Part shown: positions 1 through 33,379 of the stretch, piece after piece | Position numbering within the stretch: the first letter of the stretch is position 1 | Layout: every line of letters begins with the position of its first letter | Source: Candidatus Peregrinibacteria bacterium RIFOXYB2_FULL_33_20 | Lineage (GTDB): Bacteria > Patescibacteriota > Gracilibacteria > UBA1369 > GWF2-33-10 | DNA: 33,379 nucleotides | Direction: 5' to 3' | Assembly (NCBI GenBank): GCA_001788835.1 | Contig: MFXK01000029.1 | Location: 1 to 33,379, forward strand | Translations under genes and position numbers: made by a program | The notes under the pieces: generated by a model | The model's database searches: none | Seen by the model: only the letters and a program-made list of their open reading frames with translations | Told to the model about the DNA's origin: nothing

Positions 1-2
1 AA

Positions 3-77
3 ATTATAAGATTTAGGAATGAAGATATTTTAAATGATATAAACAAAGTTATTAAAGAATTAGAATCTTATTTATAA
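3..77 (+). CDS. C-terminal tail of a DUF559-like protein (partial)
   Basis: An open frame enters from the left edge and ends at TAA. It gives 24 residues including IIRFRNEDILNDINKVIKEL. The pattern 'IRF.N.DIL.NI..V..EI' is what I remember as the end of DUF559 proteins (PD-(D/E)XK, Vsr-like endonucleases common in CPR genomes). Only the tail is visible, so the catalytic core cannot be checked. A GAGAGGG hairpin repeat begins 3 bases after the stop. Confidence 0.5.
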   Translation: MIRFRNEDILNDINKVIKELESYL

Positions 78-80
78 ACA

Positions 81-120
81 AGTCCCTCTCTTTCAAGAGA
101 GAGGGATTTAGGGTGAGTTT
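81..120 (+). repeat. GAGAGGG hairpin repeat, copy 1
   Basis: CCCTCTC-TTTCAA-GAGAGAGGG is followed by ATTTAGGGTGAGTTTT. The same layout (CCCTCTC stem, GAGAGGG stem, then TTAGGGTGAGTTTT) recurs at 21734-21773 (-), 28110-28147 (+) and, more diverged, 30611-30660 (-). This copy lies between the DUF559 tail and the convergent histidine kinase gene. Confidence 0.75.
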
Positions 121-178
121 TTAAAGGATATCTATATTTTTCCAAACCAAAAATCAGATGATCCGGTTGGTCTGCCAT

Positions 179-2287
179 TTATTTTACAGAAGAAAGGTTA
201 AGTTTGATACAAAACTTTGCTCCGCCTAAATCTGCATTTTCCACCCAAATTTGGCCTTTGTGCAGTTCCACAATTTTTTTGGAAATATACAGTCCTAAAC
301 CAATACCCATGGCCATTGACGCTTTTTTGGTCTGAAATTTTTCAAACACCCTTTGTTTTTCGCTATCAGCAATTCCCGGGCCATTATCAGCTATAGAGAT
401 AATGATATCCGCTGCATCTTTACGCAAATCAATATAAATTTTCCCACGATTATCAACGAATTTATAAGCATTAGAAAGAATATTATTAAGTACCTGTCTC
501 ATTCTTAGTTCATCCATGTATATTCTATGATCAGTTTGTTTTAAATGATTAAAAAGTTTAAATATAATTTGTTTTTCCGCCATAATGTTCCTGAAATCCA
601 AAAATATGTCGTTAACAAATTTAACAACGTCAACAGTTATCGGTCTAATTTCAACTTTATTTAAATCATATAATTGGACATCAAATAATTTTTGTGTCAG
701 ATATTTCAAATTTTCCAGAGAACTCTTAATAGTTTGAATACTGTCGCCTTGCTTAAATTGGGCAGAAGACTCATCAAGCAGTTCTTCCAATTGAAACAGG
801 GCAATCGATAAAGGCGTTCTAAATTCATGGGCGGTCACGGCAATAAAATCAGATTGCATTTTAAACAATTTTTTAATTTCTTTATTTTGCTCTCGTAAAT
901 TTTTAGTTTTTTCCGCAATTTCAATATGTAATTCATAATTGTACAAAATTACCGATAAAGATAAAGCTATATACCTGGCCGTGGTATTCAATAATGACAA
1001 TTCCTCTTTGGAATAAGGATCGTCAAACGGTTTTCTTCCCAAGACAAAAAAACCGATTAATTTTCTATCTGCTTGATATAAAGGGAAACAGACCTGCCCA
1101 AGTTGTTTTAATTCACTTAAAAATATAATTTTCTTTTCATCATTATTTTGTTGTAAATTAATTTCTTCAGTAACCAAAAAATCATGATGAGTCTCAAAAT
1201 ACCGTATTAAATGCCTGAATTTATAATAAATTTTATCTTTGTTATCTTTTCTAATAACTACGATTCTAGCTGCACTGATTCTCAAATTTTGACAAAAAGT
1301 TTTAAGCATTTGCTTCTCAAATTCTTCCAAATGGGTATAAAAAGGAACTTTATTTTTAAAATCATCAATAATTTTTTTAAAATCAACAAAATTATGATAA
1401 TTAAGAGTTTTATGAAAAAATTTATAAAAAGAATTTGAATCCAATAATTGATTTAAGGCAGTCTGACATAAAGCAAAAAATATCAATCCAATAAAACCTG
1501 CCAAAGCTGGTCTTAAATTCACAATGATCCAGCCATATACCACAATGCCAAAAAACACTAAAGAGGCAAGAATAAAGCTTATAATTCTCTTTACGCCTTT
1601 CGATAAATTCAATCTAAGATCCAAAAAGCGATATTTAACAACAGCATAAGCAAGAAAAATTACATGCGCAGAAGAAAAAATTGTAGCGTATGGTGCGATA
1701 TCTATATTATAAGCCAACAAATAATTGGTCGAACCTGCAACAAAAGCGATAGTATCGCCAATAAAAATTAATTTAAGCTGATACCGCCTGATTCCAGTTG
1801 ATTTTTTGTAATATGTGTACAATAAATACATGGCATAAGCGATATAAGCCACCCAAACAAATAGCCATATATGATAGACAACACCTACATCAGGATAATA
1901 CGTTAATGGGCCTTTTGGCACCACCCGTGGGATAAACCATCTCGTATAAACAAATGGAAGGGTTGCTAAATTAAAAATATAACCAAGCCAAATTAGTCTT
2001 TTTTTTTCCTGAGCAATTCCAATTATCGTACAAACGAAATGAAACTGGGCCACTCCGATAAACAATGCTCCTATGTGCAGCAATCTTTCCGACAGCAATG
2101 TCAGTTCTGAATTATTTGGTGTAAATGGGAAAAAATATCCTAATGACCAAAGAGCCACAAATAAACAAAAAATCGCAAAAGTCCGATTAATAGGATTTTG
2201 TTTGTTTTTGGAATAGACGAAAATTCCCGTAATCACCGAGGTAATCAAATTAAATATCGCGCTGAAAGCTAAGAAAGGGTAGATCAT
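179..2287 (-). CDS. Membrane-bound sensor histidine kinase (7TM-GAF-HisKA-HATPase)
   Basis: This 702-residue sensor kinase has about seven hydrophobic segments in its first ~260 residues, resembling the histidine-kinase N-terminal 7TM sensor. A GAF-like region follows at roughly 300-450 and a short coiled segment at ~450-475. The H-box is TAHEFRTPL with the phospho-acceptor His at about 487, then an N-box region (LNNILSNAYK), a G1 box DNGPGI near 634 and a G2 box MGIGLGLY near 660. All catalytic motifs are intact, so it should be active. No response regulator is present, making it an orphan here. It starts 2 bases after the stop of the upstream PLP-enzyme gene, so the two are probably cotranscribed. 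The ligand is unknown. Confidence 0.9.
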   Translation of the reverse strand: MIYPFLAFSAIFNLITSVITGIFVYSKNKQNPINRTFAIFCLFVALWSLGYFFPFTPNNSELTLLSERLLHIGALFIGVAQFHFVCTIIGIAQEKKRLIWLGYIFNLATLPFVYTRWFIPRVVPKGPLTYYPDVGVVYHIWLFVWVAYIAYAMYLLYTYYKKSTGIRRYQLKLIFIGDTIAFVAGSTNYLLAYNIDIAPYATIFSSAHVIFLAYAVVKYRFLDLRLNLSKGVKRIISFILASLVFFGIVVYGWIIVNLRPALAGFIGLIFFALCQTALNQLLDSNSFYKFFHKTLNYHNFVDFKKIIDDFKNKVPFYTHLEEFEKQMLKTFCQNLRISAARIVVIRKDNKDKIYYKFRHLIRYFETHHDFLVTEEINLQQNNDEKKIIFLSELKQLGQVCFPLYQADRKLIGFFVLGRKPFDDPYSKEELSLLNTTARYIALSLSVILYNYELHIEIAEKTKNLREQNKEIKKLFKMQSDFIAVTAHEFRTPLSIALFQLEELLDESSAQFKQGDSIQTIKSSLENLKYLTQKLFDVQLYDLNKVEIRPITVDVVKFVNDIFLDFRNIMAEKQIIFKLFNHLKQTDHRIYMDELRMRQVLNNILSNAYKFVDNRGKIYIDLRKDAADIIISIADNGPGIADSEKQRVFEKFQTKKASMAMGIGLGLYISKKIVELHKGQIWVENADLGGAKFCIKLNLSSVK

Positions 2288-2289
2288 AA

Positions 2290-4050
2290 TTATATAATTG
2301 GGACTTGATTGCCAAATATTCGATGTACAGCATTTATGGTTACAGCGCCAACTAACTCTCCTGGTAATCCTTTCGATAATCCAGCTGATAAAGCCTGATG
2401 AATTCGAGCACCATTTTTCGGATCAATATCCAAAATGTTTCCTAGGCATTTTCTAAGATAATCCTGATAACCGGTAATTGATTCCTCACCTTCTTTGTTA
2501 TGCCATCTTTCATATATTAAAATAAAATTTGGATCAACATAATGTAAAGGCTCTTGTCTAACTTTAGCTTTTGGATCCTGAAACGCTTCATCATTAAATC
2601 TGACAACATGTTGATTAGATCGTAACGATTCTAAAGTATTGCCTTCCTTTGCTAACAAAGTTTTCATAAATTCCTGCACTGATTCCATAATCGCTTCAAA
2701 AATAAAATCCAATTGTGTTTGCGTCAATTTTGCCGGAATGCTTAGCCTAACCCCTCCTTTATCCAAAGGAGTGGCATGTGCCACAAATGCCGATCCAATT
2801 ACCCCTCTTTTTTTTAAAATTTCAGTAAATTCAAAAGCCGCTTCACTGAATCCAACCGGTATGAAAACAATGGCGGAACCTTCTTTTGACTCAATATCAA
2901 AATCCCTACTCTTTAATCTATTCCGCAAATATTCAGCATTAGCTATACATTGACTGCCTCTTTCTCCTCGTTCATCCTGCATAATCTCAAATACCTTTCT
3001 ATCATGAGCAATAGCACTGCCATGCAAAGTAGAAGTGAATGTAAATGGCTCAATTAATTTAAAAATTCTAGCCACATGATCCGATCCTTCTCCGTTAATA
3101 GTTAAAAAACTAGCCCCTCCACCGGTACCTTTTGAACCGCTAGCAGTTTTAAAATGAACTAGATGATTTAATCCCCATTCACTCATCAAATCTGGATTAT
3201 GAACACCTATGGCGTGAGATTCATCGATAATGACAATAAAACTTTTTTGATTAGCTAATTCCAATAATTCTTTTACTGCCTGTTTATCACCATCTCCTAA
3301 GATATCACCTTCTGCACTATAAACGCTTTCTAAGATCAATACTCCATTTTCATGCTTAGATATTAATTCCTTTAATTTGTCTATATTATTATGATCAGCG
3401 AGAGATGGGGTAATAATTTTATTATCTGGTAGCTTACTATCTCTTATTGGTTTTTGTAGTGAGGTATGATCTCTTGGATCCATAATGATACAGGGAGCCT
3501 CTTCTAAATTCCTAAATAAAGATAAAATACCTTGCAATACCGCCGCATTGGCAATTGTACCATTATTAAATAACATAACCTCTTCAACCTCTAATGTACT
3601 CAAATAAATATCCAAAGGATCTTCATAAGCTTGCCCTTGCGCATTTCGAAAATCCCCTGATCTATCACCGCTTGTCCCTTTTTTTAATAATGACTTTACC
3701 ATTGCCACCACTACTTCTGGGTCTCTATGAAAATCAAGTACACTATTGGAACTTAAATCAATTCTACCTTCGCTCAGAGAAGTGATTTCATCTAATAATT
3801 TTGCTAATCTGGCATAAAATGCTAAATATTTATTTGGGTACAAAAATGTTAAAAAATTTCCAAATAATTTTCTCAGGTGTTCCAATCTTTCTGTGTGATC
3901 ATCACCTCTCAATTTTGCATTGAAATCACCTCCAGCCTCCCAAGTTCTTCTTTTGACTGCCCCTTTTATTTTTTCCATAAACCAGCTCGGGAAACTCAAA
4001 ATTCTCTCTTGCTCCCCTTCCATTTTTTCTAATTTTTCATCATTATTCAT
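2290..4050 (-). CDS. Class II PLP-dependent acyltransferase (AONS/KBL/SPT family) with extra C-terminal domain
   Basis: The 586-residue protein belongs to the alpha-oxoamine synthase group, which condenses an amino acid with an acyl-CoA or acyl-ACP. Residues ~95-480 carry the fold. DESHAIGV (276-283) matches the family DEAHS.G. PLP-binding motif. K307 in GSKGTGGG is the expected Schiff-base lysine. H220 in ADHNNIDKL matches the family 'HND...L' block. Family members are usually ~400 aa; here there are ~90 extra N-terminal and ~110 extra C-terminal residues. The first half of the tail (to RWHNKEG) resembles extensions in CPR homologues. No biotin genes are nearby, so 8-amino-7-oxononanoate synthase activity is not supported; 2-amino-3-ketobutyrate ligase or a lipid/amino-ketone synthase is equally possible. 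Confidence 0.8.
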   Translation of the reverse strand: MNNDEKLEKMEGEQERILSFPSWFMEKIKGAVKRRTWEAGGDFNAKLRGDDHTERLEHLRKLFGNFLTFLYPNKYLAFYARLAKLLDEITSLSEGRIDLSSNSVLDFHRDPEVVVAMVKSLLKKGTSGDRSGDFRNAQGQAYEDPLDIYLSTLEVEEVMLFNNGTIANAAVLQGILSLFRNLEEAPCIIMDPRDHTSLQKPIRDSKLPDNKIITPSLADHNNIDKLKELISKHENGVLILESVYSAEGDILGDGDKQAVKELLELANQKSFIVIIDESHAIGVHNPDLMSEWGLNHLVHFKTASGSKGTGGGASFLTINGEGSDHVARIFKLIEPFTFTSTLHGSAIAHDRKVFEIMQDERGERGSQCIANAEYLRNRLKSRDFDIESKEGSAIVFIPVGFSEAAFEFTEILKKRGVIGSAFVAHATPLDKGGVRLSIPAKLTQTQLDFIFEAIMESVQEFMKTLLAKEGNTLESLRSNQHVVRFNDEAFQDPKAKVRQEPLHYVDPNFILIYERWHNKEGEESITGYQDYLRKCLGNILDIDPKNGARIHQALSAGLSKGLPGELVGAVTINAVHRIFGNQVPII

Positions 4051-4158
4051 AGATACTATAAATACATTTATAAAATATCTAATTTACTATAACTTAAAAA
4101 TTAAGTTTACCCAACTTTTTACACAATAAATTCTTAATCAGGCAAGAGTTTTTGATGT

Positions 4159-4872
4159 TTATTTACCATACATACTGGGAGTGATGCACATTTTATCCCC
4201 TAGCCTGCTATGCACCTCGTAAGTACTTTGCACCACTTCAAAAGCTTCATCACTATTATCAGCATGGATAACAAAACTTAAATCTTCTTTATTAAGATAA
4301 TTTTTGGACAATGGCTCTTTTTTAATCCAATCAGTTAAACCTCTCCACATAGGTCCCATCAATACGATTGGCATTCTGGAAATATGTTTGACCTGAATTA
4401 ATTGCCAAGTATAAAACAGTTCCAATAAAGTGCCAATACCTCCATCAGCCACCACTACTATATTTGACAGTAGCATGAATTCATCCAGCCTGGTAGAGAA
4501 TCGATCATGAGTTTCCTGAAGATCAAGCCCTTTATTATCATATTGTTCCATCGGCAATCTAATATTAAGTCCTATTGATCTCGCTGGATTATCTTTTTCC
4601 GGTGTGCCTGCCCGATGTCCGAGATTAGCAGCTTCCATGACACCAGGTCCGCCACCGGTAATAACGTCATGACCAGCTTCTCCTAAGCGTTTGGCTAAAT
4701 TAAAAACATTTTGATAAATTTGGTCGTCAGGTTTAACTCTTGCGGAACCAAAAATCACAATTCTAAATCGCTTAGAATTAATCTCATCAAAAATTTCTGA
4801 AGACATTTTATGCAATGGCGTGGAAATATGATTTTTTGATAAAAATAATCCTATGGCCTTTTTATTCTTCAT
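4159..4872 (-). CDS. LOG-family protein (TIGR00730-like nucleoside 5'-monophosphate phosphoribohydrolase)
   Basis: The 237-residue protein has both LOG ('lysine decarboxylase-like') signatures: GGGPGVMEAAN at 73-83 and DGGIGTLLE at 143-151, the PGGxGTxxE motif with Asp for Pro. Family members cleave cytokinin-type or ordinary nucleoside monophosphates to base and ribose 5-phosphate. The length is that of the larger LOG subgroup, with a ~30-residue N-terminal extension before the Rossmann strand (RIVIFGSARV). The gene is 108 bases upstream of the PLP-enzyme gene on the same strand. The old label 'lysine decarboxylase' should not be used. The true substrate is unknown. Confidence 0.85.
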   Translation of the reverse strand: MKNKKAIGLFLSKNHISTPLHKMSSEIFDEINSKRFRIVIFGSARVKPDDQIYQNVFNLAKRLGEAGHDVITGGGPGVMEAANLGHRAGTPEKDNPARSIGLNIRLPMEQYDNKGLDLQETHDRFSTRLDEFMLLSNIVVVADGGIGTLLELFYTWQLIQVKHISRMPIVLMGPMWRGLTDWIKKEPLSKNYLNKEDLSFVIHADNSDEAFEVVQSTYEVHSRLGDKMCITPSMYGK

Positions 4873-4976
4873 GTCTGGGGATTTAATTAAATAAATGATT
4901 TTCTATTTATTCTAGCATAAAATCCTAAAAGAATCTATATTTAAAAAGAAAAAAAACTGTTAGTTTATTTTCCCAA

Positions 4977-5882
4977 ATGATTATTCAAAATAAACAAATA
5001 GATTTTTTAAAAACAATTACCTGGTTTGACGTGTTTAATTATCCATTGCAACAAAATGAAATCAAAACAAATTTTGATTTAAATAATAATGTTAATAACA
5101 TACAATTAGAAAAAGGACTTTATTGCTTGAAAGACAGGGGAAATCTTATTGATTTAAGGGGAAAAAAAGAAATCATTGCCAAAAAATTATGGGAAAAAAT
5201 TAACTTCTGGAAATGGATTTTTCAAATTACGCCTTTCATCAAAATGGTGGCTGTTTGTAACACGCTAGCTTTCAATAATCCTGATGAAAATAGCGATATT
5301 GATTTATTTATTGTCACTCAAAACAATAGGCTTTTTATTAGCCGAACCATCTTAACCTTTTTAACTTCGATTTTTGGACTAAGGAGGCATGGTCAAAAAA
5401 CTGAAAAGCGTTTTTGTTTAAGTTTTTGGATCACTGAGAACGCTTTAAATCTAGAAAACATTCAAATAAAAAATAACGACCCCTATCTGGCATTTTGGTG
5501 TAAAACTTTGAAACCAATTATTAATAAAGACAATATTTATCAAAAATTTCTAGAAATCAATCAACGTTGGATAGGGGAAAATGATCCTTGCCCTTGCTAT
5601 AATTACCCCAATAAGTATTTTCGCCCTAAAAAAGAATTTTCGATTCAAGACAAAAAACTTATATCAAAATGCTCTGTTCTCTATTCTCTGTTTTCTATGC
5701 TTAATTCTATCCTATGCCACTGGCAACTCGCCCGTTGTCAAATAAAGATGAGAAACCTTAACCAAAATGCCTCAGTGATTGTGTCCAAAAATATGCTTAA
5801 ATTCCATAATGTTGATATGAGAGAATTTTACAAGAATAAATGGCTTGATATAATTAATTTGTATAAAGAATCAAAAACATGA
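4977..5882 (+). CDS. wHTH-nucleotidyltransferase protein of CPR type, probably carrying a repeat insertion
   Basis: Residues 8-60 look like a small winged-helix region beginning TITWFDVFNYPL. A Pol-beta-type nucleotidyltransferase core follows, with the acidic pair in NSDIDLFIV (D107 and D109). The usual Gly-Ser before the acidic pair is weak (NTLAFNNPDENSDID). This wHTH-NTase architecture is frequent in CPR genomes; the substrate is unknown. Residues ~233-255 (YSLFSMLNSILCHWQLARCQI) are encoded by a heptanucleotide array (5673-5700) plus an adjoining palindrome-like stretch (about 5705-5745), so this part is likely a repeat-derived insertion. The TGA stop is 29 bases before the next gene. 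Confidence 0.65.
   Translation: MIIQNKQIDFLKTITWFDVFNYPLQQNEIKTNFDLNNNVNNIQLEKGLYCLKDRGNLIDLRGKKEIIAKKLWEKINFWKWIFQITPFIKMVAVCNTLAFNNPDENSDIDLFIVTQNNRLFISRTILTFLTSIFGLRRHGQKTEKRFCLSFWITENALNLENIQIKNNDPYLAFWCKTLKPIINKDNIYQKFLEINQRWIGENDPCPCYNYPNKYFRPKKEFSIQDKKLISKCSVLYSLFSMLNSILCHWQLARCQIKMRNLNQNASVIVSKNMLKFHNVDMREFYKNKWLDIINLYKESKT
5673..5700 (+). repeat. Heptanucleotide tandem array inside the nucleotidyltransferase gene
   Basis: Four consecutive 7-mers: TCTGTTC, TCTATTC, TCTGTTT, TCTATGC. The period of seven matches the arrays at 16396, 19614, 20940, 26807 and 27200, although the unit is more diverged from CTCAG. The reading frame stays open. Confidence 0.55.
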
Positions 5883-5889
5883 TATAAAC

Positions 5890-5910
5890 CTGTTGAATCT
5901 CATTCAACAG
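5890..5910. promoter_or_regulatory. Perfect 9-bp inverted repeat abutting a start codon
   Basis: CTGTTGAAT-CTC-ATTCAACAG, a perfect 9-bp stem with a 3-base loop, ends 1 base before the ATG of the TrmB-like gene at 5912 and begins 7 bases after the stop of the upstream gene. It occupies the ribosome-binding position and could be the regulator's own operator or an mRNA hairpin limiting initiation. It lacks a following T-run, so an intrinsic terminator is unlikely. Confidence 0.6.
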
Positions 5911-5911
5911 C

Positions 5912-6673
5912 ATGAATCACATCATCACCAATTTTCTGCAAAATTACGGTTTTAACGACACTGATATTAAAATCTATTTAGATATTTATAAATATGGACG
6001 ATCATATGCCAGTTCCATTGGACACCGGACAAATATAGATAGAACAACTGTATATTCAGCCTTAAAAAGGTTAATCAAAAAAGGCTTTATTATTCAAACA
6101 AAATCAAAAGATGTCACTTCTTATTTAGCTTTACCAACTGAAATTTTTCTAGAAAAAATCGATGCTGAAATTCAATCTGCGCAACAAAAGAAAAAAATTG
6201 CCCAAATATTTATAGATGAAATTTCCAAATTAAAAACCGGGCATTATGCCAAACCAAAAATCAATATTTACGAAGGTGAGGAATCGGTAATCAATCTTTA
6301 CGAACAAACTTTAGTCCCCAATAGCCAACAAAAAGCTTTTTTAACTATTCAAAAAATCCCAATAAGTTTGAAAAACTTTTTAATCAATAAATTTATTAAG
6401 ACTAAAATCAGTAAAAATGTAAAAAGTGAAGTTTTGATATGTGATAGCGAAAGAAGCAGAAAATATAAATCATTAGATAAAATCTCAAATAGAGAAACTA
6501 AAATTATTACCAATCATCCGTTCGAACTACATTCAGAAATAATACTTTTTGATAAAACAAAAATAGCAATCATTGATTTTAATGATGAAATTTTTGGAAT
6601 ATTTATTGAAAGTAAAACACTTTATCAAACCATTGAAACTATTTTCGATTGTATTTGGCAGATAGATAAATAA
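5912..6673 (+). CDS. TrmB-like transcriptional regulator
   Basis: The 253-residue protein has an N-terminal winged helix (FLQNYGFNDTDIKIYLDIYKYG, broken here as FLQNYGFNDTDIKIY then LDIYKYG) with recognition-helix region DRTTVYSALKRLIKKGFI at ~43-60. A coiled linker (~85-110) and a C-terminal effector-like domain follow, containing INIYEGEESV and a final IAIIDFNDEIFGIFIES strand pair. It is a paralogue of the protein at 30668-31438, with the same arrangement. TrmB proteins act mostly on sugar or metabolite genes in archaea; CPR genomes often carry several of unknown target. The perfect inverted repeat 1 base before the start suggests autoregulation (inference). Confidence 0.75.
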   Translation: MNHIITNFLQNYGFNDTDIKIYLDIYKYGRSYASSIGHRTNIDRTTVYSALKRLIKKGFIIQTKSKDVTSYLALPTEIFLEKIDAEIQSAQQKKKIAQIFIDEISKLKTGHYAKPKINIYEGEESVINLYEQTLVPNSQQKAFLTIQKIPISLKNFLINKFIKTKISKNVKSEVLICDSERSRKYKSLDKISNRETKIITNHPFELHSEIILFDKTKIAIIDFNDEIFGIFIESKTLYQTIETIFDCIWQIDK

Positions 6674-6684
6674 TCCACCACCAA

Positions 6685-6715
6685 CGATCGAGCAATGCCA
6701 TGTTCCTACTACACT
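6685..6715. repeat. Possible intergenic copy of a 'GCAATGYCAYGTT' repeat
   Basis: CGAGCAATGCCATGTTCCT in this short gap resembles CGGCAATGTCACGTTTTTC inside nadC (about 16518-16540). This suggests a third dispersed repeat type, but the match is short. Confidence 0.3.
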
Positions 6716-6743
6716 TAACAATTTTTACTGACAGCCTAACGCC

Positions 6744-8096
6744 CTAGCTACTTCCCTTCCCCCGATATTCAATTTTGATTGCCGTGCCACCAAATCCATA
6801 TTTTTCCCTTAAACGGTTTTCCAGGTATCTTTTGTAAGAAAAGTGAAAAGATTTTGCGTCATTCACAAAAAAGATAAAATGTGGCGGCTCAATTGATACC
6901 TGAGTTGCATACAAAATTTTTGGTCTTTTCGCTTTTGTACCGGTAGGGTGGTGTCTAGCTATACTATCTTGTACAAAATCATTAAGTCCAGCGGTTGGAA
7001 TCCTAATTTTCCGATTTTGTTTAATTTCAATTGCTAAATCTAAAATCTTATGAATATTTTTTTTGTTTTTAGCGGAAACAAAAACTACTGGAGCCCAAGG
7101 AACAAAAGATAATTTTTGTTGCAAAAAATGTAAAGACGTGGTCATGTCTTTTTCTTTTGATTCCATTAAATCAGATTTATTAATCACAATAATCAGTCCT
7201 GAACTAGCGTCAAGAATAGATTCGCAAACATGACAATCTTGACTGGAAACTCCTTCCTGGAAATCCAAAATTAATAAAGCAACATCAGATTTCTCAATAG
7301 ACTGAAGTGATCTCAGGACACTATATTGCTCTAATTTTAATTGTCTTTTGCCCGGACTTCGGATCCCAGGGGTATCAATTAATACAAATTTATGATCTTG
7401 GTAACTAAATTCAAGATCAATAGCATCTCTAGTCGTACCTGACAGGTCAGAAACAATTACTTTTTCATCGCCAAAAAAAGCGTTAATTAGCGATGATTTT
7501 CCTACATTTGGCCTGCCGGCAAAAGCAATCTTAATATCATTGCTTTCTACTTTTTCTACGCAGGCATTTTTCTTAAAACCAATTTTTTTTATTTTTTTTA
7601 TCAGCTCTTTTTCTAAATCGTCAATTCCAATACCATTCAAAGCCGAAATTTCAATTGGCGAATTAAATCCTAATCCATAAACTTCAGCCAACTCATAACC
7701 ATGTATTACATGTTCACATTTGTTTGCCACCAAAATAACCTCTTTACCTGATTTTCTTAGCAAATTAGCGGCCGCATGATCAGTAGCTGTCAACAGAGCT
7801 CGCCCGTCTACCAAAAAAAGAATCAAATCAGCATCATTAATCGCAATCCTAGACTGCAATTGTACATCTTCTTCAATGTTTTCTTTGTTTTCAAATTCAA
7901 TGCCTCCAGTATCAACCAGTAAAGCTTCATAATCGCCAAACTGTAATTGATGAAAGATACGATCTCTAGTAGTTCCCTCAAATTCTGAAGTTACCGCTTT
8001 GCTATAGCCAATCAATTTGTTAAATAAAGTGGATTTGCCTGTGTTAGGTCTGCCTATTATGGCAATAATCGGTCTATTTGTTTTTGCTTCTGACAT
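6744..8096 (-). CDS. der: Ribosome-assembly GTPase Der (EngA)
   Basis: The 450-residue protein has the Der layout of two GTPase domains and a KH-like C-terminal domain. Domain 1 has P-loop GRPNTGKS near residue 15, DTGG near 62 and NKCE. Domain 2 has P-loop GRPNVGKS near 195, DTPG near 242 and NKSD. The C-terminus ends in the typical FGFGGTAIKIEYRGK-type strand (here YGFGGTAI). Der acts in 50S subunit maturation. Length and motifs are normal. The gene is monocistronic and convergent with the regulator at 5912. Confidence 0.95.
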   Translation of the reverse strand: MSEAKTNRPIIAIIGRPNTGKSTLFNKLIGYSKAVTSEFEGTTRDRIFHQLQFGDYEALLVDTGGIEFENKENIEEDVQLQSRIAINDADLILFLVDGRALLTATDHAAANLLRKSGKEVILVANKCEHVIHGYELAEVYGLGFNSPIEISALNGIGIDDLEKELIKKIKKIGFKKNACVEKVESNDIKIAFAGRPNVGKSSLINAFFGDEKVIVSDLSGTTRDAIDLEFSYQDHKFVLIDTPGIRSPGKRQLKLEQYSVLRSLQSIEKSDVALLILDFQEGVSSQDCHVCESILDASSGLIIVINKSDLMESKEKDMTTSLHFLQQKLSFVPWAPVVFVSAKNKKNIHKILDLAIEIKQNRKIRIPTAGLNDFVQDSIARHHPTGTKAKRPKILYATQVSIEPPHFIFFVNDAKSFHFSYKRYLENRLREKYGFGGTAIKIEYRGKGSS

Positions 8097-8174
8097 AACA
8101 AAGATTTAATACTTCACGAATATATAGGAAAAAGCGAAAAGACAAAAGCAAAAAGTATTTTCCAAACTTGTGGC

Positions 8175-8205
8175 TTGGTTTTTTTAAAAAAGCATGTTAT
8201 ATAAT
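8175..8205 (+). promoter_or_regulatory. Candidate promoter of the tRNA-Lys / GatB-YqeY unit
   Basis: TATAAT at 8200-8205, with TTGGTT at 8175-8180 as a poor -35 at a long 19-base spacing. The perfect -10 lies ~69 bases before the mature tRNA. Confidence 0.4.
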
Positions 8206-8273
8206 TTAGTTTGTAAAGTTATAAAATTTTTTTAAAAATTATTTAAATAACTTTATGAACTTTTAATTCATCC

Positions 8274-8349
8274 GGGTCAGTAGCTCAGCTGGTAGAGCAG
8301 TTGGCTCTTAACCAATTGGTCCAGGGTTCGAGTCCCTGCTGGCCCACCA
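8274..8349 (+). tRNA. tRNA-Lys (anticodon CTT)
   Basis: This is a complete cloverleaf. The acceptor stem is GGGTCAG/CTGGCCC, the D-arm GCTCAGCTGGTAGAGC, the anticodon stem GTTGG/CCAAT with loop CTCTTAA (anticodon CTT), and the T-arm CAGGG-TTCGAGT-CCCTG. Discriminator A and a genome-encoded CCA follow. It reads lysine AAG codons. Confidence 0.95.
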
Positions 8350-8444
8350 GAAATTTGCTGTCACAAATTAGAATTAACTACTTTCTCCCTTCTGGCTACC
8401 TCCATTACTTCCCCTTCATACTTAATACTTTATCCCCCGCCTCC

Positions 8445-8897
8445 ATGCCTCTCAAAGATCAAATTCAGCAAGATTTAAAAACGGCAATGTTCTCCAAAAA
8501 CACTATTGCCTTGGATGCCATTAGAGCTTTGAAAACCGTCATTATGAGATATGAGACATCAGGCCCAGATAGAATTGCTACTGATGATATTATTATTGAT
8601 TTAGCTAAAAAAGAGGTTAAACAAAGGAAAGATTCTATTGAACAGTTTGAAAAAGGCAATCGCCCTGAATTAGCGGAAAAAGAAGAAGCAGAAATTAAAA
8701 TTCTTGAAAAATATATTCCAGCCCAAATGGGAGAAGATGAATTAAAACAAATTATCAGCCAGACCCTTCAAGAAATTGGCGTAAAAAGCCTTCAGGAATT
8801 AGGCAAAGCCATGAGTGCCATAATGCCAAAAGTGAAAGGCAAAACTGATGGCGCTTTGGTAAATAAGATCGTGAAAGAATTATTAAGCAACAGTTAG
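8445..8897 (+). CDS. GatB/YqeY domain protein
   Basis: The 150-residue protein begins MPLKDQIQQDLKTAM and has the family blocks: AIRALKTVIMRYE near the start, KEVKQRKDSIEQFEKGNRPELAEKEE (two adjoining parts), LEKYIPAQM, and a C-terminal GKAMSAIMPKVKGKTDG block. It corresponds to the tRNA-binding tail domain of GatB, found as a free protein (YqeY). It may bind tRNA in transamidation, but the role of free YqeY is not well defined. I chose the ATG at 8445 because the longer frame from 8301 starts inside tRNA-Lys and its first 48 codons do not resemble the family. No Shine-Dalgarno motif is visible. Confidence 0.88.
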   Translation: MPLKDQIQQDLKTAMFSKNTIALDAIRALKTVIMRYETSGPDRIATDDIIIDLAKKEVKQRKDSIEQFEKGNRPELAEKEEAEIKILEKYIPAQMGEDELKQIISQTLQEIGVKSLQELGKAMSAIMPKVKGKTDGALVNKIVKELLSNS

Positions 8898-8934
8898 CAA
8901 TTAACAACCATTATCTATTTCATTCTGTTGATTC

Positions 8935-9021
8935 TGGTGCCGAAGGAGGGAATCGAACCCTCATGGAGTTGCCTCCACACGATTTTGAGTCGTGCGCGTC
9001 TACCAATTCCGCCACTTCGGC
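8935..9021 (-). tRNA. tRNA-Leu (anticodon CAA)
   Basis: On the minus strand the acceptor is GCCGAAG/CTTCGGC, the D-arm contains GGCGGAATTGGTAGAC, and the anticodon stem CACGA/TCGTG holds loop CTCAAAA (anticodon CAA). A long class II variable arm (TGGAGGCAACTCCA) and T-loop GGTTCGATTCC follow, with CCA encoded. It reads leucine TTG codons. Confidence 0.95.
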
Positions 9022-9097
9022 TCTTGCCTTAATTTGGCTTGAATAACCTTACCGATTAAAAAAAAAATTATCAAGTTTTTTACGTTCCAGTCATCTC

Positions 9098-9418
9098 TCA
9101 ATCCATAATTAATAAATTTTTCATAAAAGCGGAAAGAGTTGAATATCCCCTTTCCAAAGCTTTTTTTTGAATGATTTTTTTCTCTTCACTACTGACTCTG
9201 AATCTAATAACCTCCTTTTTTTTTGATTCTTTTTTATTTACCAGAATTAAAGCAGGTAAACTGAAAATTACATTAGGCAAATCTTCATTTAGAAACTCCT
9301 GAGCTAAATTTGCTGCTTTGCATTCAATATAAGTACTTTCATTATGATTTTTTTCAATTACATACTTATATTTTTTATTATTTGCAGTAAGGAAACAAGT
9401 TAAAGTTGATTTTTGCAT
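9098..9418 (-). CDS. Ribbon-helix-helix DNA-binding protein (CopG/MobC-like C-terminus)
   Basis: The 106-residue protein ends in a ribbon-helix-helix pattern: strand VIRFRVSSEEKKIIQKKAL, then ERGYSTLSAFMKNLLI, as in CopG/plasmid-mobilisation-type RHH domains. The N-terminal ~65 residues (YKYVIEKNHNESTYIECKAA onward) are not confidently assigned; a degenerate HicB-like fold is possible. No toxin gene is adjacent, so calling it an antitoxin would be unsupported. A palindrome overlapping a TATAAT box lies just upstream (9444-9466) and suggests autorepression. Confidence 0.6.
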   Translation of the reverse strand: MQKSTLTCFLTANNKKYKYVIEKNHNESTYIECKAANLAQEFLNEDLPNVIFSLPALILVNKKESKKKEVIRFRVSSEEKKIIQKKALERGYSTLSAFMKNLLIMD

Positions 9419-9443
9419 GTAAAAAAATAATTGCTACTCTTAT

Positions 9444-9466
9444 GCTACATTATATAGAAATGTAGC
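9444..9466 (-). promoter_or_regulatory. Promoter -10 embedded in a palindromic operator for the RHH gene
   Basis: GCTACAT-N9-ATGTAGC is a perfect 7-bp inverted repeat. The minus-strand TATAAT (9449-9454) overlaps its left half and loop, 30-35 bases before the ATG at 9418. An operator covering the -10 box is typical of RHH autorepressors. Confidence 0.5.
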
Positions 9467-9577
9467 TACAAAATCTAGCATTTTCCCTTCAAAAGCTATG
9501 AAATCTCAATTTTATATCACAAAAGTAAAGTAATAATACAATGATTTGCAGAGATTACATGATAAAATTTAAACAGA

Positions 9578-9619
9578 AAATTTTGAATTAAATTAAAAAT
9601 ATCGCTTAATTCAAAATTT
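9578..9619 (+). promoter_or_regulatory. 13-bp inverted repeat in the clpC leader
   Basis: AAATTTTGAATTA at 9578-9590 is the exact reverse complement of TAATTCAAAATTT at 9607-9619, with a 16-base loop. It lies 25 bases before the clpC ATG. It does not match CtsR or HrcA/CIRCE operators as I know them. It is all A/T except one C/G pair, so chance is a real possibility. Confidence 0.35.
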
Positions 9620-9644
9620 ACAACCTAAAATTTAACACTTATTT

Positions 9645-12272
9645 ATGGACGAACAATTTAATAACCGATTCAACAAATTTACCAAGGAAGCCAAAGCAGC
9701 TTTGATCCATGCCCAAGAGAAAGCCAAAGAAATAAATAGCAGTTATGTTGGAACAGAACATATTTTGATGGGCATTCTCAACCAAAATAACTCTTTGGGA
9801 GCGGCAATCATCAAAGAGTTTGGAGTCTCCAGGGAAAATGTTGAACTGGTGCTAAAAACCGTTGGTAGAATTAGTGGCGCCATGGCTACACCTCAACAAC
9901 AAGGCGGTGGCTTAAGTGGTTTTGCTAAGAAAGTCATTGAAGAAGCAGTAAAATGTGCTCATGATTATGGTCATTCTTTCGTCGGCACAGAACATTTATT
10001 ATTTGCGATAGTAAATCAACAAAATACAGCGGCTACAGTTATATTAGAGAACATGAAAATTAGGATTCAAGATGTAAAAAACAGAATAATTGAAATATTC
10101 AATGAAATGCGCAATGCTCAACAAAATCAAATATCAAATATGCCTAATCCCATGATGAATCCTTTAGAATTTTTCTTAAATGGATTACATGGAGTGCTGA
10201 TAGGAAAAATGCCTGATCAGTATTATAAAGATGCTGAAAATCCACCGGTTGATCCTAACGGTCAGCCAGTTAAGAAAAAATCAAAAACTCCAGCCCTTGA
10301 TTATTTTACTACCGATTTGGTCAAACAATGCCGTGATGGTAAGATTGGCCCTATTATCGGCAGAGAAAAGGATATTGAACGAGTTATCACAATTTTACAG
10401 CGTAAAACCAAAAATAATCCGGTGCTGATTGGCGAGCCTGGCGTAGGCAAAACCGCTGTTATTGAAGGGCTAGCGCAAAAAATCATGAAAGAAGAGATCC
10501 CGGAGAAAATGTTCAACAAAAGAGTGCTTTCTTTAACGATGGCCGCCGTTGTAGCTGGCACTAAATATCGAGGGGAATTCGAAGAAAGAATCAAACAAAT
10601 TATTGATGAAGCCGCTTCCCAAAGTGATGTAATTTTGTTTGTTGATGAGATCCATACTTTAATTGGGGCTGGTAGTGCAGAAGGTTCTCTTGATGCCGCT
10701 AATATTCTTAAACCGGCTTTATCAAGAGGAAAAATTCAATTAATTGGTGCCACTACTATTAATGAACACAGAAAATACATTGAAAAAGATGCAGCTTTAG
10801 AAAGAAGATTCCAACAGGTGGTGGTAGAAGAAAGTACTGAAGACGAAACCTTACAAATCATGTTTGGTATCAGAGAGGGATTCGAAAATCACCATAATTT
10901 ACGAATTGACGATGCCGCCATTAAAGCCGCAGTCAAATTATCCAAAAGGTATGTAAATGACAGATTCCTACCTGACAAAGCTATTGATGTTTTAGACGAA
11001 GCAGCGGCTTTCAAAAGCATTTTTATCAAACCTTCCAACGAAAAAGTAAAAATTTTACAACAAAAACTTACCAAGACTATTCAAGAAAAAGAATCAGCAG
11101 TGTCATCGCAAGATTACGAAAAAGCTGCATTATTACGAACGGAAGAGCTCAAGATTATCGACGAAATCAACGAAAGTAAAAAAATCCAAATTCCACGAAA
11201 TGAAAGACAAAATATCACGGAAGAAGATATAGCCAAGGTTATTTCAAAAATTACCGGTATCCCCATGACTAAATTAATTGAGTCAGAAATTAAAAAATTG
11301 CAGACTTTAGAGGATACAATCAAAAAACATATTATTGGTCAAGATGAAGCAATTACAGCTATTGCTCAGGCTATTCGTCGTAGTAGGACCGGAATATCTA
11401 ATCCTAATCGTCCGATTGCTTCATTTATATTTTTAGGGCCTACTGGCGTTGGCAAAACCGAAGTTGTCAAAACCTTAGCACGGGAAATATATAATGATGA
11501 AGATGCTTTAATTAAAATTGACATGAGTGAATTTATGGAAAGGCACAATGCTTCAAGGTTAACTGGCACTACTGCGGGTTATGTTGGTTATGAAGAAGGA
11601 GGGCAATTAACAGAATCAGTCAGACGCAAACCATATTCAATTATTCTTTTCGATGAAGCAGAAAAAGCACATAAAGATGTGTTAAACATGCTTTTACAAA
11701 TTTTAGAAGATGGTTATCTGACTGACGGCAAAGGTAGAAAAGTAGATTTTCGTAACACTATCATTATTTTAACATCCAACATTGGAGCTCGTTCTTTAAC
11801 GGAAAAGGCCGCTTCTATCGGTTTCAAAATCCCTAAAGATGAATTAATTAGAGCAGAAGAGGCTTTTGAAGAAAAGAAAAAACAAGTATTAGAAGATCTG
11901 AAAAACGAACTCAGGCCTGAATTTATCAATCGTGTCGATAAAATTATTGTATTTAAGCCTCTGACACATGACATGATTAAAGACATAGTCAAACTTAATC
12001 TTAACAAACTGCAAGATCGTTTAAAAGAAAGGAATCTCAGTTTGGACATTAGTAATGATGCCTTGGATTATTTAGCAGAACTCAGTTATGATCCTGATTT
12101 TGGCGCCAGACCAGTACGAAGAAAATTAGAAGAATTAGTGGAAAATCAGTTAACAGATGGTTTGCTAGAAAGAAAATTCTTAGATAATGACAAAATTAAT
12201 ATTAGCAAAAACAATAACGCCATTGTTCTTATCAAGAAGAAAGTTCGCACGACTAAAAGTGAGAAAAAATGA
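9645..12272 (+). CDS. clpC: AAA+ unfoldase ClpC
   Basis: The 875-residue class I Clp ATPase has two Clp_N repeats in residues 1-150 (each with a GTEHILMG/GTEHLLFA block). AAA domain 1 has Walker A GEPGVGKT near 263 and Walker B ILFVDEIHTL. A UVR-type linker at ~482-515 (DYEKAALLRTEELK) marks ClpC rather than ClpB. AAA domain 2 has Walker A GPTGVGKT near 598 and Walker B ILFDEAEKAH, followed by the D2 small domain (PDFGARPVRRKLEELV). It unfolds substrates for ClpP or acts as a chaperone. ClpP, McsA/B and CtsR are not in the window. All catalytic motifs are intact. It is convergent with the exported protein at 12280. Confidence 0.95.
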   Translation: MDEQFNNRFNKFTKEAKAALIHAQEKAKEINSSYVGTEHILMGILNQNNSLGAAIIKEFGVSRENVELVLKTVGRISGAMATPQQQGGGLSGFAKKVIEEAVKCAHDYGHSFVGTEHLLFAIVNQQNTAATVILENMKIRIQDVKNRIIEIFNEMRNAQQNQISNMPNPMMNPLEFFLNGLHGVLIGKMPDQYYKDAENPPVDPNGQPVKKKSKTPALDYFTTDLVKQCRDGKIGPIIGREKDIERVITILQRKTKNNPVLIGEPGVGKTAVIEGLAQKIMKEEIPEKMFNKRVLSLTMAAVVAGTKYRGEFEERIKQIIDEAASQSDVILFVDEIHTLIGAGSAEGSLDAANILKPALSRGKIQLIGATTINEHRKYIEKDAALERRFQQVVVEESTEDETLQIMFGIREGFENHHNLRIDDAAIKAAVKLSKRYVNDRFLPDKAIDVLDEAAAFKSIFIKPSNEKVKILQQKLTKTIQEKESAVSSQDYEKAALLRTEELKIIDEINESKKIQIPRNERQNITEEDIAKVISKITGIPMTKLIESEIKKLQTLEDTIKKHIIGQDEAITAIAQAIRRSRTGISNPNRPIASFIFLGPTGVGKTEVVKTLAREIYNDEDALIKIDMSEFMERHNASRLTGTTAGYVGYEEGGQLTESVRRKPYSIILFDEAEKAHKDVLNMLLQILEDGYLTDGKGRKVDFRNTIIILTSNIGARSLTEKAASIGFKIPKDELIRAEEAFEEKKKQVLEDLKNELRPEFINRVDKIIVFKPLTHDMIKDIVKLNLNKLQDRLKERNLSLDISNDALDYLAELSYDPDFGARPVRRKLEELVENQLTDGLLERKFLDNDKINISKNNNAIVLIKKKVRTTKSEKK

Positions 12273-12279
12273 TTCCCCC

Positions 12280-12990
12280 TCACTGACAACTAGTAGATAA
12301 GGTCTCAATTTCCGTTTTCAGAGTATTAATTTCTGTCCGGATTTCCTGGGGATCAAAATTTGCAAGCTTAATCTGCATCTCTTCTTTACTTAACTTCTGC
12401 TGATCTTCTAACTGATTTTCGTATTCGTCTAATTTAGATTTCAAGATGCCTAGTTGGATTTGGGCTTGAGTAATATCAGCACCGCATGTTGTCTGTAAAA
12501 CCAACAAAGCGCTATCTGCTTTATTAATAAATATATCTACATTTTTCAAAGCAATTACCTGAGCATCAAAAACAACTTTTTGCATTTCTACTACTAAAGC
12601 ATTAGCAATATCTTTTAAATCATCAATATTTTTAGCTTGTTTCAATTTAGTATCTTCATCTTGCAAAAATTTATCCAAATCATCCAGCTCCCCACGAAGT
12701 TGATCAACAATATCTTGAGGCATTTTAATTTGTAAATCTAACGCTTGATTCACATTAACAATAATTTCATTACCTTTATTAATAGCTTTTCCCAGTATTG
12801 TATAAAATATTTGATAAACTTTGGCACTAATTTGATTTTCCACTTCATCTGGTAGGTTTTGTTGAATTTGCTGAAGTTTTTCTTGTGCCTGAGAATTGCT
12901 TATTTTGCTTTTCAAATCAGCATTAGCTTGAACAGAGAAAACTGATATAAGGATTAAAGTTAAAAAAAATATTTTTAAAAATTTATTCAT
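12280..12990 (-). CDS. Exported coiled-coil protein, unknown function
   Basis: The 236-residue protein starts with a clear signal peptide (MNKFLKIFFLTLILISVFSV, then QANA with likely cleavage after ANA at ~24). The mature part is almost wholly helical and rich in Gln, Asp, Glu and Lys, with coiled-coil character (LRGELDDLDKFLQDEDTKLK; a C-terminal ENQLEDQQKLSKEEMQIKLA stretch). Two Cys are far apart (TTCGAD and a final STSCQ). I recognise no domain. It lies 29 bases downstream of a small lipoprotein gene on the same strand, suggesting an envelope pair. Confidence 0.6.
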   Translation of the reverse strand: MNKFLKIFFLTLILISVFSVQANADLKSKISNSQAQEKLQQIQQNLPDEVENQISAKVYQIFYTILGKAINKGNEIIVNVNQALDLQIKMPQDIVDQLRGELDDLDKFLQDEDTKLKQAKNIDDLKDIANALVVEMQKVVFDAQVIALKNVDIFINKADSALLVLQTTCGADITQAQIQLGILKSKLDEYENQLEDQQKLSKEEMQIKLANFDPQEIRTEINTLKTEIETLSTSCQ

Positions 12991-13019
12991 ATAGAAAATG
13001 ATTGAAATTATTAATTAAA

Positions 13020-13238
13020 TTATTGAGCGTTTTCAGCCTGCGCTTCCGCCTCAGAAATGTTTTGAGTGGTGTTGTTCAAAGTATTAATTTGCGATACTAT
13101 ATCAAATATAGTATTCACATTTTCAAAAGATTGGTTAAATTCCTCCACTTCTGGTGGTAAAGCTAGCTCCTTTTTACATGAAACCATAATAATCAAAACC
13201 GTCAGTAATAAAAATAACAAGAAAAAACTCTTACGCAT
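13020..13238 (-). CDS. Small lipoprotein, unknown function
   Basis: The 72-residue protein has a type II signal peptide with charged start MRKS, a long hydrophobic core and a lipobox-like MVSC with Cys at about 21. The mature ~50 residues are acidic and Asn/Gln-rich (INTLNNTTQNISEAEAQAEN). It is probably cotranscribed with the exported coiled-coil gene 29 bases downstream. Confidence 0.6.
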   Translation of the reverse strand: MRKSFFLLFLLLTVLIIMVSCKKELALPPEVEEFNQSFENVNTIFDIVSQINTLNNTTQNISEAEAQAENAQ

Positions 13239-13577
13239 ATTTGAAAGTATTTAGGATAATTGTATTGTAAAACTAAAAAAAATATAGGCAAGAGGTTTTC
13301 TGGAATTCTGCGAATTCAGATAAGATATTTTTTGAAACTAAAACTGGGGTGAGAGGGGTTTTATTTTTGTTTTTTTTGAAACTTTGTTTTTGTTAATTTT
13401 ATTTTTGTTTTTTTTGGGATTCTTTTTACTTAAGTTTGAAAGTAAAAAGAAAATTTTCTCACCCCAGTTCTAAATTTAAAATATTATTTAAGACTATAAA
13501 TAAATCTTTTAAGTTTATCATTTTTATGTTTAAATTTCAATACCACTAACGGTTTGGAAATTTAATATTCTTTTTTT
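13239..13577. repeat. 339-base gap holding a nested inverted-repeat element (13341-13470)
   Basis: No gene is visible. A perfect 13-bp inverted repeat, AACTGGGGTGAGA at 13342-13354 and its complement at 13457-13469, encloses ~100 bases. Inside are two copies of a TTTTATTTTTGTTTTTTTTG tract (13359 and 13397, 38 bases apart) and a smaller hairpin TCTTTTTACT/AGTAAAAAGA (13421-13450). Another short hairpin (TCTGGAATTC-TGC-GAATTCAGA) lies at 13299-13320. The whole could be a miniature mobile element or a structured RNA. The GGGGTGAGAGGGG core is reminiscent of the GAGAGGG repeats elsewhere. Confidence 0.6.
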
Positions 13578-14144
13578 ATGAATGGTAAATTGTATCTGAT
13601 TGTGGGCCCGTCAGGCGCTGGCAAAGGCACCATTATTGAGGGCATTAAGCAAAATTTCCCTGATATTATTTTTCCTTTATCCTGCACCACACGTGAGATG
13701 AGGCCAACTGAAAAACCAGGGCAGGTCTATTTCTTTATTTCCAAAAAAGAATTTATGAAACGGATTGAGAATCATGAATTCCTGGAATGGGCTCACGTTC
13801 ATGGTCGAGACAGTTTTTATGGGACACTAAAAGCTCCCATTCTTAAGGCTTTACATTCCAACAAAAAAATCTTAAGAGAAGTAGATATACAAGGAGCTCA
13901 ATCTATTCGTGAACTTATTCCTGCCAAGAATCTTTGTACTATTTTCATTACTGTTCCTGATTGGAGTATTTTGGAAAACAGAATATTAAGGCGTTGCCAA
14001 ATGTCTCACGAAGAATTGACAAAAAGAAAATTAAGTTTTATAAAAGAAATGGAATTTGCGAGAGAATGTGATTTCATTGTTCACAGTAATGAAGGTAAAA
14101 TCACAAAAGCAATTAATGAAGTTATTAAAATCATAAATAAATGA
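13578..14144 (+). CDS. gmk: Guanylate kinase
   Basis: The 188-residue enzyme phosphorylates GMP to GDP with ATP. P-loop GPSGAGKGT is at 9-17, the GMP-binding block SCTTREMRP near 35 and GQVYFFISKKEF near 48. YGTLKAPI matches the family YGT....V and REVDIQGAQ matches the LEIDVQGA block. The lid region (NRILRRCQMSHEELTKRK, compare R...R..D....I..R) is diverged but present. Length is slightly short of the usual ~200. No SD motif is seen. Confidence 0.92.
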   Translation: MNGKLYLIVGPSGAGKGTIIEGIKQNFPDIIFPLSCTTREMRPTEKPGQVYFFISKKEFMKRIENHEFLEWAHVHGRDSFYGTLKAPILKALHSNKKILREVDIQGAQSIRELIPAKNLCTIFITVPDWSILENRILRRCQMSHEELTKRKLSFIKEMEFARECDFIVHSNEGKITKAINEVIKIINK

Positions 14145-14215
14145 AACTTTTTGCTCGGCAAAACTATATAAATAATGTATAATCTCAATAAGAAAATATA
14201 AAAATATATATTTTC

Positions 14216-14244
14216 TTGACAAAGTCGGAAATAACAGTTAAGAT
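14216..14244 (+). promoter_or_regulatory. Sigma-70-type promoter for the gene at 14270
   Basis: TTGACA at 14216-14221, a 17-base spacer, then TAAGAT at 14239-14244. The predicted start of transcription is ~14252, giving an ~18-base leader before the ATG at 14270. Confidence 0.6.
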
Positions 14245-14269
14245 AAATTCTAAACTTAAATCCAAATAA

Positions 14270-14785
14270 ATGTCAGACAACAACTCAAAACTCGAATTAA
14301 AAAATAAATTGGAAGTAGACAAAGAGCAGAAAAATGATCACAAAGATGAATCAAATATCCCTACGGGAGCGGATATCAATCAATTTCGTGAGGATTTAGG
14401 CTCTTTAAGTGAAGGTTTGACTGGTAGTGAAACAGTCAGCGAAAGTGCGAACGAAAACCCTTCTGAAAATGCTGCTAGCCAGCATTCATCAAATTCCACT
14501 TCTACCACCGGAGATCAAAAAGCTATTCAAAAATTACAGGTAGGATTAAAAGAAAGCACTCCCAAAAAAGAAAAAATGATTAAAGAAATTAAGAAAGTTC
14601 TAAAAAAAGAAGAAAAAGCTCTAAACAAAGAAATTCATTCATATATGAAAACTAAAGCTTATGATGCCTTAAACAGCGCAGTTGCCAAATTGCGCCAAAT
14701 ATATCTAATGCTGGAAGAATTAGCTTATGCTACTTACGAAAGCATTAAAGGCATGTGGCTAAAAATCGTGCATAAAGTTAATTGA
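14270..14785 (+). CDS. Charged helical protein, unknown function
   Basis: The 171-residue protein has no signal peptide or membrane segment. Residues 1-85 are low-complexity, hydrophilic and Ser/Asn/Glu-rich (ETVSESANENPSENAASQ), probably disordered. Residues 95-171 form a Lys/Glu coiled-coil-like region (KEKMIKEIKKVLKKEEKA) followed by an aromatic helix (YLMLEELAYATYESIKGMW). I recognise no family. It has its own good promoter (14216-14244) and lies upstream of nadA. Confidence 0.6.
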   Translation: MSDNNSKLELKNKLEVDKEQKNDHKDESNIPTGADINQFREDLGSLSEGLTGSETVSESANENPSENAASQHSSNSTSTTGDQKAIQKLQVGLKESTPKKEKMIKEIKKVLKKEEKALNKEIHSYMKTKAYDALNSAVAKLRQIYLMLEELAYATYESIKGMWLKIVHKVN

Positions 14786-14850
14786 TTAAAACACACCTTA
14801 CTTTTTTTATATTTTCATCGTAAAATTAAGATAGATCTTTTAGTATTATT

Positions 14851-15771
14851 ATGGATTTAACCAGTAAACAAAAAACGCTTATTAAGCAAATCAATCAGCT
14901 GAAAAAAGTAAAACAAGCCCTTATTCTTTGTCATAACTATCAAAGACCGGAAATTTATGAAGTGGCTGATTTCATGGGAGATTCCCTAGCTTTATCTATC
15001 AAAGCCAAAGAAACCCAAGCAAAAATAATTATTTTTTGCGGCGTGCACTTCATGGCCGAAAGCGCAAAAATATTAAATCCAGATAAAAAAGTATTACTGC
15101 CAAATATGGATAGCGGATGTGCTATGTCTGATATGATTGAAGGCTTCATGCTCAAAATTTGGAAAAAAGATTATCCTGGAGTTCCCGTTGTTTGTTATGT
15201 AAATACTACTGCTGAAGTAAAAGCGGAAAGTGATATTTGTTGCACCTCAAGCAATGCTGTCAAAATCTGTGCTTCCCTACCTTCAAAAAAAATCTTATTT
15301 GTCCCTGATAAAAATTTAGCAAGATATGTACAATCTAGGCTTCCTGACAAAGAAATTATTGCCTGGAATGGCTATTGCCCTATTCATGATAAAATTGATG
15401 AAAATTACATCAAAAAAGCGCGTAAACTGCATCCCAAAGCAGAAATAATCGTCCATCCTGAGTGTATCACCAGTGTTATTGATTTAGCTGATCATGTCTG
15501 TAGTACCAACGAAATGATTTATGAAGTCGCCAGAAACTCTCAAGCCACAGAATTTGTTATCGCCACTGAATGCGGTATGATCAATCGTTTAATCAAAGAA
15601 TTTCCCAATAAAAAATTCTACACAGTCTGCAATATGTGTTATGACATGAAAAAAAATACCCTAGAAGGTATTATTGATTGCTTAGAAAAAGGTATCAATG
15701 AAATAAAAATTCCAGAACCTATCCGCAAAAAAGCCGAAAAAGCTTTAATGAGAATGCTTAAGATTAAATAA
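14851..15771 (+). CDS. nadA: Quinolinate synthase NadA
   Basis: The 306-residue [4Fe-4S] enzyme condenses iminoaspartate with dihydroxyacetone phosphate in NAD synthesis. Key features are HNYQ near 28 (compare AHYYQ), C90 in MDSGCAMSD, C176 in NGYCPIHD, HPEC near 202, TECGMI near 240 and the C-terminal CNMC (C260/C263). The expected cluster cysteines are present. No nadB is nearby, so the iminoaspartate source is not explained here (aspartate dehydrogenase or salvage is possible). The stop overlaps the nadC start (TAATG), implying translational coupling. Confidence 0.95.
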   Translation: MDLTSKQKTLIKQINQLKKVKQALILCHNYQRPEIYEVADFMGDSLALSIKAKETQAKIIIFCGVHFMAESAKILNPDKKVLLPNMDSGCAMSDMIEGFMLKIWKKDYPGVPVVCYVNTTAEVKAESDICCTSSNAVKICASLPSKKILFVPDKNLARYVQSRLPDKEIIAWNGYCPIHDKIDENYIKKARKLHPKAEIIVHPECITSVIDLADHVCSTNEMIYEVARNSQATEFVIATECGMINRLIKEFPNKKFYTVCNMCYDMKKNTLEGIIDCLEKGINEIKIPEPIRKKAEKALMRMLKIK

Positions 15772-16769
15772 TGTTTAACAGTTCCATTTTCATTTCAAAT
15801 TATTACAAAAATTTTGTTCTAAAATATCTTTTTGAATCTATTGGAAATGACTTATATCCAAATGGAGACATTACAACTAAAGTGATTTTTGGAAATACAA
15901 AAAAACTTGCTACAGCTCAAATTATTGCCAAAGAAAATGGAATAGTCGCAGGCTTTGAAGAAATAAATTGGTTTTTTAGTTCCTTTATGGCATTCCTGCG
16001 GAGGCAGGAATCTAAAAATAATACAATAAATATATTATCGCGGTTTTATAAGAAAGACTCTGAAAAAATTTTTAAAAATGAAAAAATTTTAGAATTTACT
16101 GGTCCGCTTACTTTAATCCTACAAATTGAACGAACAATTTTAAATCTTCTTCAACGAATGTCTGGAATTGCGACAGAAACTTTTAATTTAATAAAAACTC
16201 TTCCACCAAACACACAAACCTTGATTGCCTCAACAAGGAAAACCCCGCTTGGACTAATTGATAAAAAAGCTGTAGTTGTTGGCGGAGGTTTCACTCATAG
16301 ATTAAATTTAAGTGATGCAATTTTGATCAAAGATACACATCTCGACCCATTTGGTCGAGAGAATCTAAATATAATTATTGAAAAAGTTCTAAAAACTCTC
16401 AGCTCTCAGCTCTCAGCTCTCAGCCCTAAATTTATCGAAATAGAGGTTTTAAACAAAAATGAAGCAATTTTAGCCGCCCAAACTTTTCAAAAAATCCTCC
16501 ATAGCACCGTACAAAAGCGGCAATGTCACGTTTTTCCACAACCCATCATAATGCTAGACAACTTTAGCCCAAAGCAAATTAAAGAGACAATAAACGAATT
16601 AAATAAAAAAAATATTCAAGAGAAAATATTAATTGAAGCCTCTGGCGGTATAAATAAAATAAACATTAAAAAATATTTAATCGAAGGGATAGACATTATT
16701 TCACTTGGCTATCTAACTCACTCACCAAAAGCATTGGATCTGAGCATGAAAATATTACAAAAAATTTAA
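15771..16769 (+). CDS. nadC: Nicotinate-nucleotide pyrophosphorylase NadC, with in-frame repeat insertions
   Basis: The 332-residue protein converts quinolinate and PRPP to nicotinate mononucleotide. The family core is intact: NGDITT near 31, AKENGIVAGF near 53, ERTILNLLQRMSGIAT near 120, STRKTPLG near 154, GGGFTHRLNLSDAILIKD near 171, IEIEV near 222, PIIMLDNFSP near 258 and ASGGI. It is ~50 residues longer than usual (~280). The excess falls in three places: a palindrome (residues ~71-85), a four-copy heptamer array (SSQLSALS, 211-218) and a third insert (ILHSTVQKRQCHVFPQ, ~242-257). These positions are likely surface loops, and the catalytic blocks are spared. It overlaps nadA by one base. 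Confidence 0.92.
   Translation: MFNSSIFISNYYKNFVLKYLFESIGNDLYPNGDITTKVIFGNTKKLATAQIIAKENGIVAGFEEINWFFSSFMAFLRRQESKNNTINILSRFYKKDSEKIFKNEKILEFTGPLTLILQIERTILNLLQRMSGIATETFNLIKTLPPNTQTLIASTRKTPLGLIDKKAVVVGGGFTHRLNLSDAILIKDTHLDPFGRENLNIIIEKVLKTLSSQLSALSPKFIEIEVLNKNEAILAAQTFQKILHSTVQKRQCHVFPQPIIMLDNFSPKQIKETINELNKKNIQEKILIEASGGINKINIKKYLIEGIDIISLGYLTHSPKALDLSMKILQKI
15989..16012 (+). repeat. Palindromic repeat (GGCATTCCTGC..GCAGGAATC) inside nadC
   Basis: GGCATTCCTGCGGAGGCAGGAATC is nearly identical to the intergenic copy GTCATTCCTGCAAAAGCAGGAATC at 30468-30491. It is translated in frame as AFLRRQES. Confidence 0.8.
16396..16423 (+). repeat. Heptanucleotide array (CTCTCAG)x4 inside nadC
   Basis: Four perfect consecutive copies of CTCTCAG. 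The array is translated within SSQLSALSP just before the conserved IEIEV strand. Confidence 0.9.
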
Positions 16770-16781
16770 TTTAATTATACT

Positions 16782-17270
16782 TTAAGCTAATATTTGTTCT
16801 AATATTAATTTAATTTCTTCAGAATCAAGTTTATACATTTTACTCGATTCTTCACATCCTAATCTTCCTTCTTGATCTATAATAAAATTATAACAATCAT
16901 CTTCATCGGCTCTTGTAAAATCTTTATCTCCTTGATCATCAACTGGAGGTATAGTGAAATCTACAGTTCCATCATCTAAAATCACTTTGTCAACCGCATA
17001 TTTTAATCCCCCGATTGTTATTTGTTTAGGCCATATTTGCTCATTTAGAGGTAAAGCTTCCCCATCAGCAGTCCCATACAAACATGTTGGTAACTGCATA
17101 AGCTTTTCCAACATATCCTTTGGTAAGGCTTCACTTAATAAGCGAAGAGAGTCGATTCTTGATCGAACTACACCTTCAGTTACAGGACCTTCAGCTACAG
17201 AACCTTCAATTACAGAATTTTCGGCTACAGGACCTTCAGTTACAGGACTTTCAGTTGTCAAAGTATTCAT
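16782..17270 (-). CDS. Acidic protein with N-terminal pentapeptide tandem repeats, unknown function
   Basis: The 162-residue cytosolic protein opens with about six five-residue repeats of type EGPV(T/A) (TESPVTEGPVAENSVIEGS, then VAEGPVTEGV). These are encoded by imperfect 15-bp direct repeats at about 17170-17260, a minisatellite likely to vary in copy number. The rest (residues ~38-162) is an acidic globular-looking domain (KQITIGGLKYAVDKVIL, DDCYNFIIDQEGRLGCE) ending in a helix. I recognise no family. A promoter with TTGACA lies at 17306-17334. Confidence 0.6.
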   Translation of the reverse strand: MNTLTTESPVTEGPVAENSVIEGSVAEGPVTEGVVRSRIDSLRLLSEALPKDMLEKLMQLPTCLYGTADGEALPLNEQIWPKQITIGGLKYAVDKVILDDGTVDFTIPPVDDQGDKDFTRADEDDCYNFIIDQEGRLGCEESSKMYKLDSEEIKLILEQILA

Positions 17271-17295
17271 AATTTTTTAAATAAAAATTAATTAA

Positions 17296-17334
17296 GGACA
17301 AATAAACAATAAACCTTATTTGCCTTTTTGTCAA
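17296..17334 (-). promoter_or_regulatory. Promoter overlapped by an inverted repeat
   Basis: On the minus strand TTGACA (17334-17329) is followed by a 17-base spacer and TATTGT (17311-17306), ~36 bases before the ATG at 17270. The spacer and -10 lie within a hairpin (GGCAAATAA...TTATTTGTCC, 17296-17324). This could be an operator for this gene or the terminator of the hisS-like gene upstream. Confidence 0.45.
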
Positions 17335-17356
17335 TATTTTGTGTAAAGCACGAAAA

Positions 17357-18667
17357 TCAAGAATAAACCAATTCACCTGGATGATATTTATCCAAGTTAG
17401 ATTCCCCAATTAACTTCACCACTTCATCAAGAATCTGATCGTAAAGTATAATCGCCTGTGTCCCCTTCTCCATATTCCTGATAATCGCCACTCCTTCTTT
17501 TACCTCAGTCAGCCCCATCAAAATTGTGTAAGGTACTTTGAACTGTTGAGCCAATCTAAGCTGTTCTTTCATACTGCCCTTCCCTAGTGCGCCTACAGAT
17601 TTAACACCAATATCTCTTAAATCTTTAATTAATCTCAAACATTTAATTTTTGCTTCCGGACCTAACTGAGCCACAAAAACATGCAAATTATCTTTTGATG
17701 GTACTTTAATTTTCTCTTTCTTCATCATGGCAATTACTGCGTCAGCATTCATCTTGGCACCAAAAGCAAACAAATCACATTCATATCCCAAAATCTTTGT
17801 TAAAGGATCAGCCCGTCCACCTGTAGCAATGCTATCAGTAACTTTATCAGTACCGACAAAATCAAACACCAAATTACTGTAATATAATTCCGATAAAAAT
17901 AATTTTTCATCAATGGTAAACGGCACATCAATTTCTTTCAAATATTCTTTGACGCTTTCCAAATACGCAACAGAGTCTTGAGAAAGAAATTGACTAAACT
18001 TCGGAGCAATTTCCGCCAAAATCTTACAATCTTCTTCTTGACAACTCAATAATTTCAAAGGTTTAACTAATAAATTTTTATTACAATTTTCACAAAGAGA
18101 CCTTTCTTTACCAATATAAAAATCCTGCAAAGCTTGCGCATAATTCTTTTGATCGTCAATGCTCCCGACATTATTTAATTTCAACGTAACCAAGTGGCTC
18201 ACACCCAAATCATCTAAAATTTGATAAAGTAATTGAATCACTTGCGCATCAATGGCCGCATCTGTCTCTCCAATCACCGACAATCCAAAACATTGCGATT
18301 GCAAATATTCATACTTGCCTTCTGTCATGCGACGAAAAACAGGTTCAATATAATAAAGTTCTACTGGTTGGGCCCAATCACGCATATTATGCTCAAAATA
18401 AGCTCTAATCATTGCAGGCAAACGATCAGCTACCAGCATTGCTTTACAATTTTCTTTGAGACTACAAGTAAAAAACTTTGCTAGTTCTTCATCGCTTAAA
18501 GCAAAGCTTTTCTGAAAAAGATTGGCATCTTCAAATAATGGTGTAGTAAAACGGCGATAACCTGAATGCCTGCACCTATGACGCACAACTTTTTTGAAAT
18601 ATGTGAAGTATTGATGATCTTTTGGCAAAATATCTTTTGCTCCCTCAATGATTTTAATATCCGACAT
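17357..18667 (-). CDS. HisRS-like protein with degenerate class II signatures
   Basis: The 436-residue protein matches HisRS end to end: IIEGAKDILPKDHQYF at the N-terminus, RAYFEHNM, the CENC...C...C insert, then a C-terminal anticodon-binding-like domain (LHVFVAQLGPEAKIKCLRLI; VKSVGALGKGSMKEQLRLA). Key residues are lost. The 'LRPEGT' block reads LVADRL (78-83). Motif 2 'FR.ERPQ.GR.R.F.Q' reads FRRMTEGKYEYLQ (111-123). The HisA block 'RGLDYY..TVFEF' reads LSELYYSNLVFDF (258-270), without the catalytic Arg. This suggests a paralogue without aminoacylation, HisZ-like or with another role, though HisG is not in the window. I chose the ATG at 18667; an upstream GTG (18691) would add 8 residues. 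Confidence 0.75.
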   Translation of the reverse strand: MSDIKIIEGAKDILPKDHQYFTYFKKVVRHRCRHSGYRRFTTPLFEDANLFQKSFALSDEELAKFFTCSLKENCKAMLVADRLPAMIRAYFEHNMRDWAQPVELYYIEPVFRRMTEGKYEYLQSQCFGLSVIGETDAAIDAQVIQLLYQILDDLGVSHLVTLKLNNVGSIDDQKNYAQALQDFYIGKERSLCENCNKNLLVKPLKLLSCQEEDCKILAEIAPKFSQFLSQDSVAYLESVKEYLKEIDVPFTIDEKLFLSELYYSNLVFDFVGTDKVTDSIATGGRADPLTKILGYECDLFAFGAKMNADAVIAMMKKEKIKVPSKDNLHVFVAQLGPEAKIKCLRLIKDLRDIGVKSVGALGKGSMKEQLRLAQQFKVPYTILMGLTEVKEGVAIIRNMEKGTQAIILYDQILDEVVKLIGESNLDKYHPGELVYS

Positions 18668-18774
18668 GGCTAAATTTATGTTATTTCCCACTACAAAATA
18701 TCACAAAAAAATAAATTCACAAAGTTTTTATTGGCAAAATATGCTAAAATTCTTTTAGTCTATTAATTAAATTC

Positions 18775-20160
18775 GTGCAAAAAACCGCCTTACAGATCGT
18801 CCAAATACTCCAAAATCACGGCTTCATTAGCTATTTTGCAGGCGGAAGCGTCAGAGATATGCTGATGGGTCTTTTGCCTCAAGATTTTGATATTGCTACA
18901 AATGCAAAACCTGAAGAAATTCAGAAACTTTTTGATAGAACTTTTGAAATTGGAAAAGATTTTGGCGTTATTCTTACTCATATAAATGGACACAATTTTG
19001 AAATAGCAACCTTCAGGAAAGATTTGGAATATTTAGATGGAAGACGCCCAAGTAAAGTACATTTTTGCAGTGCAAAAGAAGATGCCTTGCGCCGTGATTT
19101 TACAATCAATGGAATATTCTATGATCCAATTAAAGATGAAATTCATGACTATGTTAACGGCCAAAAAGATTTAAAAGAAAAATTAATACGCTTTATTGGT
19201 GATCCAGAAAAAAGGATCAAGGAAGATCATTTACGCATTATCAGGGCTGTTAGATTCAAAAATCTGCTGAAATTTCAATATGATCCCAAAACCTATCAAG
19301 CCTTAAAAAAATATTTTAAATTAAGTGCAAAAGTAACTGGAGAAAGACTAAATCAGGAATTAAATAAAATGATAAAAAGCAATTTTATGATTAATTGCTT
19401 GCAAGATATGGATGATTTGGGAATTTTGAAAGAAATTTTACCGGAAATAAAAGAAATGCACGGAATTGCCCAACCATCAGAATTTCATCATGAAGGCGAT
19501 GTCTGGATTCATAGTTTCAAATCTTATCAAGCTTTAAAAAATAACGCTTCATTACATTTAAAATGGGCAACACTTCTCCATGACATTGCCAAACCAAAAA
19601 CGTATGAATATAGAACTAAGAACTCAGGACTAAGAGCTAAGAAAGGAACTGTCATTCTGGCCTGTCCAGAATCTTCACAACGAATCCGCTTTGACCAGCA
19701 TGCAGAAAAATCAAAAATTATTATTAAAAAAATTCTCAAAAGATTAAAATTTTCAAGAAAAGATATCGATCATATAACTTGGCTTACCTCTCATCATATG
19801 ATTATGGAGAATTTAATTGAAATGCCAAAAGGCCGACAAAGGCACTGGTTTTTGCATGAATGGTTCCCTGAACTACTTGAACTTTTTCGTGTTGATATCG
19901 AAGGCACTGATCCAAGTGAATTTACTTTGTATAATAGAATTCAAACTTTATACAATGATTTTTTGGAACATTTAGAAAAAAATAAACCACAATTAAAAAA
20001 TTATTTGAACGGAGAAGAAATTATGAAAATTTTAAAAATCCCTGCCGGCCCAGAAATTGGGAAAATTTTACAAGATCTCAAAGAAAAACAACTCGCCCAT
20101 GAAATTAAATCGAAAGATGAAGCAGTGGAATGGATAAAATCTAAAACAGTAAAATTATAA
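18775..20160 (+). CDS. cca: CCA tRNA nucleotidyltransferase with a repeat insertion in the HD domain
   Basis: The 461-residue class II enzyme adds or repairs tRNA 3' CCA. The head has GGSVRDMLMG near 22 and the catalytic DFDIAT near 37. RRPSKVHF and EDALRRDFTINGIFYDP follow near 90-115, then the neck motif DPEKRIKEDHLRIIRAVRFK. An HD domain has EFHHEGDVWIHS and LLHDIAKPKTYE. Between KTYE and RIRFDQHA, ~23 residues (about 279-302) are encoded by a heptamer array plus a palindromic repeat. Homologues pass almost directly from 'TYE' to 'F..H', so this is an in-frame insertion. Start is GTG. Both tRNAs here already encode CCA, so the enzyme may mainly repair ends. Confidence 0.9.
   Translation: MQKTALQIVQILQNHGFISYFAGGSVRDMLMGLLPQDFDIATNAKPEEIQKLFDRTFEIGKDFGVILTHINGHNFEIATFRKDLEYLDGRRPSKVHFCSAKEDALRRDFTINGIFYDPIKDEIHDYVNGQKDLKEKLIRFIGDPEKRIKEDHLRIIRAVRFKNLLKFQYDPKTYQALKKYFKLSAKVTGERLNQELNKMIKSNFMINCLQDMDDLGILKEILPEIKEMHGIAQPSEFHHEGDVWIHSFKSYQALKNNASLHLKWATLLHDIAKPKTYEYRTKNSGLRAKKGTVILACPESSQRIRFDQHAEKSKIIIKKILKRLKFSRKDIDHITWLTSHHMIMENLIEMPKGRQRHWFLHEWFPELLELFRVDIEGTDPSEFTLYNRIQTLYNDFLEHLEKNKPQLKNYLNGEEIMKILKIPAGPEIGKILQDLKEKQLAHEIKSKDEAVEWIKSKTVKL
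19614..19641 (+). repeat. Heptanucleotide array inside cca
   Basis: Four units: AACTAAG, AACTCAG, GACTAAG, AGCTAAG (consensus nnCTmAG). It is followed after 9 bases by the palindrome at 19651. Confidence 0.8.
19651..19673 (+). repeat. Palindromic repeat inside cca
   Basis: GTCATTCTGGCCTGTCCAGAATC matches GTCATCCTGGCTTGTCCAGAATC at 21783-21805 in 21 of 23 bases. It is translated in frame here as VILACPES. Confidence 0.8.
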
Positions 20161-20176
20161 AAATAATTTTCAAAAA

Positions 20177-20932
20177 ATGCCAATCCTCCAAGTAAAAAAC
20201 ATATCCAAATCCTTCAACGGCATTCATGCCTTAAAAGATTTGAATTTTGATATCAATAAAGGTGAAATTGTTGGACTGATTGGTCCAAATGGATCAGGAA
20301 AATCTACTTTTTTCAATGTTTTGATGAATGTTTATTCAAAAGATAATGGTGAAATTTTTTTTAACAACATAAACATTTCAAACAAAGCTACTCATAAAAT
20401 TGCAGAACTTGGAATTTCAAGAACTTTTCAGGATTCAAAAAACTGTCCGCAAATCAAGGTTAATGAAAATTTGGATTTAGCTTTTCGATATAAAAATAAA
20501 ATTTCTCTTTTAAATGTTTTTTTTCAAAACAAAACTCTTAAAAAAGAAGAAAAAGAACATATGAAAAAAATAAAATTTTTACTTAAAAAAGTTGGCATAG
20601 AAAATAAATTCAATGCGCTTGCAAAAAATTTGAGTTATGGACAAAGCAAACTTCTGGAAATTTTGAAAATCATGGCAAGTGATGCAGAGTTAATTTTGCT
20701 CGACGAACCATTTTCAGGACTTTTTGAAGAGATGATTAAATTAATTTCCAAACTAATTATTGAACTTTCAAAAAAAGGCAAAACAATAATCCTAATCGAA
20801 CATAACATGAAGCTGATTTCAGAAATTTGTGATAAAGTGATAGTACTCGATGCAGGGATGAAAATTGCTGAAGGGGAATTTGAAGAAGTTAAAAAAATGC
20901 CTGTTGTGATTGAGAGCTATCTTGGAAAGTAA
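20177..20932 (+). CDS. livG: Branched-chain amino acid ABC transporter ATPase LivG
   Basis: The 251-residue ABC ATPase has Walker A GPNGSGKST near 36, the signature LSYGQSKLLE near 153, Walker B LILLDEPFSGL near 172 and the H-loop IEHNM near 207. ISRTFQ in the Q-loop region is typical of the LivG subgroup. The usual LivG Walker-B continuation 'AAGLNP' reads FSGLFEE here. It should energise the importer with LivF, LivH, LivM and LivK, whose permease genes are 4-7 kb away on the other strand. It starts 16 bases after cca. Confidence 0.88.
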   Translation: MPILQVKNISKSFNGIHALKDLNFDINKGEIVGLIGPNGSGKSTFFNVLMNVYSKDNGEIFFNNINISNKATHKIAELGISRTFQDSKNCPQIKVNENLDLAFRYKNKISLLNVFFQNKTLKKEEKEHMKKIKFLLKKVGIENKFNALAKNLSYGQSKLLEILKIMASDAELILLDEPFSGLFEEMIKLISKLIIELSKKGKTIILIEHNMKLISEICDKVIVLDAGMKIAEGEFEEVKKMPVVIESYLGK

Positions 20933-20939
20933 TTTTAAA

Positions 20940-21009
20940 TTCTAAATTCTTAATTTTCAGCTCTCAGTTTTCAGTTCTCAATTCAAAATTCAAAATTTAG
21001 AATTCAAAA
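20940..21009 (+). repeat. Heptanucleotide array between livG and livF
   Basis: Ten 7-mers can be read in register: TTCTAAA, TTCTTAA, TTTTCAG, CTCTCAG, TTTTCAG, TTCTCAA, TTCAAAA, TTCAAAA, TTTAGAA, TTCAAAA. The array runs up to the livF start, leaving no room for a Shine-Dalgarno sequence. Confidence 0.75.
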
Positions 21010-21014
21010 TTTTT

Positions 21015-21734
21015 ATGTACCCCCTTCTCCAAATCCAAAACCTCACCACTTTCTACGGTGAGAACAAAATTCTTGATAATCTTTCATTTGATTTAAATGA
21101 AGGAGAAATCATTATGCTTGTTGGAGCAAATGGTGCTGGCAAATCAACACTTCTTAAAACAATATTTGGAATAGTGCCGAAATCTCATGGACAAATAATT
21201 TTTGAAAATGCAAAAATAAAGACCAAACCCCATCAAATGCCAGAACTTGGAATTTGTTATGTACCTCAGGAATTCAGAGTTTTTCCTGAAATGAATGTTT
21301 TAGAAAATATAAAAATCGGTGCTTTTATTCTCAATGACAAAAAACTTGTTAATGACAGGCTTGAAGAACTTTTTAATTTTTTCCCGATGCTTAAGAAAAA
21401 AGCCAAACTCAATGCTTCAGCCTTGAGTGGTGGCGAAAGACAACTCGTAGCTTTAGCGAGAAGCCTAATGTTAAAACCAAAAATTTTGTTACTTGATGAA
21501 CCATCAATAGGACTCGCCCCAAAACTCGTTGCTGAAATTTTCAACAAAATCAAAGAAATAAATCAAAAATTCAATACATCACTTATAATTGTAGAACATA
21601 ATTTAAAAACCCTCCTCGAAATAGCAGATCGAGCTTTAATTTTATCACAAGGTAAAATCATAAAAGAAGGTCGTCCAAAAGAATTGCTTCATTCCAAAGT
21701 GTTGGAGGAGGTGTTTTTTGGGGAAAGGGCGTGA
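21015..21734 (+). CDS. livF: Branched-chain amino acid ABC transporter ATPase LivF
   Basis: The 239-residue ABC ATPase has Walker A GANGAGKST near 37, the Q-loop YVPQEF, signature LSGGERQLVALARSL near 137, Walker B ILLLDEPSIGLAP near 156 and H-loop VEHNL. The opening (LQIQNLTTFYGENKIL) and IGLAPK are LivF hallmarks. It pairs with LivG. A heptamer array fills the 82-base spacer, and a GAGAGGG repeat starts exactly at the TGA stop. Confidence 0.9.
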   Translation: MYPLLQIQNLTTFYGENKILDNLSFDLNEGEIIMLVGANGAGKSTLLKTIFGIVPKSHGQIIFENAKIKTKPHQMPELGICYVPQEFRVFPEMNVLENIKIGAFILNDKKLVNDRLEELFNFFPMLKKKAKLNASALSGGERQLVALARSLMLKPKILLLDEPSIGLAPKLVAEIFNKIKEINQKFNTSLIIVEHNLKTLLEIADRALILSQGKIIKEGRPKELLHSKVLEEVFFGERA

Positions 21735-21773
21735 AACTCACCCTAAATCCCTCTCTTAAAAAAGAGGGACTTT
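21734..21773 (-). repeat. GAGAGGG hairpin repeat, copy 2, fused to the livF stop codon
   Basis: Read on the minus strand it is AAAGTCCCTC-TTTTTTAA-GAGAGGG-ATTTAGGGTGAGTTT. Read from livF, AACTCACCC begins inside the TGA stop. It also supplies the last codons of the DUF433 gene on the minus strand. Confidence 0.8.
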
Positions 21774-21985
21774 GAAAAAACTGTCATCCTGGCTTGTCCA
21801 GAATCTTTAGCATATTCAATACAAGCTAATATGTCTTCTTTTGTAATATATGGATAAGTCTCAATTATAGCATCCAAACCTTGACCTTGAGATAATAATT
21901 TTAATATTAATTCAACTGTTAACCTTGTACCTTTTATAACAGGCTTCCCAGTCATAATTTCTGAATTTAATTCTATTCTATTCAT
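21743..21985 (-). CDS. DUF433 (VapB45-like) protein with a repeat-derived C-terminus
   Basis: The 80-residue product starts MNRIELNSEIMTGKPVIKGT and continues through YPYITKEDILACIEYA, the DUF433 pattern (GKPVIKGTR, then LTxEDI..ALxYA). This family is often the antitoxin partner of DUF5615 PIN-like toxins. After YAKD the last ~20 residues (SGQARMTVFSKSLFFKRGI) are translated from the palindrome at 21783-21805 and the GAGAGGG repeat. The native end is therefore lost or replaced. No DUF5615 toxin gene follows. It is probably a decayed remnant, though DNA binding might persist. Confidence 0.75.
   Translation of the reverse strand: MNRIELNSEIMTGKPVIKGTRLTVELILKLLSQGQGLDAIIETYPYITKEDILACIEYAKDSGQARMTVFSKSLFFKRGI
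21783..21805 (+). repeat. Palindromic repeat in the DUF433 gene
   Basis: GTCATCCTGGCTTGTCCAGAATC is the near-twin of the copy inside cca at 19651-19673. Confidence 0.8.
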
Positions 21986-22350
21986 AAATTAACGAATTAA
22001 TTATTTTTTATATTACAATAATACAACTTATATCAAAATTTCTTAAATTTTATGATTTTTATATGTCAAATTTAAGGAAAAATAGGATCAAGCGGAAAAT
22101 AGTTTGAAGAAATTTTAATTTATCGTCAGTCGTCATACCAGCGAAGGCTGGTATCCAGTAGAGGAGTAACGTCAATAGTGTTTTTTATATTTTATATGGA
22201 GGATTAGTTAAAACAAATAATACAAATCTTTCCAGTTAAGATTATCTTTCTCAATTAAATTTACTGGATTCCAGACTAAATATGGAATGACCTTACGACA
22301 AATAATATCCATCATTTCTGGTCTTTTCATGAATTTTTAAAATTATTTTT
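21986..22350. other. 365-base gap with a paired palindromic repeat and a 40-codon ORF
   Basis: GTCATACCAGCGAAGGCTGGTATCCAG (22132-22158) and, inverted, ACTGGATTCCAGACTAAATATGGAATGAC (22263-22291) look like the two ends of one compound element with ~105 bases between. A minus-strand ORF of 40 codons (22208-22330, MKRPEMMDIICRKVIPYLVW onward) runs through the right half in frame. I do not recognise it, and it may be only a repeat-derived frame. Otherwise the gap is featureless AT-rich DNA. Confidence 0.45.
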
Positions 22351-22883
22351 TCAAACTAATTTTCGCGTGATCCTTTTTCTCATCCTCTCCCCCTCTCTGC
22401 CTTTTGGAACTTCCCATTTCTGTTTCATCTCCTCTGTAGAATATCCAAATAAAGCTTTATCTCCTTTGCTTCTAATTATTCCAAAATTTTTATCACTTCC
22501 AGTTTGTTGAAATATAACACTTGATAATTCTTTTTCAACCACAGATAACTTTTTTCTAGCTGATAACCTTTCAAATTCCAAAATCCTTTTCTCAATAATT
22601 TCAAATTTTCTTGTCTGTACTGCAAAATAAGTTTGAGCAAATGCAATTTCTTCTTTCCTGGGATCACCATTTTGTTAGCGTCAACAAAATGGTCATTAAC
22701 GCTGTGTCCAGCCACTTCACAAGCAATTTTTGCTTTATTAATAATTTGTAAAAAATTCCTCCATTCAAAATATCCAAGTAATTGTTGAAGATCTCTAGCA
22801 AACCAAAACTCTATATCTGCCTTATTTTTATGAGCATAAGATTCAAAATTATTTGTAAGCGACTGAATTATTTCTTTTTTCAT
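22351..22883 (-). pseudogene. dinD-like (DNA-damage-inducible protein D) pseudogene
   Basis: The first frame (from 22883) encodes a DinD/Bro-like N-terminus: EFWFARDLQQLLGYFEWRNF and KAKIACEVAGHSVNDHF. It shifts after VDANKM. The other frame continues with GDPRKEEIAFAQTYFAVQTR and LEFERLSARKKLSVVEKELS, then GIIRSKGDKALFGYSTEEM, all expected DinD blocks. The ~30 residues normally between these parts (DDYxLTRYACYLIAQN) are absent. The join sits at AACAAAATGGTGATCCC, which fits both ends ('NKMV' and 'QNGDP'), so a deletion between short direct repeats is likely. The C-terminus is also cut off after EVPKGR. The gene is non-functional as written. Confidence 0.75.
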
Positions 22884-23056
22884 AAATATCTATAAAAAAA
22901 TATTACAATTTAAATATAGCTGAGCTTGCACTCACCACGCAATAAATTTTAAGGAACTGTATATTTTGCGCCTTTTTTAACTAATTCTGTTTTATTTTTA
23001 AGATATGTCGTTTAAAATGTCGCTTATTTGTCGCTAAAATTTCTAATAAATAATTT

Positions 23057-24661
23057 TTAAAACGTCAATTTTTGTATTTGCATGGTTAATGTATCGGGAT
23101 CACTGGATAATATAAATATTGAACCATTAGAAGTAGTCATAGATCTTACTTCAGTTACGGTGTCATAAAGCTTTTCAATATGTGTTGAAACTTGATAACC
23201 ATTCGCTGTATTTACTAAACACACTAAACGTTTTTCTTTATATAGAGTATCGTTTATTTGAGGTATTGAATAAGCTATCATTGCTGCTGTACAAACTTGA
23301 TCTAAACTGTCTAATTTGATTTCCGCGCTACCAATATTAAATGGAGAATAGCCATCCTGAAATTCCGGTTGCCATTGTAAAAACCATTTTCCATCATCTA
23401 TAGAGTTTATTTCTTTATTATCTTCATCCCATTCTAGAATATCTCCATCCAAAGATAAATAAACACTTTCTGCCCCAAACCACATCATCCTAGCAATAAA
23501 TCCATGGTATTCCCTCCAGTTATCGCCTTTTAAACTATCTTCACCTAGATATGGAGCGCTACTCTGGGCAGTTTGAATATTGGATATCCAAAAATTAGAA
23601 CTGCCAGGCGTCTGACAATTAACATCACAGCTAATAATGTCATCACCTAATAAACTTATAGGTCTTAAATTATTCACTGTAGTATTCTCATTAATTTGGA
23701 TAGACTTTAAATATTTAATAGTATCATCTGTCAGATCATATATTTGTAAAGTTGGACTAGAAGAGCTGGCAGAATTTGTTATTAATAATGGATAAGAAAC
23801 CAAAGGTATACTTGTGTATGGAGTATTGGCTGTAGCTAACATAGCCCCACTCATATCTTCAATTGTTGTAAACCCAGCAGAACCCGATCTACTTACGATC
23901 AATTTTATTGCCCCATTTGCAGAATATAAATTATAATTATATGATTGATTATAACTAAAAGTTCTTACTGTTTCCAATGTTGGTGTTGTAAATATTCTAA
24001 AATTATTATCTGGCAATGATCCTGCAGCATTATTTTTTTTATCTACCATTTTAGAACTCATTGTACCTAAATAATAAGGTGTAAATGGAGAACCGTAATA
24101 ATCTTCTTTGATAGTTGAATGATCTTCAGAAGAATTTGTTGCACCATAATTGCTAATAAAATCTCCATCTAAGTATGAACAATGTGTATTATCTTGATCA
24201 TCCCAACAAATTGCTTTGAAAGCTTCTGCATATCCGTTATTATTATAAACATGGGAAATTTCATGCGTTAATGACATTTTTCCACCTCCTCTTGATTCCA
24301 TATAATTACAATCTAATTTAACTTCATTTGTACCTGAATTTGTACAACTTGTTTTGAGTCCGTCGCAAACTTCTGGTAACTGATCTGTTGGATATATTCC
24401 TATTTCAGGTATTCTCTCTCCATAACCTATATCATGATTAACGATATCACATAAATTTCGTCTAATTTCTGCCATTTTATAATCTTCCAAACCACATCCA
24501 TGATCCACAATTGGTATTGCATTACAATCTATAGTAATAGTATCTGAACTATCATCATCATCATCTGTATCTGAACTACATCCAGTTATATGAGTTATAG
24601 GAGATACTAATAATACAGTAGAAATTAATTTTGATAAAAAACCAGAATAACGATTTTCCAT
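23057..24661 (-). CDS. Secreted lipoprotein with a zincin (HEXXH) domain
   Basis: The 534-residue protein starts MENRYSGFLSKLISTVLLVS and has lipobox HITGC, so Cys ~28 should be lipidated. A poly-Asp linker (DTDDDDDSSD) follows. Residues ~45-190 form a Cys-rich domain with LTHEISHVYNNNGYAEAF, an HEXXH zinc-protease motif with a possible third ligand further on. The C-terminal ~330 residues are Ser/Thr/Asn-rich with repeated strand-like segments, probably a beta-propeller or adhesin-like part. No known peptidase family is recognised. I preferred the ATG at 24661 over an upstream one (24712) because it places the signal peptide at the start. Confidence 0.65.
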   Translation of the reverse strand: MENRYSGFLSKLISTVLLVSPITHITGCSSDTDDDDDSSDTITIDCNAIPIVDHGCGLEDYKMAEIRRNLCDIVNHDIGYGERIPEIGIYPTDQLPEVCDGLKTSCTNSGTNEVKLDCNYMESRGGGKMSLTHEISHVYNNNGYAEAFKAICWDDQDNTHCSYLDGDFISNYGATNSSEDHSTIKEDYYGSPFTPYYLGTMSSKMVDKKNNAAGSLPDNNFRIFTTPTLETVRTFSYNQSYNYNLYSANGAIKLIVSRSGSAGFTTIEDMSGAMLATANTPYTSIPLVSYPLLITNSASSSSPTLQIYDLTDDTIKYLKSIQINENTTVNNLRPISLLGDDIISCDVNCQTPGSSNFWISNIQTAQSSAPYLGEDSLKGDNWREYHGFIARMMWFGAESVYLSLDGDILEWDEDNKEINSIDDGKWFLQWQPEFQDGYSPFNIGSAEIKLDSLDQVCTAAMIAYSIPQINDTLYKEKRLVCLVNTANGYQVSTHIEKLYDTVTEVRSMTTSNGSIFILSSDPDTLTMQIQKLTF

Positions 24662-24746
24662 TTTTACCGTTTTTATAATGATGAATAATACCACTTTAAT
24701 ACAAAATGTCAAACCAGATCGCTCTAAAAAAACCCAATCACAGTAT

Positions 24747-25898
24747 TCACAGTCTAACCCTCAAAATCTCCCTTACCTTATCTGAGGTGATATCTGAACG
24801 TTCACCTAATTTCAACTGTCTCTTTTCAAATCTTGCGACAATTTCATCAATAACACCTAAAGAAACTTTATAATCACTTAATTTGGTTTTCACGTTGAAA
24901 AAATGAAAAAACTTTTCTGTTTTCTCAATTGCTAAATTTATTTTTTTAGATTCATCAACCTCATCAATATTCCAAACTTTTTCTGCATATTGTAAAAGTT
25001 TAATTTTTTTATTTTCTTTCATTACTGACAAAACTCCAGGCAAAACAATTGCCAGTGTTTGAGCGTGATCAATTCCTGTTAAACTAGTTAATTCATGTCC
25101 AATCATATGAGTCGACCAATCTTCAGGCACTCCGCATACAATCAAACCATTCAGAGCCATTGTTGCACACCACATAATATTCCCAGCACTTTCGTAATCT
25201 GATGAATTTGCAAAAAGTTTTGGTCCTTCTTCAATTAACGTATTCAAAATACTTTCAGCAAATCTATCCTGAAGCGGACTATTAACTGGGAAAGTTAAAT
25301 ACTGCTCAATTACATGAACAAAAGCATCAATAATTCCATTTGCAATTTGTTCTTTTGGGAGCGATGTGCAAACACTAGGATCAAGAATTGAAAATTGTGG
25401 ATAAACAAGTTCATTTGAAAAAACTAATTTTTCATGACTTTCTTTCCTGGAAATCACAGCTCCATTATTCATTTCAGATCCTGATGCAGGTAAAGTCAAA
25501 ACTGTAGCAAAAGATATAGCTTTTTTAATTTCTACCTTCTTACTCAAAATATCCCAGGCATTACCATCAAATAAACTAGCGGCAGAAATAAATTTTGTGC
25601 CATCAATTACAGATCCACCACCAACTGCGAGCAAAAAATCTATTTTTTCTTTTTTAACAATCGTAACTGCTTTCATTAATGTTTCATAACTAGGATTTGC
25701 CTCAACGCCTCCAAATTCCAATAAATTATAATCTTTCAAAGCCAATTTCACCTGATCATATATCCCATTTTCTTTAATACTCCCCTTCCCATATATCATT
25801 AAAATTTTATATTTTTTAGAAATAAAATTTTGTAATTCTGAAATTGCATTTTCCCCAAAAATTATCCTTGTCGGGTTATAAAAATTAAAATTTTGCAT
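24747..25898 (-). CDS. YqhD-like iron-containing (NADPH) alcohol dehydrogenase
   Basis: The 383-residue class III alcohol dehydrogenase/aldehyde reductase has nucleotide-binding GGGSVIDGTKF at 93-103. The metal ligands are D191 and H195 (DAFVHVIEQY), H264 (WSTHMIGHEL) and H278 (GIDHAQTL). MQNFNFYNPTRIIFG at the start and LPASGSEMNNGAVI are typical of the YqhD/BdhA branch, which reduces short-chain aldehydes. It starts 34 bases after livM on the same strand, at the end of the ilvC-liv unit. A role in reducing branched-chain aldehydes is possible but is only inferred from context. Confidence 0.9.
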   Translation of the reverse strand: MQNFNFYNPTRIIFGENAISELQNFISKKYKILMIYGKGSIKENGIYDQVKLALKDYNLLEFGGVEANPSYETLMKAVTIVKKEKIDFLLAVGGGSVIDGTKFISAASLFDGNAWDILSKKVEIKKAISFATVLTLPASGSEMNNGAVISRKESHEKLVFSNELVYPQFSILDPSVCTSLPKEQIANGIIDAFVHVIEQYLTFPVNSPLQDRFAESILNTLIEEGPKLFANSSDYESAGNIMWCATMALNGLIVCGVPEDWSTHMIGHELTSLTGIDHAQTLAIVLPGVLSVMKENKKIKLLQYAEKVWNIDEVDESKKINLAIEKTEKFFHFFNVKTKLSDYKVSLGVIDEIVARFEKRQLKLGERSDITSDKVREILRVRL

Positions 25899-25932
25899 GA
25901 TAATAGTTTAAGGATTTAAAATTCAAAATTTC

Positions 25933-26799
25933 CTACATCCTATATTCCCCCATCACCCCCTGCGGCCTGAAATAGATTAATAAAAACAAAAGAAAACCAT
26001 AAATAATTTGTTGTGTTTCAGCCATAATTGAATCAGGTAATCCAACAAAACGTAAAATTTCAGGAATTATAAAAATTATTATTGCACCTAAAACTGATCC
26101 CCAAATATTTCCAAGACCACCAAAAATTGCCATAATTAATACAAATATTGATGATATTAATAAAAATAATGATGGTTCAAGATAAGTTATGTAAGTTGCA
26201 AAAATACTTCCAGCAAGCCCAGCAAAAGTAACGCCAAGAACAAAAACTAAATGTTTATAAATTGATGTTGGATGTGCAAGATTTTCAACAACTTCACAGT
26301 TATCTCTTATTCCTTTGATCACAGTACCGTATGGAGATTTGATAATTTTACGAAAAAACCAGATTGTAAAAAGTAATAAAAACAAACACAGTAGAAAAAA
26401 CTTCCATTTCTCAAAAAAATTAACACCAAAAATTTCAATAGCTGGTATTCCCTTGATCCCCAAAGTCCCATTAGTTAATGATACCAAATTAAGCATTAAA
26501 TTATAAACAATTAAGGCAAAAGCAACCGAAACTAACATTTGGCCATCATCTTTTAATCTCAAAATAAAAATTGACGCAATAAAACCGCATATTGCAGTAA
26601 TTATTAAAGAAAAAAATAAAACTGATATAAAAGATAAATCAAAATTTTTCAATAAAATTGCAGTTGAATAAGCTCCAATTCCATAAAAAGCAGCATGGCA
26701 AAATGACATTATTCCAGTATAACCAGCAATATAATTCAAACTTATGGTCAGTATTGAGAAAATACAAACCATAATGAGAATGTGGAGGATGTAGTCCAT
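25933..26799 (-). CDS. livM: Branched-chain amino acid ABC transporter permease LivM
   Basis: The 288-residue protein has ~8 membrane segments. The LivM/LivH-type signatures are SLNYIAGYTGIMSFCHAAFY near 21, GIRDNCEVVENLAHPTSIYK near 163 (compare 'aiReNe..A...Gi....yK') and FGGLGNIWGSVLGAIII near 224. It ends in the family tail FRPQGVMG. It forms the importer channel with LivH. The gene follows livH but a four-helix-bundle gene and two repeat arrays intervene. Confidence 0.9.
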   Translation of the reverse strand: MDYILHILIMVCIFSILTISLNYIAGYTGIMSFCHAAFYGIGAYSTAILLKNFDLSFISVLFFSLIITAICGFIASIFILRLKDDGQMLVSVAFALIVYNLMLNLVSLTNGTLGIKGIPAIEIFGVNFFEKWKFFLLCLFLLLFTIWFFRKIIKSPYGTVIKGIRDNCEVVENLAHPTSIYKHLVFVLGVTFAGLAGSIFATYITYLEPSLFLLISSIFVLIMAIFGGLGNIWGSVLGAIIIFIIPEILRFVGLPDSIMAETQQIIYGFLLFLLIYFRPQGVMGEYRM

Positions 26800-26806
26800 A
26801 GAAGAG

Positions 26807-26827
26807 TACTCAGAACTCAGAGCTCAG
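26807..26827 (+). repeat. Heptanucleotide array, left flank of the four-helix-bundle gene
   Basis: Three units: TACTCAG, AACTCAG, AGCTCAG. It begins 1 base after the four-helix gene's stop codon and is inverted relative to the array at 27200-27248. Confidence 0.8.
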
Positions 26828-26828
26828 T

Positions 26829-27179
26829 TTAAAGAGTATAAATTAATTTAGAAAGCATCATTAGAATTTCCTGCAATTTAAATATTAAATCATCAAATAT
26901 TTCTTTAGAAAAATAAGCTAATTTATGTGAAATAATTAATTGTGTTTTTAATTCTCCAGCTGATCCTTTTGCTATTCCCAAAAATTGTTTAAACTCTCCT
27001 TTTGAATTTCTTTCTGCACCTTCGGCAATATTTGATGAAATAGACACAGATGACCTCCTAATTTGACTAACCAAACCATACAACTCTTCTTTAGGAAAAT
27101 TTGCAGTGATTTTATAAATATAAACCGATAAATCTACAGCTTTTTGCCACACTATTAATTTTTCATAATTTGATTGCAT
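26829..27179 (-). CDS. Four-helix-bundle protein (23S-IVS / S23 family, Avd-related fold)
   Basis: The 116-residue protein has the family pattern from end to end: MQSNYEKLIVWQKAVDLSVY, IYKITANFPKEELYGL, QIRRSSVSISSNIAEGAER and GSAGELKTQL. PF05635 includes proteins encoded in 23S rRNA intervening sequences and the Avd accessory proteins of diversity-generating retroelements. It probably forms a pentameric barrel binding nucleic acid, but free-standing copies have no proven role. I chose the ATG at 27179; a longer frame from a TTG at 27251 begins in livH and reads through a repeat array. The gene interrupts livH-livM and is flanked by inverted heptamer arrays, so it looks inserted. Confidence 0.85.
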   Translation of the reverse strand: MQSNYEKLIVWQKAVDLSVYIYKITANFPKEELYGLVSQIRRSSVSISSNIAEGAERNSKGEFKQFLGIAKGSAGELKTQLIISHKLAYFSKEIFDDLIFKLQEILMMLSKLIYTL

Positions 27180-27199
27180 ATATTTTATAATAAAGTTTC

Positions 27200-27248
27200 T
27201 ACTGAGTTCTAAATACTGAGCACTGAGTACTGAGTACTGAGTTCTATT
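27200..27248 (-). repeat. Heptanucleotide array, right flank of the four-helix-bundle gene
   Basis: Seven units in register on the plus strand: TACTGAG, TTCTAAA, TACTGAG, CACTGAG, TACTGAG, TACTGAG, TTCTATT. The last unit overlaps the livH stop codon. Confidence 0.85.
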
Positions 27249-28098
27249 CAAACACTCCCTTCGGTCTAAAAACCAAAAACAATGTCAACAACGCAAATGC
27301 AATTGTATCCTGCCATATTGAACCAAAAAAATAAATTCCAAAATTTTCAATTATTCCTAACATCATAGCTCCAGCAATCGCTCCTTTTACTTTTCCCATA
27401 CCACCAATAACACATGCAACAATAATTTTCAAAATAATATGAAATCCATATATCGGCCTAATCCCAATTTCAAGTGAGATCAAACTTGCCCCAATAACAG
27501 ATAAAAAAGTCGCAATAAAAAAAACATAATTCATAACAGACTCATAATTTATACCAACAGTCATAGCTAAATCATTATTTTGACCAACCGCCTTAATTGA
27601 CATTCCGAATTTCATTTTATTCATCATAAATTCGAATAAAATGCCTACTATAATAGTTACGGCCAAAATAACTAATTGATTATAAGTTATAAATAAATTA
27701 AAAAATTCATAACCTTGTGACAAATTATCATGAATTGAAATTGATTTACCCCCATTTCCAAATATAAGCGACATAACATTTTGCAAAACTATCAAAAGTC
27801 CAAATGATGCCACAATCATTGATACTGAACTCGTTTTCTTTTTTTGAAGCGGACTATAAAACATTTTCCAAAACAAAATTCCAACAAATCCAAAAATAAT
27901 ACTTGATAAAATCATGCTTAGAAAAAAATTCAACCCAACTGAATATCGAAAAACATAAGTAATATATGCTCCAAAAAAAGCCAAACTTCCATAAGCAAGA
28001 TGATAAAACCTAACAGAAGAAAATATCAAAGCAAATCCTACTGATATCAGCGCATATAAACCACCAACAATTATACCGTTAAGTAAAACTTGTATCAT
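27244..28098 (-). CDS. livH: Branched-chain amino acid ABC transporter permease LivH
   Basis: The 284-residue permease has ~8 membrane segments. It shows the LivH start (LLNGIIVGGLYALISVGFAL), the cytoplasmic loop MKFGMSIKAVGQNNDLAMTV near 155, ACVIGGMGKVKGAIAGAMML near 229 and the end FRPKGVFE. Its stop codon is directly followed by a heptamer array. It lies between livK and the inserted four-helix gene. Confidence 0.9.
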   Translation of the reverse strand: MIQVLLNGIIVGGLYALISVGFALIFSSVRFYHLAYGSLAFFGAYITYVFRYSVGLNFFLSMILSSIIFGFVGILFWKMFYSPLQKKKTSSVSMIVASFGLLIVLQNVMSLIFGNGGKSISIHDNLSQGYEFFNLFITYNQLVILAVTIIVGILFEFMMNKMKFGMSIKAVGQNNDLAMTVGINYESVMNYVFFIATFLSVIGASLISLEIGIRPIYGFHIILKIIVACVIGGMGKVKGAIAGAMMLGIIENFGIYFFGSIWQDTIAFALLTLFLVFRPKGVFE

Positions 28099-28109
28099 TA
28101 AATTATTTA

Positions 28110-28147
28110 TTCCCCTCTCTTTGAAGAGAGGGGTTAGGGGTGAGTTT
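28110..28147 (+). repeat. GAGAGGG hairpin repeat, copy 3, behind the livK stop codon
   Basis: TCCCCTCTC-TTTGAA-GAGAGGGG-TTAGGGGTGAGTTTT. Read from livK (minus strand), AAAACTCACCCC begins 1 base after the stop, the same relation as copy 2 has to livF. It may act as a terminator or processing hairpin within the operon. Confidence 0.8.
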
Positions 28148-28148
28148 T

Positions 28149-29297
28149 CTACTTCATTATCTCAAACTTTCCATCCTTCAAAACCATCAAGTTTGGCAAA
28201 ATTGTACCGTCACCATTTGAATCAAACTTAGTCTTACCAGCAAGTCCATCATATTCTGGCATTGTATATAACCATTCTTTAATCTCACTAGCATCATATC
28301 CAACATTTTCAATGGCATTTTTCATAATCACAATTGAATCATAAGCCAATACTGCATAAGCTTTTGCTGTTGATTCCTGCCCAAATTTGACTTTAAATTT
28401 ATTTAAAAAATCCTGCACAGATACTTTTGATTCATCTGCTGAAGTCATTGCAATTATTTCTCCATTGCTAGCTTCTTTTGCTGTATCAAGATATTCCTTG
28501 CTAGTCATTATATCAGTGCCAATTTCAGGAACATTAATAGCTAATTCATATTTTTGTTTAGTAATTAAACCACCAGTAACACCACCATTTGCAAAATTTA
28601 AAAAAACCTCAGGCTCTGATTCTTTCATTTTCGTTAAGCTTGTTTTGAAATCAGTTGTATCTGGATTAAAAACCTCATCAAAAACCACTTCAAGCCCTTT
28701 AACTTTAGATTTATCTATTATTTTTTGTCTATATGCTTGTGCAAAATCAGTATTTTCAGATAGAATTGCTATCTTTTTATATTTTGTAGAAATATAATCA
28801 ATTAAAACTGTACTAGCTAATTCATCACTTGGAGCGTTCCTAAATCCGAAATCTCCTCCAGCCAAAGTAATTTCTGGGCTTGTTGATACGCTTGAGAAAA
28901 TCACAACTTTATTGGCATTGGCAATTGGCGCAACTGCCAAATATGATCCGCTACAACTATGAAGTAGAATTACCTGGACTTTATCACTTGAAATTAATTT
29001 ATTTGCCGCAGTTACAGCTTTCGAAGGATCACACATATCATCTTCAGCAACTAATTCAACTTTTCGACCTGCAAATACTGGATTTTCATCCAAAAACAAT
29101 AACACTGCATTTCTCATATCAACTCCCAAAGATGCCAAATTACCAGTTAAAGGTCCAATAAAACCAATATTCAAAATCTCTTGAGTATTGCTAGTTGCTT
29201 GCTCATCAGTATTTTGCGGTTGTGCTTGAAGGCAAGAAAATAACACAAAACTCATGACTATCATAAGGACAAGCATCCCTAAAAATTTCTTTTTCAT
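28149..29297 (-). CDS. livK: Branched-chain amino acid ABC transporter substrate-binding lipoprotein LivK
   Basis: The 382-residue protein has a lipoprotein signal (MKKKFLGMLVLMIVMSFVLF, then SC) with lipidated Cys at ~22. A type I periplasmic-binding fold follows: LNIGFIGPLTGNLASLGVDM near 42, AVTAANKLISSDKVQVILL, and the repeated Rossmann halves FASVLIDYI-type (here TVLIDYISTKYKKIAILSE). It captures Leu/Ile/Val or a related ligand outside the membrane; ligand specificity cannot be read from sequence. It is 90 bases downstream of ilvC and probably cotranscribed. Confidence 0.88.
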   Translation of the reverse strand: MKKKFLGMLVLMIVMSFVLFSCLQAQPQNTDEQATSNTQEILNIGFIGPLTGNLASLGVDMRNAVLLFLDENPVFAGRKVELVAEDDMCDPSKAVTAANKLISSDKVQVILLHSCSGSYLAVAPIANANKVVIFSSVSTSPEITLAGGDFGFRNAPSDELASTVLIDYISTKYKKIAILSENTDFAQAYRQKIIDKSKVKGLEVVFDEVFNPDTTDFKTSLTKMKESEPEVFLNFANGGVTGGLITKQKYELAINVPEIGTDIMTSKEYLDTAKEASNGEIIAMTSADESKVSVQDFLNKFKVKFGQESTAKAYAVLAYDSIVIMKNAIENVGYDASEIKEWLYTMPEYDGLAGKTKFDSNGDGTILPNLMVLKDGKFEIMK

Positions 29298-29387
29298 AAA
29301 GCTTAAGATTAAATGAATAAAAATACTTTCAAAACACTTTTTATTTTAATACCAACCATAAACCTAAGGCAAATGTTTTTTACTATA

Positions 29388-30440
29388 TTATTCCTTCCAA
29401 TTCTCAGGCCTTAATTTTCTCACCTCGCTACCTGCTCTCCACATTTCAGAATTTTTAATTTCATCAAGTTCTTTATTTAATTCCTCTCTATAATTAGGTT
29501 TACTATTTTTGTCCAAAACTATTTTTGCTTCTGTGCCATTTTTTACACTTTCATATAAATCACTGAAAACTGGAGCAACTGCATCACGAAACTTATCTTT
29601 CCAATCCAAAGCACCACGTTGAGCTGTTGTTGAAATGTTTGCATACATCCAATCCATACCTTTTTCTCCTACCAACTTAATCAAACTTTGAGTCAACTCT
29701 TCAACTGTTTCATTGAAAGCTTCGCTTGGTGAATGTCCATGTTTTCTAAGTTCGTTATATTGCGCTTCCATAACACCAGTCAAAGCCCCGACCAAAATGC
29801 CGCGTTCGCCAGTTAAATCGCTATAAACTTCACTTTGAAAAGTTGTTGGGAACAGATAACCAGAACCAATTGCAATTCCAAGAGCTATACATTTTTCTTT
29901 CGCCTTGCCTGTTGCATCCTGAAACACGGCATAACTGCTATTAATTCCACTACCATTTAAAAAATTTCTGCGAACTGATAATCCTGATCCTTTTGGTGCG
30001 ACTAAAACGACATCGACATCAGAAGGTGGAATTATACCAGTTAATTCTTTATAAGTAATTGAAAATCCATGAGAAAAATATAAAGTTTTTCCAGCTTTTA
30101 AATGTTTTTTTATGCTTGGCCACAATTCTTTTTGACCTGCATCAGATAAAAGATATTGCAAAACAGTCGCCTTCTCAGCCACTTCTTCCAATTCAAATAA
30201 AGTCTTACCTGGAATCCAGCCATCAGCAACAGCCTTATCCCAACTCTTAGAACCTTTTCTTTGCCCAACAATTACATTTATTCCATTATCTCGTAAATTC
30301 AAAGACTGACCAGGACCTTGGACCCCATAACCTAAAATTGCAACTACTTCGTCTTTTAAGACTTCTTTTGCTTTCGCAAGTGGGAACTCTTCCCGAGTTA
30401 CAACATCTTCTGTAACTCCACCAAAATTGATTTTTGACAT
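29388..30440 (-). CDS. ilvC: Ketol-acid reductoisomerase IlvC
   Basis: The 350-residue enzyme converts acetolactate or acetohydroxybutyrate to the dihydroxy acid in valine and isoleucine synthesis. It has dinucleotide-binding GYGVQGPGQ near 37, an NADPH-type loop GQRKGSKSWDKA near 59, FSHGF with the catalytic His, and metal ligands in SDLTGERGIL and EAFNETVEEL. The wording (GGVTEDVVTREEFPL, WMYANISTTAQRGALDWK, RKLRPEN) closely resembles the Bacteroidota/chlamydial-type KARI rather than the classic Firmicutes form. No ilvB, ilvD or ilvE is in the window. A promoter and a palindrome precede it. Confidence 0.93.
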   Translation of the reverse strand: MSKINFGGVTEDVVTREEFPLAKAKEVLKDEVVAILGYGVQGPGQSLNLRDNGINVIVGQRKGSKSWDKAVADGWIPGKTLFELEEVAEKATVLQYLLSDAGQKELWPSIKKHLKAGKTLYFSHGFSITYKELTGIIPPSDVDVVLVAPKGSGLSVRRNFLNGSGINSSYAVFQDATGKAKEKCIALGIAIGSGYLFPTTFQSEVYSDLTGERGILVGALTGVMEAQYNELRKHGHSPSEAFNETVEELTQSLIKLVGEKGMDWMYANISTTAQRGALDWKDKFRDAVAPVFSDLYESVKNGTEAKIVLDKNSKPNYREELNKELDEIKNSEMWRAGSEVRKLRPENWKE

Positions 30441-30467
30441 AGATAAGAAATTTTAAATTTTAAACAT

Positions 30468-30491
30468 GTCATTCCTGCAAAAGCAGGAATC
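30468..30491 (+). repeat. Palindromic repeat in the ilvC leader
   Basis: GTCATTCCTGCAAAAGCAGGAATC, next to two ATTTTAA heptamers, lies between the ilvC -10 box and its start codon. It would form a hairpin in the 5' leader. Confidence 0.8.
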
Positions 30492-30499
30492 TTACTATT

Positions 30500-30528
30500 A
30501 AGATAAATCAATTACTAAAATTAGTCAA
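30500..30528 (-). promoter_or_regulatory. Promoter of ilvC (and probably livK-livH-livM-adh)
   Basis: On the minus strand TTGACT (30528-30523), a 17-base spacer, then TATCTT (30505-30500). The start of transcription should fall near 30493, giving a ~50-base leader containing the palindrome. Confidence 0.5.
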
Positions 30529-30556
30529 AATATATCATCAAATTTATTCCAGATAG

Positions 30557-30585
30557 TTGACTTTATACTGATAAAAGCTTAAACT
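30557..30585 (+). promoter_or_regulatory. Promoter of the TrmB-like gene at 30668
   Basis: TTGACT at 30557-30562, 17-base spacer, TAAACT at 30580-30585. It diverges from the ilvC promoter; the two -35 boxes form an inverted pair (AGTCAA-N28-TTGACT). Confidence 0.5.
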
Positions 30586-30610
30586 TATTCTGTCGGAGAT
30601 GATCGTCAAC

Positions 30611-30660
30611 AACTCACTTATCCCCTGGCCCCTTTTCTCTCTTGGAAGAGAGACAAGGGG
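30611..30660 (-). repeat. GAGAGGG-type hairpin repeat, copy 4, in the regulator's leader
   Basis: On the minus strand: CCCCTTGTCTCTC-TTCCAA-GAGAGAAAAGGGG, then CCAGGGGATAAGTGAGTT, a diverged member of the family. Its plus-strand end AAGGGG lies 7 bases before the ATG at 30668 and is the only Shine-Dalgarno-like sequence there. Confidence 0.6.
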
Positions 30661-30667
30661 AAATAAT

Positions 30668-31438
30668 ATGCTTACAAAATTCCTCAAATCTATCGGACTA
30701 TCTGAAAAAGAAGCACAAATATATTTAAGCATGCTTGAAATTGGCTCTAATGGAGTGAGTGTCATTGCAAAAAAATCAAATTTAACAAGAACTACTGCAT
30801 ATTCAGTATTAGAGACGCTTCAAAAGAAAGGATTTGTAACTTTTTATGAAAAAAATAAGATCAAATATTATTCAGCAGAACAGCCTGAAATTATCAAATA
30901 TATTTTAAATCAAAAAGAAAATGAATGCAGAAAACAGGAAAAAGAATTTCAAAACTTACTGCCTGAATTTGAAAGTTTAATTAACAAAAATCAAATTTTA
31001 CCAAAAGTTAAATTTTTTGAAGGGCTTGATGGCATTATAGAAATTTACGAAGACACGTTAAAAAATAACAAAAGCAAATTAGCTTATTCCTCAATTCCAA
31101 ATGTACAAAACGAAAAATTAAAAAAATACATTCAGGAAGATTATTTAAGCAAAAGAAAAAAATTAAAAATAAATGTTCGAGCAATTTTTCAAGATACCCC
31201 CGAATCTAGGGAATTTATAAAAAACGACAAATTTCTACTCAGAGAATCGCGTTTAGTTCCAGTTTCACAATTTCAATTCAGAAGCGAAATCAATATTTAT
31301 AAAAACAAAATAGCCATGATGTCTCTTGATGCCAATTCAATGCACGGAGTAATCATCGAAAGCGAACCAATTGCCGAAACCCAAAAAGCAATATTTGAAG
31401 TGGCATGGATGAATGTTAACAGCAATTTACTTTATTAA
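30668..31438 (+). CDS. TrmB-like transcriptional regulator, divergent from ilvC
   Basis: The 256-residue protein has an N-terminal winged helix (FLKSIGLSEKEAQIYLSML, recognition region TRTTAYSVLETLQKKGFV), a coiled linker (~85-115) and a C-terminal domain with VKFFEGLDGIIEIYEDTL and INIYKNKIAMMSLD...HGVIIES. It parallels the paralogue at 5912-6673 throughout. I chose the ATG at 30668, because the frame's earlier ATG (30599) would translate the hairpin repeat. Its divergent placement makes control of the ilvC-liv-adh unit likely. An effector such as a branched-chain amino acid is only a guess. Confidence 0.78.
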   Translation: MLTKFLKSIGLSEKEAQIYLSMLEIGSNGVSVIAKKSNLTRTTAYSVLETLQKKGFVTFYEKNKIKYYSAEQPEIIKYILNQKENECRKQEKEFQNLLPEFESLINKNQILPKVKFFEGLDGIIEIYEDTLKNNKSKLAYSSIPNVQNEKLKKYIQEDYLSKRKKLKINVRAIFQDTPESREFIKNDKFLLRESRLVPVSQFQFRSEINIYKNKIAMMSLDANSMHGVIIESEPIAETQKAIFEVAWMNVNSNLLY

Positions 31439-31439
31439 G

Positions 31440-32285
31440 TTATTTCAATTGTGATTCCAAGACTAATTCTCTTCTAAGCCATACTGCATATTCTGAGATA
31501 TGATCAATATTATTTAAAGCAATTTGAAGCATTTTCGCGTCTTCCATTGCTATTGCAGTTAATAAATTTGCAACATTATGATTTGCAAATGAAACCAATC
31601 TTAACACGTCAAAATCTTCTATATTTTTTACAATTTCAAAATCCAACAACAATCCATGTATTTTTTCTATATTTTGAGGAGATAAATATTCACACATCTT
31701 TTCCCAAAATTTCTGCTCTTGTTGGGATGTCATATTCTCATCTAAAGAATAATCTGTTAATTCTGAAACTAAGTCCTGTACGATATGTCCTAATCCTGTA
31801 AAACCAAAAATACGGCTATATTCTTCTGTCATATGCCAAAGTAAATGTATTGATTCGGTGTCAATTTCTGGAAAATCAATCCCTGTAGGTATATCACCTG
31901 TCGATAATTTACCTTTTTCAATTGTTTGTGATATTTCTCGTGCATATGTAGTTCGCCAATCAAATATAGATAAAAGATTCCCAATTTCAACTCTAATTGC
32001 TTTTATCAAACTTTCGTTACCTGTTTCATTTTTTAAAAAATCTACTAATTTAGAATGTCGATCATTTATTATAGCTCTTAAATTCAAAAGTCTCTCTCCC
32101 AAAATAACAAGCTTATCTCGATATCCTTTAAAATATTCATCAAAATTACGTCCATTTGTATATTTTTTACCCTTTCTAGTTTCAAAAAAACTTGGTAGAT
32201 TTTGCTTATAATCATTTATTAATTGATAAATAACAAATAGATCATCCATCTCCCAGCTACAACCAGATGTTTCAATTTCTACCAT
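31440..32285 (-). CDS. Helical protein of unknown function with histidine-kinase DHp-like segments
   Basis: The 281-residue cytosolic protein is almost all helix. Two segments echo each other and the dimerisation/phospho-acceptor helices of histidine kinases: IRVEIGNLLSIFDW (~98-111) and SFANHNVANLLTAIAMEDAK (~233-252, compare 'AHDFNNLLTAI'). No ATPase domain is present, so a phosphotransfer (Spo0B- or HPt-like) role is only a speculation. It ends 1 base after the convergent regulator gene and lies ~130 bases downstream of the repeat protein on the same strand. Confidence 0.5.
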   Translation of the reverse strand: MVEIETSGCSWEMDDLFVIYQLINDYKQNLPSFFETRKGKKYTNGRNFDEYFKGYRDKLVILGERLLNLRAIINDRHSKLVDFLKNETGNESLIKAIRVEIGNLLSIFDWRTTYAREISQTIEKGKLSTGDIPTGIDFPEIDTESIHLLWHMTEEYSRIFGFTGLGHIVQDLVSELTDYSLDENMTSQQEQKFWEKMCEYLSPQNIEKIHGLLLDFEIVKNIEDFDVLRLVSFANHNVANLLTAIAMEDAKMLQIALNNIDHISEYAVWLRRELVLESQLK

Positions 32286-32398
32286 ACAATAACTAAAAAG
32301 AATTTATCATTGCATAATTAAATATTTTTTCAGGAAAGCAAAAAAAATTTGCTCACCGCTTTGCGGATTAAAGTTTAAAATAAAAATAAAAGAAAAAG

Positions 32399-32424
32399 AA
32401 AAGCTTCAAATACTTAAGCTTTAG
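32399..32424 (-). terminator. Hairpin and T-rich tract at the end of the repeat-protein gene
   Basis: On the minus strand AAAGCTT-N9-AAGCTTT overlaps the TAA stop and is followed by TCTTTTTCTTTTATTTTT. It fits an intrinsic terminator with a weak stem. It also starts 10 bases beyond the end of the last variable-region copy, where known DGRs can carry a target-recognition hairpin. Confidence 0.5.
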
Positions 32425-33379
32425 AGACCTCTAGCGCGCAACGGAGACCCCAATCCCGACTAAGAATGCTAGCACTGTCCTTGCCCACCCGCCCACGGTC
32501 GCAACAAAGCGCAAAACCAGCTTCACGAGTTTTTTCATCTGTGTCAAGGTAGTCCCAAGTCTCTTGATTTGGAGATTCCTCTAATAATGTCACCCAATGA
32601 TCATGTAATTCACGCGACATAAGTTTTGCTCCTAAACTTCTGGCAATATCTACAGCATTGCCATCACATTTTTCTTCTGGATAATTGTCAGATAACCATT
32701 TTTGAGCTGTTGCATCATAAACTACATTTCTATTACCTATTGGTGATTCCTTTGATGCATCACCGAATAGAAAACTCTTAGCTTTATCCTGTAAAACTGC
32801 AGTTTTACCACCACGTGAGATTAACCTCCCCAATACATCTATTTTTTCAGGATCTTTTTTTAGTGATGCTTCAACTTCACCCCAATTAATTCCTAAACGT
32901 TCTAGATATGGAGCAGAATTATCTTTTACTGCATAAAGTATTCCTTGCCTTTCAGGAGATAAATCTGTACTTACTGCACTTACGGCTTCTCTATAAGATT
33001 TTTTACCTCCTAGCGCGCCACGACCGCCCCCATCCTGAAAATGATGGTCAGCAAATTCCCTGCTCACCCCTTCACTGTTGCCACAAAGCGCACGGCCAAC
33101 TTCATGGTATATTGTGTTATCACGGTCAGATCCCTGTGTAAGAAGCCAGCTCCAAGTTTTTTCATCTAATTTGAACCCAACACTTCTTAGATATTCAAAT
33201 AATACTGGAGGCATTAGTTTACTACCAATCTTTCCTAGAATTGTAACGGCATCACCATTAAATTCTTCCTTTGGGCGCTTAGCCTTGAACCATTTTGCGA
33301 CTTCTGGATCATAGACGGTATTGCGATTTGGATTGCCTTCTCCCCCAGTAGGAGAATCATTAGATGCTTCAGCAACCCA
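32414..33379 (-). CDS. Tandem DUF4256-like repeat protein with DGR-type variable regions (5' end beyond window)
   Basis: The reading frame is open to the right edge, so 321 residues are the C-terminal part of a larger protein. It contains one near-complete and one partial ~193-residue unit. Blocks shared between units: SPTGGEGNPNRNTVYDPEVAKW / SPIGNRNVVYDATAQKW (first shortened: NRNTVYDPEVAKW), then GDAV/GNAV, then KLM, then ETW or KTW, then E.G.ALC and D.G.R.AL. From memory this order matches DUF4256: 'EW.EV..RLE..P.KL', 'SAESP.GRR...YD..AL', 'AIDMA..MGIELLT', 'SSWIKTP.DIR.LGGALFCDRR', ending 'ARGFRGSL'. INWGEVEASLKKDPEKIDVL is a good example. The last 31 codons of each unit (residues 93-123 and 286-316) are hypervariable between copies. 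No signal peptide can be assessed. Confidence 0.75.
   Translation of the reverse strand, partial: WVAEASNDSPTGGEGNPNRNTVYDPEVAKWFKAKRPKEEFNGDAVTILGKIGSKLMPPVLFEYLRSVGFKLDEKTWSWLLTQGSDRDNTIYHEVGRALCGNSEGVSREFADHHFQDGGGRGALGGKKSYREAVSAVSTDLSPERQGILYAVKDNSAPYLERLGINWGEVEASLKKDPEKIDVLGRLISRGGKTAVLQDKAKSFLFGDASKESPIGNRNVVYDATAQKWLSDNYPEEKCDGNAVDIARSLGAKLMSRELHDHWVTLLEESPNQETWDYLDTDEKTREAGFALCCDRGRVGKDSASILSRDWGLRCALEVSKA
32432..32524 (-). other. Variable region copy A (last unit)
   Basis: Thirty-one codons from GAA to CTA, translated EAGFALCCDRGRVGKDSAS then ILSRDWGLRCAL. The coding strand is strikingly poor in A (about one base in nine) and locally GC-rich against AT-rich flanks. It ends 15 bases before the stop codon, the usual position of a DGR variable region. 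Confidence 0.65.
33011..33103 (-). other. Variable region copy B (penultimate unit)
   Basis: Thirty-one codons, translated EVGRALCGNSEGVSREFAD then HHFQDGGGRGAL. It aligns without gaps to copy A, with 60 of 90 bases identical after the first codon. Shared codons GCG CTT TGT, GTG, GCT, GAT, CGT and GCG CTA are identical to the third base. Confidence 0.65.

What the first reader, a model, noticed from the sequence alone, without database searches (positions are those of the whole stretch)
32432..33103. Two tandem variable regions with the adenine-mutagenesis signature of a diversity-generating retroelement
Seen directly: the 31-codon segments 32432-32524 and 33011-33103 (-) align without gaps. 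After the first codon, 30 of 90 bases differ: 14 at codon position 1, 11 at position 2, only 5 at position 3. This is the reverse of ordinary drift. Of the 60 shared bases only 5 are A on the coding strand, in an AT-rich genome. Variable codon pairs are those reachable from AAY or similar A-rich codons: TGC/GGC, GAC/AAC, AGC/GAC, ATT/CAT, CTT/CAT, AGT/TTT. Invariant codons are identical to the wobble base, although the rest of the repeat has diverged at synonymous sites. Known: DGRs copy a template repeat (TR) with A-to-N errors into C-terminal variable regions and are frequent in CPR. Inference: both units were overwritten from the same TR, so one target gene is diversified at two or more sites in a non-classical DUF4256-like scaffold.
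Basis: partly seen in the sequence, partly recalled or inferred. Interest (0 to 1): 0.92.

Follow-up and report, generated by a model that had tools for sequence, protein, structure and literature searches.

The report
Orphan retroelement target with two hypervariable sites
A gene in an uncultured Peregrinibacteria-related bacterium carries two copies of a short stretch that appears to have been rewritten at chosen letters by a mutation-making retroelement; its relatives carry the whole machinery, but this draft genome holds only the target.

Summary
Third positions are far less diverged than in the flanks (4/27 against 44/81, p=0.0003). The gene is two fused DUF4256 (PF14066) units, cut by the contig end. 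In the same order, DUF4256 genes are genuine targets of diversity-generating retroelements (DGRs): G010, G041, G045 and G047 have target, template repeat (TR) and reverse transcriptase (RT) together, with 73 of 81 TR/VR mismatches at template adenines. The window cores align without gaps to the G041 and G047 TRs; 15 of 25 differing sites fall on G041-TR adenines. The flank after the second core resembles the motif that follows relatives' variable regions (VRs). No RT, TR or Avd was found in the 96.4%-complete draft: an orphan or trans target, either a recent remnant or one whose cassette was not assembled. Structure prediction points to a C-type-lectin-like fold, so 'non-classical scaffold' is not supported. 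Possibly new: DUF4256 as a DGR target family, a stop-loss tandem target with two VRs, and a phased CTTG array 3' of CPR VRs.

The parts
32414..33379 (-). DGR target gene, two fused DUF4256 units; 5' end cut by the contig end (the window is the whole contig C29)
   Evidence: ORF; contig length; PF14066 E=1.1e-21; two domains with a family HMM (91 and 166 bits)
33008..33376 (-). DUF4256 unit 1 (its N-terminal part is beyond the contig end), ending in VR1
   Evidence: family HMM positions 72-184 on residues 2-124
33011..33091 (-). VR1 core (internal variable region), 27 codons
   Evidence: aligns without gaps to the TRs of G041 and G047
32993..33010 (-). Fusion scar: GGA GGT AAA AAA TCT TAT corresponds to relatives' tail ..GGG GTY AAA RAA GCT TAG; the stop appears to have become TAT (32993-32995)
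   Evidence: comparison with L094, L061 and L058 tails; the stop change is inferred
32417..32896 (-). DUF4256 unit 2, ending in VR2
   Evidence: family HMM positions 29-188 on residues 162-321; pLDDT 96 for the isolated unit
32432..32512 (-). VR2 core (C-terminal variable region), 27 codons
32401..32422 (-). 3' flank motif AAAGCTTAAGTATTTGAAGCTT, resembling the block that follows relatives' VRs (AAAAGCTTAGTATTTGGACTTT); it includes the stop codon and an inverted repeat AAAGCTT (32422-32416) / AAGCTTT (32406-32400)
   Evidence: best nhmmer hit in the window (6.6 bits, E=0.39; next 3.4 bits), at the expected place
31440..32285 (-). Next gene downstream, 281 aa, not an RT; it occupies the place where relatives' cassettes have TR and RT
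   Evidence: no Pfam family at threshold

Best explanation
The gene is a target (variable-protein) gene of a diversity-generating retroelement, made of two tandem DUF4256 units that each end in a variable region. Shown: the two cores share a codon-level template and differ in a DGR-like way; homologous genes in the same order have a complete DGR beside them; the flank of VR2 resembles the family's 3' motif. Inferred: an RT of this family copied a TR with errors at adenines, and the cDNA replaced VR2, and VR1 directly or through recombination with VR2. The tandem arose from duplication of the target gene and loss of the first stop codon. The RT/TR cassette acted in trans and is either in the unassembled ~4% of the genome or was lost recently. 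The variable residues probably form the ligand-binding face of a C-type-lectin-like domain; the ligand is unknown.
For: DUF4256 genes stand next to RTs in G010, G041, G045 and G047. TR/VR pairs lie at the C-terminus of those DUF4256 genes with 19/20, 17/22, 18/19 and 19/20 mismatches at TR adenines. The RTs carry the DGR-like [IL]GN[LV]xSQ motif, and G010 also has an Avd (NF033474 E=6e-19, below that model's curated cut-off; PF22296 above its cut-off). Trans targets exist in this family: G011 L070 (18/22 at A) and G047 L092, ~57 kb from its TR (15/22). The window cores align gaplessly to the G041 and G047 TRs: 15/25 and 14/25 differing sites at TR adenines, where A makes up 28/81 of the TR (Fisher p=0.002 and 0.008). 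Third positions are frozen although the flanks have drifted (p=0.0003). The 3' motif is the best hit in the window at the expected place, and it accompanies 12 of 14 such genes in RT-bearing genomes but 1 of 7 in RT-less ones (hand count; p=0.003).
Against: No RT (Pfam model; family alignment at E<=10), no TR (three patterns with up to 3 mismatches) and no Avd above cut-off in this 96.4%-complete draft. Five of the 25 differences lie in the last codons where relatives' TRs lack A. With codon position held fixed the A-site enrichment is weaker (p=0.019 for G041, 0.064 for G047). No second strain or reads were available. VR1 lacks the 3' motif.
Confidence: 0.86

Rival explanations
1. Sub-case A, remnant: the genome once had a DGR, the RT/TR cassette is truly lost, and the gene is a frozen target that no longer diversifies.
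For: No RT or TR in the assembly. High-quality relatives have DUF4256 variable-type genes without RT (G008, G052), and G004 has a target with a nearby broken RT fragment. Orphan targets are described in Treponema denticola isolates (PMC4891356).
Against: The cores are still identical at shared wobble positions and VR2 keeps the 3' motif, which most RT-less relatives lack; the loss would have to be recent. Assembly gaps are not excluded.
Confidence: 0.45
2. Sub-case B, cassette present but not assembled: the DGR is active in trans, and its locus, perhaps hypervariable in the population, is missing from the 42-contig draft.
For: 96.4% complete draft, with the contig ending inside the target gene. 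Trans targets are demonstrated in G011 and G047. VR2 motif kept.
Against: Only a few percent of the genome is missing, so absence of RT, TR and Avd together is a priori unlikely.
Confidence: 0.41
3. No DGR: a tandem binding domain under diversifying selection, homogenised by gene conversion between the two repeats.
For: Tandem repeats can convert one another. The five non-A differences at the 3' end need no DGR. No RT is present.
Against: Conversion plus selection would need about 21 first- and second-position changes in 27 codons with 4 third-position changes, confined to the stretch that in homologues is exactly the VR. It does not explain the family 3' motif.
Confidence: 0.08

Closest known systems
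DUF4256-targeting DGRs in the same order (G010:C2, G041:C1, G045:C36, G047:C6 = JAUYJL010000008.1 Candidatus Peregrinibacteria), found here
   Same: Same target domain; VR at the same C-terminal place; for G041/G047 the same VR length and register; similar 3' motif
   Different: They have TR and RT (Avd in G010) just downstream and one VR per gene; the window gene has two VRs and no cassette
Bordetella phage BPP-1 DGR (mtd/TR/avd/brt)
   Same: Mechanism proposed here: adenine mutagenesis, C-terminal VR, an element in the 3' flank (PMC3240598)
   Different: BPP-1's 3' element is a GC-rich hairpin with a GRNA loop; here it is an AT-rich conserved block
Orphan target genes of Treponema denticola isolates lacking core DGR components (PMC4891356)
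   Same: VR-bearing gene without RT or TR in the genome, read as a remnant
   Different: Different target protein and host; two VRs in one gene here
Multi-VR target ORFs (Yan et al. 2019, PMC6642488)
   Same: 31 of 271 multi-VR DGRs there have several VRs in one ORF
   Different: Their worked example is a giant adhesin with few A-to-N changes; here two VRs sit in a fusion of two target domains

Membership tests
Diversity-generating retroelement (complete system) | DGR-type reverse transcriptase gene in the genome | tested here: not met
   PF00078 and an 11-sequence RT alignment: none in G000. The Pfam search finds RTs in 17 of 59 relatives. The draft is 96.4% complete, so absence is not proven.
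Diversity-generating retroelement (complete system) | Template repeat matching the VR except at adenines | tested here: not met
   No third copy of the merged pattern at up to 3 mismatches; same caveat on completeness
Diversity-generating retroelement (complete system) | Accessory Avd protein (common, not universal) | tested here: not met
   Only sub-threshold hits to PF22296
DGR target gene with variable region | VR at the C-terminus of a target-type domain | tested here: met
   VR2 is the C-terminal end of DUF4256, the position of VRs in homologous cassettes
DGR target gene with variable region | Differences concentrated at template adenines | tested here: inconclusive
   Own TR unavailable; with relatives' TRs 15/25 and 14/25 at A (p=0.002, 0.008; with codon position fixed 0.019, 0.064)
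DGR target gene with variable region | Cis element just 3' of the VR | tested here: inconclusive
   VR2: best hit of the relatives' motif in the window, at the right place, but a modest score; VR1: not present; function untested
DGR target gene with variable region | C-type lectin fold around the VR | tested here: inconclusive
   Model pLDDT 96; the listed PDB matches are nearly all C-type-lectin-like or FGE/EgtB/SenA-type proteins, but each is weak (best E 0.026)
DUF4256 (PF14066) | Pfam gathering score | tested here: met
   77.7 bits against a 27-bit cut-off

The most novel reading that the evidence does not exclude
DUF4256 is a C-type-lectin-like DGR target family of Peregrinibacteria-type CPR bacteria, and here a stop-loss fusion produced one protein with two separately hypermutated binding faces. 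The internal VR is diversified although it lost the 3' element, and CPR DGR targets are recognised through a 7-8-nt phased CTTG array instead of a GC-rich hairpin.
Probability: 0.3. Interest if true: 0.68.

Novelty: new variant of a known kind. Interest (0 to 1): 0.52.

Why it matters
It gives a Pfam family of unknown function a likely role as a hypervariable binding domain, and gives CPR targets, which often lack recognisable domains, a named scaffold. A gene with two VRs, only one with the 3' element, is a natural test of what an internal VR needs to be rewritten. The phased CTTG array next to VRs across CPR DGRs is a concrete candidate for the target-recognition signal in this large group.

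Tried and rejected
The target protein found no close relatives in genome contigs or viral contigs, and the VR 5' pattern found nothing in viral contigs. Scanning 89 genomes of the order for the VR 3' half found only the window, so no sister TR could be used. PDB sequence search gave only spurious repeat-protein hits. The inverted repeat after VR2 as a BPP-1-like hairpin: rejected as the main argument, because relatives keep the sequence block rather than a stem. The four-helix-bundle gene at 26829-27251 as an Avd: rejected, since it belongs to the 23S rRNA IVP family and its Avd score is below cut-off. An exhaustive TR/VR scan timed out and was replaced by a BLAST-based one.

Full report
Observation. 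The two segments exist and align without gaps. The real core is the 81 bases GCGCTTTGT...GCGCGCTA (33011-33091 and 32432-32512), with 25 differences (12/9/4 by codon position) and 5 A among 56 shared bases. The remainder of the repeat unit has the ordinary pattern (33/30/44 in 81 codons). First- and second-position divergence is equal inside and outside (39%), so the anomaly is the frozen third position (15% against 54%, p=0.0003). GC is 58-62% in the cores and 36-41% around them.

The gene. The reading frame 32414-33379 (-) runs off the contig; the window is the complete contig C29. It matches DUF4256 (PF14066, 77.7 bits). A family HMM built here, from a set that includes both window units, finds two units (91 and 166 bits). 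The tail of unit 1, CTA GGA GGT AAA AAA TCT TAT, corresponds codon by codon to relatives' gene ends (L094 CTA GGG GTT AAA GAA GCT TAG), so the tandem looks like two target genes fused by a stop change TAG to TAT (inferred). None of the other DUF4256 genes examined has two units in one frame.

Relatives. In the same order 24 of 59 genomes have DUF4256 matches and 17 have RTs. In G010, G041, G045 and G047 the two are neighbours. A TR/VR scan found pairs whose VR is the C-terminal end of the DUF4256 gene, with mismatches at TR adenines in 19/20, 17/22, 18/19 and 19/20 cases; G011 has two DUF4256 VRs from one TR (20/20 and 18/22). The RTs have an [IL]GN[LV]xSQ motif before the [YF/G]xDD site; that this is typical of DGR RTs is general knowledge. 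G010 also encodes an Avd-like protein antisense between TR and RT. G047's contig corresponds by length and by an identical RT to JAUYJL010000008.1, Candidatus Peregrinibacteria. So DUF4256 is a real DGR target family here. No paper in the held library mentions DUF4256; the supplements of the large DGR surveys and Paul et al. 2017 could not be read, so prior listing there is possible.

Link between window and family. The window cores align without gaps to the G041 and G047 TRs (27 codons, same register). Of 25 differing sites 15 (G041) or 14 (G047) are A in the TR, against 28 A in 81 (p=0.002, 0.008). Before the last six codons it is 15/20 and 14/20 (p=0.0005, 0.002). With codon position fixed, p is 0.019 and 0.064, so this test alone is moderate. 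Five differences lie in the last codons (GGC/GGT, GGT/CTC, GGC/TGC) where relatives' TRs have no A. These may be differences in the 3' priming region (IMH), which in BPP-1 differs from its TR counterpart (general knowledge), ordinary divergence of VR1, or extra adenines in this species' own TR. A TR profile from relatives finds VR1 first and VR2 third in the window, both with weak scores.

3' element. A block directly after the VR and covering the stop, roughly AAAAGCTTAGTATTTGGACTTTAATTTTCTTTT, recurs in relatives' targets and not after their TRs. The best match to its HMM in the whole window lies directly after VR2 (6.6 bits, E=0.39; next 3.4 bits). In a hand count it is present in 12 of 14 DUF4256 variable-type genes from RT-bearing genomes and 1 of 7 from RT-less ones (p=0.003; genes of one genome are not independent and the scoring was by eye). 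In BPP-1 a 3' flank element is required for retrohoming (PMC3240598). Across 64 DGR loci, mostly CPR and a few of them the same place fetched twice, [CT]TTG repeats spaced 7-8 nt follow the VR (81 pairs; shuffled mean 7.3, maximum 14) but not the TR (3 against 2.5). The window's own flank shows only a weak version of the phasing.

Missing machinery. No RT, TR or qualifying Avd is in the assembly, and what follows the gene is an unrelated 281-aa frame. The draft has 42 contigs and 96.4% completeness. In relatives, trans targets are real (G011 L070; G047 L092), and RT-less genomes with such genes also exist (G008, G052), as does a locus with a broken RT fragment (G004). The evidence does not decide between a recently lost and an unassembled cassette.

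Fold. The isolated unit 2 is predicted with pLDDT 96. Foldseek against PDB lists FGE, LOX-1, intimin, NKR-P1, LYVE-1, EgtB and SenA, all C-type-lectin-like or FGE-type folds by general knowledge, each individually weak (best E 0.026, probability up to 0.92). The scaffold is therefore probably the usual DGR fold in a family not labelled as such. PMC8144416 predicted that novel C-Lec variants would be found in CPR targets.

Verdict. DGR target with two variable regions: well supported (0.86). Complete DGR in this genome: tested and not met. Present activity: untested.

Noticed in passing
80 nt 3' of VRs in 64 DGR loci (among L058-L177): [CT]TTG repeats phased at 7-8 nt follow the VR (81 pairs against 7.3 in shuffles) but not the TR: a candidate target-recognition element of CPR DGRs, unlike the GC-rich BPP-1 hairpin.
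   Followed up: partly
L026 (G004:C19): A DUF4256-type target gene with a nearby RT fragment that breaks off out of frame and an antisense Avd-like frame: a decaying DGR.
   Followed up: partly
window 26829-27251 (-): A 23S rRNA IVP / four-helix-bundle gene sits between what look like two membrane-component genes of a branched-chain amino-acid type ABC transporter; distantly Avd-like but below cut-off.
   Followed up: partly
L087 and L088 (G052:C1, single-contig genome): Two DUF4256 variable-type genes with diverged C-termini, no 3' motif and no RT in the genome: possible fossil targets.
   Followed up: no
L058 and L092 (G047:C6): A second DUF4256 gene about 57 kb away carries a VR matching the same TR (15 of 22 mismatches at A): a trans target.
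   Followed up: yes
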